Source of the DNA: Candidatus Thiodiazotropha sp. (ex Monitilora ramsayi)
GTDB taxonomy: Bacteria; Pseudomonadota; Gammaproteobacteria; Chromatiales; Chromatiaceae
Length of the DNA stretch: 64,000 nt
Direction of reading: 5' to 3'
Assembly: GCA_025655595.1 (NCBI GenBank)
Contig: JAHXIO010000006.1
Location: 310,001 to 374,000, forward strand
Made by a program: the position numbers and the translations under genes. The notes below the pieces were generated by a model. That model saw nothing but the letters and a program-made list of their open reading frames with translations, made no database searches and had not been told where the DNA came from. This document shows positions 1 to 64,000 of the stretch, piece after piece. Numbering within the stretch: position 1 is the stretch's first letter; each line of letters begins with the position of its first letter.

Positions 1-1477
1 TGGCGTCCGGATTGAGAGTTTGACTTAGCTTTTCGAACAGGATCGCGGCATTGATACCCTTGCCCCTGTCATCCCGGGTTCGGCGGCTCTTCTCTTCGCG
101 CCAGATAGCCCAGCGTGCGGCCACATCCCCGCGTTGGTCCTCAGTATCGGTCTTCCCTGTCAGGGCCTGGGTCAGTGCATCCGCTGTAACACCGATCTCA
201 CCCCAGACCGGCACATCGATCGCATGGAACTTGGCCAGGGTCATCAGATCGTAGTCCACCTGGATCGTCGGACGTTTGGTAGTGATGCCGGTGTGGTTGC
301 TGAAGCTGGCGCCGAAGACCAGCAAAGCATCGGACTCATTCATCAGCCAACTGGCGATGGGGGTGCCGCTGCGCCCCAGGACGCCGCCGGCCAGGGGGTG
401 CCGGTCCGAGATCTGTCCTTTGGCTTTGAAGGTGGTGATCACCGGCGCGTTGAGCTGCTCCGCCAGGTTGATCACCGCATCCATCTGGAAACGTGCGCCA
501 TGGCCCACCACGATTACCGGCCGTTTACTCCTCTCCATAAGCTCGGTGGCGGCCTGTAGTGCCTCTTGGGCTGGGGAGATATTTCGTGACGGCAATCGTC
601 CCTCCGGCGTGCCTGCGGACGGGGGGTCGGTCAGCTCCCTTTTCGGGACCTCGTCCGGGAAGATCAGGTGCGACACGCCCCGGTTGAGGATGGCGCTTTT
701 GCAGGCCAGATTCATCAGCTCCGTATGGCGGCTGTCGTGCATCACTGTCTGCGACCACTGGGCAACCTTGCCGAAGGCGCCTACCTGGTCGATCTCCTGG
801 AAGGCGCCGGGCCCCAGTACCTGAGTCTCCACTTGACCCGTAAGCGCAACCACTGGGGCGCGATCCACATTGGCGTCCCACAGCCCGGTCAGCAGATTGG
901 TGGCGCCCGGTCCGGCGATCGCCAGACAGGCCGCGGGTCTACCGGTCAGTTTGCCATAGGCGGAGCAGGCAAAGGCAGCGGCCCCCTCGTGGCGGATACC
1001 GTAGTAGGTGAGGCGTTCGGCGCGCTCCTGGATTCGTAGCGCATCGGCCACGCCCAGATTCGAGTGCCCCACCATGCCGAAGACCTGCTTGACGCCCCAG
1101 TTGGTCAGCGTCTCCATCATCAGGTCGCCCACGGTGGTGACGTGGGTCTCTTCCGGCGTCAGGCCCACGTAGATGCCGTCGTCCCGGATCTCCACTGGGA
1201 AGGTCTGCACGCCATCGTCGAAGCCGGGGGCTTTGCCGGTGACCGGATCGTAGTCCCACCCGTGCCAGGGGCAACGCAGCAGGCCGTTTTCTATGGAGCC
1301 TTCACCTAGAGGTCCCCCCTGATGCGGGCACTTGTTATCCAGCGCACCGTACTCCCCTTCGTGGTGGCTCATACAGAGGGTCTTCTTCCTGCAGGTCACT
1401 GTAGTGACCCGGCCTTCGGGCAGTTCGTCTTTTGACAGCACTTTATGCCAGACGAGCGTCTCGCTTTTATCGTTCAT
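1..1477 (-). CDS. Rieske-ThDP enzyme fusion (pyruvate-oxidase-like), C-terminus cut by window edge
   Basis: The reading frame is open from an ATG at 1477, behind a GAGGAGA ribosome site, to the left edge (about 492 codons), and I read no stop codon in it. Residues 1-105 form a Rieske [2Fe-2S] domain with ligands C50-x-H52 and C69-x2-H72. From about residue 115 comes a thiamine-diphosphate-enzyme N-terminal domain: the motif YYGIRHEGAAAFA places the cofactor-activating Glu at 164, followed by GPGATN and the POX-like GAFQE. A middle domain follows (VIVVGHGARF onward); the cofactor-binding C-terminal domain lies outside the window. The core resembles pyruvate oxidase or PoxB and acetolactate-synthase relatives, so decarboxylation of a 2-oxo acid with electrons passed to the Rieske centre is plausible, but the substrate is unknown. 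It lies 28 nt downstream of another Rieske fusion gene and is probably co-transcribed with it. No signal peptide is seen, so it should be cytoplasmic. Confidence 0.85.
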   Translation of the reverse strand, partial: MNDKSETLVWHKVLSKDELPEGRVTTVTCRKKTLCMSHHEGEYGALDNKCPHQGGPLGEGSIENGLLRCPWHGWDYDPVTGKAPGFDDGVQTFPVEIRDDGIYVGLTPEETHVTTVGDLMMETLTNWGVKQVFGMVGHSNLGVADALRIQERAERLTYYGIRHEGAAAFACSAYGKLTGRPAACLAIAGPGATNLLTGLWDANVDRAPVVALTGQVETQVLGPGAFQEIDQVGAFGKVAQWSQTVMHDSRHTELMNLACKSAILNRGVSHLIFPDEVPKRELTDPPSAGTPEGRLPSRNISPAQEALQAATELMERSKRPVIVVGHGARFQMDAVINLAEQLNAPVITTFKAKGQISDRHPLAGGVLGRSGTPIASWLMNESDALLVFGASFSNHTGITTKRPTIQVDYDLMTLAKFHAIDVPVWGEIGVTADALTQALTGKTDTEDQRGDVAARWAIWREEKSRRTRDDRGKGINAAILFEKLSQTLNPDA

Positions 1478-1505
1478 GGTGATCTCCTCGGCACGTTGTT
1501 ATCTG

Positions 1506-3125
1506 TTAATCCCGTGAGACGCCGGCGTAAGCGATACCGGTCAGATGGGTCATCTCCCGGTCGAAGGTGGTCAGGTCATCGATACAGAATTTGTTCAGAT
1601 GGTCGTGACCGCAGGCTCTTGCCATCACCTGCATCAGCTCGGTAGAGGCGCGGAAGAAGTTGTTGAGCTGTTTGGCCCCCTTCTCGATTTTTAGGCGCCG
1701 ACGTAATTTGGGTTGTTGGGTTGCGATACCGACAGGGCAGTTGTTGGTATGGCAAGCCCGCATACCGAGGCAACCAATGGCCTGCAAGGCAGAGTTGGAG
1801 AGGGCGATGGCATCTGCACCCAGTGCCATTGCCTTGATGAAGTCTGCAGGCAGTCGCAGTCCGCCGGTTATCACCAGTGAAACATCGTTACGTCCCTTGC
1901 TATCCAGATAGCGACGGGCGCGCGCCAGTGCGGGGATGGTGGGAACAGAGATGTTGTCACGAAAGATCAACGGCGCGGCTCCGGTGCCACCACCGCGACC
2001 GTCGAGGATGATGTAGTCCACGCCGATCTGCAGCGCTGCTTCGATATCGCGCTCGATGTGCTGGGCCGAGAGTTTGATGCCGATGGGGATGCCGCCGGTC
2101 GCCTCGCGAACCTCATTGGCAAAGCGGCGATAGTCATCCGTATGCTCCCAGTCAGGAAAGCGGGAGGGGGAGATGGCCGCTTCACCCTCATTAAGGCCTC
2201 GAACTTCGGCGATCCGCCCCTTTACCTTGTTGCCGGGCAGGTGGCCACCGGTACCGGTCTTGGCGCCCTGGCCACCTTTGAAATGAAATGCCTGACACTG
2301 TTTGACCTTGTCCATCGAGTAGCCGAAGCGGGCCGATGCGAGCTCATAAAGGTAGCGACTGTTTGCCGCTTGCTCATCGGCCAGCATGCCGCCCTCGCCG
2401 GAACAGATACCGGTACCGGCCATTTCGGCCCCCATGGCCAGAGCCACCTTGGCCTCCTCGGAGAGGGCGCCGAAGCTCATGTCGGAGACAAACAGAGGGC
2501 GATCCAGGATCAGCGGCTTGTTGGCGCTGGGTCCGATAACGACTTCTGTGCCGACCGGGTGTTCATCCAACAAAGGGACTTTATGCAGTTGCGCGGTCAG
2601 TAGCTGAATCTTTTCCCACTTCGGTAACTCATCCCGGGGGACGCCCATGGCGCTGACACGGCCGTGGTGACCAACTTCCGACAGGCCATGTTCCGCCAAG
2701 TGCTGAATGTATTTGTAGTGGGGCTCTTCTTTACCGCCATGATGGTCTTTGTATAACCCCTGGTAACTCTCCCTGTCATAGGGTTGTGGGTTTTTCTCCG
2801 CCCAGGCACTTATCTCATCCTCATCGACCCAGACCTTGCCATCCTCCACCCAGGCACTGAATCGGTGAAGTTGTTCCTCGGGATTGTAAGCGCTGATCCC
2901 TGATCGATAGTCGTAATCCCAATCGTGCAGACCGCATATGAGATTGTTACCTTCGATACGCCCGTCCGACATCAGCGCACCACGATGCGCACAGCGCCCG
3001 TAAAGCACTGAGACATCCTCGCCTTCCTGCCATCGAACAATGACCAGGTCGACGTCAGAGACCAGTGCGTAGGCAGGTGCCAGAGGTTTCAATTCATCCC
3101 AAGAAGCAATGGCGGTTTTTTTCAT
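1506..3125 (-). CDS. Rieske domain-glutamate synthase-like FMN/3Fe-4S protein
   Basis: The 539-residue protein has two modules. Residues 1-95 are a Rieske domain (C45-x-H47, C64-x2-H67). Residues from about 170 to 480 match the FMN-binding alpha/beta-barrel of glutamate synthase (GltB central domain), including DGRGGGTGAAP and the 3Fe-4S motif CLGMRACHTNNCPVG (C452, C458, C463; spacing Cx5Cx4C as in GltB). The glutaminase domain of true GltB is absent, so this is a stand-alone GltS-like oxidoreductase, not a complete glutamate synthase. The Rieske domain replaces the usual electron-donor partner, which suggests electrons flow between the Rieske centre and FMN/3Fe-4S. The gene after it also starts with a Rieske domain. 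Substrate unknown; the family assignment is firm. Confidence 0.9.
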   Translation of the reverse strand: MKKTAIASWDELKPLAPAYALVSDVDLVIVRWQEGEDVSVLYGRCAHRGALMSDGRIEGNNLICGLHDWDYDYRSGISAYNPEEQLHRFSAWVEDGKVWVDEDEISAWAEKNPQPYDRESYQGLYKDHHGGKEEPHYKYIQHLAEHGLSEVGHHGRVSAMGVPRDELPKWEKIQLLTAQLHKVPLLDEHPVGTEVVIGPSANKPLILDRPLFVSDMSFGALSEEAKVALAMGAEMAGTGICSGEGGMLADEQAANSRYLYELASARFGYSMDKVKQCQAFHFKGGQGAKTGTGGHLPGNKVKGRIAEVRGLNEGEAAISPSRFPDWEHTDDYRRFANEVREATGGIPIGIKLSAQHIERDIEAALQIGVDYIILDGRGGGTGAAPLIFRDNISVPTIPALARARRYLDSKGRNDVSLVITGGLRLPADFIKAMALGADAIALSNSALQAIGCLGMRACHTNNCPVGIATQQPKLRRRLKIEKGAKQLNNFFRASTELMQVMARACGHDHLNKFCIDDLTTFDREMTHLTGIAYAGVSRD

Positions 3126-3687
3126 TCGATTTTCCCGATTTGAGTTGTTTGTTAATCATGTGGCTGTCTTATCTAGGTTAGACCAAGAATGCAGGGCACA
3201 GATGTCTAACTGAGGCAGACTGGGCATAGGGTTGCCTGCAAGTCTGACTGCCGTCATTGGCGAACTGGGACTTGTCCCGGATTTTTCAGGCAAAGCGCTC
3301 CATGTGGCCATTTACAGACTGTGGTCATATTTAATATCTCAAGATTTTTTACTTGAAAATTTTGAGAGAGTGCTGTTGTGCATCTTTTTGTTTTTCAATA
3401 ATACGGATGATTGATTGAGTTGGATTCAACGGACATATCATGCGTGTGTTTATGTGAGGAAAAGGGGTGGTTTTGATTGAATGCCATTCAAGTTTCAGAA
3501 AAGCGGTTTAGACAGGAAGGCGCAAAATTCATGGCGGTTTCTGTGATTGAAACTTGGTATGTTGATCGTTTTCCGACTGATCCAGGGTATAAGCTATATT
3601 GGTTGGATAGATTCTCCATTCCCTGCATGGGCTTCATGTAACAATCAAGGCACGAGCAATCCATGAGGGAGAGCCAGGTAACAAGCT
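3126..3687. other. intergenic region, 562 bp, no gene seen
   Basis: This divergent gap lies between the Rieske operon (minus) and the alkyltransferase-like gene (plus), so promoters for both should lie here. A 60-codon frame at 3232-3414 has no ribosome site or family resemblance and I do not call it. Confidence 0.6.
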
Positions 3688-3996
3688 ATGGCCAGTGAAG
3701 AATTGCGAACGGTTTTCTACACTACTTTGGCAGCTGTTCCGCCAGGGCGATATTGTAGTTATGGGGATATGGCAAAGCTCTCCGGAGTGCATGTTCGGCA
3801 GGTGTTGGCATGGCTTCGTGCGCTGCCAAGGGGGAGCAATCTTCCCTGGTATCGTTTAGTCACCAGCCAACGACGGATCGCCGATTACCCCGGCAATCAG
3901 GAGCAGTATCGGCTACTGGCGTGTGAAGGGGTGTTGCCTGAAGCAAATGGTCGTTTGCCATGTCATCTTAGGTGGCCTGATCAAACATCCCAATAA
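3688..3996 (+). CDS. alkyltransferase-like protein (ATL), DNA alkylation lesion sensor
   Basis: The 102-residue protein matches the DNA-binding domain of O6-alkylguanine-DNA methyltransferases. The reactive Cys of the PCHR motif is replaced: LPWYRLV has Trp at position 54, the hallmark of alkyltransferase-like proteins, which bind O6-alkylguanine, flip it out and hand it to nucleotide excision repair. The helix-turn-helix segment (GDMAKLSGVHVRQV, residues 26-39) and the small size fit the family. It has its own ATG after a modest AGGTAAC signal. A DUF488 gene follows 35 nt later in the same direction. The missing acceptor Cys is a family property here, not a defect. Confidence 0.85.
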   Translation: MASEELRTVFYTTLAAVPPGRYCSYGDMAKLSGVHVRQVLAWLRALPRGSNLPWYRLVTSQRRIADYPGNQEQYRLLACEGVLPEANGRLPCHLRWPDQTSQ

Positions 3997-4031
3997 CAGT
4001 AATCTGCCAGTGGATAGAATGTTAATTCTCA

Positions 4032-4409
4032 ATGCATAGTGAACTCATCACAATCCGGGTGAAAAGGGTATACGATCCCCCTGATCGTTTGGATGGGCGT
4101 CGTATTCTCGTTGATCGTTTATGGCCGCGCGGCCTTTCAAAGGAGAAGGCGGAGGTCGACGTCTGGCTGAAAGAGATATCGCCATCAACCGAACTTCGCA
4201 GATGGTATGGCCATGACCCCAAGAAGTGGGATGAGTTCAAGCGTCGGTATTATAAAGAGTTGACGTTGAACCCAGATGGAATTGAACGGTTTAAGAATGA
4301 AGTGATATCAGGTGTCGTAACACTTCTCTATGGGTCGAAGGAAGAAAGGCTGAACAATGCAGTTGCATTAAAGGAATTCATGGATTCAATGATGAAGGGC
4401 AGGTCATGA
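4032..4409 (+). CDS. DUF488 (YeaO-like) protein
   Basis: The 125-residue protein shows the typical DUF488 N-terminus: an R-V-K-R-V-Y-D start, then [14 protein letters not shown] (residues 23-36), then the W[14 protein letters not shown] segment near residue 50. The family is widespread and small, without an established biochemical role. It lies 35 nt after the alkyltransferase-like gene and probably shares its transcript. Its end overlaps the end of the convergent gene by 6 nt. Confidence 0.85.
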
Positions 4410-4976
4410 TTGGCTGTCAAGGCTTGATGCAATCTCATCTGGTGTTCCCCTGCAACTGTTTTTACGGCTGTGGTATGGAAGTGGTTCTGCTTTGGGATGC
4501 ATCCCTTTCAGCAGGCGTATGTGTACATGTAGTTGATTGTTGTGAAATACCCTCAAGTCAACCATTTGGTCCGTGTGTTCCATATCGAGTGTAAGAAATT
4601 TTAGAGACGGTGTAAGAAACTTAATTATTCGATCTCCTGATGAACTGGAGACAAGATATATAGGTTTGCGATTACCGTTGAAGGTGGAAAGGAATCTCAG
4701 ACGGAGAGTTTCAAGGTCTCTGATAAAGATCCAATAGTGAAGAGATGCCCCCGTTTTCGCTACCCCGGCGACAGTGCTGTCACTACAGGTGTGGAAGATG
4801 ATGTCGTAATCCATCGGACCCACGGGTGTAATGATGGCTTCACCATTCCAGTAGCCAGGTAGTTTTTGTAGGATCTCACCGTTCTTCTCTTCTGCAGGCT
4901 GGCTGCTCTCAGCGACCACTGTCTGGGATTGCAACAGCAGCCACGCAGTCATCATCTGACAAAAGAAATATTTCAA
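4404..4976 (-). CDS. secreted hypothetical protein
   Basis: The 190-residue protein starts with a likely Sec signal peptide (residues 1-22, cut after VVA). The mature part has a lone [18 protein letters not shown] stretch and otherwise alternating hydrophobic beta-strand character, as in lipocalin-like or calycin-like periplasmic proteins, but I recognise no named family. It converges with the DUF488 gene. The next minus-strand gene upstream is also secreted (pentapeptide repeats), 58 nt away, so the two may form an operon. Confidence 0.7.
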
Positions 4977-5034
4977 GGTAACGGCATTTCAACCCGGTTT
5001 GCTGAGATGGTATCGTTTTGCGTACAGCTACAGG

Positions 5035-5562
5035 CTATCGGCACTCGCCAATCGAATTCTTTGCGCAGATGCGACCGTCAGTCCAGGTTGCACCGTCGAG
5101 TTTGGCTTCTATCAGAATAGCGCCTACCAAGTTGGCTCCCCGAAGGTCTGCACCGCTCAGATCGGCATCGAAAAGGCTTGCGCCGCTCAGGTTTGCGAAC
5201 ATTAACTTGGCATTCTGTAGATTGACACCATGTAGATGAGCGTACTCGAGGTTGGTCAGTGTGAGATTGGTGTCCTTAAGATTGGCCAGCTGGAAAATCG
5301 AGCGTGAGAAGTTGGCTCGCTGGAAGTTGGATCTGTCAAGGCGGGCGGAAGCCAGTGAAGATTCGTGCATATCCACACCGGGTGCATCCAAGTCGATCAG
5401 GATCGCCCATGAGCACTGTGCCTCGGGTGTCAGTTCGCAGACGGTATTGACATAAGCTGTCTCGGTGATGTTTTCAGTCCAGGCGGTTGTCTGCAAGGAC
5501 CATAGGCAGGAGAAGAGGAAAACGGCTACCTGGGCGGTAAATCCGGTGGTTGACTGGTGCAT
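5035..5562 (-). CDS. secreted pentapeptide-repeat protein
   Basis: The 175-residue protein has an N-terminal signal segment (residues 1-28) and then, from about residue 65, at least fifteen consecutive pentapeptide units of the A(D/N)LxX type, for example ADLSG and ANLVG. These fold into a right-handed quadrilateral beta-helix. A C-terminal cap with DGATWTDGRIC and ECR follows, a common ending in this family (last coil plus Cys pair). Function is unknown: such exported proteins are structural or binding scaffolds. The fold call is secure, the role is not. Confidence 0.85.
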   Translation of the reverse strand: MHQSTTGFTAQVAVFLFSCLWSLQTTAWTENITETAYVNTVCELTPEAQCSWAILIDLDAPGVDMHESSLASARLDRSNFQRANFSRSIFQLANLKDTNLTLTNLEYAHLHGVNLQNAKLMFANLSGASLFDADLSGADLRGANLVGAILIEAKLDGATWTDGRICAKNSIGECR

Positions 5563-5881
5563 AGTTCGCTCCCTGGTGTGAAGTTAGATATCGCGTATCT
5601 ACTGCAGGGCCGCGATAGTGTTGGCCTAATTCAGATTCAACAACTATTGAGAGTAGGTCAGTTCGCCTATTTTGTGTATAGCATCAGATTTGCGTTTGAC
5701 CTATAACAATTAGCATATGCTTCTATGCCAAAATAATTCCAATCGCCCCCATCCTCTGCTGCCTGTATTGGGGGCGTAATGATTGTTCACAAATCCCATC
5801 TCATAGTTATGACCTAATAGAACGGGGTTCCGGTCGTGCAGCGGTGCAGAATAACAGTTAATCAGTCATGGGAAGTCATAC
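5563..5881. other. divergent intergenic region, 319 bp
   Basis: It separates the pentapeptide gene (minus) from the small lipoprotein gene (plus). No gene or strong repeat is seen. Confidence 0.5.
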
Positions 5882-6058
5882 ATGAAAACACGATACATGC
5901 GTATCCTGTCTGTTTTAGCGGGTCTACTGATTTTGTCTCTCTCGGGTTGCGCACAGGTCGGCAGCGAGCGCTGGTGCAACAACATGAAAGAGAAAGCAAA
6001 AGCCGACTGGACGGCAAATGAAGCCGCGGATTTTGCCAAGCACTGTCTCTTGAAGTAA
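5882..6058 (+). CDS. DUF3012-type small lipoprotein
   Basis: This 58-residue frame has a lipoprotein signal peptide ending in LSLSGC (lipobox Cys near residue 23). A short mature part follows with WCNNMKEKAKADWTANEAA and a final FAKHC, the signature of the DUF3012 family of small proteobacterial lipoproteins. It should be anchored to a membrane from the periplasm. It lies 10 nt before a small membrane stress protein gene and is probably co-transcribed with it. No function is established for the family. Confidence 0.85.
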   Translation: MKTRYMRILSVLAGLLILSLSGCAQVGSERWCNNMKEKAKADWTANEAADFAKHCLLK

Positions 6059-6068
6059 GGGGATCGAA

Positions 6069-6323
6069 ATGGATCTGACATCATTGTTGGTATTTCTCGC
6101 CATTGGTGCCGTTGCCGGTTGGCTTGCCGGCAACATCATGCGTGGCGGAGGATTCGGTCTGCTGATCAATATCGTCATCGGAGTCGTCGGCGCCGTGATT
6201 GGGGGTTGGGTTTTTGGCCTGCTCGGGATTTCGGTCAATGGATTGATCGGCTCACTGGTGACGGCAGTTGCGGGTGCGGTATTGCTGTTGTTTGTGATGG
6301 GGTTGATCAAGAATACATCCTGA
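6069..6323 (+). CDS. GlsB/YeaQ/YmgE-type small membrane protein
   Basis: The 84-residue, very hydrophobic protein has three predicted membrane helices and the Gly-rich pattern of the transglycosylase-associated (GlsB/YeaQ/YmgE) family: GAVAGWLAGNIMRGGGFG near the first helix and GVVGAVIGGWVFGLLG in the second. Members are small inner-membrane proteins often induced by stress; the mechanism is unknown. It follows the DUF3012 lipoprotein gene by 10 nt with its own GGGGATCG signal. Confidence 0.9.
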   Translation: MDLTSLLVFLAIGAVAGWLAGNIMRGGGFGLLINIVIGVVGAVIGGWVFGLLGISVNGLIGSLVTAVAGAVLLLFVMGLIKNTS

Positions 6324-6402
6324 TCAATCATGGGCTTTCTCTGAGTCCCAGATAGGGTCAGGGAGTGATTACCACGCTGACCTTTTTTTTCGATGATCCC
6401 AC

Positions 6403-6930
6403 TCAATGCAGGGCTTTCCCCAGTCGCCGTTTCTCCCGGTCGTAGAGTCCGATCAGGACCGCATCCCCATTCTTGTTCACCCGAAGTTCGCCATAGCGGG
6501 CGTCGCTATAGGTTTTCCATTCGCCTTCTTCGAAAAAGAAGGCATCACTGGCCAGCCTGACCGAATCACCACGTTTTCTGAAGCGCAGAAGCTGTTGTGA
6601 TTCGGCCAGCGGTTGATCCTCATTGAGACCCACAAAGCTGGCTTCACCGGTCGTATCAAGTGATACGATAATCAGGCCGTCGGTGATAGTCGCTTGCATT
6701 GCCGCCGCAGCCACCTGGTCGGCCATGGCATAGCGCAGCGCCATATAGTCCCCCTGCAACAGGGAACGGGGATCCTTCGGCGCCAGTCTCAGCAGCAGGG
6801 TATTGCCCTCATCAATGATCGCCTGCTTGATCGCGATCTGGCTGTTGCCCACGATCAGGATCACAAGGGTCGTCAATACCAGGACAATGAGGCGAAACCT
6901 GTCTGACAAGTGGATGAAGGAATTATGCAT
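6403..6930 (-). CDS. GDYXXLXY-domain membrane-anchored protein
   Basis: The protein has one N-terminal membrane helix (residues 12-30 from the chosen start) and then the family-defining motif GDYMALRY at 60-67. The remainder is an extracytoplasmic beta-rich domain. I chose the ATG at 6930 because a GGAG lies seven bases upstream; earlier in-frame starts (TTG 6945, ATG 6942 and 6936) are possible. It overlaps the preceding DUF4401 gene by 8 nt, so translation is probably coupled. It is the third gene of the commonly seen DUF2157-DUF4401-GDYXXLXY set. Confidence 0.85.
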   Translation of the reverse strand: MHNSFIHLSDRFRLIVLVLTTLVILIVGNSQIAIKQAIIDEGNTLLLRLAPKDPRSLLQGDYMALRYAMADQVAAAAMQATITDGLIIVSLDTTGEASFVGLNEDQPLAESQQLLRFRKRGDSVRLASDAFFFEEGEWKTYSDARYGELRVNKNGDAVLIGLYDREKRRLGKALH

Positions 6931-8020
6931 GGTCATCTCCATCAAACTTGCGAGTTTCGGCCGAACGGAGAATGACCCAGCGTAACAAGAGGGTGGCGAG
7001 ACCGGTGGCGATCAGTGTTGCGGACTTGACCAACATAGTCACTTCGATACCGTAAAAGAACGCGGCCAGGAAGAGTGCGAAGAAACCGATTCCTGCCCCG
7101 GTGTAGGTTATCCGGCCGGAGAGGGTGCCAAGCAGGGTGACGATCAAGCCAAGTAACAGGCCTGGCGCTTGCCAGGCGCAGAGAATGATGATGAGCATCA
7201 GGCCGTAGTACAGCGGCAGCGCCTGTCGATTCTCCGGCGTCGTCATCGACAGCCAGATACAACGGCCCAGCGTGAGAAACAGCAGGCCCAGAAGCATGGT
7301 TGAGATCCAGGGCCTGGGATAGAAGATGAAGTCTGTTTCCAATTCCGGGAGGAGATAGACCGTAGTGAGCAACAGTGTGCCAAAGGCACTCAACATCAGA
7401 CCGTTCATCAAAGGATTGAGGAGTTCGGTATAGCGTCCGGTAACCAGCTTCGGTGTAAGCCTGTAGAGCAGGATCAGGAGGCCGGCAAATGCAGGGCCGA
7501 GCAGTGGCACCAATAGGTTCAACTCCCAAAGATAGAGTAGGGTAGTCAATGAACCGGTGGCAATAAGTACCATCAACACCCGATGCACCCGGTCCGGAAA
7601 GAGAACAAACATCAGGAGGCTCACGAGCAGGGCGATGCTGAAGAATATCTCGAACGCCTCGTGGCCGAGAATCTCTGAGAAGCCATAGGCCAGCAATGCC
7701 TGACCGGCGAGACTGGAGGCCAGCGCGCACTGCACCGGAAAGTCGTGATCCGAGCGGTGACGCAGCAGCGTCGCGGCCCCCATCAGCAACAGGCCGATAA
7801 AGATGGTGCCTCCATCCATCACCAGGGTGAAACTGGTGACGAAACCGATCAACAGCAGGCTGGCCAGCCAGGCTCCGAAGCCGACCATGGTGCGGATATA
7901 CCAGGGTTGAGACTGTGGGGGATGTTGCAGATAGGCGAGTGACACATCATCCGCATCGAGCAGATTCTCTGCCTGTAAGCGGGTTACGATGTCTTGCAAG
8001 GTTACCTGGGCGGCACTCAT
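6923..8020 (-). CDS. DUF4401 multi-pass membrane protein
   Basis: The protein (365 residues from the ATG at 8020) has about ten to twelve hydrophobic helices, with a short soluble N-terminus (LQDIVTRLQAENLL). I prefer this ATG to the one at 8035 because a GGGAGG site precedes it by about seven bases and it forms an ATGA overlap with the stop of the DUF2157 gene. The family is defined by this operon; its function is not established. Leu-rich helices and the N-terminal amphipathic segment are the only clear features. Confidence 0.85.
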   Translation of the reverse strand: MSAAQVTLQDIVTRLQAENLLDADDVSLAYLQHPPQSQPWYIRTMVGFGAWLASLLLIGFVTSFTLVMDGGTIFIGLLLMGAATLLRHRSDHDFPVQCALASSLAGQALLAYGFSEILGHEAFEIFFSIALLVSLLMFVLFPDRVHRVLMVLIATGSLTTLLYLWELNLLVPLLGPAFAGLLILLYRLTPKLVTGRYTELLNPLMNGLMLSAFGTLLLTTVYLLPELETDFIFYPRPWISTMLLGLLFLTLGRCIWLSMTTPENRQALPLYYGLMLIIILCAWQAPGLLLGLIVTLLGTLSGRITYTGAGIGFFALFLAAFFYGIEVTMLVKSATLIATGLATLLLRWVILRSAETRKFDGDDHA

Positions 8021-9063
8021 GGATTGGCCTCCCATCGCTGTGCGACTTCACGTAACCACCAGGCTGCCCCCGCGACCTGTGCCATGACCATCAAGGCCAG
8101 GAGAAGCAAGCTGCCGCTATCCGTCATCAGGTGACGAATGAACAGTGAGGTGATGACCATGATTGCCCCGAGCAGGCTCAGTGTCAGAATAAAGAGATCG
8201 TGTCGCCGGTGTTGATAGTAATAGAGGGCGAGAGCGGTGGCGGCCAGCCACAATATGGGTGAGATCATATGAAGTCCGGACGCGTTCCCGATGCCGGCAG
8301 CGACGATGATGATCAAGGTGGGAATCAGTACCGTGTTCATGATGGCAAAGGCGATGAGACGCGGGAAGAGGCTGCCCTGCATCCAGGAGACCCCATGATG
8401 GTTGCCAAACTCCCATAAGATCAGTGCGGCCAGATTGAAAAGAAAAAGGTAACTGGCCAGAGTCGAATCCATTACAGTGGTTCCCAGCCAGACCAATGGT
8501 CCGAGCAGCCGGGTCAGCTCCCACCAACCATCCGGCGGATGCAACACCTGGGTGTAGTACATGATGATGCTGAGATTCAGGAGCAATTGAAACAGAAGCC
8601 AGAGTCCCGCCTGTCGGCCGATTACCGCCCAGGGCAGGATCAGCAGGGCCCAGGTGAGGAAGAGCCCATAAGGGTCCGCGCCGGTCTGGAAGATCTGTCC
8701 GAATACTGCCAATAAGACACCGGTGAGGAAGGCCGCAGCGAACAGCCCTGTCTTTCCTGCGGGACTATCGATTCCAAATCGCCATGCAATGAGTACCGAG
8801 CCTAGGATTCCGCACTGGATGAGAGTGAACTTCATCCAATGACTGAGCGCGGCCCAGTTCCCGGCAAAGAAAGCCGCGATCCCGGCAACGATCAAGAGTG
8901 CACCCAGAGTCAAAAGAAACCGGTCCATGAGGGTAAACCAACCGGTCCGGTTCGGTGTCAGCCGGGCCAGCGCGACGGCACGACGGTAAGCCTTTTCACT
9001 CAGCTTCAGTCGTCGTGCCATCTCCTGCAGATTGGCGTAACTGGCTTGGATCTCCTTATGCAT
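8017..9063 (-). CDS. DUF2157 multi-pass membrane protein
   Basis: The 348-residue protein starts with a soluble helical region (residues 1-45, L-K-L-S-E-K-A-Y-R-R-A) and then has about ten membrane helices, matching DUF2157 membrane proteins. It is the first gene of a three-gene operon and its stop codon TGA lies inside the ATGA start of the DUF4401 gene. A ribosome site AAGGATG precedes the start. No biochemical role is known for the family. Nothing in the sequence points to a transported substrate. Confidence 0.85.
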   Translation of the reverse strand: MHKEIQASYANLQEMARRLKLSEKAYRRAVALARLTPNRTGWFTLMDRFLLTLGALLIVAGIAAFFAGNWAALSHWMKFTLIQCGILGSVLIAWRFGIDSPAGKTGLFAAAFLTGVLLAVFGQIFQTGADPYGLFLTWALLILPWAVIGRQAGLWLLFQLLLNLSIIMYYTQVLHPPDGWWELTRLLGPLVWLGTTVMDSTLASYLFLFNLAALILWEFGNHHGVSWMQGSLFPRLIAFAIMNTVLIPTLIIIVAAGIGNASGLHMISPILWLAATALALYYYQHRRHDLFILTLSLLGAIMVITSLFIRHLMTDSGSLLLLALMVMAQVAGAAWWLREVAQRWEANP

Positions 9064-9202
9064 CGTGCATCCTTAAAGAGAGCGGTGTGTTGCGTTGATA
9101 TCCATTCATTGTAGCGGTATTAGAAGTGAGAATGGTGTGCGCGGCAGCGGTTGTCAAATCATGGATATAATGGCTTTGTATCAAGTCGGCCGGATACCAC
9201 AT

Positions 9203-10006
9203 TCAATTATGTTGAGAACCGACAGGTACCCGCACCCACCCAGCACAGATCGATGAAAGATCCAGACCGATGGATTCATTCAATTCATGAGCACGATGGA
9301 TGATATCGCTAGCCGAGGGGTATTTTGTCCTTGAGCACAGAAGGATGATGTTCTGCTGATCCGGTACGTCGTACAGCATGACCCAGGGTAAATAGACGCG
9401 AACCTTCAACAGTAACTCAACCATTTCCGCTTCCGTTTCAGGAAGGCAGTTTATCGCCAATACGCCATTCGGCATGAGCGAGTGTGCGGCATCCCGAAAA
9501 AAGTCAGGGCTGTGCAATGGGTTGATATTGGCATCTTTGGTATAGATATCACATAGAATGATATCGAATGTGTCGTTACTGTTTTGAAGAAACCGCTGTG
9601 CAGAGGCAAGTGTTACGGGATGGGCAGGCGGCAGATGGAAGTACTCTCTGGCAATCTTCACTATATCGGGATCGAGCTCCACCGAGACTGTCGTCACATC
9701 CGGCAGTTGCGAGATAAGAAATCGTTCAATGACGCCGGATCCCAAGCCCAGGTTCAACAGGCGCGCTGGATAGCCGGTATACAACAGAGAACAGAGCATC
9801 GCCTGGATATAGTCGAGTGCGGGATAGGCGGGTTCCTGCATCCACATGGCAGACTGTATCGAGCCGCCGCTAAAGCGCAACCAGCGAAGATTATCCTGTT
9901 CGACAACGGCTATGGTCTCTGTCTTGCCTGTAAGCCGGGTAAGGACCTTGCCCCGAGCTGTTTGAAGTTGCCCGATATTGATATCGGGTGGCTTGATTGT
10001 CAGCAT
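9203..10006 (-). CDS. spermidine-synthase-like (polyamine aminopropyltransferase fold) protein
   Basis: The 267-residue protein carries a Rossmann methyltransferase fold with LLNLGLGSGVIERFL (motif I, about residues 83-97) and an acidic residue after strand 2 in VSVELDPDIVKIAREYF, as in SpeE-like proteins. ILCDIYTKD corresponds to the region holding the catalytic Asp of spermidine synthases. The rest of the substrate pocket is divergent and the protein is shorter than SpeE, so it is best called spermidine-synthase-like. It stands alone between the DUF2157 operon and a diguanylate cyclase gene. Substrate unknown. Confidence 0.75.
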   Translation of the reverse strand: MLTIKPPDINIGQLQTARGKVLTRLTGKTETIAVVEQDNLRWLRFSGGSIQSAMWMQEPAYPALDYIQAMLCSLLYTGYPARLLNLGLGSGVIERFLISQLPDVTTVSVELDPDIVKIAREYFHLPPAHPVTLASAQRFLQNSNDTFDIILCDIYTKDANINPLHSPDFFRDAAHSLMPNGVLAINCLPETEAEMVELLLKVRVYLPWVMLYDVPDQQNIILLCSRTKYPSASDIIHRAHELNESIGLDLSSICAGWVRVPVGSQHN

Positions 10007-10212
10007 AAGTCAGAATTCACCACAGGACTGCATCTTTTAGTGATGCTGTGAAACGGAGGAATCACGTCAGAGATAGACTCAATAAATTCACCCTGCTTCA
10101 TAAGGTTAGTTGCAATACTCGTGTCTATGGGGTGTGAGTTGAATGCATGGCTACCGGCTACCTTTTGCGTGCAAACAGCTGAGACTGCTTTAGCCAGATT
10201 GAGATTGGCGTT

Positions 10213-11139
10213 TCACCACTCCAGGTTTTCAAATTCGACGCTGTCCCGGCCTGCATCCTTGGCTGCATAGAGCAGTCGGTCTGCAGCCCTGATCAGATCC
10301 TCTTCGTTGGTTTCCATCTCGGGATAGGCCGTGGACAGGCCGATGGAGACTGTGACTGACGGACCTGTCGGGGCATCGGGGTTCGGGATCTCAAGCTTGC
10401 GAATGGCATCCATCAGTTTCAGAATCTGCACCAGAGCTTCATCCAGAGTGGTATTGCCATACATGATCATGTATTCATCCCCGCCATAACGGGCGCAGAT
10501 ATCGCTTGGGCGTTTGGCGTATGTGCTCAGGACATTGCTGATCGACTTGAGACAATCGTCACCGCTGTGGTGACCGAAGCTGTCATTCAGGTACTTGAAG
10601 TAATCGATATCAAGCATGGCGAGGGTGATCGGCATCTGTGCGCGGGTGCAACGGCTCCATTCCTTGGCAAAGAATTCGTCGAAATACCTACGGTTTGCCA
10701 GTCCGGTAAGCGTGTCAACTCGTGAAAGGTGTTGAATGCGCTCCTCTGCAAGCTTCCTCTCAGTGATATTGCTGTGGGAAATGACATAAAAGCGATGCCC
10801 GTCCAGTTCAAACGGAACCACTCTCATCAGAAACCAGGGTTTCGTTTCAGGACTGCTGCAAGGGTACTCGTAATAGAACTGGGGGCGTTCCATATTGATT
10901 ACAGATCTGATGCCCGCTGCTGCCTCTCGTCCGAAGGTGTCGCCATTGGAAGCGGAGAGATCACAAGCATTGATATAGTTCTCGCCTATCCAGTTCTTTG
11001 ATTCAGCTTGACCATTCTCTATACCAAACTCTACCCATCTTTGATTGACGAAAAGTATCATACCGCGATGATCGATGACGGCGACATGTTCCGTGATGGT
11101 GTTTACGACTGACGATAGAAACTCATAGGAGATGTTCAT
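10213..11139 (-). CDS. PAS-GGDEF diguanylate cyclase
   Basis: The 308-residue protein has an N-terminal PAS sensor domain (residues 5-127, ending in the PAC-like SHSNITERKLAEERIQ helix) and a C-terminal GGDEF domain. The active-site loop is GGDEY at 219-223, preceded by a product-inhibition I-site R210-P-S-D213 exactly five residues upstream. The substrate region LANRRYFDEFF and the metal-binding LDIDYFKYLNDSFGHHSGD are intact. It should make cyclic di-GMP from two GTP in response to a PAS-bound signal, with feedback inhibition. There is no membrane segment, so it is cytoplasmic. It stands alone with a long upstream region. Confidence 0.93.
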   Translation of the reverse strand: MNISYEFLSSVVNTITEHVAVIDHRGMILFVNQRWVEFGIENGQAESKNWIGENYINACDLSASNGDTFGREAAAGIRSVINMERPQFYYEYPCSSPETKPWFLMRVVPFELDGHRFYVISHSNITERKLAEERIQHLSRVDTLTGLANRRYFDEFFAKEWSRCTRAQMPITLAMLDIDYFKYLNDSFGHHSGDDCLKSISNVLSTYAKRPSDICARYGGDEYMIMYGNTTLDEALVQILKLMDAIRKLEIPNPDAPTGPSVTVSIGLSTAYPEMETNEEDLIRAADRLLYAAKDAGRDSVEFENLEW

Positions 11140-11473
11140 GGGGCATTATTATTGTATCTAATTGTTTTAACGGGCAGTGCGAGGCCACCTGCAGCCGTAA
11201 TGTTGGGTATATAACTTTAAAAAATAGAATAGGTGGTACCCTGAGTCAATAAACCATCCAGGGTTGTACGAGTGATACTTGAAATGTTTGCGATTATAAC
11301 GACTAATTGTTGGTTACCAGGTGAGATAACGATAGCCATACCGCAGTGTTCTAGATTATGAGTATTGTCCAAATCTTCATTGTGGGGAATCACAAATCAG
11401 GAGGATTTCATACCCTTTTCAGGCTTAGATAAGCGTCTGAGAAGAATGATCATGACAAAGGTCTGAGTTCTGT
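11140..11473. other. intergenic region, 334 bp
   Basis: It lies upstream of the diguanylate cyclase and downstream of the large lipoprotein gene. No gene, clear terminator or repeat was seen. Confidence 0.5.
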
Positions 11474-14400
11474 CTACTGTCTTTCAAAGGCTCCGATGTC
11501 GGGTGCGCTGCCGTTGTACTCCAGAGAGATACCCTGTCCTGCCTGCCAGCTGGTGTCCTGGTCAACTGTTATTGTGTTGTTTGCATAGTCGATGGCTACA
11601 ATCGACAGAACGACGGGAGATCCCTCCAGTTGAACATTGTCACCCTGCAAGCCTTCAATGCCGAAGCTGTCATGAAAAAAACCGGCATCTGAAACCTGAA
11701 TGACACGGCCGGATCCTGAGCTGACAGTCGTTGTTAAAAACCTGCCGGCGTCGACCATAGGGCTTGTTATACTGAGTGAGTAATCACGATTCGGGGCGTC
11801 CGTGAATAGCGGATCGAGTTCCATGTTATTTGAGAAAAATGTCGGGTAATTAGTCTCGAACGAGGAAAGTGTGTTTCCTGATCCCTGCCACTCGCCAATA
11901 ACATCATCCGGAATAGTGCCGGATGTCAGGTTATTGGAGTCGAACACAAAGCCCTCGAGAGCGTTTCTATACACGAGTTGGAATGGTTTTGTCCCGCCAC
12001 ACTCAACATTATCACTCAGAATATTGTTGATGAATTGGTTGTCTGTATAGTCCGGTGAGTTCGGATTGGTAGTAGAGATGCCTCCACAGTGATTCTGATG
12101 GAATGTATTGTGATAGACGCGATTGTGTTTATTGTACATCGCCTCTGAAGAGTAACGCTGCATACCGATGCCGACATTATTATCGAAAAATGTATTGAAT
12201 CTGATAATGCCGTTCTGTCCGGCGTACTGAATGCCGTTTCCACCAGATGTACTGTAGTAGGTTGTTGTTTTTGCAAACACGTTGCGTTCAATTACATTAT
12301 ATTTAGTTGCGTCGTGTATAAAGAATTCATGATTGAATCCTACGTCATCACAGTCGTAGACTTCACCGATTTTCTGTGTGGCATTGTGAAAATAGTTATC
12401 ACGGACAACATTTTTATTGCCGCACTTTATGACCCATATTGCATGCGCGGCATTTGTAATAGTGTTTCCAGAGATTAGATTGAAGTCGGACTTTATAAGA
12501 GAGATGTTATCCTGCGTACTGTCATCAATCACATTGTCGAGTATGCGATTGTAGGTCGCCTCCTGAAAAAATATTCCTGTTTTGGAGCTGCCGCCAGAGT
12601 CGTTCGCGCCGCTGAAGATATTGTTTCTAATGATATTGTGGTGTGAGTTTAATGCATGCATCCACCGGTTTACATTTGAGATCTCGAGACCCTCGAGTAC
12701 TAGATGGCTTCTGTCTGAGATATCAATTGCGGGTGATAAAGAACTACCGGTAATCACGGCGTTTTCACCGTTGTAACCTCGAAAAGTAATCGGGCTGCCG
12801 GCTGATCCGGAGTTTTGTGGGGCGAGCTGTTCGCTGTAATTGCCACCTCGTATCTCAATAATATCTCCGGCTGTTGCCGCAGAGGCAGCACCGCTGATTG
12901 ACTGATATGCGGCTTTATCGCCACTACCGCAGCTTCGTAAGGCCACGCTGTAATCGGTACAGTAATTGGTGCCAATCTGCTGATCAACGAAGATGTTACC
13001 GGAGGTGCCGGATTGCCCGTCCGAGACGGTAATGGAAAAAGAGCCAAGCGATACGCTCTCTATACCGTCGGTGACACTGATGACGATGTTGCCGTATACC
13101 CCTATATCTCCTGCAGTGGGTGTACCTGCCAGCTCTCCGCTGGTTGTATTGAAACTCGTCCAGACCGGCTTGTTCGATACAGTATAGGTGAGAGCGTCCC
13201 CATCTGAATCCTGAGCGTTGGGATTAAAACTGTATAAGGTGTCAACTGTCGCATCTGTTGTTGGTTGGCCGCCAAAAACAGGTGCTCGGTTGATATCGTC
13301 GACACTGATGGAAAACGGTAGCAATGAAGCCGTATCGGTGCCGTCAGATACATTTACCACGATATTGCTGTATATGCCCGCGCTATCAAAATCCGGTGTT
13401 CCGCTGATTGTTCCGCTGTTCGTATCGAATGTCGCCCATGATGGAAGATTTGAAACACTGAAGGAGAGGTTGTCTCCATCTGGGTCGGATGTGGTCGGTA
13501 TGAAGCTGTATGCTTCACCTTCATCCACGTTTGGGTTTGGATTGCCACTGATAACAGGTGAGCGATTAAGGTTCGTAACAGTAATGGAAAATGGGGGTAA
13601 CGACGAGCTTACCGTGCCGTCGCTGACACTGATGGATATATCGCTGAAAATTCCCGCATCAGAATACCCCGGTGTGCCAGACAACTCTCCACTTGATGGA
13701 TTAAATCCTGCCCAGTTCGGCAGATTGGTCACGTTAAAGAATAGGTTGTCACCGTCAGCATCACTGGCGGCTGGTACAAAGCTGTAGGGTGTGAGTTCAG
13801 CAATGCTGATTGACGGGTTGCCTGAAATCGTCGGTGCATGGTTGGTTTCACTCACAGTGATACCGAACGGATTGAGTGAACTGCTAAGCTCCCCATCACT
13901 GACACTGATGATGATATTGCCGTGAAAGCCGATGTCTCCGCTCTGTGGCGAGCCGGAAAGCCTCCCGGTTGTCGTGTCAAAGCTTGCCCAGGCAGGAAGC
14001 CCCGTAATTGAATAGCTCAGGCTGTCCCCATCCGGATCGCTCCCTATGGGTGTGAACTCGTAGGTCAGGCCTACTGTTGCACCGGTTGAGGGAGAGCCCA
14101 AAAGTGTAGGCGCATGATTTGATGTATCTGCGGAATAGTCAACATTCAACAAGGTTGCATTAGCCGGGTCCCCATCATAGGCGACGGCAGTTCGCACGCC
14201 GCTACCGGAGATGACCAAAACCAGATGGTTGCCACTCTGCCATCCGGGGCGGTTAACCACCTCCTGAATCAAGTGGGTCAGATCGCTGCTGGTCTGAGCA
14301 GAGAGACTGTCGCCGATATTCTCCCAGGGGGCCGGTCTCCATGTGGCAGTCGCCTCTGTTGATGGCCGGGCCGATACATCGCTGTTGGTAGCGGAAAACG

Positions 14401-15037
14401 CAGGGGCATCGTCACTGGCTTGTGCCCAGATCAGCAAACTTGTGTCATTACTGGTCACTTCATCGACTGTGAAGCGGATATCAGCCTCTGTCACCAGTGC
14501 TCCCTGTGGGACGTTGAGGGAGAATCGCAGGCCGATCAGCTGATCGGTTCCGTCATTGACCAGTTCAAGATCGCTGCTGTCTACATACATGCCACCGCCG
14601 GCTGCCTCTTCGACATCGTCCATGCCACCGCTGATCCGTGCACTGACGTTTTGTGTATTGGTGGCATCGACAACCATGATGGAGAAGGGTGAGAGACTGG
14701 CGGTAAAAAAACCGTCGGATACGGTGATAGTGATATTCGGGTGGTTTCCAATATTACCAAGACCGGGTTGACCGCTGAGACGACCGCTCGCACTATCGAA
14801 ACTTGTCCAAGTCGGTTGATTTTCAATGGAAAATGACAAACTGTCCCCATCAGGGTCGGAGACGGTAGGCTCGAAACTGTAATCGATGCCCGTCTCGATT
14901 GTGGTAACAGGTGAACCGGTAATGTTTGGTGACCGATTGCTGATGGAGGTTGCTTCTGTTTCGTCCGTACCGCTGCCACAAGCGCTCAGCATCAGTATCG
15001 ATAGTAGGAGAGTGGTGAGTGTGGGGATTAGTTTCAT
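11474..15037 (-). CDS. large modular surface lipoprotein: five Ig-like repeats and a beta-helix domain
   Basis: I start at the ATG at 15037 because it gives a clean lipoprotein signal (MKLIPT... LMLSAC lipobox); a GTG at 15115 would add 26 non-signal residues. The mature protein (about 1160 residues) has, in order: one putative Ig domain of the SDPDGDSLSFS type; a beta-sandwich module with a Gly-rich start (MDDVEEAAGGGMYVD) ending in ATLLNVDYSA; four more Ig-like domains (start NHAPT, NRSPV or NRAPV; end FGITV, FSITV or FSISV); and a C-terminal right-handed parallel beta-helix with repeated I-x-x-N/D-N turns such as HHNIIRNNIFSG. The helix resembles NosD- and polysaccharide-lyase-like carbohydrate-binding folds. 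It is probably an outer-surface polysaccharide-binding or adhesin-like protein. No catalytic residues could be assigned. It is monocistronic. Confidence 0.8.
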   Translation of the reverse strand: MKLIPTLTTLLLSILMLSACGSGTDETEATSISNRSPNITGSPVTTIETGIDYSFEPTVSDPDGDSLSFSIENQPTWTSFDSASGRLSGQPGLGNIGNHPNITITVSDGFFTASLSPFSIMVVDATNTQNVSARISGGMDDVEEAAGGGMYVDSSDLELVNDGTDQLIGLRFSLNVPQGALVTEADIRFTVDEVTSNDTSLLIWAQASDDAPAFSATNSDVSARPSTEATATWRPAPWENIGDSLSAQTSSDLTHLIQEVVNRPGWQSGNHLVLVISGSGVRTAVAYDGDPANATLLNVDYSADTSNHAPTLLGSPSTGATVGLTYEFTPIGSDPDGDSLSYSITGLPAWASFDTTTGRLSGSPQSGDIGFHGNIIISVSDGELSSSLNPFGITVSETNHAPTISGNPSISIAELTPYSFVPAASDADGDNLFFNVTNLPNWAGFNPSSGELSGTPGYSDAGIFSDISISVSDGTVSSSLPPFSITVTNLNRSPVISGNPNPNVDEGEAYSFIPTTSDPDGDNLSFSVSNLPSWATFDTNSGTISGTPDFDSAGIYSNIVVNVSDGTDTASLLPFSISVDDINRAPVFGGQPTTDATVDTLYSFNPNAQDSDGDALTYTVSNKPVWTSFNTTSGELAGTPTAGDIGVYGNIVISVTDGIESVSLGSFSITVSDGQSGTSGNIFVDQQIGTNYCTDYSVALRSCGSGDKAAYQSISGAASAATAGDIIEIRGGNYSEQLAPQNSGSAGSPITFRGYNGENAVITGSSLSPAIDISDRSHLVLEGLEISNVNRWMHALNSHHNIIRNNIFSGANDSGGSSKTGIFFQEATYNRILDNVIDDSTQDNISLIKSDFNLISGNTITNAAHAIWVIKCGNKNVVRDNYFHNATQKIGEVYDCDDVGFNHEFFIHDATKYNVIERNVFAKTTTYYSTSGGNGIQYAGQNGIIRFNTFFDNNVGIGMQRYSSEAMYNKHNRVYHNTFHQNHCGGISTTNPNSPDYTDNQFINNILSDNVECGGTKPFQLVYRNALEGFVFDSNNLTSGTIPDDVIGEWQGSGNTLSSFETNYPTFFSNNMELDPLFTDAPNRDYSLSITSPMVDAGRFLTTTVSSGSGRVIQVSDAGFFHDSFGIEGLQGDNVQLEGSPVVLSIVAIDYANNTITVDQDTSWQAGQGISLEYNGSAPDIGAFERQ

Positions 15038-15569
15038 GGCAGTGCGACCGGCTTTAGTCATTTCCTTCGCACAGCTTATCGGCCATCCACATTGGCATTG
15101 AAAGTAGTGGTTCACGTTTTCCCCAGGCAGAAGAACTCATGTGGAGAAAATGCATGATATGTTTGAATGGGTTCACACAAATTTCCACGATGAGATCTGT
15201 GTGATACGCCTTGTGAGGGAGAGAATCAGCCCGGCTGAGTGACTGCGGTGGTCTTAACTTGAGAGATGCCTGATAAGGCTTTGCCATCTAATCCAGTGCG
15301 TGAATATTTGTCGTTCTTCTGAATCAGTCGTCGTTTATTGCGGAACTGACCGGATTCGCGACTATCCAGTATGTTTCTTTAATCAAAAACTAGATTTGAT
15401 TGACTAATCCTATAAGAAACTCTGGCCGGGGCACAATGCATATAAACTTAGATGTGATGTTCAGATTGAGGTGGTTCTTATAAGCATTTAGTAATAAGCA
15501 GTAATTAAGTTGCCCATGTTGAGATACTCACGACTCAGTGAACGGTAGACCTGTCCATGGGATGGCCGG
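15038..15569. other. divergent intergenic region, 532 bp
   Basis: It lies between the large lipoprotein gene (minus) and an alpha/beta hydrolase gene (plus). The codons from 15038 to 15115 continue the lipoprotein frame but are probably untranslated. No other structure was seen. Confidence 0.5.
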
Positions 15570-16409
15570 ATGAATTCACCAAAGATACAAAGGCTAACGG
15601 TGAAAGGGTCACAGGTGGCCTATGCCTGTCTGGGCAGAGGACCTCCTGTCATTATGGTTCACTGCTCCAGTGCAAGCCATCGGGAGTGGCTATTCGCCGC
15701 CCATAGGCTGGCGGGAGACTTCACTTGCTGGCTGCCTGATTTAATGGGGTATGGAAAGTCGCCAACCCAACATGATGCGGATGGAGTGGTTGTACCGTGC
15801 CGGGATGTCGATATTATTGATGCCATTGTCGATCAGGCAGGTGAGCCGGCGGATTTTATAGCTCACTCATACGGCGCAGCAGTCTGTCTGGAGTATGCGC
15901 TAGAGCGGCCAGAGAGGGTGAAGAGCCTCTTCCTTATCGAGCCGGTACCCTTCCATCTGCTCAATGACGGAAAGCATCAGCGCGAGTGGGAGCAGGTGTG
16001 TAATGTCGCTGAAAAGATTATTCATCTCGATGCAACAGGTCAGCCGAAACGTGCCGCCGATCAATACATGCGATTCTGGCTTGGAAGAATACAGTGGGCT
16101 TTTGCACCACGACGGTTTAAATCAAACGTCATCAAAACAATACCCAAGGTGGCATATGAGTTTTCCTTGGTATTTACGCTTCCTGATGTCAGCGGACAGC
16201 TGACTGAGTTGAATCTTCCCACAACCCTGGTGTCTGGAAACCGCTCCCGGGCACCGGCTCTTGCCGTGGTTGATATACTCGCCGGCAAGCTGCCGCAGAG
16301 TCTCCATATAGTAATATCGGGTGCCGGTCATATGTCTCCCTTTACCCACAGTGATCAGGTGATGGGACTCATCAGTGAACACCTCAGTAATGTATCAGGC
16401 GGAGCATGA
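15570..16409 (+). CDS. alpha/beta-fold hydrolase
   Basis: The 279-residue protein shows the alpha/beta-hydrolase pattern: oxyanion strand PVIMVHCSSAS, DLMGYGKSP (residues 57-65), nucleophile elbow AHSYGA with Ser100, and a late His in ISGAGHMSPF near residue 256. The usual acidic residue after strand 7 (LVSGNRSRAP) is not obvious. There is no signal peptide, so it is cytoplasmic. The substrate cannot be told. It is monocistronic and converges with a DUF2799 gene. Confidence 0.85.
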   Translation: MNSPKIQRLTVKGSQVAYACLGRGPPVIMVHCSSASHREWLFAAHRLAGDFTCWLPDLMGYGKSPTQHDADGVVVPCRDVDIIDAIVDQAGEPADFIAHSYGAAVCLEYALERPERVKSLFLIEPVPFHLLNDGKHQREWEQVCNVAEKIIHLDATGQPKRAADQYMRFWLGRIQWAFAPRRFKSNVIKTIPKVAYEFSLVFTLPDVSGQLTELNLPTTLVSGNRSRAPALAVVDILAGKLPQSLHIVISGAGHMSPFTHSDQVMGLISEHLSNVSGGA

Positions 16410-16471
16410 TTGAACGGAACCGCTACTGTTTCAATGGAAACATCCCAGGTTTGTAATGATCAACAAAAGCC

Positions 16472-17086
16472 TTAGTAGTGATAGCGCGCCTCTACTCGCG
16501 AAAGATCATCCCTATCCGACAGCACCTGATCCTCCAGTTCGGAAAGCGCAAGCTCCGCATCTTCCGCATCGGCATTCAGCGCTTTGATCTCTGCCAGGAG
16601 TTCCTTTCGCCGTTTGCTGTCGATGCCGTCACTGACCAGTTCTGCCTCCATATCCTCAATCTGAGCATAGAGACTATCCATCCGTTTCTGCTGCCTTTTC
16701 AGTGCCCGTTGGCTGCTGTTCAGTCGTGATTTGGCTTTGTGGATCTCCAGTCCGTGCGACCAGGCGATCTCAAAATCTCTGGCCATAGGTGCATGGCAGA
16801 CCGGGTTCAGTTTTTTGCCGGATTTACCCAGCGCGAAGCCGTTGCCGGGGATGCAGTACTCTTCCAGACCGGTAAGGCGACCTTGCTCATAACCTGCCAT
16901 GTCCGGTGTGATGCCATGTTCGGCACAAGCCTTTCGATGATTTCCCAGATAGGAGAGGGTGCGCCCTCTCGCCCCATCCTCATAGCCAATGGTTTGCCAG
17001 TCGGCAGTGAGGCACTCGTCCCTGTCCATTGAGGCGCAACCTGAAAGTGCGAAAATCGCTGTAGCAATAACAATATATCGAATCAT
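16472..17086 (-). CDS. DUF2799 lipoprotein
   Basis: From the ATG at 17086 (preceded by CCGGAAT) the protein has 204 residues with a lipoprotein signal ending in FALSGC. The mature part contains repeated short G-x-x-D/Q-G motifs: YEDGARG, YEQGRLTG and an HGLEI segment. This is the DUF2799 pattern, with paired Cys in ECLTADW and NPVCHAP. A long C-terminal coiled coil (about residues 125-200) follows. It should be a periplasm-facing, membrane-anchored protein. A longer frame starting at 17248 would bury the signal peptide, so I reject that start. Function unknown. Confidence 0.85.
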   Translation of the reverse strand: MIRYIVIATAIFALSGCASMDRDECLTADWQTIGYEDGARGRTLSYLGNHRKACAEHGITPDMAGYEQGRLTGLEEYCIPGNGFALGKSGKKLNPVCHAPMARDFEIAWSHGLEIHKAKSRLNSSQRALKRQQKRMDSLYAQIEDMEAELVSDGIDSKRRKELLAEIKALNADAEDAELALSELEDQVLSDRDDLSRVEARYHY

Positions 17087-17374
17087 AGCTATTCCGGAAT
17101 GAATTAGTGGGGTCATCGCGTAGATGGGGAGAATGGCTTTGTATTCTCCCAGGCTATCAAGTCGGCATGCCCCATGTTCTCTTGAACGGATTGAGCTGAA
17201 TTGCCGTAGATTGTCACCAGGAGTTCGGATGTGATCACAGTTTCTCAAGAGAATATCATGTCTGTAGCCGACGCCCTTCTTGTGAGAGAAGCTGTTGTAA
17301 GGATGGCCATGGCGAGGCCCTGCTGGATCATGGCTGCTATGATATCGGAGAGTCCTGTTAGACTCAGTCTCGAT

Positions 17375-18331
17375 TTATGGCTGTCCGCCAAGCATAGATG
17401 AGACGACTGCATTCCAGCCTAAGGCAAGATTGGTCCGGTTATAGCCGCCACCCCCGAGAGCGATAAAACGTCCATTGCAGAATTCGTCGGCAAGCTGGTT
17501 CAGTTGCGCGGCGGCATACGCGTGGGCTGCCGGTGTAAAGGCCATGTGTGTTATGGGGTCGCCCTCGATACTGTCGGCACCCGCCTGGAGAATAATCAAC
17601 TCGGGCTTACCCTGCCGGATAAAATCCTCGACAGTGGGCCAGACCTTATGGAAATGCGTGTCATTGGCAAAGGGTGGGAGAGGGATGTTCAGCTTTGTTC
17701 CCTTGGCACTACCTCTCCCTGTCTCCTCTATCGCGCCGGTGCCCGGATAGAGAAAACGTCCATCCTCGTGGATATCGGCGAAGATCAGGTCAGGGTCAGA
17801 CTCGAATGCGTAGAATACACCGTCACCATGGTGAGCATCGATGTCGATATAGGCGATTCGTTGTATGCCATAGCGTAATCTCAGATTCTCAATCAGCACA
17901 CCTGCATCATTGAAGACGCAGAAGCCAGCGGCCGAATCGCGTCGGGCGTGGTGCAGGCCGGCAATGGGAACGAAGACTTTCGGGTGATTGCCTGAAAGGA
18001 TATTCCCGGCACCATCCAGGACTGACCCGGTCACGTTGCAGGCGGCTTTATATACACCTGGAAAGGCGGGTGTATCACCGGCGTCAAGATACCCCTCGCC
18101 GCTTTTCGACTGGGCTTTGACCCGGTTGATATATTCCTCGGTATGAAAAGCCAAAAGGTCCTGATCGCTACAGCTCTGGGGTGTGGCGATAAAAACCCGC
18201 TTGTCCAATCCCTGTTTAACCGTCTCATGCCAGAAAGCCTGAATACGGTCAGGCCCGAAAGGGTGTCCATCGCCAAAGCCATAACGGCCCAGGGCATCAC
18301 CAAAATAGATACTGACAGAGAAATCACTCAT
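17375..18331 (-). CDS. histone deacetylase-family (AcuC-like) amidohydrolase
   Basis: The 318-residue protein has the full arginase/deacetylase signature. The His pair of the charge-relay is in GLHHARRDS (H127, H128). Zinc ligands are D165 and H167 in DIDAHHGDGV and D253 in QAGADSI. The transition-state Tyr is in GGGGYN (Y297). Such bacterial enzymes deacetylate protein lysines or small acylated amines; AcuC removes acetyl groups from acetyl-CoA synthetase. No acs gene is nearby, so the substrate is open. It is cytoplasmic and monocistronic, with a palindrome about 110 nt upstream. Confidence 0.9.
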   Translation of the reverse strand: MSDFSVSIYFGDALGRYGFGDGHPFGPDRIQAFWHETVKQGLDKRVFIATPQSCSDQDLLAFHTEEYINRVKAQSKSGEGYLDAGDTPAFPGVYKAACNVTGSVLDGAGNILSGNHPKVFVPIAGLHHARRDSAAGFCVFNDAGVLIENLRLRYGIQRIAYIDIDAHHGDGVFYAFESDPDLIFADIHEDGRFLYPGTGAIEETGRGSAKGTKLNIPLPPFANDTHFHKVWPTVEDFIRQGKPELIILQAGADSIEGDPITHMAFTPAAHAYAAAQLNQLADEFCNGRFIALGGGGYNRTNLALGWNAVVSSMLGGQP

Positions 18332-18952
18332 AAGCTCGCATCACCATTTGTTATTGTTGGCTGTCCTTGAATAAATACTTAAAAAAAGGAAATGGCTCAT
18401 GACTTTAATATAGGAGGACAACCCTGTTTAGTACAAACGATTATCGATTGATAATCACATAGTGGATTGTCTGGGGCCGTTTTCTTGGCATGCCCGGCTT
18501 GGATGCGTTTTTGAGTGGCAGAGCTGAAAGTGGCGGCAATGAAGACAAGCATTGCCGGCGTTATAAATGATTTACTGAATCAGCCAATAATCTCATAGCC
18601 TACTGAATGCCATGGATGCATGGTTAACAGAGCTCGGCAAGAATGTGTTGTTCCTCTTCTTGTAAAGCGAAAAACCCGATATTCGAATTTAAACTGACCG
18701 TTATCAAAATCAAGACAATCTGCACCTAACAAACCATCTGCTCGAAGCTGCAGTTAATAAGATACTTTCCTCTTGTAAGTATTCTTAACTTTGCTTTTCA
18801 GGTTCTGATCGGAATCTCAATGGCTTTATGTTTCGTAAATACTATTCATTCATATCTCTGTGTTTTTTATTGTTTCCGAAGCAACTATTTTCAAGAGAGA
18901 TTGTTGTAGCGAAATTGATAGGGAACCATAAGTCATAAAAGGGGTATGAGCT
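18332..18952. other. divergent intergenic region, 621 bp
   Basis: It lies between the deacetylase-family gene (minus) and the subtilase gene (plus). Apart from an 18-nt palindrome it is A/T-rich and shows no gene. Confidence 0.5.
18439..18456. promoter_or_regulatory. 18-nt palindrome, possible operator
   Basis: GATTATC-GATT-GATAATC is a perfect inverted repeat with 7-bp arms, 108 nt before the start of the deacetylase-family gene. The arms resemble half of a Fur-type site, but the match is loose and the regulator is unknown. Confidence 0.35.
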
Positions 18953-20974
18953 ATGAGAGTCATTGTTCTTCTTCTATCTGTTCTCTTGCCAAGTGGTATG
19001 GTGGTCGCACAGGCCAGTGATGATGCTCAGCTCAAACTTCGAACGGCAGAGATATTAGAATCGCTGAATCTGAAAATCCCTCAATCAAGGATCGACGATA
19101 AAAGCAGGATCGGAGGTATTCGGCTAACTGTTTCACCGGAACTTTTGAAACCGGCAGCGGCACATCCCATCTCTCCTGACCGAAGCGGTCAACTCCGTCA
19201 GGTTGCTGCACTTCGCAAGGACCGAAAGGTTTCTCTGTTTGTGGAGAATGAACTGATCCTTGTCTCCCCGGACATGCCGGTACTGGAAGCGATAGGGCAA
19301 AGCCTGGATGCCAAGACCATCGCCACACACGATGTTGTCGTGATTCAGGGTAAGGATAAGAGAAAGTTATATCTGCGCTTGATCCGTATTGATGCGAGCA
19401 GGTTCGATGACCCCGATATCTTTCGGCATATTGAACGGGCGGTACCCGGGGCGTATGAGGGTATCTATGAACTCTCTTCTCCTGATGCCAGAGCGACACT
19501 GAGTCTTGCCACAGCCTTGCATCGCGATGGCAAGGCACTCATCGGTATCAACTGGCTCGGCCGTCCCCACTCACTCGAAAACGAGATTCTCATCGAGGGA
19601 GTTCTCCCCAGCAACGCTGGTTTCGTTAATCCGTTTCTGCTCAACTATCTCAATGGGACAGGTGCGGCAGCGGTCGGTGTGACAGACGCCTGGCACCTGA
19701 TGAAGGCAGCCGGTGTTCTCGACAGTAATAATTTCGCGACGCCGCCGCATCAGATCGTGGCGGGTGTGGCCGATACTGGGTTCTGGTCAGGTGTAGACGT
19801 GACCAACCCTACACCGAATGGTGGCCCTTTGGATCTCCCGGCCAGTACGACATGTACAGGTGGCTTTACCTGTCTTTGGCACGGATCCAATACAGCTGAG
19901 ACGATGGCAGCGCGGTTGGGCAATGCGAAGGCAGTGGCGGGTCCCGCCGGACCGGTGGTGTCACAAATGATTCTGCAAAACTTTGAGGGCTATGAAACCT
20001 GGTCGCTGATCGGATGGATTGCGGGTCTCGGTAAGACCACTATCGAGCGTCCACGTGTCGTCAGTATGAGTTTTGGCTACACAGTCCCCGCACTCTTTGA
20101 GTGGTCCACCACGCCACTGGATGTGGCTGCGCTGTCACTCGAACCACTGGGTGTTTTGCTGGTTGCCGCCTCGGGCAATGTCGGCGAGGATATTGATGAG
20201 ACTTACTGCCCCGAGAGCAGTCTCGCAAACTGCTACGAAATCGAGCGTAAGCTGCCCTGTGAGCTTACCGGTGTCATCTGCGTGGGGGCGCTGCGCGCAA
20301 ACAGCACGCAACGGCGTACGGATAGCAATTTCGGATCCGGGACCGCGGGTCTCGGCAAGGATGCGAACACTGTCGATCTCTATGCGCCGGGCAGTGGTAT
20401 CTTCGTTGGTGCCGATCCGCAGTTTCCAGGCCAGCCCAACGACTCGGTTCAGTCGGCATCGGGCACCTCAATAGCTGCCCCGCTGGCTGCGGGTGTTGCT
20501 GCGCTCATCACTGCGGTTGACCCTGCTCTCAGTCCATCTCAGGTTGCGAATCTTTTGCTTTCGCTTGCCTCGACCAACGAAATCGATCTGCCAGATAGCG
20601 CGGTGGCTGACGATACCGTTAACCGCTGGCTCAATGCCTCTCGCCCGGTACGCCAGGCCTTGCTCAATTTCTTTCCCAATTCCGATTTTGCGCCGGTCGT
20701 CCGTATCGTCGATCCCATGCCGGGTGTTTTCGGGACACCGGTCGTCGATATGGGAACTCCCGTGACTGTCACGGCACGCGCAGTCGATGTGGAGGCGGGT
20801 GTGCCCTGTTGCACAATCGAGTGGTCAATAGACGGTGCGGAACAGACTGCGCTCAGCGGTGCGACAGTAGAGATGACCTTTGGCGAGGATAGAAACTACA
20901 CGATTGGCGTTACGATTACAGACACTGCGGGGCAGACGGCATCGGACACAATGACCGTGCGTGCGAGGCCGTAA
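18953..20974 (+). CDS. secreted subtilisin-like serine protease (S8 family)
   Basis: The 673-residue protein has a signal peptide (residues 1-20), a long pro-region (to about 230) and an S8 catalytic domain. The triad is visible: Asp274 in VAGVADTGFW, His310 in CLWHGSNTAETMAA and Ser506 in SASGTSIAAP; oxyanion Asn409 is in VAASGNVGED. The His motif departs from the usual HGTHVA. A C-terminal beta-sandwich domain (about 575-673, PVTVTARAVD...) resembles PKD or Ig-like domains of exported proteases. It is monocistronic, with a hairpin 90 nt after its stop. Confidence 0.9.
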   Translation: MRVIVLLLSVLLPSGMVVAQASDDAQLKLRTAEILESLNLKIPQSRIDDKSRIGGIRLTVSPELLKPAAAHPISPDRSGQLRQVAALRKDRKVSLFVENELILVSPDMPVLEAIGQSLDAKTIATHDVVVIQGKDKRKLYLRLIRIDASRFDDPDIFRHIERAVPGAYEGIYELSSPDARATLSLATALHRDGKALIGINWLGRPHSLENEILIEGVLPSNAGFVNPFLLNYLNGTGAAAVGVTDAWHLMKAAGVLDSNNFATPPHQIVAGVADTGFWSGVDVTNPTPNGGPLDLPASTTCTGGFTCLWHGSNTAETMAARLGNAKAVAGPAGPVVSQMILQNFEGYETWSLIGWIAGLGKTTIERPRVVSMSFGYTVPALFEWSTTPLDVAALSLEPLGVLLVAASGNVGEDIDETYCPESSLANCYEIERKLPCELTGVICVGALRANSTQRRTDSNFGSGTAGLGKDANTVDLYAPGSGIFVGADPQFPGQPNDSVQSASGTSIAAPLAAGVAALITAVDPALSPSQVANLLLSLASTNEIDLPDSAVADDTVNRWLNASRPVRQALLNFFPNSDFAPVVRIVDPMPGVFGTPVVDMGTPVTVTARAVDVEAGVPCCTIEWSIDGAEQTALSGATVEMTFGEDRNYTIGVTITDTAGQTASDTMTVRARP

Positions 20975-21062
20975 CAGAGAATGGAACTCACCAAATGGGG
21001 CTATGAGTCCACCCCGCTAAAATAGGCTGGCAACCCTACGAGTTTTTTTATATCGAATCAAT

Positions 21063-21095
21063 CCCCTTCAGGTAAGTACCTTCGGGCCTGAGGGG
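21063..21095. terminator. hairpin after the subtilase gene
   Basis: The arms CCCCTTCAGG and CCTGAGGGG form a 9-10 bp stem with a 14-nt loop between the convergent subtilase and RebB-like genes. There is no clean T-run after it, so terminator activity is likely but not certain. Confidence 0.5.
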
Positions 21096-21114
21096 CTCTG
21101 ATTTAGCGGACTGC

Positions 21115-21348
21115 TTACTCTCTACCAGAGGCGAGCTTGGCTACAATTGCGTGGAGTGCCATTTCGGCATTTTCAAAGGCGACCGAGATGTCTTCTATGG
21201 TATTTTGACCCTGTTTGGCGCCGTCCAGGCCTTTTACGATTTCCGCCACCAGATCTGATATGACGTTAAGTGCTTCATCACCGCCAGCAACATGTGCTTG
21301 AGTAACGGCGTCCGTTATCTGGCTGTTAACATTAGTTGGGTAGGCCAT
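21115..21348 (-). CDS. RebB-like R-body family protein
   Basis: From the ATG at 21348, behind a strong GAGGAG site, the protein has 77 residues. Its N-terminus (MAYPTNVNSQITDAVTQAHV) closely matches the RebB/'killing trait' family, whose members assemble into R-bodies, large protein ribbons that unroll. The second half is helical (VISDLVAEIVKGLDGA) but lacks the longer Ala/Gln-rich tail of classical RebB. The frame can be extended upstream, but those residues are not family-like. No rebA, rebC or rebD is seen. It lies 193 nt downstream of a three-gene ExbB/ExbD-like module on the same strand. Confidence 0.7.
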   Translation of the reverse strand: MAYPTNVNSQITDAVTQAHVAGGDEALNVISDLVAEIVKGLDGAKQGQNTIEDISVAFENAEMALHAIVAKLASGRE

Positions 21349-21541
21349 TTTTAACTCCTCAATCTTCAATTTGCATGTTCGTAAAAAATAGAGTGAATAT
21401 TTCCTGCTCTTGTAATTCGTTCTTACAGAAAAATATTTAGAGATACTTCCTCTTCGCCTCCGTAATTCCGGATTTATTGTTTTGTAAACCAAAAAACAGA
21501 TCTTTCGAAATCTGTCGAAAAGTATAGCCAGTCTGCAGCGG

Positions 21542-22000
21542 TTACTCCTTGGGCGGCAAAGGAGGCGCGGTCTCATACAGGTACACGCCGTGGTCCGTCA
21601 TATGGCCGTGCATATCGACGACGATATTGGTTTTGTGCCGCTTGCCCTCGCGGGCTCGAACCGCATCGAAAAAGGTCTTGCGCATTTTTCCGCCGCCCTC
21701 TGTGTCCTGATCGATGCTGAAGACAATATGCAGAGGTTCGCCCGGTTTTCCCAGAGGATGGGCGAGGGCATGCACGCGTTCGTTGTGAATCGTGTAGACG
21801 AGGATCTCCATCTTGTTATGCAGGTAAGGGATGCGAATGGAGAAGCCGGAGCCCAACGCAATATAGGCGATCGCAAGGAAAATGGCGCTACCGAAAATGT
21901 AACCGGCAAAATGGCGTCTTGCGTAGATGATCGTCATTACTCCCCAGATGGCGATCAGGAAGAGGAGCAGGTATTTGGCGGTCAGTGGATCAGTAAACAT
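21542..22000 (-). CDS. membrane-anchored hypothetical protein of the ExbBD-like module
   Basis: The 152-residue protein has two N-terminal membrane helices (about 9-26 and 32-50) and a soluble C-terminal part with a His-rich stretch (VDMHGHMTDHGVYLYE) and a Pro-rich tail. I recognise no family. It starts 4 nt after the stop of the ExbD-like gene, so the three genes are surely one operon. The soluble part probably faces the periplasm. The role is inferred from its neighbours only. Confidence 0.7.
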   Translation of the reverse strand: MFTDPLTAKYLLLFLIAIWGVMTIIYARRHFAGYIFGSAIFLAIAYIALGSGFSIRIPYLHNKMEILVYTIHNERVHALAHPLGKPGEPLHIVFSIDQDTEGGGKMRKTFFDAVRAREGKRHKTNIVVDMHGHMTDHGVYLYETAPPLPPKE

Positions 22001-22004
22001 AGCG

Positions 22005-22613
22005 TCACTTTTCCAGTCTTCTTAGCGTGCCGTGGAAGATTTCGAATGGCTCGAAGGATTTGCTCTCCTCGATCAGTTGCTTATCGCTCATCTCAAATGT
22101 GATGACGCCTTTCTCCTGACCCGTATATTCGAGCGTTAACGTATCTTCGTAGACCACGTGCATGAGGCGCCCATCCCGACGCCGAATGGAGACATTGACG
22201 TCGACCGGCGTGTTTCCCAGGCCATTGTCGCTGTAATAGACAATGGAGAAGCGATATCGCCCGTCCGGGATCCCGCGGGAGAAGATAAACTCGTAATTGA
22301 GCCCCGAGAAGTCAACGTCGCGACCGAGGTCGTCGCGCACCAGGTTGAATATCTCGCCGTAAGGTGATGTGTAGCCGACATTTTCGTTATTCGGCGCACT
22401 GGCCCACAGGTCGATATCGGCGGGGATGTTGGGGTCCCAGGAGATCTCCGCAATCATGTCGCCTGCGGCCTTTTCGATCTCGGTCTGGGTGCTCTCCTGA
22501 TTGACCTTGATCAGGGGGATCAGCAATACAACCAGGGTGAGCATCAACAGCGCCAGCAGGATCAGCAGGTCACGGAAAACAATGGACATGCTGTCTTCGC
22601 GTGGACGGCTCAT
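22005..22613 (-). CDS. ExbD-like membrane protein with periplasmic DUF2135/YfaP-like domain
   Basis: The 202-residue protein begins like ExbD/TolR (a short charged N-terminus, one membrane helix at about 13-34, then a conserved polar exit). The periplasmic part is different: residues 60-170 read as a beta-sandwich, with ADIDLWASAPNNENVGYTS and RYRFSIVYYSDNG. This resembles YfaP/DUF2135-type domains that bind or process extracellular material. It overlaps no gene but is 3 nt from the ExbB-like stop and 4 nt from the next start. The family placement is a pattern judgement. Confidence 0.6.
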   Translation of the reverse strand: MSRPREDSMSIVFRDLLILLALLMLTLVVLLIPLIKVNQESTQTEIEKAAGDMIAEISWDPNIPADIDLWASAPNNENVGYTSPYGEIFNLVRDDLGRDVDFSGLNYEFIFSRGIPDGRYRFSIVYYSDNGLGNTPVDVNVSIRRRDGRLMHVVYEDTLTLEYTGQEKGVITFEMSDKQLIEESKSFEPFEIFHGTLRRLEK

Positions 22614-22616
22614 GAC

Positions 22617-23096
22617 CTACTCTTCCTCAGATAGGGGCGCTTCTGCTCGGTCGGGGCCGTAGAGCATATCCCGGATCTTGCTCATGGCCTCCATGATCAT
22701 GGCGGCCGACAAACCGATCATGGTGGTGTCGATGGCGAAGGAGACGGATTTCAGAAACTGGCCGATCTCAGAAGAGAGGGTGGCGGCATCCTGCAGGTCT
22801 CTGACATCGATGCCGGCCAGCGCCATGGAGAAGCCCAGTACCGTGCCCAGCATTCCGAGTCCGGTCGTCAGCCAGGACCAGAAGTGCGCATCGGTCTTTC
22901 TTCCGCTGAAGGCGAAGGCCTCCACCAGCAAGACGATGGTCAGGATAATGCCGAAAAACCAGAGGGTTAGGGTATTGCCGAGGATTCGGTCCAAATAGCC
23001 CAGACTGTAGAGCGTGAATACCAAGCCGCCAAGCGAGAGGAGAATGGCGAGTTCGAAAAGCCTTGCCCAGGGTGGCTTGGGTTGTTGATCGTCCAT
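22617..23096 (-). CDS. MotA/TolQ/ExbB-like proton channel protein
   Basis: The 159-residue protein has three to four membrane helices and the ExbB/TolQ hallmark around residues 74-90 (WLTTGLGMLGTVLGFSMAL), followed by a cytoplasmic and helical segment (SFAIDTTMIGLSAAMIMEAM) where the proton-path Thr residues lie in this family. It is the first gene of a three-gene operon with an ExbD-like gene 3 nt downstream. Together they should form an ion-driven stator complex that energises a periplasmic partner. No TonB or TolA gene is in the window. Confidence 0.8.
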   Translation of the reverse strand: MDDQQPKPPWARLFELAILLSLGGLVFTLYSLGYLDRILGNTLTLWFFGIILTIVLLVEAFAFSGRKTDAHFWSWLTTGLGMLGTVLGFSMALAGIDVRDLQDAATLSSEIGQFLKSVSFAIDTTMIGLSAAMIMEAMSKIRDMLYGPDRAEAPLSEEE

Positions 23097-23533
23097 CGTG
23101 GTGACTGCCTGCCAATAAAACGTCTATCGCACGTGGAGCGTGAACATATCCGAGCCTCGTGCTGCTGTTGTTTGCCCGTACAGCCCTATCTTGCCAGTTG
23201 GATACTCCATAAGAAATACCCAATACGAGGCAGTTATAACCCTGTGGCATTTACCTGAAATATCCGGGTCAGAAAGAAGATGCGGATATAGGCAGGAGTC
23301 ATAGGTTAAAGTGAGGATCGACTCATATTTACAGTATTACGTTGGCAGGACAGGGCTTAACCTACACCCTGAACTATTGCATATGGTGGAGCCTTTCCCA
23401 ATAAAGTAGTTTAAAATCTCCATGAAAATTTAGATCAAAGGGCACTTTCTCTAATTGTAAGGAAGATCCCTCACTGGCCTTGTCTTCCGCAGAAATCAGT
23501 AACCTCCATTTCAGTGTTATCAGGGTAAGCATC
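23097..23533. other. divergent intergenic region, 437 bp
   Basis: It lies between the ExbB-like operon (minus) and the Sel1 gene (plus). No gene or repeat was seen; both promoters should be here. Confidence 0.5.
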
Positions 23534-23917
23534 ATGATATTCAGATCGATACTCCTCCTAATTGTTTTACTACTGCCGGTCTCTTCAGCCATGGCTGGGT
23601 TCGAAGAGGGCGAGGCCGCCAATCGGGAGGGTGACCGCGATACCGCCTTTGCCGAGTATCAGGCCGCGGCGATGGCCGGTGACAACCGTGCCTATGGAAA
23701 GCTGGGCAGCATGTATCTCTACGGCCTGGGCACCAAGAGGGATTACAGTATGGCCTATGTCTGGTTCGGTTTGAGCAAGGAGTCCGGCGACAAATATGGT
23801 GAACGCTTCCAGCAGACGGCCGCCTCGGTAATGTCCGCCGAGGAGGTAAGCCAGGCTGAGGCGCTGCTGAATGACTATCGCAAGCAGCTCGCAGCCCCGG
23901 AAGATCAGGCCAGGTAA
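23534..23917 (+). CDS. secreted Sel1/TPR-repeat protein
   Basis: The 127-residue protein starts at the ATG that gives a clean signal peptide (residues 1-21, SSAMA cut). It has about two Sel1-like repeats: DTAFAEYQAAAMAGD, then YGKLGSMYLYGLGTKRDYSM and AYVWFGLSKESGD. Sel1 repeats are helical adaptor modules for protein contacts; here they lie in the periplasm. A frame extended to 23480 lacks a signal. It is 108 nt before trpB but probably separately transcribed. Confidence 0.85.
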   Translation: MIFRSILLLIVLLLPVSSAMAGFEEGEAANREGDRDTAFAEYQAAAMAGDNRAYGKLGSMYLYGLGTKRDYSMAYVWFGLSKESGDKYGERFQQTAASVMSAEEVSQAEALLNDYRKQLAAPEDQAR

Positions 23918-24025
23918 GCGATATTGGATCAGACTCCGTATCCTGACTATTGAATTATCCAATCCCGTTTCCATTGCCCGTTTGCTACTATACTTGCGGG
24001 CCAATTTACTGAGAGGAGTCATCCG

Positions 24026-25249
24026 TTGAAAAATACCTTCACCCACGCTTTGCCTGATGAGTCCGGTTTTTTCGGTGAGTACGGTGGCAGCTTCGTACCC
24101 GAGCAGTTGCAGAGCATTATCGATGAGATCACTGAGGCTTATCTGAAGATAACCAAGGATGAAGGTTTCCTGACGGAACTGGCTGACCTCTATAAACACT
24201 ACGTGGGTCGCCCAAGCCCCATCTTTCATGCCAGGAATCTCTCCGACAAATACGGCCCTCAGATCTACATGAAGCGCGAAGATCTGAACCATACCGGTGC
24301 CCATAAGATCAATCACTGCCTGGGCGAGGCGCTGCTGGCAAAGAAGATGGGCAAGAAGAAGATCATCGCCGAAACCGGCGCCGGTCAGCATGGTGTGGCG
24401 CTGGCCACGGCGGCGGCACTGGTCGGACTGGAGTGCGATATCTACATGGGCGAGGTGGATATCAGGAAGGAGCATCCCAATGTGGTCCGCATGGCGATTT
24501 TGGGGGCCAAGGTGATTCCCGCCACGCATGGTCGCAAGACCCTGAAAGAGGCGGTCGATGCGGCATTCGAAGGTTATCTGAAGGACCCGGTGACGCAGCT
24601 CTATGCGATTGGTTCCGTCGTGGGCCCGCATCCTTTCCCGATGATGGTGCGTGACTTCCAGTCCATCGTGGGCAATGAGGCCAGGCAGCAGTTCCAGGAG
24701 ATGACGGGTGGACTGCCTGGCAACCTGGTCGCTTGTGTGGGTGGGGGTTCCAACGCCATGGGATTGTTTGATGCCTTCCTCGAGGACGAGGGGGTGAAGA
24801 TGTACGGCGTTGAACCTTCGGGCCGCGATATCAATAAGGATGGCGAGCATGCAGCCACGCTCAGCAAAGGTGAACCCGGCGTTATGCATGGTTTTAAGTC
24901 GTATATGCTGAAGGATGCAGAGGGTGAGCCGCAGGAGGTCTACTCGGTCGCCAGCGGTCTCGACTATCCGGCAGTAGGGCCGCAGCACAGCTACCTGAAT
25001 GACATCAAGCGGGTAGTGTATGAGGCGATCAATGACAAGGAGGCGATCGATGCCTTCTTCGAACTTTCCAGGGTGGAGGGCATCATTCCTGCTGTCGAGT
25101 CCTCCCACGCCGTGGCTTTTGCGCTGAAGCTGGCGGAGCGGGGTGAAAAGGGTTCGATCCTTATCAATCTCTCCGGTCGCGGTGACAAGGATATCGACTT
25201 TGTCGTTGAGAACTATGGTTCATCTTATGGGGTATCGGATCTCCTGTAG
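24026..25249 (+). CDS. trpB: tryptophan synthase beta chain, orphan copy
   Basis: The 407-residue protein is a full-length TrpB. The PLP lysine K94 lies in HTGAHKIN, the catalytic Glu116 in AETGAGQHG, and the phosphate-binding loop is [15 protein letters not shown] is near the end. It joins indole and serine to make tryptophan, normally with TrpA. The start is a TTG seven bases after GGAG; there is no ATG in a better position. No trpA, trpF or other trp gene is adjacent. It may be a second copy used for indole salvage, or the only trpB displaced from the operon. Confidence 0.93.
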
Positions 25250-25723
25250 CCGCAGGTTAGGCAACAAGGCCAATATGCAAATTCCGCCTTCTGCTGGTTG
25301 TCCGGAGTAATATTTCACCGCCTGTACCTCACTGACTCACATTGGTGGGGTAAGGCCCCACCCTACCCAATACCGCAGAGTCCAGGGTGGGGCCCAGCCC
25401 AATCTAAGTGGGCAGAAAAAAGTGAACGGAACCCAATACATTCCATTATTGAGAGAGAACTCTTCTCTGCTCTCATTTTGTCTTGTGTTTTCTCTATGAA
25501 ACGCCAATCCCTGGATACTTGCAACGGATACCCAACTATCAGAACTTGACATAGGCTAATGCGCATATGGGGTTATTTTGTTAATAGATAGCGTGGGACT
25601 GCAGCGAAATGGGGAATTGGGTTTCCGATTTGCCTGTACTGATAGCGAAACATAGGGCGTGAATCTCGTTGAGACAACTTGGAGAGATAATAGCCTTAGG
25701 TCACCTCAAGCGGAGAAGTCATC
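25250..25723. other. intergenic region, 474 bp, with GC-rich repeats
   Basis: It contains two GC-rich palindromic segments (25344-25368 with GGGGTAAGGCCCCACC, and 25384-25400) that resemble the GGTGCGGC repeats found near 52.1 and 62.0 kb. No gene is supported; a short frame at 25298-25549 lacks a ribosome site and family. Confidence 0.5.
25344..25400. repeat. GC-rich palindromic repeat pair
   Basis: GGTGGGGTAAGGCCCCACC is a hairpin-forming unit, followed by a second copy-like GGGTGGGGCCCAGCCC. It is related in style to the REP-like elements at 52130 and 61984. It may act as a transcript end for trpB. Confidence 0.5.
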
Positions 25724-26125
25724 GTGAAAGATTTGGTTTGGGACAAAACACTGAGTGTCGAGGTCGATGAGATCGATGAGGATCATCGCAGACTGGTGGA
25801 TCTGTTTAATATTCTCAATCATTCTGTAGCGGATGGAGATTCATCGGATTATCAAGAAGCGGTACTGGAAGAACTGATAAGTTGCACCGTCTGGCACTTC
25901 AGGCATGAAGAGCGGTTGATGCTGAAGTATGCCTATAAGGAATCAGAAGAGCACAAGACAGAGCACGAGGAATTGATCGAAAGCGCCAAAGCGCTACAGC
26001 AGAAATTTCTGCAGGCTGGTAAACGGATCGAGAGTCAAGACTTCGAGTTTCTCGAACATTGGCTTACCGAGCATATCCTCGTTGCCGATATGAAGTTGGG
26101 CGCATATCTCGCCGAAGTGATGTAG
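25724..26125 (+). CDS. bacteriohemerythrin
   Basis: The 133-residue protein is a four-helix hemerythrin with all diiron ligands at the expected positions: H21 (DEDHRR), H58 and E62 (WHFRHEE), H77 and H81 (EHKTEH), H117 and D122 (TEHILVAD). It binds O2 reversibly and in bacteria serves oxygen storage, delivery or sensing. It starts with GTG. It stands alone as a cytoplasmic single-domain protein, which suits an organism that moves between oxic and anoxic conditions. Confidence 0.95.
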   Translation: MKDLVWDKTLSVEVDEIDEDHRRLVDLFNILNHSVADGDSSDYQEAVLEELISCTVWHFRHEERLMLKYAYKESEEHKTEHEELIESAKALQQKFLQAGKRIESQDFEFLEHWLTEHILVADMKLGAYLAEVM

Positions 26126-26139
26126 GCATGGCATCAAAC

Positions 26140-26167
26140 GGTGTCAGCATGAATGCACTCTGACACC
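26140..26167. terminator. hairpin after bacteriohemerythrin
   Basis: GGTGTCAG and CTGACACC form an 8-bp stem 15 nt after the stop codon. There is no T-run, so it may act as an mRNA 3'-end stabiliser or a weak terminator. Confidence 0.45.
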
Positions 26168-26353
26168 CTCCGATATTCTACTCGATGCCGGATAGAAGCA
26201 GTGCCGGTTGCGTTGTGAACGCGGCCAGTGATTCTTATTGGGCACACATCCCCTGGAATAGTAGACTGCCCGGCGCACAGCGTTGAACTGTCGGAAGAAA
26301 TAATCGAACTCACGAAACCTTTTTTTGACTTCTTTGCATTATTTCGGAACTGT

Positions 26354-26498
26354 ACGGCAAAAATAGTTGAACTCACGAAACTAATATCCCAACTGTTTGG
26401 ATGATTTCACACGTTCACGAGAATAAAAGACTCGTCGTTGACCGGATTTCAGTCAATTGCGAGTGAAATAGCTTCGTGAGTTCAACTATTTTTGTCGT
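26354..26498. repeat. long inverted repeat, MITE-like
   Basis: Two 28-nt arms (26354-26381 and 26471-26498) match in inverted orientation at 26 of 28 positions and contain TAGTTGAACTCACGAAAC; 89 nt lie between them. A third partial copy of the arm (TCGAACTCACGAAAC) lies at about 26303, and a TTCGGAACTG motif recurs inverted outside both arms. This looks like a degenerate non-autonomous element; no target-site duplication could be fixed. Confidence 0.6.
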
Positions 26499-26950
26499 GA
26501 AGTCCAGAAAAACCGGACAGCGTTTCATTATTTCTGTTGGCAGGTCCCGAAAAAGGGCAGGGCAGTTCCGAATTATCCTAAAAAGGTCAATTATCAGGTC
26601 CGGTAAGTACCAAAAATAATAGCAGGCTTGTTAATTTCAGAGTCAAGTTTCTGAAAATGGATCGAGCGGCTCCCTGTTACACTCTCAGAGGTAACCTTTA
26701 TGGCGGGATTATTAAGTACACTGACTTCCTGGTCTGTCGATGTCCTAGACTATGATTATTGGTAGCAAAGAGAAGCGTGACCGAATCATCCGGTACGGCT
26801 ACCCTGCCTGAGCGATTCCGGCTGGCCTTGAATAACGCCGGCCCAGATGAACCGGTACGCATCCCGATTCAGGCCAGGACATGCTCGCAACCTGTGTCAT
26901 ATCGTGAATCCGCCTGGCCAGAGACCGCGTATCCGATAAGAGGCGACACG

Positions 26951-27442
26951 ATGCAGATGATCACCGATGAAGAGCTGCTCGAACTGTATTCACTGGATCA
27001 CTTCAAGCAGGCTTCCACGTTTGGCGCCCTGTCGGAAACCTCTCTGATATGGCTATTGAAGGAAGGCCGAATTATTAGGTTGAACAAGGGCGAGACTCTG
27101 TTTGAACCAGACCAACAGGGAAACAGCTTCTTCGTCATTCTCGAAGGTACGGTTGCTTACTATAAGCACCATAATGGGCAGTACGCGTTCATACGTGACT
27201 ACATGCAGGGTGAGCAGATCGGATTCGTCAGCGTCGTTGCCCTGCACGATCGTGTCGGGCGAGCGGTGGCGAAGGTCGATATTCTGGTATTGGAGATCAA
27301 TACTGAACTGTTCTACCGGTTACACAAGGAGATGCCGCGCGACTTTGGTCTCATGATGCTGAATCTCGCCAGAGAGATGGCGCGAACCATCCGCACCGTC
27401 GACAACGTCATCGTTGAGCTCAGCTCCCGCAATTCAGACTGA
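26951..27442 (+). CDS. cyclic-nucleotide-binding-domain protein without HTH
   Basis: From the ATG at 26951 (behind AGAGGCG) the protein has 163 residues, essentially one cNMP-binding beta-roll: GALSETSLIWLLKEGRIIRL, GETLFEPDQQGNSFFVILEGTV, then the hinge helix at the end (LMMLNLAREMARTIRTVD). There is no DNA-binding helix-turn-helix, so it is not a CRP/FNR regulator by itself. It may be a stand-alone sensor or adaptor. The frame is open upstream to 26759 but those residues look unlike protein of this family. Ligand unknown. Confidence 0.8.
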   Translation: MQMITDEELLELYSLDHFKQASTFGALSETSLIWLLKEGRIIRLNKGETLFEPDQQGNSFFVILEGTVAYYKHHNGQYAFIRDYMQGEQIGFVSVVALHDRVGRAVAKVDILVLEINTELFYRLHKEMPRDFGLMMLNLAREMARTIRTVDNVIVELSSRNSD

Positions 27443-27640
27443 ATGATAAAAAGAGTAAAAAGGGCTAGTGTGGGATGAAGTTACAAAAGGTTTTCATCTG
27501 TTACCGGTCCCTTATACTCAATATAAGAAACAATTCCTCTCTGATCCGTTCTTTTTCATAGAGCAGCTATTGAAGCGGAACGCAATGATATCAAGCGTCC
27601 CCGGTATCCGGGGACTGACTTGATCATAACCAAAAGCCGA

Positions 27641-28093
27641 TTAAAGCTTATCTGCGGCGATATTCACGATATTCGGCCACTGTTCGTTGGCTTTACTCAG
27701 ATTATCTGGAATATCCTTGCGCCAGATTTCGTAGACTTGCTGGTTTTTGTTGACATATAGCTGTCCATCGACAACCTCGAAGGCCTTGCCGTCAACCTGA
27801 AACTTCTTACCCAGCGTGGCGCCGTATGCGCAATAACCACCATAAGCCGGTGCATATTTCTCAGGATTCCCTTTGAACAGGTCACGATTGCCCGCGCTGC
27901 TGAACTGGTATATGGCATCGTTGTAAACAGCGGTGAACTTCTCGCTGCCTGGTACTGCCTTGCCTTCTGTATGGTAAGCGACGGTATCGTAACCTGCCAG
28001 GATGACATCATTGGCATCGGTGCCTGTGTCAACGTCCGCCCATAAAGTCGTGCTGAAAATGGTAAACAAAAAAGCGATCATGGTCCGCATCAT
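27641..28093 (-). CDS. secreted YHS-domain protein
   Basis: The protein has a signal peptide (to about residue 19, TTLWA) and a YHS domain: ILAGYDTVAYHTEGKAVPGS, FSSAGNRDLFKGNPEKYAPA and YGGYCAYGATLGKK, the last containing the GYCA motif typical of these periplasmic YHS proteins. Metal binding is suspected for the family because of its link to metal transporters. I use the ATG at 28093 because it sits seven bases after GGAG; a GTG lies one codon earlier. Monocistronic, divergent from the AraC gene. Confidence 0.88.
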   Translation of the reverse strand: MMRTMIAFLFTIFSTTLWADVDTGTDANDVILAGYDTVAYHTEGKAVPGSEKFTAVYNDAIYQFSSAGNRDLFKGNPEKYAPAYGGYCAYGATLGKKFQVDGKAFEVVDGQLYVNKNQQVYEIWRKDIPDNLSKANEQWPNIVNIAADKL

Positions 28094-28293
28094 CACAATT
28101 CTCCTCTCGATTATTCGGCAATGTTTGAAATATTCTCAGTGGCGAGATCGTTTCGCTATGAGCATTGACATCTATGTTAGCTGCCCGATAATCTCGATGG
28201 CATGCGCATTACGCCGGAGAATATGTTCAATACTCCAAAATCCATCCTTGGACCCTCTATACTCCTTGGTTAAACCGACTCAGATGGCCTCCC

Positions 28294-29250
28294 ATGGATT
28301 CACTGTCCGCAATTCTTAGCACTTTCCGCCTGCAGGTCGAGATCATTCACAATGCCCAGTACTGTGGAAATTGGGCGGTCGACACCTCAGGGCCTGGACA
28401 CATCAGTTTCCATCTTGTGACCCATGGCCACTGCTATGCAGAATCGCCAAAACTGACGTCGCCGGCTCGACTGGAAACCGGCGACTTTATCATGTTCCCC
28501 CAGCGTACCCGTCATACGGTCTCTTCAGAGAGGGATTGTGCGATTGAGGTCAATATCGCGCAGTCTCACCCCTATGAGGAGGGACTGCAGCACAACGGCG
28601 TCGGTCTGCTGTGCGGATATTTTCGCTTTACCCACGCGGCCAACAGCCCGTTACTCGATATATTGCCGCCGGTGAAGATCGTGCAGAGCTCTATCGCAAA
28701 AGCCGATTCACTATCGGCAAATATCCTGTCCTTGATCAGGCAAGAGGCGCTTGCACAGGCATCGGGTTACCAGACCTCGATCAATCGATTGGCTGAATCG
28801 CTCTTTGTGGTGCTTGCGCGTGAGCACATGGAAGAGGGGGAGGCCATATCCGGTCTGGCTGCCGCCTTGTCTGACGGTCGAATCTCCAAGGCCCTGGATG
28901 CCATACACGCCAAACCGGAAGGTAACTGGACAGTCGAGGAATTGGCGGGATTGGCGCATATGTCACGCTCAGCTTTTGCCGAGCGCTTCAAGTCCCTGTT
29001 GGATGAGTCACCGATAAGCTATCTTGGCCGCTGGCGCATGCAGAATGCCTGGCTGTGGCTGAGCGAGGAGCGTGCGAGTATTTACGATGTCGCGAGGCGC
29101 TGCGGTTACGAAAGCGAGGCATCGTTTTCAAAGGCTTTCAAGAAGTATATGGGCGAGTCGCCCGGTAAGGTGAGGAATCTCGATAAGGCACCAGCGGGTA
29201 GTGCGGACAATAGCATCAAAATGAGCACGACTCAGTCCAAAACAGTGTAG
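28294..29250 (+). CDS. AraC-family regulator with cupin sensor domain
   Basis: The 318-residue protein has an N-terminal cupin of the Cupin_6 type (CGNWAVD, then LETGDFIMFPQRTRHTV at about residues 64-80). The C-terminal AraC DNA-binding domain has two helix-turn-helix units: WTVEELAGLAHMSRSAFAER, then SIYDVARRCGYESEASFSKA and FKKYMGESP. It probably activates or represses a nearby gene when a small ligand binds the cupin. The closest candidate target is the secreted hydrolase gene 241 nt downstream, or the divergent YHS gene. Confidence 0.92.
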   Translation: MDSLSAILSTFRLQVEIIHNAQYCGNWAVDTSGPGHISFHLVTHGHCYAESPKLTSPARLETGDFIMFPQRTRHTVSSERDCAIEVNIAQSHPYEEGLQHNGVGLLCGYFRFTHAANSPLLDILPPVKIVQSSIAKADSLSANILSLIRQEALAQASGYQTSINRLAESLFVVLAREHMEEGEAISGLAAALSDGRISKALDAIHAKPEGNWTVEELAGLAHMSRSAFAERFKSLLDESPISYLGRWRMQNAWLWLSEERASIYDVARRCGYESEASFSKAFKKYMGESPGKVRNLDKAPAGSADNSIKMSTTQSKTV

Positions 29251-29350
29251 CCACATAAGCATAGTATATCTGTCACTGCTCTCTTTTGTTCTTTACCTGC
29301 CTGGGTTGACTGGGTGAGGCAATTGAGAAGTATGTCTGGAATTCAAGTAC

Positions 29351-29400
29351 ACTGTTTTCCTGATCGTTCTCTGCCTGAGAGAGCGATCAGGAAAGCAGTA
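29351..29400. repeat. long near-perfect hairpin
   Basis: The arms ACTGTTTTCCTGATCG and CGATCAGGAAAGCAGT pair over 16 bp (one G-T), and the loop itself folds again (TCTCT-GCCTG-AGAGA). It lies between the AraC gene and the hydrolase gene. There is no T-run, so it could be a terminator of the AraC transcript working with other signals, or an RNA or operator element. Confidence 0.6.
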
Positions 29401-29491
29401 ATCTTTGGTGTGAAACGTCGGTGATAATTAAAAATATAAAAGACTGACATTTGTTATAGATCCCTTTTACAAGGATAAAGGAATACAGGTA

Positions 29492-30469
29492 ATGAAAGAG
29501 ATAAAATACAGCACAGGTAGAGTGAAAGGACATTACTTCGCAGCGGCTTTGAAGAAGCTGTCGAAGCTGGGCGTCTCTGTCATGGTTTTAATGCTGCTCT
29601 GTGGCGCAGTTCAGGCACACACAGAGTGGCCCGGGGTGGTCCTTTCCAAAGATGGCACGCCGATCTCGTACGAGATCCGCGGCAGTGGACAGACAACGCT
29701 GGTGTTCGTCCATGGATGGAGTTGCGACGCCAGATACTGGCGTATGCAATGGCCTGTTTTCTCCGGCAAATACCGGGTTGTCACCCTTGATCTTGCTGGC
29801 CATGGGCATTCGGGTTCGAGCCGTTCGCGTTATACGATGAAGGCGTTTGGGGAGGATGTACAGGCGGTGGTGGAGGCGACACAGAGTGAACAGGTCATTC
29901 TCATCGGACACTCCATGGGAGGGGCGGTCATCGCTGAGGCTGCTCGACTAATGCCGGAGCGCGTCAAAGGGCTGATCGGTGTCGATACGCTTGGAAATAT
30001 CGAATATCCCATGACCACCGAAGAGTACGAGAAAATGGCGGCTCCCATCAAAGAGGACTTCGAGAGCGGCAGTCGTCAGTTCGTGAAACCGATGATTTTA
30101 CCGGGTACCGATCCAGCACTCGAAGAGTGGATTCTCTCAGACATGGCGTCCGCGCCGAGTTCTGTCGCCCTGAGCGCCATGGAAGAGATGATGTCCCAAT
30201 ACATCACGGGAGAGGCAGCCATGATATTTGAGCAAATCCGTGTTCCCGTTATCTCCGTGAATGCGGATTTGTGGCCTATCGACTATGAGGCCAACCGACG
30301 GCACATGGCTTCTTACGATGCCATCATTTTGAAAGGCGCGGACCACTTTCTGATGATGAACCGTCCGCTCGAGTTCAACTGGGCGTTGGAGCAGGCAATT
30401 CAGACAATTCTCGCGACGGTAGTCACTCACCCTGAACAAGTCACATCAAACAAGTTGTCGAGCGATTAG
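29492..30469 (+). CDS. secreted alpha/beta-fold hydrolase
   Basis: The 325-residue protein has a positively charged N-terminus and a membrane or signal segment ending AVQA (about residue 42). The hydrolase domain follows: VFVHGWSCDARYW, LDLAGHGHSG, nucleophile Ser141 in LIGHSMGGA, and late His285 in KGADHFLMM; an acidic residue lies near 256. It should act in the periplasm on an ester or similar bond. It lies downstream of an AraC regulator and may be its target. Start ATG follows AAGGA. Confidence 0.87.
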   Translation: MKEIKYSTGRVKGHYFAAALKKLSKLGVSVMVLMLLCGAVQAHTEWPGVVLSKDGTPISYEIRGSGQTTLVFVHGWSCDARYWRMQWPVFSGKYRVVTLDLAGHGHSGSSRSRYTMKAFGEDVQAVVEATQSEQVILIGHSMGGAVIAEAARLMPERVKGLIGVDTLGNIEYPMTTEEYEKMAAPIKEDFESGSRQFVKPMILPGTDPALEEWILSDMASAPSSVALSAMEEMMSQYITGEAAMIFEQIRVPVISVNADLWPIDYEANRRHMASYDAIILKGADHFLMMNRPLEFNWALEQAIQTILATVVTHPEQVTSNKLSSD

Positions 30470-30518
30470 ACGTGTCTCGCAGGGTAGCCCTGGAGTGTAA
30501 GGTTCAGAGGCACACTAA

Positions 30519-30575
30519 AGGGGGCGGTGACAATTGAAATGACAAAAGATTATCATTTGTCACTGCCCCTCTTTA
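30519..30575. repeat. family A palindromic repeat / terminator-like
   Basis: The arms GGGCGGTGACAATTGA and TCATTTGTCACTGCCCC pair, then CTTTATT follows. It lies between convergent genes and could terminate both. Further copies: 31611, 33731 (half), 34069, 36032 (half), 36591. Confidence 0.65.
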
Positions 30576-30585
30576 TTGTTGACAG

Positions 30586-31530
30586 TCACTTGGTGCTCAA
30601 TCCATGTAATCCATGAAAAACTGCCCGCACGGCTTCACTCATAGCCTCGAAATCGAGCGTTTCTATAGTATCTGTATGCTGGTGATAATTCGGATTTCTA
30701 TAAAAGGCTGTATCTGTAACCATTATGGCATCATAGCCAAATGACCAGTAATTTATATGATCGGAAAAGTCTACGCCAACTAATGCACTTGGTGCAGAAA
30801 GCGTCTCAACGTTGATATCTGCTTTTTTTGTGTATTCGCTGAATTTCTTTTTGAAGCCTCTGCTAGATATATTACTAACAATTCCGATGAAATTACCTGT
30901 ATCCGGATAAAATAGTTTCATCAACCCTATCGGATATTCCTGGGAGCTTTCATCGCTTTGATAGTATCCGATCATCTCCAGCGAAATCATCCCCAGCAGT
31001 TCTATATCATTATCTTTCAGGCTTTTAGCGTGAACATAACTTCCCATATATTTGCTTCTGAAAAATGGCGGTTCCTCCAGAGTATATGCAACAAACTCGA
31101 TTCTTTTTCTCATATCCCGTTCGTGAGCCTTTAACATTCTCGCCAGCATCAACAGACCCGCGACACCGCTTGCATTGTCATCAGCACCAGGCTGGTTTCC
31201 ATACGTATCATAGTGCGCGCCGATCACGATCCGCTCAGAACTGTGAGGGCCAATACCCGCTATAATGTTTTCCACATCATTGATTCCGCCAATGGAATAG
31301 GTCTGTTTTTCCGGCTCATATCCCATATGCGAAAATTCAGAAAAAATATATTCAGAGGTCTTCTCTAGCGCTTCGAAATGATCCAGGTTCCTTGGTCCGA
31401 TTTCCACAGAGAGCTTATGAACTATCTTTTGCAAATAGCTCTTATCTACGGAGTCCATCGTTCTCTCCTCAGCCATCACTGAATATGAACAAAAAAGAAA
31501 AGCTAGAGTTAATGTATATATTCTTCGCAT
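30586..31530 (-). CDS. secreted M28-family metallopeptidase
   Basis: The 314-residue protein has a signal peptide (residues 1-20, SVMA). M28 zinc residues are present: H106 in GAHYD, bridging Asp in GADDNASG (D117/D118), general-base Glu and ligand in LEEPPF (E152/E153), and a late His in NYHQHTDT (H283 or H285). Such enzymes are aminopeptidases or glutaminyl-cyclase-like. It should act in the periplasm or be exported. The gene is AT-richer than the core genes and is flanked by family A repeats on both sides. Confidence 0.88.
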   Translation of the reverse strand: MRRIYTLTLAFLFCSYSVMAEERTMDSVDKSYLQKIVHKLSVEIGPRNLDHFEALEKTSEYIFSEFSHMGYEPEKQTYSIGGINDVENIIAGIGPHSSERIVIGAHYDTYGNQPGADDNASGVAGLLMLARMLKAHERDMRKRIEFVAYTLEEPPFFRSKYMGSYVHAKSLKDNDIELLGMISLEMIGYYQSDESSQEYPIGLMKLFYPDTGNFIGIVSNISSRGFKKKFSEYTKKADINVETLSAPSALVGVDFSDHINYWSFGYDAIMVTDTAFYRNPNYHQHTDTIETLDFEAMSEAVRAVFHGLHGLSTK

Positions 31531-31834
31531 CCTGCTGGCTGTTAACGCTGGGATCAGTGGTGTGAGTGATAGAGAGGTCTAATTGTAGACGATGGTTGTG
31601 TATTTTTAATAAAAGGGTCGGTGACATTAGAAAATGCAATACAACATCATTTATCACCGAACCCTTTTACCACATGAATAGACAGGTTGTCATAAAATTG
31701 TCAGTCAATACTGCTGTATCGATTCTGTGACGTAATCTTCTTGCGTAATCAGTTAATTAAACTATGCTTCATCTGCACAGTATGGATTGGTAAACATCTC
31801 CAATAACAATTGATTTGTATAGGGAGGTACCGCC
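31531..31834. other. divergent intergenic region, 304 bp, with repeat
   Basis: It lies between the M28 peptidase and the diheme lipoprotein and contains one family A repeat. Otherwise no gene was seen. Confidence 0.5.
31611..31670. repeat. family A palindromic repeat
   Basis: AAAAGGGTCGGTGACATTAG pairs imperfectly with ATTTATCACCGAACCCTTTT across an A-rich loop. Although it sits in a divergent gap, it has the same arms as the copies at gene ends. Confidence 0.6.
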
Positions 31835-33235
31835 ATGAACAGACGCGGAAATGCGCAAAGACATAGGAAGTTACGAAGTGTTTTTGCCTATGGTGCTGTA
31901 ATTTCATTGCTAGCCATCCTGTCGGCCTGTGAGTCGATGCCTCCAGCTCCCCCTGATCCTCAACAAGCCTTAATCGATAGGGGTGAAGACATATTTTTCA
32001 ACGAAACCTTTAATGGAAACGGGCGAACATGCGGCACCTGTCATAGGGCGGAGGAGAATTTCGCCTTGAGTCCTGCCTTTATCGCGACGCTTCCGCAAGA
32101 TGACCCACTGTTTATTGCGGAAAATAACCCGGACCTGGCAACGGGCTTCGAGAATCCTCTATTGATGCGGAAGTTTGCACTCATAGTTGAGAATCAGGAT
32201 GGTTTCGATGATCTTGCGAACAACTTCAACATGCGCGGTATTCCCCACACGCTGGGATTACCCAATACAATTGCCAGCACTCAAGGACCACGAACAGGCT
32301 GGTCCGGTGATGGTGCCCCACTGGACGGTTCGTTGCGCGCATTCGCTGTTGGCGCGGTTATTCAACATTTCCCCCTCACGACCAATCGTATCGCCGGTGT
32401 GGATTTTCGTCTGCCCACCGATGAAGAGCTGGATGCGTTGGAAGCCTTCCAGCTTTCATTGGGAAGGCAGGAAGAACTTCAGTTACCGCTGCCACTCAAG
32501 GGCGTCGTAGCCAGCAGGGGACAAGAGATCTTCCTCGACAACGCTGCCGGCAAATGTAACGCCTGTCATTTCAATGCGGGTGCCAATGGAAATCCGGCAA
32601 TATTCGGTGCTCCCAACGACAATCGAAACTTCAACACCGGGGTTGAGAATCTCCCGGATCGCCCAGCCACGTTAACGGGTGAATTGGTTCCCATCGATGA
32701 CGGATTCGGCACGCCAGGTAACGGCGAGTTCAACACACCAAGCATCATTGAGGCGGCGGATACAGGCCCGTTTTTTCATGATAACTCTGTTGAGACTATC
32801 GAAGGCGCGGTGGCATTTTACAATGGGGACTCGTTTACCAATTCGCCTGCGGGACAGCTGATAATAGGCGCAACAGGCGGTGCCATCAATCTGGACGCCA
32901 CACAGGTTGTTGAGGTGGCGGCATTCCTGAGAGTGATTAATGCGCTGGAAAACATACGGGAGAGTATTGTTCAATTGGAGCGGGCATTAAATAAACCGAG
33001 GAAGATATCACGGGAGCGCGCCCAATCAGCCCTGCTGCGCGCAATCCATGAAACCGAAGATGCCGCCATGGTACTTAGCGCTGGCGGCCTCCATCCTGAA
33101 GCCGCGCAAACACTCCAAATGGCGATGAGTTTGGAAAAGAAAGCGCAAAGAAGTCTCTTTTCCCGCTCAAAACTGATTCACCAGGCCTTGGAGACGCTGA
33201 AGGAAGCCCGCACCAAGCTTGTGGAGACTAGCTAG
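31835..33235 (+). CDS. diheme cytochrome c peroxidase-like lipoprotein
   Basis: The 466-residue protein has a lipoprotein signal (AILSAC, Cys32) and two CxxCH haem sites: CGTCH at 66-70 and CNACH at 241-245. The spacing and segments such as NMRGIPHTLGLPNT, GDGAPLDGSLRAFAVGAV, EFNTPSIIEAADTGPFFHDN fit the CcpA/MauG-like diheme peroxidase superfamily. A C-terminal helical extension of about 90 residues (from ALENIRESIVQLE) is not part of the usual fold. It probably handles peroxide or oxidises a partner in the periplasm. A small secreted protein gene follows 11 nt later. Confidence 0.88.
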   Translation: MNRRGNAQRHRKLRSVFAYGAVISLLAILSACESMPPAPPDPQQALIDRGEDIFFNETFNGNGRTCGTCHRAEENFALSPAFIATLPQDDPLFIAENNPDLATGFENPLLMRKFALIVENQDGFDDLANNFNMRGIPHTLGLPNTIASTQGPRTGWSGDGAPLDGSLRAFAVGAVIQHFPLTTNRIAGVDFRLPTDEELDALEAFQLSLGRQEELQLPLPLKGVVASRGQEIFLDNAAGKCNACHFNAGANGNPAIFGAPNDNRNFNTGVENLPDRPATLTGELVPIDDGFGTPGNGEFNTPSIIEAADTGPFFHDNSVETIEGAVAFYNGDSFTNSPAGQLIIGATGGAINLDATQVVEVAAFLRVINALENIRESIVQLERALNKPRKISRERAQSALLRAIHETEDAAMVLSAGGLHPEAAQTLQMAMSLEKKAQRSLFSRSKLIHQALETLKEARTKLVETS

Positions 33236-33246
33236 GAGCAACTGTC

Positions 33247-33621
33247 ATGTGTAAAAAGATTCTTTTTCTTCTGATGATAGGCATGCTACTCGGTAGCACG
33301 ACCATAAACGCCCACAAGGCCACTGAACGCTATATCCCAATCGGCTACTCGATCGACAAGTCACAGCGCCACACTTACATGGGAACCGTTACCTCTTACG
33401 ATGCCTCGGATAAGGTGCTCACAGTGAGTGGCCCTGCGGGAAAGCAAGAAGTTCGTTTGGATGCTGACACGAAAATCTGGTTGGATCGCAGTAGTATTAA
33501 AAAGGCGACGCTTGATGGCCAAGATAGCGATTTAAAGGTAAACCGTAGGGTGGAAGTGAAGTACGTCGATCCCAATAAAAAGATGAAAGCGGAATGGATA
33601 AAAATTGAGATTATCAAGTAA
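33247..33621 (+). CDS. small secreted protein with one beta-barrel-like domain
   Basis: The 124-residue protein has a signal peptide (to TTINA, residue 22) and a small beta domain, HTYMGTVTSYDASDKVLTV with LDADTKIWLDRSS and KVNRRVEVKYVD, resembling DUF5666-type or OB-like periplasmic domains. It follows the diheme lipoprotein by 11 nt with a GGAG site, so the two are co-transcribed and may work together. No function is assigned. Confidence 0.75.
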   Translation: MCKKILFLLMIGMLLGSTTINAHKATERYIPIGYSIDKSQRHTYMGTVTSYDASDKVLTVSGPAGKQEVRLDADTKIWLDRSSIKKATLDGQDSDLKVNRRVEVKYVDPNKKMKAEWIKIEIIK

Positions 33622-33730
33622 GTTGCTTTTATTCTTCTTACGCTCACAGCTGGCCATAGCGCGAGCATGACACTATTTTTCCCTGCTTCCGGCCACAGAT
33701 ATAAAGGGGATTGGTAAAAATCGTATTTTA

Positions 33731-33771
33731 AAAGGAGTATCATTTGTCACCGACCCCTTTTACTCCTCACC
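33731..33771. repeat. family A repeat, right half only
   Basis: It contains ATCATTTGTCACCGACCCC followed by TTTTAC; the left arm upstream (GGGATTGGTAAAAATC) is degenerate. Confidence 0.5.
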
Positions 33772-33794
33772 GGTAATGCCTATTGCCATGTCCA

Positions 33795-33996
33795 CGATGC
33801 CTTTAGCCTGACACACGAAGCTTTTTTCCCAATCCATCGACGCCTTTCGCCACATTTTTGAAGCGATTTACCTCGCTTTTGAATCTTTTTGCTTCACCAA
33901 CGTCGGTATTTGGCTTATGAGTCAGATTATTGAGTACATACATCAGGCCTCGGGAATGACTGACGTGTCTTGAGGGTTTATCAGGTTGGGATTAGG
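33795..33996. repeat. long direct repeat D, copy 1 (202 bp)
   Basis: It is closely similar to 36686-36993 from CGATGCCTTTAGCCTGAC to CAGGTTGGGATTAGG; the other copy has about 106 extra bases in the middle. On the minus strand this copy carries a 46-codon frame (ATG at 33943, stop at 33803) with EAKRFKSEVNRF and VDGLGKKLR. The other copy breaks that frame, so it is more likely a decayed gene or element than a working gene. Confidence 0.6.
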
Positions 33997-34068
33997 GGCC
34001 GACAGCGGAGTTATTTGCGTGACCAGGGTCATTCGTATAATGGGCGTCCCGGTTTGTTGATTCTGCAT

Positions 34069-34129
34069 AAAAAGCGCCGGTGACAATTGAAAAACATAAG
34101 AATTTCAATTTGCCACCGGCGCTTTTTTT
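34069..34129. terminator. family A repeat acting as bidirectional terminator
   Basis: The arms AAAAAGCGCCGGTGACAATT and AATTTGCCACCGGCGCTTTT form a long stable stem with A- and T-runs on its two sides. It lies 29 nt after the stop of the PEP-CTERM gene (minus). Confidence 0.75.
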
Positions 34130-34157
34130 AGTTCAGATAGCTTGATCGATATTCAGA

Positions 34158-34925
34158 TCAACTGGAAAGTCTGCGAACGGATGCTATACCAGCAAGGCCA
34201 AGAAACATTAAGAGAAGCGGACCTGGCTCAGGTACGTTAGCTACATCCGGCGTGCGGCTTGTAACTAATATGTTGTCAAGATTCACTTCAACTAACGGGT
34301 TTAGGCCTGCGCTCCCATGCCATGGTGAAAGACCGAAACGAAAAGCCTCGATATCATCACCCGATGTGTTAAATGCATTGGTTCCCAATAGAACCCCATT
34401 GAGCCAGAGATCAACTTCATTGTCTGCAAGGTCATAATCCAGGAGGACGTTATAAATCGTGTTATTAGTGAACATTCCACCATTTATAACTCCATCAGAA
34501 CCTCCCCAATACTGAACTCTGCCATTACCATGGAAGTAGAAGTTTTTGACGTGAGGGGTGTCAGCCGAAAGATTGAAGTGGTATAGCGAGTTGGCTAAGT
34601 AGGATGAATAAAAGTCAAATGAGACTTGGTAGTTGTTGTACCCTTGTCCCATATTAAGCTGGATCTGTTCATATGTTGAAGTAGCTGCATCGAAATGGAG
34701 CGACTGGTTTGATAACCCAGCGAATGTCGAGCCGATGGTGGGGTTACGAAAGTTAATTCGGCTGACTTGGTTGTTAGCGGTGCCAACTGAAGGCGATGAG
34801 CCCGCGTTATGAGTGGGTGAGCTGAAATCGATATCGTAATGAGTAACGATCCCGGCGTGTGCTGATAGTGGAGTGAGAATTAAAGATCCAACAATCGAAG
34901 AAACGAAAACTAACTGCTTAAACAA
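34158..34925 (-). CDS. PEP-CTERM sorted exported protein
   Basis: The protein has a signal peptide (LVFVSSIVGSLILTPLSAHA) and a C-terminal PEP-CTERM sorting tail: VPEPGPLLL, a hydrophobic helix and a final VRRL. The middle is a beta-sandwich rich in Asn, Ser and aromatic residues (NNYQVSFDFYSS), like concanavalin-type extracellular proteins. PEP-CTERM proteins are processed by exosortase, and none is in this window. I place the start at the TTG at 34925 (GGGGGAAG site six bases before); an upstream TTG at 34946 is possible. Confidence 0.8.
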   Translation of the reverse strand: MFKQLVFVSSIVGSLILTPLSAHAGIVTHYDIDFSSPTHNAGSSPSVGTANNQVSRINFRNPTIGSTFAGLSNQSLHFDAATSTYEQIQLNMGQGYNNYQVSFDFYSSYLANSLYHFNLSADTPHVKNFYFHGNGRVQYWGGSDGVINGGMFTNNTIYNVLLDYDLADNEVDLWLNGVLLGTNAFNTSGDDIEAFRFGLSPWHGSAGLNPLVEVNLDNILVTSRTPDVANVPEPGPLLLMFLGLAGIASVRRLSS

Positions 34926-35190
34926 CTTACTTCCCCCTGTGAACAATGCACAATGTAGAACTAATACAACTTTGCTTCCTATGTAGTTACTCCCAGGTTG
35001 ATCCTGTGAAAACTACCCTAAATTCAATGTGTAATTAAGCAAATATCGGGCCAATTAATTAATTTTAATAAAGTCAGTAAGATATAATCAGGGGAGATTA
35101 CTGCTGTAAAGTATGCCGACACTTGTGAGATGGTATCGGTGATTTCAGTGGCAATGCATTAAAAATAAATCCGTCCCAGTTTTCTCGGTC

Positions 35191-35266
35191 GAGACTCTCT
35201 CACGAGGATTTCAACAGAACTGATTGCTCAAAGAGCAAGCATGATGATGAGTATTTACACTGACCC
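35191..35266. repeat. direct repeat E, copy 1 (76 bp)
   Basis: It matches 42879-42954 with only a few mismatches, from GAGACTCTCTCACGAGG to TTTACACTGACCC. An internal hairpin TTGCTC-AAA-GAGCAA is in both copies. Both end in the TGACCC typical of family B repeats. Confidence 0.7.
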
Positions 35267-35423
35267 AAAATACTGAGTACATTGAGATCTTCTACAACAG
35301 GAGAAGACGATATTCATATCTGGGCTATGTCAGTCCAGCCGAATATGAAGCAAAGCATGCCTCCTAATTAACGTGTCAGTATTATTGGGGGGCGTCAGTC
35401 TGCCCCTCTATCATTTTTTCTAT

Positions 35424-35449
35424 AGCCGTTTCAATGAATCGGCTTTTTT
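35424..35449 (+). terminator. small T-tailed hairpin
   Basis: AGCCG-TTTCAATGAAT-CGGCTTTTTT has the shape of a rho-independent terminator, but no plus-strand gene precedes it within this gap. It may be a remnant of a lost gene. Confidence 0.45.
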
Positions 35450-35508
35450 GTCTAACCAATCTAGCCTGCCTTGCCTATGCTTAATAGTAGATGGTGGAGG
35501 TGATCCTA

Positions 35509-35814
35509 ATGACACATATCGATCAATTAGTGGATCAACACATCCGGGAGTATGAGTCCCGAGTCAAACACTTCGATGAACTTCTCGAAAGGGCTGCATC
35601 AGTCACCGGAACCCGTCCCGAAGACGTGGAGGTGAAGATGAAGGCTGAGGAGTTGCAGCGGTACCGGGATGAGATGGTCCTTGAAGCTGAAAAGGATAGA
35701 CAAAAGGCCAACCAGAACCGGGAAAGGCGTGATATAAAAACACATGGCCCTATGGGTGTCTGGGATGCGGTGGCTCAGGAACTAGAGCATCTGCTGGAAC
35801 GAAACCGTCTCTGA
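35509..35814 (+). CDS. small helical hypothetical protein
   Basis: From the ATG at 35509, behind an unusually perfect GGAGGTGAT ribosome site, the protein has 101 residues and is almost wholly helical and charged (ELQRYRDEMVLEAEKDRQKA), with a conserved-looking tail (PMGVWDAVAQELEHLLER). I do not recognise a family. It is cytoplasmic. The strong ribosome site suggests a highly translated protein. Confidence 0.7.
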   Translation: MTHIDQLVDQHIREYESRVKHFDELLERAASVTGTRPEDVEVKMKAEELQRYRDEMVLEAEKDRQKANQNRERRDIKTHGPMGVWDAVAQELEHLLERNRL

Positions 35815-35863
35815 AAATTTATGATGTGTCGAGACAACCCGGAAGAGCTTGATCGTCAATCAC

Positions 35864-35891
35864 GGGGTCGGAGTAAATGTACTCTGACCCC
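35864..35891. repeat. family B palindromic repeat
   Basis: GGGGTCGGAGTAAATG-TACTCTGACCCC is a 28-nt palindrome. It is followed by CATTCATGAGTTTTTACACT (35897 onward), also found after the copy at 43987. Confidence 0.75.
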
Positions 35892-35928
35892 GTTTCATTC
35901 ATGAGTTTTTACACTGACCCCAAATATT

Positions 35929-35984
35929 GTGGCCGCCGACGATCGTCAGCAGCGAAAGAAAAAATGCTGAGATTTTGCGCATAT
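35929..35984 (-). pseudogene. duplicated 5' fragment of the membrane-protein gene at 37006-38571
   Basis: These 56 bp match the first codons of that gene (38518-38573) with about four mismatches. They contain its start region (ATGCGCAAAATCTCAGC on the minus strand) and stop at a repeat on both sides. No longer frame continues, so it is a gene fragment. Confidence 0.7.
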
Positions 35985-35992
35985 AAAAATTA

Positions 35993-36020
35993 GGGGTCAG
36001 AGTACATTTATTCTGACCCC
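35993..36020. repeat. family B palindromic repeat
   Basis: GGGGTCAGAGTACA ... TCTGACCCC palindrome, 8 nt after the duplicated gene fragment. Confidence 0.75.
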
Positions 36021-36031
36021 GTTTAACTGTC

Positions 36032-36067
36032 CAAAAGATTATCAATTGTCACCGCTCCCTTTTTATT
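36032..36067. repeat. family A repeat, right half
   Basis: It contains AAGATTATCAATTGTCACCG and CTCCCTTTTTATT. Lying 45 nt after the NAD-binding gene's stop (minus), it carries the T-run on the plus strand only. Confidence 0.5.
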
Positions 36068-36112
36068 CTTTTACTAGAGTGGATGTCCGCCTGATAGGGG
36101 TATACGTTTGAG

Positions 36113-36490
36113 TCAGTCGTATCCCACCGAATTGTGTTTCATCGAGACCAGCTTGTCTTGCGACAGCGACATCAACAGTACGGCGATCAGTTCGTGCATG
36201 ATGATGGTATGACGATTATTGGACTCCTGCATGTACCGGCGCAAATCTTCGCGCACTTTGGCGACACCGGTAACATCGATGATGATATCGACCGCATCGC
36301 CGAGCCGAACCAGACTCATGAAGTCGTTGGTAGTCTGCACGCCGTGTTCCTTGGCCAACTGAATGCCCGGCATCTGATCGTTCAGGTCGGCAACGCCGAC
36401 CACCTCTACGAACGAAGCGGCCAGCAATTGGCGCAGTAGCGGAGTACCGGTTTCGCCGGCACCAATCAGAATGATGCGAATCGTATCCAT
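36113..36490 (-). CDS. small NAD(P)-binding Rossmann-fold protein
   Basis: From the ATG at 36490 (GGAG nine bases before) the protein has 125 residues. The N-terminus is a dinucleotide-binding motif IILIGAGETGTPLLRQ, then VVGVADLNDQMPG with the acidic residue after strand 2, then VDIIIDVTGVAKVRED. It ends in a His-rich helix (NRHTIIMHELIAVLL). It resembles the first half of homoserine-dehydrogenase- or Gfo/Idh-like dehydrogenases, with no catalytic domain. It may be a redox sensor or adaptor, or a truncated enzyme. It lies between family A repeats. Confidence 0.65.
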   Translation of the reverse strand: MDTIRIILIGAGETGTPLLRQLLAASFVEVVGVADLNDQMPGIQLAKEHGVQTTNDFMSLVRLGDAVDIIIDVTGVAKVREDLRRYMQESNNRHTIIMHELIAVLLMSLSQDKLVSMKHNSVGYD

Positions 36491-36590
36491 ATCGTCAGTC
36501 TCCATTACATTATAAAAAGTGTGTGAATAGAAGATATCGACACATCCTCATATAACTTAATAGTGATGAGGATTATCTCCAGGCAATAAA

Positions 36591-36650
36591 CGGGTCGGAG
36601 ACAATTGTTATTACAAAAAAAGATTATTATTTGTCACCGACCCCTTTTTA
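36591..36650. repeat. family A palindromic repeat
   Basis: The arms GGGTCGGAGACAATTG and TATTTGTCACCGACCCC flank an A-rich loop, with TTTTTA after it. Confidence 0.65.
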
Positions 36651-36685
36651 TTGGCCACAGATCACAACCCCCTGACCCCTAATGG

Positions 36686-36993
36686 CGATGCCTTCAGCCT
36701 GACTCACGAAGCTTTTTTCCCAATCCATCGATGCTTTTTGCCGCACTATTGAAGCGATTTACCTCGCTTTTGAATTTATTTGCTTCGACGACGAGCCAAT
36801 TTAAAGCGTTACCGAAGGCCTTTTGCCTGAATAACGACTGAATTCGCGTCGCGACTGAGGGTATTTGCTTCGTTTGAGAGGCTTTTTAGCTTCACCAGCG
36901 TCGGTATTTGGCTTACGAGTCGGATTATTAAGCACATAAATCAGGCCTGGAGAATATCTGACGTATCTTGGGGGTTATCAGGTTGGGATTAGG
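36686..36993. repeat. long direct repeat D, copy 2 (308 bp)
   Basis: It is similar to 33795-33996 over its two ends, with about 106 extra bases in the middle (around 36793-36898). It ends 13 nt before the stop of the membrane-protein gene at 37006. Confidence 0.6.
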
Positions 36994-37005
36994 AATAGCT
37001 CGGGG

Positions 37006-38571
37006 TCATAGCGGGCAGCGCTGTTTGTAGAAATCTGGCAGGCAATCTCGTTCCCATTTTAAATTTATCGATTCAAAATGTAGCCGCGCCGCATCACACT
37101 TGCCTTCAGCAGTCAGGATCATGCCCTCCAGGGTGTCGCGGCGTTTTTCCCGATGGTTGCTTGCGAGCTTGGCAATCAGCTCTCTTGCGGCAGTCGGCAT
37201 GTCGGCCTCGGCCAGGACCATGGCGGCATCGATCAGCTTTTCCTCCTCCTGCATTTGCTCGATATCCCCCTCGGTGAGGGCGGGTACGTTAGATCCGAGC
37301 GAGGGAAACCTCTGCATGGAAGGGATCTGCCGCTCTTCGATCTCTATTGAGTGAATGGGGTGGTGGGCAGGCGATGAGGTCATGAGCCGGCCCGCTTCGT
37401 CGAATGCGTGTACAACAACCAGGTACTCGTTGACGCTACCCTCGGCGGTACTTGTGGTCTGGATCTGTGCGAGGGGCAGAGAAGTGGCGTGGGTATTCGT
37501 CCAATAGACGGGATAGTAAGTCGTGGTGGAGCCCTCTCGCTCGATATGCTGTAGCTGGATCTGGTAGTTTGAAGCGTCGGTTACGGGGTGCCAGGTGATG
37601 CTGTCTTCGGTCAGGTTCGCGGGCAGGCCTTCCTGGTTGGGCCAGTTGAGGGTGATCTGGTCCCGAATGGTGATCAAAAGTTGCGGGTTGATTTGCGGCT
37701 CCGGCTTGGCGGTCAAGGTGAGACCGCCAGAGCCGTACCCGGGCCCTTCGTGGTAGAGCTTCTCTGTGAGCGTAGTGTAGATACTGCCGGTGACGGTGAA
37801 TGACTTGCCTGCGGGCTTGTTCGACCAGGTCGTGGTGTGGATCCTGTTCAAGCGCCAATCGCCCGGGGGCAATTTGAAAGTGAAGGTGCCGTCGCTATCG
37901 GTCGTGACCTCATCGGAGACGAACTGATCATTGAAGATCCCGGTCAGGGTGATGCCTGCGGCAGGCGTACCGTTATAATCCATCCGGCCAGACAGAAAAG
38001 CGTCACCTTTGGGGAGGGGCGTGAGTTCCTCCTCCGGCGTCCAGCGGAAGCTGTATCGCACATTGTGCCAGAAGTGAGTGTCTGAACCGCTGAAGCCTCT
38101 GATCCAGCCGCTGTCTGATGTTACTGTTGGTTGGCTATCATTCTCGTCTTGGCCCTCGGTCTCGCTTATCTGATTGCTGATTTTTAAATTGATTGAGGCG
38201 TATGTGGCCATATAGCTGGCAACAGGAAAAACGATCAGGACCGATAATACGCCGCCAATGACTGCGGGGAGGGTGAGGGTTGAACCTTCATGTGGATTAC
38301 CTGCGTCAAGATAACTGACGATGGCGCTGACAAATGCGACAAGTCCCAGGCTGACGATGATAGAGATAGGCAGCAGTTGCGGATAGTAGGCGACTTTTAT
38401 AACCGGAAAGAGCCCCCCTATGATCGACAGCAGTGGATAAAGGAACAGATTGAGCAGTGAAGCGACAAGAAGCAGGCTGAAGAACAGCAGGGCCTTGTCG
38501 GCGCGTCGGTTCAGAATGTGGCCGCCGACGACCGTAAGCAGTGAAAGAAAAAATGCTGAGATTTTGCGCAT
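37006..38571 (-). CDS. membrane protein with extracytoplasmic beta domains
   Basis: The 521-residue protein has four to five N-terminal membrane helices (residues 5-130) and then a large non-cytoplasmic part. From about residue 190 it has a carboxypeptidase-regulatory-like beta-sandwich (GRMDYNGTPAAGITLTGI, TTDSDGTFTFKLPPGDW), then a fibronectin-III-like region (ITWHPVTDASNYQIQLQ). A C-terminal helical TPR-like tail (IDAAMVLAEADMPTAARELI) with paired Cys follows. I recognise no named function; signalling or surface assembly is possible. Its stop codon falls in a TGACCCCG repeat-like sequence, and a fragment of its 5' end is duplicated at 35.9 kb. Confidence 0.7.
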   Translation of the reverse strand: MRKISAFFLSLLTVVGGHILNRRADKALLFFSLLLVASLLNLFLYPLLSIIGGLFPVIKVAYYPQLLPISIIVSLGLVAFVSAIVSYLDAGNPHEGSTLTLPAVIGGVLSVLIVFPVASYMATYASINLKISNQISETEGQDENDSQPTVTSDSGWIRGFSGSDTHFWHNVRYSFRWTPEEELTPLPKGDAFLSGRMDYNGTPAAGITLTGIFNDQFVSDEVTTDSDGTFTFKLPPGDWRLNRIHTTTWSNKPAGKSFTVTGSIYTTLTEKLYHEGPGYGSGGLTLTAKPEPQINPQLLITIRDQITLNWPNQEGLPANLTEDSITWHPVTDASNYQIQLQHIEREGSTTTYYPVYWTNTHATSLPLAQIQTTSTAEGSVNEYLVVVHAFDEAGRLMTSSPAHHPIHSIEIEERQIPSMQRFPSLGSNVPALTEGDIEQMQEEEKLIDAAMVLAEADMPTAARELIAKLASNHREKRRDTLEGMILTAEGKCDAARLHFESINLKWERDCLPDFYKQRCPL

Positions 38572-38580
38572 ATCAAGTCC

Positions 38581-38622
38581 GTTTGTGAGTTTTATGAATT
38601 ATAGAGAATAACCTGGTAAGTC
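38581..38622. repeat. direct repeat F, copy 1 (42 bp)
   Basis: GTTTGTGAGTTTTATGAA ... CTGGTAAGTC, upstream of the membrane-protein gene, recurs at 42809-42850 with about one mismatch. Confidence 0.65.
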
Positions 38623-38700
38623 CATGTCGCTGGTTTAAAGTATGCGATAAATTGGGGGAGGTTCACAGCGACCCCTTATCTCACATAATAATGAAAAATT

Positions 38701-38718
38701 AGGGTCTGTCCCTATTTA
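38701..38718. repeat. family B repeat (short form)
   Basis: AGGGTCTGTCCCTATTTA; it overlaps the stop codon of the substrate-binding-protein gene. Confidence 0.6.
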
Positions 38719-39735
38719 CTCTTTGGTCAAACTAGGGGGAGGTTCAGTCCGAACCCTATTATTGTTCTGATCGGATGCTTTTTTGGCTATTCTGGCTAAA
38801 GTATCTGGGATCTCTATTCCGCTTGATTTCACTATGACGTCATTGATCCAAAGATCCCACCTTCTGTTTGAAACAATTGGTATATCATTGGGTCTTGTGC
38901 CATTCAAGATGGCAATTGCCGCTTTACCCGCCCATACTCCATGCTCTTCAGGAACTTTTGTGAATCCCAGTATCGTATAGGGCAACATCCATCCATGATT
39001 AGTGGCGCTCAGCCTGCGAGTATGAGTCTGCACAAACTCTTTAATATCGGTATTGTCCCAGTCATTTATTCCAGAATTGCTTCCAATAATTAGAAAATCA
39101 TGGTTTTGTGCGGCTTTGTATGCCTTCATCCAGTCTGAAGATGTGCCAACGAGGTGGCTTTTTAAAGTGATTTCAAAATCGTGCGCAGCAGTAGCAAATC
39201 GCTGTAAATTTTTTCTCTCTGTTAGAGTATCTGCGCCTATATAAACTGCAGAATCGGCCCCGCCAAGAATATTCACCACCTTGACCAAGAGTAGCCCTAT
39301 GGGTGCGACTTCGACTATGCCTGTTGTGTTAGTGTATGGAAATTCATACTCCTCGATACTCCAGTTAATTCCGCAAAAAACAAAAGGTATGGAAGCGTCT
39401 CTATAATACGTGGCAATAACATACTTTGCTGCGTTGTCATCGGCGGTTATCACCACATCGGGTTGCCACTCATCAATTATGGCTTTTGCACTCAGTGCTG
39501 CTTGCTTTATCGATGCCTCATCTTTGTGTCGTTTGGTGTCCATATCAAATTGCTTGATTTCGCATTGGCCCTGCATAGTATTGCGAAGCCCAAGTTCTAC
39601 ACGATCGGACCATTCATAACCGGAATGGTAGGAAGAAATGAATAGACATTTGTTTGCCAGAGCAGAATGAGAAAGACACAAAAACAAAGTAAATGATAGA
39701 TAAGAGAGAGTAGGTATTCGATTACGAGGTACCAT
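38716..39735 (-). CDS. ABC-type substrate-binding-like periplasmic protein
   Basis: The 339-residue protein has a signal peptide (to SALA, residue 27) and a periplasmic-binding-protein fold of the ABC_sub_bind type: FISSYHSGYEWSDRVELGL, DVVITADDNAAKYVIATYY, FVFCGINW, and a last DDGVW-like segment (EEHGVWAGKAAIAIL). Homologues often serve as sensor domains of GGDEF proteins or kinases rather than transport; no permease gene is near. The C-terminal tail (about NNNRVRTEPPPSLTKE) is translated from repeat sequence, so the original C-terminus may have been replaced. Confidence 0.8.
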   Translation of the reverse strand: MVPRNRIPTLSYLSFTLFLCLSHSALANKCLFISSYHSGYEWSDRVELGLRNTMQGQCEIKQFDMDTKRHKDEASIKQAALSAKAIIDEWQPDVVITADDNAAKYVIATYYRDASIPFVFCGINWSIEEYEFPYTNTTGIVEVAPIGLLLVKVVNILGGADSAVYIGADTLTERKNLQRFATAAHDFEITLKSHLVGTSSDWMKAYKAAQNHDFLIIGSNSGINDWDNTDIKEFVQTHTRRLSATNHGWMLPYTILGFTKVPEEHGVWAGKAAIAILNGTRPNDIPIVSNRRWDLWINDVIVKSSGIEIPDTLARIAKKASDQNNNRVRTEPPPSLTKE

Positions 39736-40317
39736 ATTAGAGAATATCCCTTTTTGTGCTTATACCCAATAGATAACTCACATTCAGAAACCGGCTTAAT
39801 ACTCAAGCATGGCTAAGAATCTGAATTCTGAATGATGCCCCAAGAATAGCAGTACTCCGCTTAATTTGTATCTGCACCCGATTTGACTTGTTATTTGTCA
39901 TCGGGTTTCACCGCTGCTGCTGTTGAGCCTCCCGGCAACTATGCGATACACATCGAATCCGGCTGACCTGAAGCCAGGTAGGTTTATACCGCCCAGGAGT
40001 GGGGAGCCTCTCAAGCCAATACTTATCTTGACAGTCTGAAATCTCCCTAACAATTTCTTGCTTAAAAATCCAGCCCTTGGAACGGCACGAGTAAAAAAAA
40101 ACTGACCCAGTTTTCTGCAGTTTTCTGGCCCCGTTTTTTTAGGCTGCCTCGATTTATTTAATTTTAATTGAATCCATCTGTTATTTGGTATACATAATTG
40201 GGGTCTGTCCCCTATTGTTCTATTGTTGTAAGCAAATGCTGGGTGCCCCGGTTTTTCAGAATCAAAGTTTAACTGGCAGCGACCCACTATACATCAAATA
40301 CCTGAAAAAAATATTGG
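39736..40317. other. divergent intergenic region, 582 bp
   Basis: It lies between the substrate-binding-protein gene (minus) and the two-receiver gene (plus). It holds one family B repeat. A 129-codon minus frame (39898-40287) runs through it but has no ribosome site or family; its last part (SAGFDVYRIVAGRL) could be a gene remnant. Confidence 0.5.
40200..40216. repeat. family B repeat (short form)
   Basis: GGGGTCTGTCCCCTATT, about 100 nt before the two-receiver gene. Confidence 0.65.
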
Positions 40318-41118
40318 GTGGGTAAAGTGCGTCTAGAAGAGCTATTGGTACTACTCATTGAGCCTTCATATACTCAGTATCGAGCGATCCAAAGACTACT
40401 CTCTCAACTGGGTATAGACCGAGTAATCACAGCAAAAAACGGGCATGAAGCGCTGCAGGTAATGCGTAGCGAGCACCCCGACCTCGCCATCAGCGCACTT
40501 TATCTCCCGGACATGACCGGCACCGACTTGGTGCAAACCATGCGTGGCGATCCCGGCCTTGCCAATATGGCCTTCATGCTTATCTCCAGTGAGACCCGCT
40601 TCCGCTACCTAGACCCGATCCGGCAAGCGGGCGCTGTGGCAATTCTACCCAAACCGTTCAAACTGGCCGATCTCCGCATCGCTATGAACTCGGTCCTGGA
40701 GCACATAGATCCCGATCAGTTGGAACTGGACAACTACAGCCCCGAGGATCTCGTGGTCCTTGTGGTGGATGACAGTGCCATGGCACGGAAGCATATAAGC
40801 CGGGTTCTCAATGGCCTGGGGATAGAGCGCATCAGCGAGGCAAAAGATGGTCGGGAAGCGGTAGACGTGATTGCCAACAATTATTTTGATTTGGTGGTAA
40901 CAGACTACAATATGCCAAACATGGACGGTAAAGAGTTGGTAGACCACATCCGCACAGCGAGCAATCAGGCCTCCATCCCCGTATTGATGGTAACCAGCGA
41001 AGAGAATGAAAGCCGGTTGGCTGCTGTCCAGCAGGCAGGTGTGTCCGCTATCTGCGACAAACCCTTCGAAATCAGTGTGGTGCGGGATCTGGTTCAGAGA
41101 GCACTGTCCGAGGTCTAG
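40318..41118 (+). CDS. tandem receiver-domain (REC-REC) response regulator with degenerate first receiver
   Basis: The 266-residue protein is two CheY-like receiver domains joined by a short acidic linker. In the second the set is complete: D151/D152 in VVDDSAMA, phospho-acceptor D196 in VVTDYNMPNMDG, T/S in MVTSEEN and K in CDKPFE. In the first the acceptor position is Ala60 (ISALYLPDMTG) and the acidic pair is reduced to E15 (LLIEPS), while the S and K positions (LISSE, PKPF) remain. The first receiver therefore cannot be phosphorylated in the usual way. There is no output domain, so it should act by protein contacts. The start is GTG (40318 or 40327). It is the only plus-strand gene between 36 and 46 kb. 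Confidence 0.9.
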   Translation: MGKVRLEELLVLLIEPSYTQYRAIQRLLSQLGIDRVITAKNGHEALQVMRSEHPDLAISALYLPDMTGTDLVQTMRGDPGLANMAFMLISSETRFRYLDPIRQAGAVAILPKPFKLADLRIAMNSVLEHIDPDQLELDNYSPEDLVVLVVDDSAMARKHISRVLNGLGIERISEAKDGREAVDVIANNYFDLVVTDYNMPNMDGKELVDHIRTASNQASIPVLMVTSEENESRLAAVQQAGVSAICDKPFEISVVRDLVQRALSEV

Positions 41119-41510
41119 TCGACATTTCTTACCTGGCGGACCCTGCTAGCAGAAGAATAACTCGTGGATGCCCTGGTTTGGTGCCCGAACGAGAATCCGG
41201 TCTGAATTAAGAACAGTTAAGGTTCCTCAGTATGTTGAAAGTGTGCCCCATTCAAAATATAGGGATGTGTGTCTCTTATATTTGCTGCAACAAATGATTG
41301 AATCGGAACTCGATGAAAAAGCCAGACAAAATAAATCTGTCCCGGTTTTCTATTTGCATGGCCAGGGTCATTCGCAGAATCGGTCAGTTCGAGGATAAAT
41401 GGGGTCTGTCCCCTATTGTTTTGCTGCGAGGATAAATGGGGTCTGTCTCCGTTTATTCAGTAGTATTCGGGTCCTCAATTATTAGCTAACCTAGCTCAAT
41501 CAGAGAGAAT
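41119..41510. other. intergenic region, 392 bp
   Basis: It lies between convergent genes and holds two family B repeats. A 76-codon plus frame (41168-41398) runs into the repeat; it has no ribosome site and I do not call it. Confidence 0.5.
41401..41456. repeat. two adjacent family B repeats
   Basis: GGGGTCTGTCCCCTATT at 41401 and GGGGTCTGTCTCCGTTTATT at 41438, each preceded by GAGGATAAAT, so the repeat plus its left flank is duplicated in tandem. Confidence 0.7.
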
Positions 41511-41879
41511 CTACTCTGGTATCTTTTTGTATTTTACGGCCACACCGCTGCAAATACTCGGCACCCAGCAATTATTTACAAGAAAACCTTTTCCGCAAGA
41601 GTATTCGATGATTGCGTCTGCATTAAGACTTGCTGCTTTCACTTTCATAATATGAAATGCACCTTTTTCCTCTCCATGTGTACGAGCGCCATACTTATTT
41701 GTACAGGATAGGCCATCAACTTTTTCAATAATTTCAAAGTCCTTAGGAACTGTCTCGCCAATTTTGTAGAGTTCAAGATTATCGTAATATAGATTAACTT
41801 GTGTGGTACTAATGTAGGGAGGCGCTGAAACACAGCCTGTCAGTAAGAAAAGTATAAAGCTAATAAGGGTTATTTTCAT
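41511..41879 (-). CDS. small lipoprotein, RcsF-like
   Basis: From the ATG at 41879 the protein has 122 residues with a lipoprotein signal (LFLLTGC). The mature part has four Cys after a linker: DGLSCTN, YSCGKGF, NNCWVP and ICSGVAVKY, a layout reminiscent of RcsF-type outer-membrane stress lipoproteins with two disulfides. The match is by pattern only. The frame can be extended upstream to 42029 but that part is repeat sequence. Its first third is duplicated 0.85 kb upstream as a fragment. Confidence 0.7.
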   Translation of the reverse strand: MKITLISFILFLLTGCVSAPPYISTTQVNLYYDNLELYKIGETVPKDFEIIEKVDGLSCTNKYGARTHGEEKGAFHIMKVKAASLNADAIIEYSCGKGFLVNNCWVPSICSGVAVKYKKIPE

Positions 41880-41928
41880 TAAAATTGATCCACTCAAAGT
41901 GTAACAGTGCGGGGTCAGTAAAAAACTT

Positions 41929-41956
41929 GGAGTCAGAGTCAATTTACTCGGACCCC
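41929..41956. repeat. family B palindromic repeat
   Basis: GGAGTCAGAGTCAA ... TACTCGGACCCC, 50 nt upstream of the lipoprotein start. Confidence 0.65.
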
Positions 41957-42058
41957 GATTAACTGGTATGTAATTTAGAATTGTGACAGCAGGTCCAGCA
42001 CTGTTTTTATGATTACCGTCTTTTGGCATTCTTTAGACTTCCTTAATTAAAGAAAAAT

Positions 42059-42076
42059 GGGGTCTGTCCCCTAATG
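42059..42076. repeat. family B repeat (short form)
   Basis: GGGGTCTGTCCCCTAATG, downstream of the hypothetical gene at 42172. Confidence 0.6.
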
Positions 42077-42171
42077 TGCTCTGATCCCGATTTTCTTTTT
42101 TCTATTATTATAACGATTCAGCTCTGTGAGGCGAACGATAGCGAGTAACCGCTGAAGCTGTTGGATTTGTA

Positions 42172-42561
42172 TTACCTTGCTCTAATTTTATGTGTGATTT
42201 CGCCATTTCTAATTGATTCGTACAAAACCCATCCTCTCTTTACTATACGTTCACTTGTTACTATCTCTTTGCAGTCAGAATATTTAGCATGCACCTTATA
42301 TGTGTATTCTTCGCTTCCATCTAGTGGCGGCATTACAAAGAAAAACGCTTCCTTATCGGCAATTGCATTAAACTCTGTTTGAATCTGCTCTCCACTAACT
42401 GTTAATAATTGGTTCTTCATCTCAATTGCATATACAGGATCACTGCATTCATCATCATCTAATATTCTTATTGTGAAAAAGTCTGGATTTATAGTATTTA
42501 TCACATACGTACAGAATCCCCCTATAACGCAACCTACGATAAATGCTATGAGTACTTTCAT
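42172..42561 (-). CDS. membrane-anchored hypothetical protein
   Basis: The 129-residue protein has one N-terminal membrane helix (residues 3-24) and a soluble part with two conserved-looking Cys (DDECSD and KYSDCKE) that may form a disulfide outside the cytoplasm. The rest is beta-rich (NQLLTVSGEQIQTEFNAI). No family was recognised. It is one of several single small genes on the minus strand separated by family B repeats; repeats lie at 42059 and 42587. Confidence 0.65.
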   Translation of the reverse strand: MKVLIAFIVGCVIGGFCTYVINTINPDFFTIRILDDDECSDPVYAIEMKNQLLTVSGEQIQTEFNAIADKEAFFFVMPPLDGSEEYTYKVHAKYSDCKEIVTSERIVKRGWVLYESIRNGEITHKIRAR

Positions 42562-42586
42562 GACAAATTACTTATGCAAAAAAATA

Positions 42587-42600
42587 GGGGTCTGTCCCCA
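42587..42600. repeat. family B repeat (short form)
   Basis: GGGGTCTGTCCCCA, 25 nt before the start of the hypothetical gene (minus strand). Confidence 0.6.
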
Positions 42601-42611
42601 TTTACTTTTGA

Positions 42612-42764
42612 AGAGTTCAAGATTATCGTAATATAGATTAACTTGTGTGGTACTGATGTAGGGAGGCGCTGAAACACAGCCTGTCAGTAAGAAAAGTATA
42701 AAGCTGATAAAAGTTATTTTCATTAAAATTGATCCACTCAAAGTGTAACAGTGCGGGGTCAGTG
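42612..42764 (-). pseudogene. duplicated 5' fragment of the lipoprotein gene at 41511-41879
   Basis: These 153 bp match 41768-41920 without any indel and with only about five mismatches. They cover the upstream region, the start codon and the first 37 or so codons (signal peptide and early mature part). The frame then runs into repeat sequence, so no complete protein is made. Confidence 0.85.
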
Positions 42765-42771
42765 AAAACCT

Positions 42772-42799
42772 AAAGTCAGAGTAAATTTACTCTGACCCC
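42772..42799. repeat. family B palindromic repeat
   Basis: AAAGTCAGAGTAAA ... TTTACTCTGACCCC, next to the duplicated fragment, exactly as at 41929. Confidence 0.75.
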
Positions 42800-42808
42800 G
42801 ATTAACTT

Positions 42809-42850
42809 GTTTGTGAGTTTTATGAATTATAGAGAAAAACCTGGTAAGTC
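42809..42850. repeat. direct repeat F, copy 2
   Basis: The same 42 bp as 38581-38622. Confidence 0.65.
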
Positions 42851-42878
42851 TATAAAATTTTACTCTGCCCCTGTTTTA

Positions 42879-42954
42879 GAGACTCTCTCACGAGGATTTC
42901 AACGGAACTGATTGCTCAAAGAGCAAGCATGATGATTAGTTTTTACACTGACCC
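42879..42954. repeat. direct repeat E, copy 2
   Basis: The same 76 bp as 35191-35266, including the TTGCTC-AAA-GAGCAA hairpin and the ACACTGACCC end. Confidence 0.7.
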
Positions 42955-42965
42955 CTGGAATTTCC

Positions 42966-42981
42966 ACAGTCTGTCCCCTAT
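42966..42981. repeat. family B repeat (short form) supplying a stop codon
   Basis: CAGTCTGTCCCCTATT; on the minus strand its AATAGGGG gives the TAG stop of the DUF2846 gene. Confidence 0.6.
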
Positions 42982-43469
42982 TGTTTCTGCTGAAACTTAC
43001 AGCACTCGTATAAGGTGGCTTCTGCGACATTAGGTTCAATTAGATGTAGTCCAGAAGTTGAATCAGTAATAAATGTAACTGCACCAGTAGCAGCAATTGG
43101 TAAAGCACCAACAATTTTAGAATCAGCTGTTAGTTCAACATAGTATGATTTACCGGATTCAGCGTTAAAGCTAATATGACTATCTTTCTGTCCGGACAGT
43201 GATGGCCAATCGCCTTTGATATTAATTAGTCCCGGCTTTACTCTAGTCCAAGTGAATCCGCGCTGATAAAGTGTTGCAATCATTTCATTGTTTATAAATA
43301 TATCTACACCGATAGAATGTGGTTTAGCATATACCCTGTAAATGTAGATTGTTGACATATCAGGATATGACCCTACAGATTTTGCTTCTGCAAATGAGGG
43401 GCCTTCTGCCATTGTTTGGCATCCACTGATAAAAATAAGCGCAAAAAAAGATATCAAGAAACGCTTCAT
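42978..43469 (-). CDS. DUF2846-type lipoprotein
   Basis: From the ATG at 43469 the protein has 163 residues with a lipoprotein signal (LIFISGC). The mature domain (STIYIYRVYAKPHSIGVDIF, INNEMIATL, a G-W-P turn and SFNAESGKSYYVELTAD) matches the DUF2846 pattern of small periplasm-facing lipoproteins. Function is not known. A longer frame to 43514 overlaps the next gene and hides the signal. The stop codon lies in a family B repeat. A membrane-protein gene lies just upstream, 16 nt away. Confidence 0.8.
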   Translation of the reverse strand: MKRFLISFFALIFISGCQTMAEGPSFAEAKSVGSYPDMSTIYIYRVYAKPHSIGVDIFINNEMIATLYQRGFTWTRVKPGLINIKGDWPSLSGQKDSHISFNAESGKSYYVELTADSKIVGALPIAATGAVTFITDSTSGLHLIEPNVAEATLYECCKFQQKQ

Positions 43470-43485
43470 AATATTAAAAAGCAAA

Positions 43486-43959
43486 TTAGCCCCAGTGTTC
43501 ATTTTCTGCTTCATTTACTCTGGTACCGTTGTTGGTTCTGGAATAAAGGCATTTTACGGATGGTCGATCTAGGACGATCAACGTACAAATCGTTAATATG
43601 GTTCCATATGGCACAAGCAAAATTCTCGGTATTGATATCAATATACTGAAAAGCTTGTTTTTTCTGGATTTGATATATCGTCCTGACAGAATTTCACTGA
43701 TTCCGTAGATGAATCCTAATGTTGCAAATATGCCAACCATCCATATCATTCCTTCAAATATCATTTCGAACTGCTCTGGTGGAATATTATTTGCGTCCTG
43801 TGGCATCACTAAGTGCGATAGCATGAATTTAAAGATTGCGGTTTGAGCAAAAAATAGTGTTGACATCACAAGAGTCAAACCGCCAGAAATATAGTGGAAG
43901 AGAGTGAGTAAATGGAGATGTTCAGTGTCAATTATTTCTTGTTTTTCCGTCGTATTCAT
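43486..43959 (-). CDS. four-helix membrane protein, hypothetical
   Basis: The 157-residue protein has four predicted membrane helices (about 17-45, 65-88, 100-120 and 122-135), with a polar N-terminus (HLHLLTLFHYISGGLTLV) similar to many small YIP1- or DUF-type proteins seen with lipoprotein genes. No family name is certain. It is followed 16 nt later by the DUF2846 lipoprotein gene and probably co-transcribed with it. The C-terminal tail is polar and looks unstructured. Confidence 0.65.
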   Translation of the reverse strand: MNTTEKQEIIDTEHLHLLTLFHYISGGLTLVMSTLFFAQTAIFKFMLSHLVMPQDANNIPPEQFEMIFEGMIWMVGIFATLGFIYGISEILSGRYIKSRKNKLFSILISIPRILLVPYGTILTICTLIVLDRPSVKCLYSRTNNGTRVNEAENEHWG

Positions 43960-43986
43960 TTCATGTCCGTTATATAGACAATCCCC

Positions 43987-44013
43987 GGGTCAGAGTAAAA
44001 TTGCTCTGACCCC
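43987..44013. repeat. family B palindromic repeat with conserved flank
   Basis: GGGTCAGAGTAAAATTG ... CTCTGACCCC; the following bases CATTCATGAGTTTTTACACT up to about 44048 are the same as those after the copy at 35864. This flank contains the stop codon of the next gene. Confidence 0.75.
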
Positions 44014-44030
44014 GTCTCATTCATGAGTTT

Positions 44031-45224
44031 TTACACTGACCCCAAATACTCGGGAGAATGATAGGGTGCAGTCCATTCGTAGCATCGCATTTGGCTCATT
44101 GTATTGGTATAAATAATCTTGTTGGATGCGGCAACTGCATGAAAAATGGCTGTCATGGGCTTGTTCGCGTTCCAGACTACTTCACCGGTATGCCGGTCCC
44201 ATGCTACGGGCACATCATTGAGCGCACCAAATATCAAATCACCTGCAATCAAAAAGAGTCGTGCTTGTGATGCATCGACCTTCCATAATTCCCTGCCATC
44301 CTCTACGCTTCTTGCCTGTAGAAATCCATCATCTGAGATATCTCTTCCAAGATAAAGTGTATCCTCACAACCAAGAAATCTACTGGGTGCCTTACGATAT
44401 AAAGGTGGTTTATTTTCATCTATAGTGCTTGGCCCTGATTGCCATATAATATCTCCAGTATCGATGTTTACGCACCTCAACGTATCGTAGTTAACATGCA
44501 TATAGATCTTATGGTTGATTACCATATAGCTCGCCGAGGAGGGTGATAAAATACTTCCATCTTCCCCAATTGGATATCTCAAAGACCATTGTTTTCTGCT
44601 TTCTTCCAGTGAATAACAAACCAACGATCCACTTTCGATCCCGACTATTCTTTTTCCATCGCCAATGCTTGTTATGGCGCCAGCTGGAATATCATAGAAT
44701 TCATAGCCAGTATCATGATAACAAAGTACGCCTTTCTTTTCGTTAGTTGTATTTATAAAAAAAATTTCATTGGCAACATCTTCTACTGGCTGAAATGAAT
44801 AACCATACCTTGTTAGATCATCGACGATTTTACCATTTTCTTGATTTAATACATATGGAGCTATACAAATCTGATTCGCATTTATCGCGATAGAAGAAGT
44901 TGCTTCGTCAGGAAGAATAACCTCCCATATTTTTTCTCCTGTTTCAATGTCTAATGCGACAGAAAGCAAATCAGCAGAGTTTATATAGATCTGCGTGTCT
45001 GTTGCGCAAAATTCCCAGCCAGCTCCATATTTCGCGCATTTATCAATCTGCCACTTCGGCTTTATTTCTGGAATTCCTCCTTTGTTTGTGCTCCAGCAAG
45101 AATGGCCATGGTTATTTGGACTAATAACCCAATTGTTCAATAATGTCATTAGTTGCCTGTAATTAATAACTGAAGGAAATAAATCGCCTTGAATAATATT
45201 GTCCAGATAAAAACTGCAAATCAT
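44031..45224 (-). CDS. PQQ-like beta-propeller protein
   Basis: The 397-residue protein is made of repeated blades of the PQQ/quinoprotein-like type: DIETGEKIWEVILP, NIDTGDIIWQSGP, SVEDGRELWKVDAS and DRHTGEVVWNANK, about six or seven in all. There is no clear signal peptide and no enzyme residues were found, so a protein-interaction scaffold is most likely. Its ATG directly abuts a family B repeat with no ribosome site, and its stop codon comes from another repeat, so both ends may have been remodelled by the repeats. Confidence 0.75.
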   Translation of the reverse strand: MICSFYLDNIIQGDLFPSVINYRQLMTLLNNWVISPNNHGHSCWSTNKGGIPEIKPKWQIDKCAKYGAGWEFCATDTQIYINSADLLSVALDIETGEKIWEVILPDEATSSIAINANQICIAPYVLNQENGKIVDDLTRYGYSFQPVEDVANEIFFINTTNEKKGVLCYHDTGYEFYDIPAGAITSIGDGKRIVGIESGSLVCYSLEESRKQWSLRYPIGEDGSILSPSSASYMVINHKIYMHVNYDTLRCVNIDTGDIIWQSGPSTIDENKPPLYRKAPSRFLGCEDTLYLGRDISDDGFLQARSVEDGRELWKVDASQARLFLIAGDLIFGALNDVPVAWDRHTGEVVWNANKPMTAIFHAVAASNKIIYTNTMSQMRCYEWTAPYHSPEYLGSV

Positions 45225-45451
45225 GGGGTCAGAGTATATTTACTCTGACCCCGTTTTTTTGGTCCTTTGTCTAGGTCAGAGTAGGTTTACTCTGACCCCG
45301 TTTCACTCTTGCAATAATCGGGATCTGTCCTCTATTATTTTTCCATTTACTTTCTATTTCTCTAAACCGCTTTAAGGGTACTGACCCCTTTTTACCAGTG
45401 ATTATATTGCTGGTAAATATAATTGTGTTAAGGGTACTGACCCTTTTTTTA
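45225..45451. repeat. cluster of five family B and related repeats
   Basis: It contains GGGGTCAGAGTATA ... TCTGACCCC (45225-45252), a second palindrome (45274-45299), GGGATCTGTCCTCTATT (45320), and two copies of AAGGGTACTGACCC (45374 and 45430). It fills the whole gap between two minus-strand genes. Confidence 0.75.
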
Positions 45452-45455
45452 GTAT

Positions 45456-46319
45456 TTATTTGTTAGCTTCGATCTCCGCCATTAACTCGCGCTCGAATTT
45501 GAGTGCTTCAGTGCGATCACCTAAGTAACGGGGGACGTTAGGTAGCGCCATAAAACCGCCTATCGGTGTTTCGTGGTGTCCAATGATAAGCCCGCCGTAA
45601 CAGTTATGTGAATGACAACCACTGAATACTCCACCACCGTTAGTTAGCAGAATGTTTGTTGGCCTCACCAGTATTTCTACACCGTTTCTTAAAAAACGAC
45701 CACGATTTATTACAACTTTATCAGGTGGTTGAAAATCTATTTCAACAAGAATCTTTCGATGTGCTTCACGAATAGTAAGCTTTGTTCCAACAAGTTGAAT
45801 ATCCCATGGGTCAGTAGAGTAAAAGAGCTGATTATTCTTGATATGAAGAACTGGTGCATTAAATTCGTCAAAAATGACTAAATTCAATAGAAGATGGTCA
45901 TCAGCAATAATCAAACCAATTAAAGGAGTTCCATCGACACTGATGGGTACCATAGCGGTACCGTAACCGCGATCTTCACAAGTGAAGCTGTTCCCACCAA
46001 TGTTGATCTCGGCAGTTTTTCCAGAAAAGTAAAGATTGTACGGTTTAGATGCCCCTTTGCGATGATTGAATGGATTAGCATTTGCTTCCCGTACCACTTG
46101 TTTAGGAAGCAATCCTCCAGTCTTTTCTCTATGATGTTGGTCACACAGAAGCGTTATTTCGTCAGCAACATGACGCTTAACTTCAGCCCACTCTTCCATG
46201 TGTTCATATTCGTAAAGGGGCATTCCACAAATTACGCACCCAAAGCCGCAGCGCTGCCTGACTTCTCTTTGGATCGGGAGCGGTATGTTTCTGCTATTGA
46301 ACTCTTGTCCCATCGGCAC
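45456..46319 (-). CDS. HNH-endonuclease-like protein with C-terminal beta domain
   Basis: The 287-residue protein has an N-terminal HNH treble-clef zinc domain: C28-x2-C31 (CGFGCVICGM), H40 in YEYEH, H50, and C59-x2-H62 (CDQHHREKTGG). Residues 95-260 form a beta-rich domain (NLYFSGKTAEINIGGN, with several hydrophobic strands), followed by a helical tail. Such stand-alone HNH proteins are often found in mobile or defence-related regions, but a nuclease target cannot be told. It ends beside a repeat cluster. Confidence 0.75.
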   Translation of the reverse strand: MPMGQEFNSRNIPLPIQREVRQRCGFGCVICGMPLYEYEHMEEWAEVKRHVADEITLLCDQHHREKTGGLLPKQVVREANANPFNHRKGASKPYNLYFSGKTAEINIGGNSFTCEDRGYGTAMVPISVDGTPLIGLIIADDHLLLNLVIFDEFNAPVLHIKNNQLFYSTDPWDIQLVGTKLTIREAHRKILVEIDFQPPDKVVINRGRFLRNGVEILVRPTNILLTNGGGVFSGCHSHNCYGGLIIGHHETPIGGFMALPNVPRYLGDRTEALKFERELMAEIEANK

Positions 46320-46528
46320 AATGATTCCTTTAAAAAGTTAACAGGTGATTATATTTTCAGCTCTTATTATTGTGTTATGACTCCGGCTCCAGTATTGGAT
46401 TATGCAGAAATAACTCTGAAACGGTTTTCTGAGAAAACGGGAAAATAACAGAAAAGAAAAACCGGGCGATGAGCCGCAGCACAATCGCCCGCCTGCAGTG
46501 GCAGGTAGTGAGGAGAAAATGTAGGTCG

Positions 46529-46720
46529 TTATACGTGTCGCAGGGTCCGATTCCCAATACGGCTCATTTGTCCTGATAACTGCTCTTTCCATTGATCAAT
46601 CGTTCGGGTCGTCAACTGGGTCCGTCCACAGTTCGGGCATTCGTATCTCGACTGTTCGGTCTGCCCGCTCTTTTGCGTTTCCAATCTGGCCATGAGAGAA
46701 GCGCAATGTGAACAATGCAT
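46529..46720 (-). CDS. small zinc-ribbon protein downstream of nrdB
   Basis: The 63-residue protein has two CxxC pairs (CSHC at 3-6, CPNC at 28-31) that should bind one zinc ion as a ribbon, and a helical tail with QWKEQLSGQM. A GAGGTAAAC ribosome site precedes the start. It lies 126 nt after nrdB on the same strand and may belong to the nrd transcript. Not a known RNR subunit; function unknown. Confidence 0.65.
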   Translation of the reverse strand: MHCSHCASLMARLETQKSGQTEQSRYECPNCGRTQLTTRTIDQWKEQLSGQMSRIGNRTLRHV

Positions 46721-46846
46721 GTTGTTTACCTCGGGTAAAGTTTTGCGTTACAAGTTGCGTGTTAAAAAGGGTGTGCTCGCTTCACTCGGGTCACAAGGGT
46801 CGTGAGCGAAGCGAGCACGGATAACTCTAAATTCAAATTCTCCGGT

Positions 46847-47998
<1,152 letters not shown>

Positions 47999-48058
47999 TG
48001 TTGTTTTCCCCTCTCTTCTATTATTCGTTGGTCACTTCAGTGATTTTCAGTCCCCTGC

Positions 48059-50938
48059 TCATTGGCAGGCTTCGCAGTCCGGGTCGAGGATGGAGCAGGC
48101 CTGGGGCGCTTCCGCGCCGGTGGCGCCGATCAGGTCGACAGCGTTGCCGCCGCCACCCTGCTGCACCGAGGTCTTCTCCGCACCGGTGGCGCCTATGGAG
48201 CGCAGGTAGTAGGTGGTTTTCAGTCCGCGCACCCAGGCCAGCTTGTAGAGGTTGTCCAGCTTCTTGCCGGAGGGCTCGGCCATGTAGAGGTTGAGAGACT
48301 GACCCTGGTCGATCCACTTCTGACGGCGGGAGCCGGCCTCCACCAGCCAGCGGGCGTCGATCTCGAAGGCGGTGGCGTAGACCGCCTTGATCTCATCCGG
48401 GATACGGTCGATGGGCTGCAGGGAGCCGTCGTAGTATTTGAGATCGTTGATCATGACCTCGTCCCACAGGCCCAGCTTCTTCAGGTCGTGGACCATGTAG
48501 GGGTTGACCACGGTGAACTCGCCGGAGAGGTTCGATTTGACGAACAGGTTCTGGTAGGTGGGCTCGATCGACTGGCTGACACCGCAGATGTTGGAGATGG
48601 TCGCGGTGGGGGCGATGGCCATGGTGTTGGAGTTGCGCATGCCCTGGATCTGGATCTTCTCGCGCAGGCTGTCCCAGTCGAGAGTCTGGCTCTCGTTGAC
48701 CTGCAGGTAGTCGCCGCGCTCCGCCTTGAGCAGTTTGAGGGAGTCGATGGGCAGGATGCCCTGGCTCCACAGCGAGCCCTCGTAAGTGGAGTAGCGGCCG
48801 CGCTCCGCCGCCAGGTCGGATGAGGCCTGGATGGCGTAGTAGCTGACCGCCTCCATGGCGCGGTCGGCGAAGTCGAGTGCCTCCTCGGAGGTGTAGGCGA
48901 GACGCTGCTTATACAGGGCGTCCTGGAAACCCATGATGCCCAGGCCCACCGGACGGTGGCGCAGGTTGGAGTTCCGCGCCTGGGGTACGCTGTAGTAGTT
49001 GTAGTCGATGACGTTGTCCAGCATGCGCATGGCGGTGGTCACCGTCTTCTCCAGCTTGGCCATGTCGAGGCCCTGCTCGGTGGTATGGGCGGTGAGGTTG
49101 ACCGAACCCAGGTTGCAGACCGCGATCTCCTGGTCGTTGGTGTGCAGGGTGATCTCGGTGCAGAGGTTGGAGCTGTGCACCACGCCCATGTGCCGGTTGG
49201 TGTATCGCAGGTTGCAGGGATCCTTGAAGGTGATCCAGGGGTGACCGGTCTCGAACAGCAGGCCGAGCATCTTGCGCCAGAGGTCGACCGCCTTGACGGT
49301 CTTGACCACGTCCATCTCGCCGCTGGCCGCCTTCTCTTCGTAGGCGACGTAGGCCGCTTCGAAGTCCTTGCCGGTGAGGTCGTGCAGGTCGGGGGTCTCG
49401 TTGGGGGAGAAGAGGGTCCAATCCTTCTCTTCCGCCACACGCTGCATGAACAGATCGGGGATCCAGTTGGCGGTGTTCATGTCGTGGGTGCGGCGGCGTT
49501 CGTCGCCGGTGTTCTTGCGCAGCTCGAGGAACTCCTCGATATCCACGTGCCAGGTCTCCAGGTAGGCGCAGACCGCGCCCTTGCGCTTGCCGCCCTGGTT
49601 GACGGCGACGGCGGTGTCGTTGGCCACCTTGAGGAAGGGGACCACGCCCTGGGACTTGCCGTTGGTGCCCTTGATGTGGGCGCCGAGGCCGCGTACCCGG
49701 GTCCAGTCGTTGCCGAGTCCGCCGGCGAATTTGGAGAGCAGGGCGTTGTCCTTGATGCTGCTGTAGATGCCGTCCAGGTCGTCGGACACGGTGGTCAGGT
49801 AGCAGCTGGAGAGCTGCGGCCGCAGGGTGCCGGAGTTGAACAGGGTCGGCGTGGAGCTCATGAAGTCGAAAGAGGAGAGCAGGTTGTAGAACTCGATGGC
49901 CCGCGCTTCCCGGTCGATCTCGTTGATGGCCAGGCCCATGGCGACGCGCATGAAGAAGGCCTGGGGCAGCTCGAAACGGGTGCCGCTCTCGCTGTGGATG
50001 AAGTAGCGGTCGTAGAGGGTCTGCAGGCCCAGGTAGGTGAACTGCAGATCCTGCTCCGGCTTGATGGCGGCGATCAGGCGGTCCAGGTCGTACTGGCCCA
50101 GACGGGGGTCGAGCAGTTCCAGCTCCACGGCACGCTGGATGTACTGTTTGAAATATTCGCCATAGCGTTCCCCCATCTCGGCCTGGGTGCCGACCTGAGT
50201 GTCGAGACCGAGAAAGCCGAGGGCCTCCCGGCGCAGGGTGTCGAGCAGCAGGCGGGCGGCGACCTGGGAGTAGTTGGGTTCCTGGTCGATCAGGGTGCGG
50301 GCGCTCATGACCAGGGCCTGGGAGACGTCATCCTCCTTCACCCCGTCGAAGAGGTTGCGGCAGGCGTCCTGCAGGATACGGCCCGCGTCCACCTCTTCCA
50401 GGCCGATGCAGGCCTCGTTGACCAGCGCCTGCAGGCGCTCGGTGTCGAGGGGACGGGTGGTGCCGTCGGCCATGGCGACATTGACGATGTGCGCCTGGGG
50501 GATGCCTTCGGTCTCGGCCTTTTTCGCGGCCTCTTCGGCACGCTTCTGGGCCTGGCTCTCTCTATAGAGGACATAGGCGCGGGCGGCCTTGTGCTCGCCG
50601 GAGCGCATCAGGGAGAGTTCCACCTGGTCCTGGATATCCTCGATATGGACGGTGCTGTTTTCGCGGCGGCTCAGAGCGCTCACCACCTGCTCGCTCAGCT
50701 CCTTGACCATGTTGTGGATTCGGCTGGAGGCGGCGGCGTTGCCACCCTCCACGGCGAGGAAGGCCTTGGTCATGGCCACGGTGATCTTGCTGGGATCGAA
50801 GTGGGTGACCTTGCCGTTGCGTCTGATGACCTGCATACCGTTATCGGTGGTTTGTGAAGCCTGGGGCAGGCCGTCTGCCTCAACGGGGGGCCGTGAAACC
50901 GCAACGGATGATTCGGTATCGGTTGCCTGTGTCGCCAT
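48059..50938 (-). CDS. nrdA: class Ia ribonucleotide reductase alpha subunit with two ATP-cones
   Basis: From the ATG at 50938 (AGGAG five bases before) the protein has 959 residues. Two ATP-cone domains are at the N-terminus (MQVIRRNGKVTHFDPSKI and then VAMADGTTRPLDTERLQ), an arrangement known from Pseudomonas aeruginosa NrdA, so dATP inhibition should be complex. The catalytic barrel has NLCTEI with the active-site Cys-x-Glu, SSCYLT at the redox Cys and a Tyr pair near the end. The C-terminal tail ends in CEACQ, the Cys pair that passes reducing power. Near it IGATGAE occurs twice, 24 residues apart. An upstream in-frame start (50971) is possible but less likely. Confidence 0.96.
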   Translation of the reverse strand: MATQATDTESSVAVSRPPVEADGLPQASQTTDNGMQVIRRNGKVTHFDPSKITVAMTKAFLAVEGGNAAASSRIHNMVKELSEQVVSALSRRENSTVHIEDIQDQVELSLMRSGEHKAARAYVLYRESQAQKRAEEAAKKAETEGIPQAHIVNVAMADGTTRPLDTERLQALVNEACIGLEEVDAGRILQDACRNLFDGVKEDDVSQALVMSARTLIDQEPNYSQVAARLLLDTLRREALGFLGLDTQVGTQAEMGERYGEYFKQYIQRAVELELLDPRLGQYDLDRLIAAIKPEQDLQFTYLGLQTLYDRYFIHSESGTRFELPQAFFMRVAMGLAINEIDREARAIEFYNLLSSFDFMSSTPTLFNSGTLRPQLSSCYLTTVSDDLDGIYSSIKDNALLSKFAGGLGNDWTRVRGLGAHIKGTNGKSQGVVPFLKVANDTAVAVNQGGKRKGAVCAYLETWHVDIEEFLELRKNTGDERRRTHDMNTANWIPDLFMQRVAEEKDWTLFSPNETPDLHDLTGKDFEAAYVAYEEKAASGEMDVVKTVKAVDLWRKMLGLLFETGHPWITFKDPCNLRYTNRHMGVVHSSNLCTEITLHTNDQEIAVCNLGSVNLTAHTTEQGLDMAKLEKTVTTAMRMLDNVIDYNYYSVPQARNSNLRHRPVGLGIMGFQDALYKQRLAYTSEEALDFADRAMEAVSYYAIQASSDLAAERGRYSTYEGSLWSQGILPIDSLKLLKAERGDYLQVNESQTLDWDSLREKIQIQGMRNSNTMAIAPTATISNICGVSQSIEPTYQNLFVKSNLSGEFTVVNPYMVHDLKKLGLWDEVMINDLKYYDGSLQPIDRIPDEIKAVYATAFEIDARWLVEAGSRRQKWIDQGQSLNLYMAEPSGKKLDNLYKLAWVRGLKTTYYLRSIGATGAEKTSVQQGGGGNAVDLIGATGAEAPQACSILDPDCEACQ

Positions 50939-51197
50939 TTCGTCTCCTGAAATTCGTCTCGGGTAGTCCATACCGCCAGAGGGCGTGGCGCCCGGGCTGG
51001 TGTGAACTACAGGTGGTTATCTTTTTTGTCGGCAAGGCGATAAGTCCTGATGTGAGCGTTTCACCTGCCAGAGACCGGATTCCCTCGATGGGGCTTGATG
51101 CTGAGTCCGCTCTCTCCCTCTTGCCGGTTATTGCCGGCCTGGTGCGTTTGGCCGATCGTGCAGCGAGATTCTTCTGTCTGCTGTCTCAAACCGGTAA

Positions 51198-51213
51198 ACA
51201 CAATATATATCGT
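51198..51213. promoter_or_regulatory. NrdR box 1 (nrdAB)
   Basis: ACACAATATATATCGT resembles the NrdR consensus ACACWATATATWGTGT. It lies 260 nt before the nrdA start and 32 nt (about three helical turns, start to start) from box 2, the usual arrangement for cooperative NrdR binding. Confidence 0.8.
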
Positions 51214-51229
51214 ATTTGATGTATGTCAA

Positions 51230-51245
51230 CCACAATATATTGTGC
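51230..51245. promoter_or_regulatory. NrdR box 2 (nrdAB)
   Basis: CCACAATATATTGTGC is close to the palindromic NrdR consensus. It is expected to repress nrdAB when dATP/ATP loading of NrdR signals enough dNTPs. Confidence 0.85.
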
Positions 51246-51252
51246 ATTAAGC

Positions 51253-51261
51253 TGTGGAAAA
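51253..51261 (-). promoter_or_regulatory. DnaA box-like site 1
   Basis: TGTGGAAAA on the plus strand differs in one base from the inverted DnaA box TGTGGATAA. It is 32 nt from site 2. Confidence 0.5.
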
Positions 51262-51284
51262 GCGCTCGTGGTCTGTGTGTTGTT

Positions 51285-51293
51285 TGTGGATAA
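51285..51293 (-). promoter_or_regulatory. DnaA box site 2 (perfect)
   Basis: TGTGGATAA is a perfect DnaA box (TTATCCACA on the minus strand). DnaA boxes in the nrdAB control region are known from E. coli, where they link RNR synthesis to replication start. Confidence 0.7.
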
Positions 51294-51584
51294 GTTCTGG
51301 GTAAATTAGTCAATTTCCCGGTAAATCATTGGCTTAGAGACCGGTCAATAAAAAGCCAGGATTGTGGGCTGGCTGAGGGTGGTTTCCGATGGTCTTGTGT
51401 GTCTGCCGGAGAGGTGTGAAATCGCCTCGTCTGCTCCTGAATTTACTGGCGTTTTCCGAAATATTGGTGCCTGCTCAGCCGCTTAGTGTGGGAAAGGTAT
51501 TGGCATAGTGCGGGAGATTGCGTATTGTTCAATCTGTTCGAACGACAGAAACAAAATCAAAAGAGAAGATGAGGAGTTGCATCA

Positions 51585-52037
51585 ATGCTTGTCAGTGAAA
51601 TCATGTCACGTTCACCCAAGACAGTGACACCGGATACCAAACTATTGGAAGTGGTCTCGTTGATGTGCCTGTTCCGCTATAGCGGCCTGCCCGTGGAAGA
51701 AGATGGAAAGCTGATTGGGATTATCGCAGAGAAGGATGTGCTGCACCGTATGTTTCCCACGCTGGAGGATTTCAAGGACATGATGGCGGCCCCCGACTAT
51801 GACGGAATGATGTATCAGTATAAGGATGTGGTGAATCTCAAGGTTTCGGATGTGATGACGCCCAATGTCATCACCGTCAGTTCCGACATGCACATCATGA
51901 AGGCGGCCACCGTGATGGTGCGTAACAAATTCCGGCGTATACCCGTGGCCGATGGCGGTAAGTTGGTGGGTATGCTCAGCTTGGGCGACATTCACAAGGC
52001 GATTTTCCAGAGCAATCTTTCCCACAATATGCTTTGA
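51585..52037 (+). CDS. CBS-pair protein
   Basis: The 150-residue protein is two CBS motifs in tandem: MSRSPKTVTPDTKLLEVVSLM... LIGIIAEKDVLHRM and MTPNVITVSSDMHIMKAATVM... LVGMLSLGDIHKAI. Such pairs bind adenosyl nucleotides and regulate a partner. It has no other domain. A GAGGAG site precedes its ATG. It is divergent from nrdA and monocistronic with its own terminator; the partner is not evident. Confidence 0.92.
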   Translation: MLVSEIMSRSPKTVTPDTKLLEVVSLMCLFRYSGLPVEEDGKLIGIIAEKDVLHRMFPTLEDFKDMMAAPDYDGMMYQYKDVVNLKVSDVMTPNVITVSSDMHIMKAATVMVRNKFRRIPVADGGKLVGMLSLGDIHKAIFQSNLSHNML

Positions 52038-52089
52038 AGTCTGCAGCGTCGGTCCGAAGGAGGACCGGTCAGCAGCGGAACCGGAAGAG

Positions 52090-52115
52090 AGCGGCGCTTG
52101 GCGTCGCTTTTTTTA
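52090..52115 (+). terminator. terminator of the CBS-pair gene
   Basis: AGCGGCGC-TTG-GCGTCGCT forms the stem with one mismatch, followed by seven T. It lies 53 nt after the stop. Confidence 0.8.
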
Positions 52116-52129
52116 TTGGGGCGGTGGAT

Positions 52130-52191
52130 GGTGCAGCAGGGTCGCACCCTAACACGTTGGCCGATATCGTAGGGTGCGGCCCTGCTGCACC
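52130..52191. repeat. family C palindrome (GTGCAGCAGGG type)
   Basis: Two 22-nt arms (52130-52151 and 52170-52191) in inverted orientation, containing GGTGCAGCAGGG and CCCTGCTGCACC, with an 18-nt middle. The same GTAGGGTGCGGCCCTG unit occurs at 61984-62122. Confidence 0.75.
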
Positions 52192-52234
52192 AATGTTCGG
52201 TTCAAAAGAAAGGCTCGGTTTTGTAGAGGGCAAT

Positions 52235-52267
52235 AAAAAACCCCGAGCCGATGGCATCGGGGTTTTT
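52235..52267. terminator. bidirectional terminator
   Basis: AAAAAACCCCGA ... ATCGGGGTTTTT is a T-tailed hairpin in both directions, 20 nt after the DUF302 gene's stop on the minus strand. Confidence 0.85.
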
Positions 52268-52286
52268 CGGTCTTGATCGGTTCTGC

Positions 52287-52796
52287 TCAGAACTCGCCGG
52301 TGGCTCCCGCGACCATCACATCGAGCATCGCCTGATTGACGCGAATGGCGATCTCCGTGAGCTCAGGCGGCAGCAGGGCGCTGTTGATGAGCATGTCGAG
52401 ATTCAGCATCATCAGCCAGAGTTTGCCGTCCTTGTCCTCCACCATGGCGATACGGCAGGGCATGTACGCCGCGTAGATAGGATCGTGCAGGATCATCTTG
52501 CGGGCATCTTCCGGATTACAGAACTGGAAGATATCGAGGTAAGGGGTCTTCAGACCACGGGCCTCGAGCTCTTTCGATACCTGCTGGCGGGCAACGAACT
52601 TCAGGTTGATCTCCGCGGCGCGGGACATCAGTGCCTGGACCGCATCGTCCTTTGAAATGCCGTCCTTGACGCTCATCTGCACAACCGTCTGATTGATGTC
52701 GGTGATATTGATTTCCGGTTGATCTCCCGCCAGGGCGGAGAGGCTCAGGGTGAGACTGAGCACCAATGCGAGTCCCAGTGCTTTAATCGATTTCAT
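52287..52796 (-). CDS. secreted DUF302 protein
   Basis: From the ATG at 52796 (GGGAGA site) the protein has 169 residues with a signal peptide (LSLSALAG). The DUF302 domain shows LDIFQFCNPEDARKMI and the YMPCRIAMVEDKDGKLWLMML segment near the end; two Cys (FC and PC) are characteristic. DUF302 proteins are periplasmic and often occur next to cytochromes in sulfur oxidisers. It lies 55 nt after a diheme cytochrome c gene and is probably in the same operon. Function not settled. Confidence 0.88.
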   Translation of the reverse strand: MKSIKALGLALVLSLTLSLSALAGDQPEINITDINQTVVQMSVKDGISKDDAVQALMSRAAEINLKFVARQQVSKELEARGLKTPYLDIFQFCNPEDARKMILHDPIYAAYMPCRIAMVEDKDGKLWLMMLNLDMLINSALLPPELTEIAIRVNQAMLDVMVAGATGEF

Positions 52797-52851
52797 AAGG
52801 TTCTCCCGAGTGTTTATCGGTTTTTTCATTTATTGTTTGTTGTGAATCCGT

Positions 52852-53463
52852 TTACTTTTTGTTGTTCGGTGCCATCGAAGAGACATAGGCGAGCAGTGCC
52901 TCGATGTCCCTGTCGGTCAGCTCGTCGAAGGTCTCATCTTCCGGGTCATCATCGTGGATACGCTTATCCCACTGGAACATCTTGATCTGGCGGAACAGGT
53001 AGCGGGGATATTGCAGGGCCAGTGCAGGGATGCCTTTGCGGGATTTACCCATACCGTTTTTACGGTGGCAGCTTTTGCAGTCGCCTTCATAAAGCTCTCT
53101 ACCCCGTGCAATATCACCTGGCCACTGGGGAATCTGATTCAGGACAGGATTGATCTTTTCGAGGTTGACGCTTTCGTAATAGCCCGCGATGTCATCGATA
53201 TCCTCTTCACTGATGGAGTGGAGCGATGAGGTGATCACCATGCGGGGATTGATCCGCTCTTCTGTGATATAGGCCTCGATCTGTTTGATCATGTATCCGG
53301 CTGGGGTGCCTGCCAGTCTTGGTGATGCCGGTCCCGGTGTGCCCTGGCCGTAGTGACCGTGGCAGAGGGCGCAGCTTCTTGCTTGTTTCTTTCCATTCTC
53401 CAGATCGACTGCCTGTGCCGAGAGGGGGATGGCGAGTAGGAGGGTTATAAGTAGCCGTTTCAT
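52852..53463 (-). CDS. diheme cytochrome c (c4-like)
   Basis: The 203-residue protein has a signal peptide (to SAQA, residue 18) and two CxxCH haem sites: CALCH at 31-35 and CKSCH at 129-133, in two similar halves, as in cytochrome c4. Distal Met candidates are in NPRMVI and KMFQW. It is a periplasmic electron carrier. It is divergent from another diheme cytochrome gene and followed by the DUF302 gene. Confidence 0.92.
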   Translation of the reverse strand: MKRLLITLLLAIPLSAQAVDLENGKKQARSCALCHGHYGQGTPGPASPRLAGTPAGYMIKQIEAYITEERINPRMVITSSLHSISEEDIDDIAGYYESVNLEKINPVLNQIPQWPGDIARGRELYEGDCKSCHRKNGMGKSRKGIPALALQYPRYLFRQIKMFQWDKRIHDDDPEDETFDELTDRDIEALLAYVSSMAPNNKK

Positions 53464-53964
53464 TGTTATTGCTCCCGCATAGTCTGTGGTCGTTGTTTTT
53501 TCGGATATGCCGCATGGGATGGCGCGTTCATATCCGGCAGGATGTCTGGTCCTAAGTTTATTTTTTGATGGGACCGCAACCTGGTATTGGTGATTGATGC
53601 TCCTCTTGTGAATCAGGGGTGATAAGTGTGGTTTTTATGTGTTTTTGTATTCCCCGTGCAGATCACGGAAACCCTATTTTTTTATGCCACAGCATTCTTG
53701 CAAAACCGCTTGGATCTTTCAATTTTTCCATCCTCTATTCATTGATCCGATAATACTTAAGTACTTAAATGTAGGTTTTTTATTGTGCCTGAGCATTTGC
53801 CTCGCTATATTTAGGGATGAATGCGATTCAAAGCATCATAACGATAATTTTTGGATAGAGAATCTTTCGCTACGGATACGTCTCATTAAGAGATGACCAG
53901 GCGATGTCGCTTTTCAATAACCAGCGAAATCTATATCCACTGAACGACTAGGGTGGGAGTACCA
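53464..53964. other. divergent intergenic region, 501 bp, between two diheme cytochrome genes
   Basis: It is AT-rich. TTAAGTACTTAA at 53757-53768 is a perfect 12-nt palindrome. Promoters for both genes are expected here. Confidence 0.55.
53757..53768. promoter_or_regulatory. 12-nt palindrome, possible operator
   Basis: TTAAGTACTTAA lies about midway in the divergent cytochrome promoter region. The regulator is unknown; the sequence is short enough to occur by chance. Confidence 0.3.
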
Positions 53965-54744
53965 ATGAGAAAATCTATTCTGGCAGCTTCGATGCTTGGA
54001 TTGATGTTGGGTGCCGGGGCATGTTTTGCCAGCACTGCCGATGACGCGATGCACGAATACGAGGAGGCTTTGAAGCTGACGCCCAATCTGGAGAACGGTA
54101 AAAAAGTCTATCGTGTCTGCACGGTGTGCCACACACCCGAAGGTTGGGGGCTTGAGAGTGGCGCTTACCCCCAAGTGGCGGGTCAGTTGAATACGGTTAT
54201 CATCAAGCAACTGGCGGATATCCGTGCACGAAATCGTGACAATCCCACCATGGTTCCGTTTACTTCACCCCGACTGCTGGGCAGTGCTCAGGATATCGCC
54301 GATGTGGCGGCTTATATCTCACAGTTGCCGATGACGCCCCATAATGGCATTGGGCCCGGCATTGATCTGGAGTGGGGTGCGCAAGTCTACAAGGACAACT
54401 GTGTTGAGTGCCATGGCGAGAATGGCGAGGGTCATCTGGAAGACCACATTCCCGCAGTCTACGGTCAGCACTACCGTTATCTGTTAAGGCAGTTCGAGTG
54501 GATCAAGATGGAGCGTCGCAGGAATGCGGATAAACAGATGGTGAAGCAGATCCACAATTTCACCCATCGTGATATTCGTGCCGTGCTGGATTATGTCTCC
54601 CGTATCAGACCGCCCAAAGAGAAGTTGGCCAAGGATGGATGGCGCAATCCCGATTTTCCCAAGTTTGCCAGACCGTCCAGTATCCATTCCGGTGCGGGGT
54701 ATGCGATCGATAAGCGGCCGACCCGGCCGGTCCGTCCCCAATGA
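53965..54744 (+). CDS. diheme cytochrome c (secreted)
   Basis: From the ATG at 53965 (GGGAG site) the protein has 259 residues with a signal peptide (GACFAS). Haem sites are CTVCH (52-56) and CVECH (146-150). A Pro/Arg-rich C-terminal tail of about 50 residues follows (RPPKEKLAKDGW and a final RPTRPVRP). It resembles the c-type cytochromes next to sulfide dehydrogenase genes and converges with fccB. It probably takes or gives electrons to FccA. Confidence 0.9.
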   Translation: MRKSILAASMLGLMLGAGACFASTADDAMHEYEEALKLTPNLENGKKVYRVCTVCHTPEGWGLESGAYPQVAGQLNTVIIKQLADIRARNRDNPTMVPFTSPRLLGSAQDIADVAAYISQLPMTPHNGIGPGIDLEWGAQVYKDNCVECHGENGEGHLEDHIPAVYGQHYRYLLRQFEWIKMERRRNADKQMVKQIHNFTHRDIRAVLDYVSRIRPPKEKLAKDGWRNPDFPKFARPSSIHSGAGYAIDKRPTRPVRPQ

Positions 54745-54782
54745 TTCTAAGGCCTGTTTACAGGCGCTAGTCAACAGGCAAT

Positions 54783-54813
54783 AAAAAAGCGGGGCAAATG
54801 CCCCGCTTTTTTA
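54783..54813. terminator. bidirectional terminator between the cytochrome gene and fccB
   Basis: AAAAAAGCGGGGCAAATGCC / CCGCTTTTTT: a GC-rich stem with A and T runs on the two sides, 39 nt after the cytochrome stop and 31 nt after the fccB stop. Confidence 0.9.
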
Positions 54814-54843
54814 TTGCCGGCCGTTCCCTGGCCGATAGCTGGA

Positions 54844-56142
54844 TTACATGAAACTGTCAGCAGTAATGTTATCAAACCAGCTGTAAGCGTACTGCACTTC
54901 GCGCGCACGCATTTCCGGCGTAGCGTCGGTCGGGGTCAGACCACCGGAGACCTTGGTGATCTTGGAACCGTCCTCGGCCAGCTTGTAGACCGCCGCCACT
55001 GAGATACCCCAATCCGTGCCGATGATGGAGTAGCAGGTGTTGACGTAGGCGGGTGAGCCTGGCTCCTGGCCATTGAGCAGGGCAGCAACGCTGGCTGCAC
55101 AGACCTTGGCTTCGGAGTTGGCTGCATAGCCTGACTTCGGCATACCCTTGGCGATAGAGGCGTCACCGATCACATGAATGTTCTTGTGAATGGTGGACTC
55201 AAAGGTATGCAGATTGATCGGGCACCAGCCGCTGTCGTTGGTCAGACCGGCCGCGAAGGCGATCTTGCCTGCCTTCTGGTTCGGAATGACGTTCAGGACG
55301 TCCGCTTTGATGGTGTCGTCGAAACCGGTGGTGACGCTTCTGGAACCGGCATCCACCTTGACCACGGCGTTGTCGTTGGAACCCTGAGCGCTGCCGCGCC
55401 AATCGATCATGGAGTTGTCGGACTTGTAGCCGTAGAGCGCTTCCCAACCCTGGGTAAAGAGACCCATCTTGGAGAACTTAGGCTTGGAGTCGAGGATGAT
55501 GATCTTGGACTTCGGCTTGTGCTTTTTCAGATAGTGTGCAATCTGAGAGGCACGCTCGTAGGGTCCGGGAGGGCAACGGAAGGGGTTGCCGGGTGCGGCG
55601 ATGACCACGGTACCACCGTTCTTCATGGCTTCGAGCTGCTTGCGCAGGGTTACGGTCTGAGAACCGGCTTTCCAGGCGTGAGGGATATCCTCGGCGACCT
55701 TGGCGTCATAGCCCTCGATGGTCTCCCACTTGAAGTCGACACCGGGAGCAACGATACAACGGTCATAGTTGAAGCTCTTGCCACCGGCGGTTTTAACAGT
55801 CTTGGCACCGGCATCGATGGCGGTGACCACGTCATTCACCACGTTCACGCCGTGTTTGCCGAGTCCGCTGTAACCGAACTTAATGGAGTCGATGCTGCGC
55901 TCGCCACCCAGTACCTCATTGGAGAGGTAGCAGGTGTAGTAGTGCTTGTTGGCTTCGATCAGGGTGACCTCGATGGTCGGATCGGCCATGCGCAGATATT
56001 TGGCCGCAGTTGCGCCACCGGTACCACCGCCGACGACCACGACTTTTTTGGATGCGCCCAGGGCGATGTAGGGCGTGCCGATCATACCGACCGCTGTTGC
56101 CGCGCCTGCGCCTTTAACAAAACCTCTTCGGGTAATTTTCAT
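54844..56142 (-). CDS. fccB: flavocytochrome c sulfide dehydrogenase, flavoprotein subunit
   Basis: From the ATG at 56142 the protein has 432 residues with a Tat signal (TRRGFVKG). FAD-binding: [12 protein letters not shown] (residues 32-43). Key Cys are present: C71 in HYYTCYLS, which in Allochromatium covalently holds FAD, and the redox pair C190 in PFRCPPGP and C370 in NTCYSII (spacings 119 and 180). It oxidises sulfide to zero-valent sulfur in the periplasm, passing electrons to FccA. The stop of fccA is 15 nt upstream. The first ATG (56151) sits directly on the ribosome site and is less likely. Confidence 0.96.
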
Positions 56143-56157
56143 ATTACTCATTCCCCC

Positions 56158-56775
56158 TTATTGTTTGCCAGAGGCGTAGTAGTTGAACAGAGCGTCGAAA
56201 CCGGCATCGCCCTCTTTCTTTATCAACTGGTTGACTTTCTTCTTCATCTTTTTGGTCATCTCGCGATCACCGGATTTGTAATCGGACATGGTGTAGTGAA
56301 GATAAGGTACCAGCTGTCCCATCAGGATACCGGAATCGTCTTCTGCAGAAGTACCACCGTCGGCATGGCACTTTTCGCAATACTTATCATGTAGCTTGGC
56401 ACCTTTTTTGGCTTTACCGGCATCATAGGACTGCTTGGCCACTACGAAGGGTTGCTTCGAAAAGAACTCGCCCATGGCCGTGATCTCTTCATCGGTATAG
56501 CCTTTGGCGATGCGGGTCATGATGGTGGATTTGAGTTCACCTGTCTTGAAGCCCTGCATGACCTCTTCGAAGTAGACGGCAGACATACCGCCGATACTCG
56601 GTGAGGCAGGACCGACGCTGGCGCCATTGGTACCATGGCAGCCGGCACAGGTATTTGAAAGCATGCTGGCACTGGCGCCAGACATCAGGGGCTTTTTGTC
56701 AGCAGCGAAAGCCACAGACGATGCACTGATAACCAATGCGCCGATCAGGGCCCTCTTGAGATTGTTGTACGCCAT
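56158..56775 (-). CDS. fccA: flavocytochrome c sulfide dehydrogenase, diheme cytochrome subunit
   Basis: The 205-residue protein has a signal peptide (to AFAA, about residue 25) and two CxxCH haem sites: CAGCH at 43-47 and CEKCH at 133-137, as in the diheme FccA of purple sulfur bacteria. The start follows a perfect AAAGGAGGT. It takes electrons from FccB and passes them to soluble cytochromes. It forms a two-gene operon with fccB; an ankyrin gene lies 187 nt upstream. Confidence 0.96.
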   Translation of the reverse strand: MAYNNLKRALIGALVISASSVAFAADKKPLMSGASASMLSNTCAGCHGTNGASVGPASPSIGGMSAVYFEEVMQGFKTGELKSTIMTRIAKGYTDEEITAMGEFFSKQPFVVAKQSYDAGKAKKGAKLHDKYCEKCHADGGTSAEDDSGILMGQLVPYLHYTMSDYKSGDREMTKKMKKKVNQLIKKEGDAGFDALFNYYASGKQ

Positions 56776-56962
56776 GTTACCTCCTTTGGAATTTAAACAG
56801 GCTTACATTGAAATAACAGGAAACTAAATATTCCCTGTCACAATTACCGGAGCAGTGTTAAAGGACTGTTCCTATTGCAATCAGCCTGGATGGAGTGTTC
56901 CCTGTGTCGATTAATCGACGATTCTTTTACGGCTTCCTTTCCACTCCAACCGGGCAGTGCTC

Positions 56963-57892
56963 TTATTTCAGAAGGCTCAAGACCTTCTGTTGTTTTTTCT
57001 TTTTGGCGATATCGGCGGCGGTATGGCCGTCGCTATCTTTGTCTGTTTTATGGGCGCCATGTTTCAGCAACAACTGCACCATCTCTTCAGAACCGTTGCG
57101 CGCCGCCTCCATCAGCGGCGTGACGCCGTCAACATCGGCCAGGTTGACATCCGCACCGCCCTCGATAAGCAGTTTGGCGGCATCGTATTGGTCCTGGCTG
57201 GCAGCCCAGATCAGTGCTGTGGCGCCGTCTTCATCCTGCACGTTAGCATCGGCACCCTGTTTGAGTAGCGTCTGGACCACTTCAAGATGACCCCGATCTG
57301 CTGCGAGTATGAGTGCTGTTGTTCCATTTTTGTCTTTGCTGTCTATTTCCGCGTTGTGCCTGATCAGCATGGCGCCTGTTTCGGCATGACCTTTTTCCGC
57401 AGACATCATGAGGGCGTTCCTGCCGTGCTTGTCGGCAGCCTTGGGGTCTGCACCTTTAAACAGCAACTGCTCAACCATGTCGGTGATGCCGTAACGGGAG
57501 GCGATCATCAGGGCGTCCCAGCCGGCACGGGTGCGGTCGTGAAGGTGTGCGCCCCTTTCCAGGAGCATGGCGGTCAAAGCCGGGTGGCCGTTCTCGGCGG
57601 CAAATGTCAGTGCAGTGCAGCCCGCTTCGGTACGGGCGTTGACGTCGGCGCCTCGACTCAGTAGCAGCACCACCGTCTCGAAGTTGTCGTTTTCGACGGC
57701 CATCATCAGCGGGTTCTTGCCCAGTTTGTTGGCGGTGTCGACGTGTACGCCCTTATCGAGCAGGCCGGTAACGGTCTCGACGTCACCAATACTGGCAGCA
57801 AGACGCAGGTCTTTTTCATCCTTTGAATCCCCGGCATACAGCGATGTTGCCATGAGTAGAAGCAGTGCGGGGATGAGTCTGATTGTCTTCAT
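56963..57892 (-). CDS. secreted ankyrin-repeat protein
   Basis: The 309-residue protein has a signal peptide (to SLYAG, residue 20) and about eight ankyrin repeats of 33 residues, each with the ALMxAAxxGH... LLxxGADVN pattern, and a Lys-rich C-terminal cap. It is a periplasmic protein-binding scaffold. It lies between the NapC-like cytochrome gene and fccA on the same strand, so a link to cytochrome or sulfide oxidation is likely, but its partner is unknown. Confidence 0.92.
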   Translation of the reverse strand: MKTIRLIPALLLLMATSLYAGDSKDEKDLRLAASIGDVETVTGLLDKGVHVDTANKLGKNPLMMAVENDNFETVVLLLSRGADVNARTEAGCTALTFAAENGHPALTAMLLERGAHLHDRTRAGWDALMIASRYGITDMVEQLLFKGADPKAADKHGRNALMMSAEKGHAETGAMLIRHNAEIDSKDKNGTTALILAADRGHLEVVQTLLKQGADANVQDEDGATALIWAASQDQYDAAKLLIEGGADVNLADVDGVTPLMEAARNGSEEMVQLLLKHGAHKTDKDSDGHTAADIAKKKKQQKVLSLLK

Positions 57893-57955
57893 TGAATCTC
57901 TGTACTGAAGTTAACCATATGTTGTGATGATGGGGCGATCTCAGACCAGCCCGTC

Positions 57956-58528
57956 TTACGACTGGTCAGGTTCTGCGTCTTCGGGCTCATCAGGCTCCTC
58001 GTGAGCAACGCCCTTGTGACAATCGATACAGGCCTTGCCTTCATCCAGCGCTTTCGGATGTCGTTTTCTTGCGCTTCGATCCTGCTCGCTCAAGTCCATG
58101 TTGGTGTACTCGTGACAGGAGCGGCACTCCCGTGAGTTGGAGGCGCGCATCTTCTCCCACACCCGGCTGGCCATGTCCCACCGATGTGCTTCGTATTTTT
58201 CACGGGTATCGATGGTACCCATGATCTCGTGGTAGACATCCTTGGCTGCAATAACCTTAGCCACCATTTTCGGAATAAAGGGTTCGGGTACATGGCAGTC
58301 TGAGCAGGTGGCCTGTACACCGGAAGCGTTCTTGTAATGCACCGTCTCTTTGAGTTCTTCCAGGTTGATCTTCATGGTGTGGCAGGAGGTACAGAATTCC
58401 ATCTCGTTGGTATAAGCCAGGCCCATGTTGAAAAGACCGGCGAATATGATGCCGCCCACAAAGATGATGCCTGCCAATATAATGGAAACCTTTCCTGCGG
58501 ACCGTTTCAACGCGCCCATTCTGATCAT
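57956..58528 (-). CDS. NapC/NirT-type membrane tetraheme cytochrome c
   Basis: The 190-residue protein has one N-terminal membrane helix (residues 14-35) and four CxxCH sites: CTSCH (46-50), CSDCH (75-79), CRSCH (135-139) and CIDCH (167-171). The FCTSCHTMK region matches NapC/NirT quinol-oxidising cytochromes. It should exchange electrons between the quinone pool and periplasmic cytochromes. The C-terminal tail is acidic. It is the first gene of the minus-strand row before the ankyrin and fccAB genes (63 nt before the ankyrin gene). Confidence 0.93.
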   Translation of the reverse strand: MIRMGALKRSAGKVSIILAGIIFVGGIIFAGLFNMGLAYTNEMEFCTSCHTMKINLEELKETVHYKNASGVQATCSDCHVPEPFIPKMVAKVIAAKDVYHEIMGTIDTREKYEAHRWDMASRVWEKMRASNSRECRSCHEYTNMDLSEQDRSARKRHPKALDEGKACIDCHKGVAHEEPDEPEDAEPDQS

Positions 58529-58839
58529 ACTCCACCCTCAAATTCATTCTTATGGAAAAGACCGGCTTTTCCTATTGGTCGTTGTTTGGCGTAGTCGATG
58601 GCATCCATATCGATCACTACTTTTTTCTCGACTCACGGATGTTACGTCATGTCTCTTATCAATGCAAAAAAGACCCTGTAAACAAAAGCGTATGAAATTA
58701 TTAGTGAAAACTAATTTAATCGTCTCTTCACATTTATGATGTGAATAATTCTCAATATGGCGATTTGGCTTCCGGTTGCAGACATGACTGTATGACCGGA
58801 GAAGTATGAGGAGAGGTTCAATGCGGAATGTAAACAATC
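58529..58839. other. intergenic region, 311 bp
   Basis: It lies upstream of the NapC-like gene and downstream of nrdG. It is AT-rich with a short ATTAG-TGAAAA-CTAAT hairpin near 58700. No gene. Confidence 0.5.
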
Positions 58840-59469
58840 TCAAACATGACGTAATGTCATGTCCAGACAGTGTGTCGAATTACAGGTCTGCCAGACATGG
58901 TGCACCTCACCCAAAGATTGAATCGCCGATGCCAGCCGCGGCTGCTCCTCAGGCGGGATGAGTTCGGGGTGTAGGGTGGTTCTCAATTCGTGGGGTAAGC
59001 CGCTCTCCTCCAGCAGGCGTGCGCTCTCCCAGGCCAGGTCGCCACTGCCGGCCATGCCGGTCAGTGACGGGTAGTCTTCAGGCATGGCTTTGATGTCGAG
59101 CCCCACCCAGTCAAGCAGCGGCAGGAGCCGTTTCAGCCGTTTCGGGTAGATACCCGCCGTATGCAGACCAATGCGGAAGCCCATGCTTCGAACGGTATCG
59201 ATGGCGTCTGCCAGTCCCAACTGCTGGGTCGGTTCGCCACCGCTGAAGACCACAGCGTCCAGCAGTCCCCGGCGACTCTCGAGAAGCGCCAGGACCTCCT
59301 GCCAGGCAATGGTCTGTGTCGACCGGCGTGGCAGCAGGTCGGCATTGTGGCAGTAGCGGCAGCGCAGAGGGCAGCCCTGGCAAAAGACCACGGCCGAAAG
59401 TGCATCGGGATAATCGACGGTGGTCATGGGCACCAGTCCGCCGACGGTTATCTCACTGGCATTTGTCAT
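58840..59469 (-). CDS. nrdG: anaerobic ribonucleotide reductase activase (radical SAM)
   Basis: The 209-residue protein carries the radical-SAM 4Fe-4S motif C33-PLR-C37-RY-C40 (FCQGCPLRCRYCHN), followed by the SAM-binding VVFSGGEPTQQ. NrdG cuts S-adenosylmethionine to make the glycyl radical in NrdD. Members range from 150 to 240 residues; the C-terminal extension here has two extra Cys (TCNSTHC). It is the last gene of nrdD - small glycyl-radical gene - nrdG, 29 nt after the latter. Confidence 0.93.
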   Translation of the reverse strand: MTNASEITVGGLVPMTTVDYPDALSAVVFCQGCPLRCRYCHNADLLPRRSTQTIAWQEVLALLESRRGLLDAVVFSGGEPTQQLGLADAIDTVRSMGFRIGLHTAGIYPKRLKRLLPLLDWVGLDIKAMPEDYPSLTGMAGSGDLAWESARLLEESGLPHELRTTLHPELIPPEEQPRLASAIQSLGEVHHVWQTCNSTHCLDMTLRHV

Positions 59470-59498
59470 TGGTCGAATCGACGCATGTGGACGCCGAG

Positions 59499-59681
59499 TC
59501 AGCTAATAACCGCTTCTGCAGGGCCGGTGACAGAGGTGGACTCCCTGAAGCAGATCCGCTCCGCTTGTTCCGACTGTTTACCCGGATTGAAGGCGGAGAC
59601 CGGACGGTGGTATCCCATCACCCGGGTCCAGACTTCGCAGCGGGTGCGTTCTTCGTCTCTCAATTCAATGGTTGTTTGCAT
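59499..59681 (-). CDS. separate glycyl-radical domain of class III ribonucleotide reductase
   Basis: The 60-residue protein contains TRVMGYHRPVSAFNPGKQSE. This aligns with the extreme C-terminus of one-piece NrdD proteins (E. coli RRVCGY and FNAGKQEE), with the radical Gly in VMGY. The main nrdD frame ends without that segment. The small gene starts inside the end of nrdD (17-nt overlap, other frame) behind a perfect AAGGAGG nine bases before its ATG, so it is translated by itself, not by a frameshift. It should associate with NrdD to provide the radical. The last 15 residues look non-conserved. Confidence 0.85.
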   Translation of the reverse strand: MQTTIELRDEERTRCEVWTRVMGYHRPVSAFNPGKQSEQAERICFRESTSVTGPAEAVIS

Positions 59682-61713
59682 GGCTTGATGCCTCCTTCTC
59701 TTTACGTTGGATTAACTCTTCATCGCAGCGGGGACAGAATTCGTGCTCCCCGCTCAGATAGCCGTGGACCGGGCAGATGGAAAAGGTCGGGGTGACCGTC
59801 AGATAGGGCACCCGGAAATTCTCCAGGGATCGCTTCACCAGGCGCTTGCACGCCTCGGTGCTGCTGATGTGTTCATTCATATAGAGATGCAGCACGGTGC
59901 CTCCGGTATAGCGACGCTGCAGGGACTCCTGATGGCCCAGGGCCTCGAAGGGGTCGTCGGTATACCCCACGGGCAACTGCGAGGAGTTGGTGTAGTAAGG
60001 TTTCTCTTCGGTGCCCGCCTGTAGAATCTCGGGATAGCGCTTGAGGTCCTCTTTGGCGAATCGATAGGTGGTACCTTCGGCGGGCGTCGCTTCCAGGTTG
60101 TAGAGATTGCCGGTCTCTTCCTGGAACTCGACCATGCGTTGGCGGATGTGGTCGAGGAAACGGCCGGCGAACTTGTGTCCCCAATCGGAGGTGATATCCA
60201 GTTCTCCGCCGGTGAAATTGCGGATCATCTCGTTGACGCCGTTAATCCCGATGGTGGAGAAGTGGTTGCGCAGTGTGCCCAGGTAGCGCTTGGTGTAAGG
60301 GAAGAGACCCGCCTCCATGTGCCGCTGGATTACCTTGCGTTTGATTTCCAGGCTGTTGCGGGCCAGCCGCAGCAGTTCATCGACCCGGGAGATGAGGCCC
60401 GCTTCATCCTCCCGATAGAGATATCCCAGACGGGCGCAGTTGAGGGTGACCACGCCAAGGGAGCCGGTCTGTTCCGCTGAGCCGAAGAGGCCGTTGCCGC
60501 GCTTGAGCAGCTCCCGCAGGTCGAGTTGCAGGCGACAGCACATGGAGCGGACCATATTGGGGCTCAGTTCCGAATTGAGGAAGTTCTGAAAATAGGGCAA
60601 ACCGTACTTGGCGGTCATGGCGAAGAGCCTTTCCGCGTTTTCACTCTCCCAGGGGAAATCCTCGGTGATGTTGTAGGTCGGGATGGGGAAAGTAAATACC
60701 CGGTCCTTGGCGTCACCGGCGGTCATCACCTCGATATAGGCCCGGTTGATCAGGTCCATCTCTACCTGCAGATCGCCGTAGCTGAAAGGCATCTCCTCAC
60801 CGCCGATGACCGGGATCTGTTCGCGCAGGTCTTCTGGACAGACCCAGTCGAAGGTCAGATTGGTGAACGGGGTCTGGGTGCCCCAGCGTGAGGGGACGTT
60901 GAGGTTGTAGATCAATTCCTGAATATACTGGCGCACCTGTTCGTAGTTGAGATTGTCCTTGCGTACGAAGGGGGCCATGTAGGTGTCGAAGGAGCTGAAG
61001 GCCTGAGCGCCCGCCCATTCGTTCTGCAGGGTGCCGAGGAAGTTGACGATCTGACCGATCGCGCTGGACATGTGCTTTGGCGGACCCGACTCCACCTTGC
61101 CGGGTACACCGTTGAGCCCCTCGTGCAGCAGGGTGCGCAGAGACCAGCCGGCGCAGTAGCCTGCCAGCATGTCGAGATCGTGGATATGGATGTCGCCCTG
61201 GCGATGGGCTTCGCCGATCTCGGGTGGGTAGACATGGCTGAGCCAATAGTTGGCGATCATCTTGCCCGAAGTGTTGAGTATCAGTCCGCCGAGGGAGTAG
61301 CCCTGGTTGGCGTTGGCACTGACCCGCCAGTCGGATCGCTCCAGGTATTCGCTCACCGATGCGGAGACATCCAGTAGAGTACGCTGGGTCTCGCGCAGCT
61401 TTTTATGCTGCTCTCGATAGACGATATAGGCGCGGGCGGTCTTCAGGTGGTTGGCGCTGATCAGCACCTGTTCGACGATATCCTGAATCCGCTCGATCCC
61501 CGGTATCACCTCCCGAGGGCCGATGTGGGTCAGGACCTTGGTGACCTGGGAAGTGAGCAGTTTGGCTTCACTGCCATCGAACTCCCCCGTGGCCTGGCCG
61601 GCCTTCAGGATAGCATTTTCGATCTTGCCGGCATCGAAAATGGCTTCACTGCCGTCTCGCTTATGGACCCTGGTGGGGAGGCAAAAAGTCTGCTGCACGG
61701 CATGGTTGGGCAT
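59665..61713 (-). CDS. nrdD: anaerobic ribonucleoside-triphosphate reductase, catalytic part
   Basis: The 682-residue protein has an ATP-cone (residues 12-108), then the class III catalytic barrel, with DIHIHDLDMLAGYC placing the thiyl Cys at 187. The C-terminus has a zinc-type motif C647-PVH650 ... C660-PRC663 and then ends. The normal glycyl-radical tail (RVxGY... FNxGKQxE) is missing from this protein and lies in the next gene. It reduces NTPs without oxygen. Upstream are NrdR boxes and an FNR-like site. A Lys/Glu-rich end (RKEKEASSHANNH) overlaps the next gene. Confidence 0.94.
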   Translation of the reverse strand: MPNHAVQQTFCLPTRVHKRDGSEAIFDAGKIENAILKAGQATGEFDGSEAKLLTSQVTKVLTHIGPREVIPGIERIQDIVEQVLISANHLKTARAYIVYREQHKKLRETQRTLLDVSASVSEYLERSDWRVSANANQGYSLGGLILNTSGKMIANYWLSHVYPPEIGEAHRQGDIHIHDLDMLAGYCAGWSLRTLLHEGLNGVPGKVESGPPKHMSSAIGQIVNFLGTLQNEWAGAQAFSSFDTYMAPFVRKDNLNYEQVRQYIQELIYNLNVPSRWGTQTPFTNLTFDWVCPEDLREQIPVIGGEEMPFSYGDLQVEMDLINRAYIEVMTAGDAKDRVFTFPIPTYNITEDFPWESENAERLFAMTAKYGLPYFQNFLNSELSPNMVRSMCCRLQLDLRELLKRGNGLFGSAEQTGSLGVVTLNCARLGYLYREDEAGLISRVDELLRLARNSLEIKRKVIQRHMEAGLFPYTKRYLGTLRNHFSTIGINGVNEMIRNFTGGELDITSDWGHKFAGRFLDHIRQRMVEFQEETGNLYNLEATPAEGTTYRFAKEDLKRYPEILQAGTEEKPYYTNSSQLPVGYTDDPFEALGHQESLQRRYTGGTVLHLYMNEHISSTEACKRLVKRSLENFRVPYLTVTPTFSICPVHGYLSGEHEFCPRCDEELIQRKEKEASSHANNH

Positions 61714-61747
61714 GGCCGGTGATCCTCGTGTTTATAATTTGTCTAAA

Positions 61748-61763
61748 TCCACAATATGTGGAG
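61748..61763. promoter_or_regulatory. NrdR box (nrdD), proximal
   Basis: TCCACAATATGTGGAG is a palindromic, NrdR-like site 35 nt before the nrdD start, 32 nt from the distal box, the same spacing as at nrdA. Confidence 0.65.
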
Positions 61764-61779
61764 GTGTGTATGAAGTAAA

Positions 61780-61795
61780 ACACTATATATTGTGT
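61780..61795. promoter_or_regulatory. NrdR box (nrdD), distal
   Basis: ACACTATATATTGTGT matches the NrdR consensus at nearly every base. Confidence 0.85.
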
Positions 61796-61810
61796 TTTCA
61801 AGGCTGGCTC

Positions 61811-61824
61811 TTGATCCAGGTCAA
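61811..61824. promoter_or_regulatory. FNR/Anr-like site upstream of nrdD
   Basis: TTGATCCAGGTCAA fits TTGAT-N4-ATCAA with one mismatch (G for A). Its place upstream of the NrdR boxes suits activation of the anaerobic reductase by FNR. Confidence 0.6.
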
Positions 61825-61983
61825 GTAGGAGTTAAAAGTAATTTTTGTGGGCTTCAGGCAGGCTTTCAAAGAGTTACATCGGATTATTCGCAAACCACCA
61901 GAGGTAGAGAGGGGGAATAGTCGTGCCGATAGGTAGTGCCAGGATTGAGTTTGTCAGTACAACCGTGGGTATGACAGGGTATT

Positions 61984-62122
61984 GGTGCGGCAGGGCCGCA
62001 CCCTACAGACTAAGCTGTGAAAGACGTGAATCACCGCTAATGAACGTGAATGGAATGAAATAATTTAGCGGTATTTTGCATCCATTCAGGACCAGCTCTG
62101 TAGGGTGCGGCCCTGCCGCACC
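61984..62122. repeat. family C inverted pair
   Basis: GGTGCGGCAGGGCCGCACCC at 61984-62006 and its inverted partner at 62100-62122 (TAGGGTGCGGCCCTGCCGCA) enclose 93 nt in the gap between nrdD and the hydrolase gene. Each arm can fold by itself. Confidence 0.75.
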
Positions 62123-62154
62123 AAACTGGTAGGCAGATTATGAGATAGAAAACC

Positions 62155-62793
62155 TCAGCGACCGTCACCGACAAAGGGATTGGTACGCCGCTCTTCACCG
62201 AAGGTCGATGTGGGACCGTGGCCGGGAATGAACTGCACATCATCCCCCAGGGGCCAGAGTTTCTCGCGAATCGAGCGGATCAATGTGTTGTGATCGCCAC
62301 GAGGAAAGTCGGTGCGTCCGATGGAACCCTTGAACAGCACATCCCCCACCTGAGCGAGACGCTCGCCGGCATGATAGAAGACCAGATGTCCCGGTGTGTG
62401 GCCGGGGCAGTGTAGTACCTCCAGGGTTTCTTCACCGACAGAGACCTTGTCCCCCTCCTGCAACCAGCGGTCCGGCTGGCAGATTCTCTCATCGCCGAAA
62501 CCGAACATCGCAGCCTGCTGGGCCATACCGTCGAGCCAGAAGGCGTCGTCCGGATGGGGGCCGTCTATCGGAACCTTGAGCAGTTCCGCGAGTTCAACGG
62601 CCCCGCCGGCATGGTCGAGATGGCCGTGAGTCAGCAAAATTCTCTCCGGCGTCACGCCAATGGCGTTCAGCTCGGCCATCACGATCGGATTGTCACCGCC
62701 GGGATCGACGATGGCCGCGTGCAGGCTCTTCTCACACCAGAGAATCGTACAGTTCTGTTCAAAGGGTGTTACCGGGACGATTTTGTATCTCAT
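62155..62793 (-). CDS. MBL-fold metallo-hydrolase (glyoxalase II-like)
   Basis: The 212-residue protein carries the metal motif THGHLDH (H56, H58, D60, H61), H132 in HCPGHTPGH, D151 in QVGDVLF and H192 in IPGHGP. This set matches glyoxalase-II-like/YcbL-type hydrolases that hydrolyse thioesters or related compounds. It is shorter than GloB. Its start overlaps the stop of the thioredoxin gene (TGATG), so translation is coupled. Confidence 0.92.
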   Translation of the reverse strand: MRYKIVPVTPFEQNCTILWCEKSLHAAIVDPGGDNPIVMAELNAIGVTPERILLTHGHLDHAGGAVELAELLKVPIDGPHPDDAFWLDGMAQQAAMFGFGDERICQPDRWLQEGDKVSVGEETLEVLHCPGHTPGHLVFYHAGERLAQVGDVLFKGSIGRTDFPRGDHNTLIRSIREKLWPLGDDVQFIPGHGPTSTFGEERRTNPFVGDGR

Positions 62794-63176
62794 CAGGCCA
62801 CCCGCTCGAGGAGTGAGGCCAGCTGTTTTTCAGTCTTCGAGCCGAGCGCCACATCCAGTACCTTGTTGTCTTTGACCAGTACCGTGGTCGGCGTGGCGCG
62901 AATGTTGAAAGCCCTGGCCGTTTCGGGATCTCCCTGCACATCGATTTTGAGAACCTGCTCATTTTCCCCCGCCAGCCGGTCGATGATGGGAGTCATGGCT
63001 CGGCAGGGGCCGCAATTCGCGCTGTAGAAATAGATCATGCGATTGCCCGACAAATGATCCGGAAGCGACGTTTCAATCTGTTTGCCGACCATGCGCCTTG
63101 CTGACAGATAGGTCAGCATCGGTACCAGAATTAGGAACGCGGCAACCAGCAACAGAACGATCATTACCCAGGACAT
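62793..63176 (-). CDS. membrane-anchored thioredoxin-like protein
   Basis: The 127-residue protein has one N-terminal membrane helix (residues 4-26) and a thioredoxin domain with the active site C55-GP-C58 (YSANCGPCRAM) and the cis-Pro loop ATPTTVL. The orientation suggested by charge is uncertain, so the domain may face cytoplasm or periplasm. It is coupled to the metallo-hydrolase gene, which may mean a shared thiol-related role. Confidence 0.88.
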   Translation of the reverse strand: MSWVMIVLLLVAAFLILVPMLTYLSARRMVGKQIETSLPDHLSGNRMIYFYSANCGPCRAMTPIIDRLAGENEQVLKIDVQGDPETARAFNIRATPTTVLVKDNKVLDVALGSKTEKQLASLLERVA

Positions 63177-63259
63177 GCGGTTGGATCTCCAGATGGTGTT
63201 TCGTGGTGCGCCGGATACAATGGTTGCTCGTTGACAGAAAATCTATAACAGGTTGGCCG

Positions 63260-63949
63260 ATGGAGCAGATGACGCTTTATTTAGTCCTGGGGGGATTATT
63301 GATCCTAACCCTGGTGCTGGCAAGTATCGCTCAGCGATACCATGCCTATATTGAGGAGCGTCGCAGACGCATAGAGCGGGTACTGCAAAAGGTCAGCGAG
63401 ATCGAAGGGATCCTGCATCGGATGCGGGGTCTGCCTGTGCCGGTCGAAGCGGAGGAGATCCTGAGAAAAGAGGTGCTGGAACGACTGAGTGTTGTGAAAA
63501 GCGTCCATTCCCGTCATCCGGGAATTGACAAAATGATCGCTGAGGCGGAGCAAGCCCTATCCGCGGTAGAGCCGGGTACGGCCAGTCTGGACCTTGACGA
63601 AGTCCAGCTGGCAACGCTGATCATAACCCTTGGAGAGGTACTCTGGATGGGACAGGAGGGCCGTTTTGCCTCCGAACTCCCGGAACAGGACAAGATCGCG
63701 CTCATGCAGGTCTGCGCCATGCGTCGAGCCGAATGTCTCAACCGGTTTCATCGTCGGGAAGGGGAACAGAAGCGCAGGGATGGGCAGCTCAATCAGGCGT
63801 TATGGCACTACAATCAGATCTGTAAGTTTATCCGGGAGAACGGTCCCGAGGACGATCGGGTCAGGTCCTGGTACCGGCAAGCGGAGGAGACTCATCGGGA
63901 GATCCTGCTGGAAATCAACGGTCACGCCGATGAGTCATCTTCGGAATAG
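63260..63949 (+). CDS. membrane-anchored coiled-coil protein, hypothetical
   Basis: From the ATG at 63260 the protein has 229 residues: one N-terminal membrane helix (residues 5-23), a long coiled coil (about 27-60, YIEERRRRIERVLQKVSEI), then a helical domain with EVLWMGQEGRF and a TPR-like end (QALWHYNQICKFIRE). No family was recognised. A longer frame from 63098 lacks a ribosome site and runs across the divergent promoter. Its end overlaps the convergent yacG by 28 nt. Confidence 0.75.
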   Translation: MEQMTLYLVLGGLLILTLVLASIAQRYHAYIEERRRRIERVLQKVSEIEGILHRMRGLPVPVEAEEILRKEVLERLSVVKSVHSRHPGIDKMIAEAEQALSAVEPGTASLDLDEVQLATLIITLGEVLWMGQEGRFASELPEQDKIALMQVCAMRRAECLNRFHRREGEQKRRDGQLNQALWHYNQICKFIRENGPEDDRVRSWYRQAEETHREILLEINGHADESSSE

Positions 63950-64000
63950 CCTTCGAGGGGCTCCGATATACGGTGGTTTTCGTCCAGCCAGTCTCCCAGG
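63922..64000 (-). CDS. yacG: YacG-like zinc protein, C-terminal end only
   Basis: The last 25 codons of a minus-strand gene enter from the right edge: LGDWLDENHRIS followed by an acidic tail ending EDDSSA and a TGA. The first part matches the C-terminal IDLGxWxxExYRI region of YacG, a small zinc protein that inhibits DNA gyrase. The zinc Cys lie outside the window, so the call rests on this short piece. Confidence 0.6.
   Translation of the reverse strand, partial: LGDWLDENHRISEPLEGYSEDDSSA

Follow-up and report, generated by a model that had tools for sequence, protein, structure and literature searches.

The window, by which we mean the whole stretch of 64,000 nucleotides that was analysed, carries a gene for a class III ribonucleotide reductase (RNR), nrdD, followed by a small gene encoding a glycyl-radical loop and then by the activase gene nrdG, all on one strand (Table 1). 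The small gene starts 17 nt ahead of the end of the nrdD stop codon and in another frame, giving an overlap of 17 nt, and nrdG lies downstream of the small gene after a gap of 29 nt. The initial annotation had held that nrdD stops past a zinc motif and lacks the radical loop; this is borne out, and the full motif is CPVHG...CPRC. It had also described a separate loop gene of 60 codons that lies in a different frame behind AAGGAGG and shares 17 nt with nrdD, and both the coordinates and the tiling of the Pfam model (below) confirm this. The finger-loop pair Cys392-Cys393 is invariant in an alignment of NrdD chains. Upstream of nrdD, between positions 61984 and 62122, we noted by eye an inverted repeat of 23 bases, ggtgcggcagggccgcaccctac and its complement.

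Table 1. Features of the nrdD locus; positions are those of the window.
Feature	Coordinates	Strand	Remarks
nrdD core	59665..61713	minus	682 aa; catalytic chain of class III RNR, lacks the glycyl-radical loop
ATP-cone domain, NrdD residues 15-105	61399..61671	minus	PF03477, E 1.2e-20
Finger-loop Cys392-Cys393 (SMCCRLQ)	60535..60540	minus	presumed to be the thiyl-radical and reducing cysteines, by analogy with the family
Zinc knuckle CPVHG...CPRC, NrdD residues 647-663	59725..59775	minus	stays on the large chain; zinc role from NrdD literature
Shine-Dalgarno AAGGAGG of the small gene, within nrdD	59691..59697	minus	plus-strand cctcctt; 9-nt spacer
Glycyl-radical subunit gene, 60 aa, bears ERTRCEVWTRVMGYHRPVSAFNPGKQSEQAER	59499..59681	minus	conserved in genus and beyond
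Gly23 codon, presumed radical glycine	59613..59615	minus	RVMGY motif
nrdG, radical-SAM activase, NrdG2 type, 209 aa	58840..59469	minus	TIGR02495, E 4.4e-61

The products of nrdD and the small gene divide a single family model between them. NrdD matches positions 2-532 of the 562 positions of Pfam PF13597 (E 5e-175), and the small protein matches positions 532-561 (E 1.3e-7; 31.1 bits, with a cut-off of 26.2); thus, the pair tiles the model. NrdD also matches positions 3-662 of 684 in NF006126 (NrdD, PRK08270) with 1138 bits (cut-off 548). The sequence features of class III RNRs are found at the locus, although distributed over two chains: the catalytic core and ATP-cone are present in NrdD, as are, in its sequence, the zinc knuckle and the finger-loop cysteines; the radical loop is absent from the C-terminus of this chain and is borne by the second ORF; and a dedicated radical-SAM activase, NrdG, adjoins. 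Models of class I and class II RNRs reach just the first ∼150 residues of NrdD, which comprise the ATP-cone, with at most 57 bits. Pfam matches of the small protein up to an E value of 1 are NRDD and DUF6191 only, and its profile found no match among solved structures. A Foldseek search with the modelled chain returned class III RNR structures first, which confirms the core only.

The assembly of 4.68 Mb, which is 99.98% complete, holds two matches to PF13597 in all, the window nrdD and the small gene, and a search of the whole assembly with this model found no second nrdD core and no full-length nrdD. Two further matches to the small protein were weak (E 0.07 and 0.09, with an internal stop), and no second convincing radical loop was found in the assembly. 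Similarly, the only gene above the cut-off of TIGR02495 (NrdG) is the window nrdG.

The separation of core and loop is conserved in the genus. A core and a separate loop are present in 19 of 22 genus genomes, with the window's own genome counted, which excludes chance. The three exceptions are a core fragment at a contig end (G013), a genome with no match (G014) and a genome with a broken core in which no loop was found (G017); among the 19, one genome (G001) has the core itself in two frames. Loci were available for 18 of the 19; every one of these is split, with the identical frame change. The median dN/dS across 18 genus genomes is 0.23 for the small gene, a value that includes its variable tail, and 0.10 for nrdD.

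The same arrangement extends well beyond the genus, side by side with the fused form. PF13597 matches were found in 38 of 369 genomes of the window's class, 28 of which are split, 7 fused and 3 partial or weak (counted from the table). In a sample of 398 genomes from the window's phylum, 57 had a match, with the split pattern in 13, a fused protein in 43 and a weak match in one; the fused form is thus the commoner in this sample. The initial annotation had proposed looking in other genomes for short loop proteins beside a tail-less NrdD. A profile built from ten small proteins and run against species genomes yielded at least 589 stretches, of which 574 were confirmed and 80 kept; when these 80 plus other loci were sorted by script, 121 were split and 6 were fused, and a further 25 lacked a core within the locus. 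The 121 include contigs fetched twice, and a stricter pattern leaves 113 split loci, 101 of them distinct.

Among the 121 split loci, the loop gene lies in each of the three frames relative to nrdD, +1 in 57, +2 in 42 and 0 in 22, and the frame-0 loci have a stop between nrdD and the loop. Between the nrdD stop and the loop motif there are 25 to 312 nt (median 82), and nrdG was recognised directly downstream in 117. A Shine-Dalgarno sequence precedes some candidate ATG in most of 130 small ORFs from relatives, with at least five motif bases in 103, four in 23 and none in 4, as raw counts without a chance baseline. As a separate observation, the NrdD frames at six loci (L086, L090, L093, L239, L300 and L302) are ∼1000-1560 aa long, several with an interrupted core match, suggesting inteins or other in-frame inserts as judged from their sequences. 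In the small genome G649, a split NrdD (L292) has the loop SRSMGFIR, with phenylalanine in place of tyrosine.

Split NrdD proteins are encoded on plasmids and in several named bacteria. Plasmid pHG1 of Cupriavidus necator H16 encodes chains of 676 and 66 aa, and further cases occur in Bradyrhizobium, Sulfuricurvum, Azospira and Sulfuricystis, on Shinella plasmids, and in Pseudomonas, Stutzerimonas, Sutterella, Thiobacillus and SUP05; RefSeq labels some of the small loop ORFs 'nrdD'. NrdDG of pHG1 has been reported as essential for complete denitrification in C. necator. From the presence of core and small gene on pHG1 together with this reported need in denitrification, we infer that the two-chain NrdD of C. 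necator is functional. In C. metallidurans, NrdDG is given as Rmet_5137 and Rmet_5139, with the number between them skipped.

If the loop protein is a subunit in its own right, it need not be encoded beside nrdD, and indeed there are four genomes, the Holosporaceae genomes G444, G446 and G449 plus G749, in which the sole loop gene is not beside nrdD, lying instead on another contig or ∼9 kb upstream of nrdD; L119, a possible fifth case at a contig edge, was left out of this count. Thus, the loop must act in trans in these genomes. In all four, a radical-SAM gene matching NrdG follows the unlinked loop gene, and hence the loop can remain with the activase rather than with the enzyme.

These observations bear directly on whether the window genes yield two chains at all. 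The 17-nt overlap in the window, and the relatives in which the two genes share a frame and only one stop separates them, might be read as signs of programmed frameshifting or stop read-through that produces one full-length chain. The use of three relative frames, the gaps of 25-312 nt and the sole copies on other contigs or ∼9 kb away all argue against this, which we regard as very improbable for the window and which the unlinked loop copies rule out as a general mechanism. Still less credible, to the point of being negligible, is that the split was created by a sequencing error, or that nrdD is decaying while a full-length copy exists at another place. Nothing in the window speaks for it; there are single relatives with broken cores (G017, G001 and a Thiothrix plasmid locus, L059), but in G017 the broken core comes with no detectable loop, whereas the window genome has a single core and shares its layout with the other split genomes of the genus and with loci across phyla. 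We therefore reject error and decay, given the one core in the assembly and a split conserved in the genus, the class and beyond. The initial annotation had itself named a sequencing error and a second full-length nrdD as the outcomes that would overturn its proposal; both are contradicted by the 19 split genomes of 22 and by the one core. Its proposal that the enzyme is an assembly of NrdD and a small subunit is strongly supported, by conservation, by the varied frames and gaps, by the unlinked copies and by the lack of a full-length nrdD in the assembly. We conclude that the window very probably encodes one class III RNR as two chains plus an activase; the dN/dS of the small gene, higher than that of nrdD, and the occurrence of fused relatives count on the other side.

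The split is found with two different break points. In the window-type break (type A), the core ends past the zinc knuckle, and in a second type (type B), the break falls inside the knuckle. Type B comes from the phylum to which G456, a MAG with the name Verrucomicrobia, belongs; there, the NrdD family is above cut-off in 90 of 240 genomes. We read 26 loci of this phylum, 18 of them chosen to sample both forms, such that the 13 split and 13 fused loci are not frequencies. Six of the 13 split loci are window-like, with the entire knuckle CxxHG...CxxC on the core. The core of the remaining seven stops after CPVHG or CPIHG plus one more Cys (...ECP), and their small protein starts with M[AS][KR]CG.KTE[VI][YF]SRVCGY in 7/7. 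The motifs at the core end and at the small-protein start thus place the type-B break inside the second CxxC, and the zinc site of type B, if kept, would be common to two chains, as read from these motifs.

In a tree of 74 cores, type B forms one clade (SH-aLRT 100), and type A together with four fused rows forms another (SH-aLRT 99). AU tests rejected both a clade of all type-A splits without the four fused rows (p 2.4e-6) and a single clade of A and B splits (p 3.7e-5); because these tests used a 'quick' tree and long rows, with groups named when the labels were known, we restrict our claim to two break points plus re-fusion in one lineage (L131/L238). In L131/L238, a fused NrdD with two loops in tandem has a long linker that contains the tail of a type-A large chain and the head of a type-A small chain, and the second copy of the loop follows; this is apparently a re-fusion with a duplicated loop, which would be a spare loop in cis. 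In the phylum of an Actinobacteria MAG (G454), the family is above cut-off in 10 of 296 genomes; in eight of the ten the match extends as far as the loop end of the model, G454 has the split form, and the NrdD locus of G1066 yielded no loop. Since related lineages have fused NrdD proteins of the same family, splitting is not needed for function.

Loop genes are also found without any core. Two Allochromatium plasmids each encode a loop; their records contain no second PF13597 match, and no nrdG is annotated close to the loop gene. In addition, four genomes that have an operonic copy contain 11 extra loop copies, three each in G442 and G445, four in Thiocystis minor (G450) and one in G443, which were read in loci L271-L273, L275-L277, L279-L282 and L290. 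In L271 (G442) and L277 (G445), a phage-type integrase lies at most 200 nt away; L272 and L275 have an ORF of equal or near-equal size at the corresponding place. L290, in a BMS3Bbin13 stretch that is perhaps a prophage, has its loop gene near RecT and the large subunit of an RNR of another class. No phage hallmark was found next to L276 or L281, which have an ATP synthase-type protein and a VWA/CobT-like protein, respectively, as neighbours.

Viruses are a further source of stand-alone loops. In IMG/VR, 155 contigs encode relatives of the type-A loop, of which 80 loci were kept, and a script found neither an NrdD core nor NrdG in any of the 80. The 50 of these records that were searched whole have one PF13597 match each, to the loop only. 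A type-B query gave 71 loci, of which 66 show no core within the locus and 5 do; the cores seen in these five demonstrate that cores are detected when present. Of 42 type-B records searched whole, 38 have loop matches only (two matches in each of two records), and a core is present in 4; in five of the 38 the match crosses a stop codon, and in one of these five it starts as early as model position 470. A core is thus absent from 88 of the 92 IMG/VR records searched whole, some of which are near-identical and none of which is rated 90% complete, such that a distant core is possible in each. One virus record (G1410, the record of L383) has an NrdD core ending at model position 531 and a separate loop frame of 68 aa ∼3 kb away, a viral split NrdD.

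The neighbours of the loop gene were scanned at 15 type-A viral loci, with 25 of 160 families listed in one of the scans, and virus-type neighbours were present in 11 (L143, L144, L146, L152, L153, L169, L170, L206, L214, L216 and L220), including head protease, integrase, tail, head-tail adaptor, virion, terminase, portal, DNA polymerase with clamp loader, and helicase; in L169, terminase and portal flank the loop. Large ORFs scanned singly in L167, L172, L199 and L201 gave no match. The published archaeal virus ANMV-1 encodes a protein of 144 aa (AJP62049) with two CxxC motifs and an SRIVGY loop, and no other PF13597 match was found in ANMV-1. Among the annotated phages of INPHARED, the window small protein had no match; two viral type-A queries gave short matches only, with <60% identity and E 0.02 or worse, including ANMV-1, and Lak phages were among the records listed. 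A type-B query gave nine records, with ANMV-1 stand-alone and MT835493 and an Oceanotoga phage with a full-length NrdD. With so few stand-alone records in INPHARED, the evidence from viruses comes mostly from uncultivated contigs.

We found that the residues around the viral radical loop are strongly conserved. There are 58 distinct cores of the viral loop, from 79 of the 80 type-A loci; positions in them are counted from the T of TRVMGY, and a contig had to meet one of two search patterns. R-7, E-3, R+7, P+8 and R+23, all outside these patterns, are fixed in 58/58, while C-4 is found in 56/58 and W-1 in 57/58. The presumed radical Gly is present in 58/58, its motif having belonged to one of the two patterns. 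The closest cellular relatives of the viral copies have 76-100% core identity, and for L145, L147, L153, L154 and L166 the nearest is the SUP05 copy L122. Nine viral loop proteins (L163, L164, L172, L185, L187, L194, L198, L221 and L160) have an extra N-terminal stretch rich in Cys and His, perhaps a zinc module of their own to judge from its composition. Positions 111-158 of PHROG family phrog_4132, of unknown function, match the NrdD radical loop; by this likeness, the family is possibly one of stand-alone radical proteins.

Oxygen cuts glycyl-radical enzymes irreversibly. The initial annotation had suggested that the small protein could be exchanged after oxygen damage, which gains indirect support from the core-less copies on plasmids, near integrases and on viral contigs and from their conserved loop surroundings. 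The small protein could serve mainly as an exchangeable spare, such that loss of Gly23 to oxygen is repaired when a fresh copy rescues NrdD, with plasmid and viral copies acting likewise, and we consider the case for this reading to be evenly balanced. In its favour are the extra copies beside an operonic one in four genomes, the loops without a core in the 88 viral records and in ANMV-1, and the five residues outside the search patterns that are kept in every viral core; there is also precedent, in that YfiD and Y06I of phage T4 rescue pyruvate formate-lyase (PFL), as described in sections of PMC8683613. The extra copies, however, could serve dosage or other purposes. The viral stand-alone loops might instead be decoys or inhibitors that occupy the NrdD or NrdG of the host, as the 80 type-A viral loci have neither core nor NrdG and their products would compete with the copy of the host; the surroundings of the radical loop are nevertheless fixed in the 58 viral cores, an argument that depends on columns outside the search patterns, and we consider decoys improbable. 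The core-less copies taken together suggest that the loop protein is a replaceable and mobile part of the enzyme.

The window enzyme resembles several known systems, but differs from each. It has in common with NrdD and NrdG of E. coli, T4, T. maritima and Prevotella copri the core, ATP-cone, zinc knuckle, finger-loop cysteines, RVxGY loop and activase; in those class III enzymes, unlike in the window, the loop and tail are not on a second gene and chain, and the radical domain is described in PMC11226230 as the C-terminus of the NrdD chain itself. YfiD/GrcA of E. coli and Y06I of phage T4 are free glycyl-radical spares for PFL that are activated by the enzyme's own activase, according to the sections of PMC8683613 cited above. 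The window protein is similarly small and free, with the glycyl-radical motif in its sequence, and Y06I is phage-borne; the window protein, however, matches NRDD and not the PFL radical domain. Moreover, the partner of YfiD has a radical domain of its own, whereas the only NrdD in the window genome has none, which makes the small protein an obligatory subunit in the first place. The same sections of PMC8683613 state that spare-part proteins may exist for other enzymes and that, as of that paper, they were validated for PFL only.

An RNR in two chains is also known in class II: in NrdJa/NrdJb of Pseudomonas aeruginosa, the C-terminal domain is encoded apart (PMC9669993, PMC4860495 and PMC5704485). 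NrdJab, however, is of the B12 class, with no glycyl radical, and its separate part is a cysteine-rich domain that bears a zinc finger; in a comparison with the class II catalytic chain, the window nrdD is class III and not class II. AJP62049 of ANMV-1, named an anaerobic ribonucleoside triphosphate reductase, is like the window protein a radical-domain protein only, but has its own pair of CxxC motifs; the gene is labelled nrdD in PMC4372165, and the word 'glycyl' does not occur in the main text of that paper. In the literature searched, which comprised papers outside subscription, we found no description of a split NrdD or of a spare part for NrdD.

We propose the following model for the two-chain enzyme, which starts from the two genes, their conservation, their own frames and starts, the unlinked sole copies and the core-less mobile copies, all of which are observed. 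The large chain would bring the ATP-cone, the barrel with its reactive cysteines and the zinc knuckle, and the protein of 60 aa would bring only the radical loop and the C-terminal tail. NrdG, with S-adenosylmethionine, would place a radical on Gly23 while the small protein is free or already docked; the loop would be seated in the NrdD barrel, and the radical would pass from Gly23 to Cys392 or Cys393, at which point ribonucleotide reduction could start. When the two chains were modelled by AlphaFold2 as one read-through, residues 699-737, which comprise the loop (with the Gly at 700) and the tail, had pLDDT <50, such that the model gives the loop no confident position. Oxygen would cut the 60-residue piece only, which could be swapped while the chain of 682 residues is reused, and viruses and plasmids that bring the same piece may keep or restore the activity of the host enzyme. 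Docking, the radical at Gly23 and an advantage of swapping are the parts of this model that we infer; by analogy with NrdD and YfiD, NrdG should form the Gly23 radical, and the genetics of C. necator lend indirect support to the formation of a glycyl radical and of dNTPs.

The finding has consequences for the study of anaerobic DNA-precursor synthesis. The two-chain NrdD explains the small ORFs that RefSeq names 'nrdD', and it affects complementation and expression of nrdD in denitrifiers and pseudomonads, since constructs that lack the small gene are expected to have no activity. The viral copies suggest a minimal auxiliary gene, of roughly 45-150 residues, in place of a whole enzyme. A detachable radical subunit of RNR is also a natural system in which to test in-trans repair of an essential enzyme. 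In its broadest form, a view that we hold with no more conviction than its opposite, the radical domain may be a free, exchangeable and mobile subunit that was split off more than once, by breaks after or inside the zinc knuckle, and copies on bacterial and archaeal viruses and on plasmids may plug into host NrdD and be activated by host NrdG, and would in this way repair or boost the synthesis of DNA precursors under conditions that are not strictly free of oxygen.
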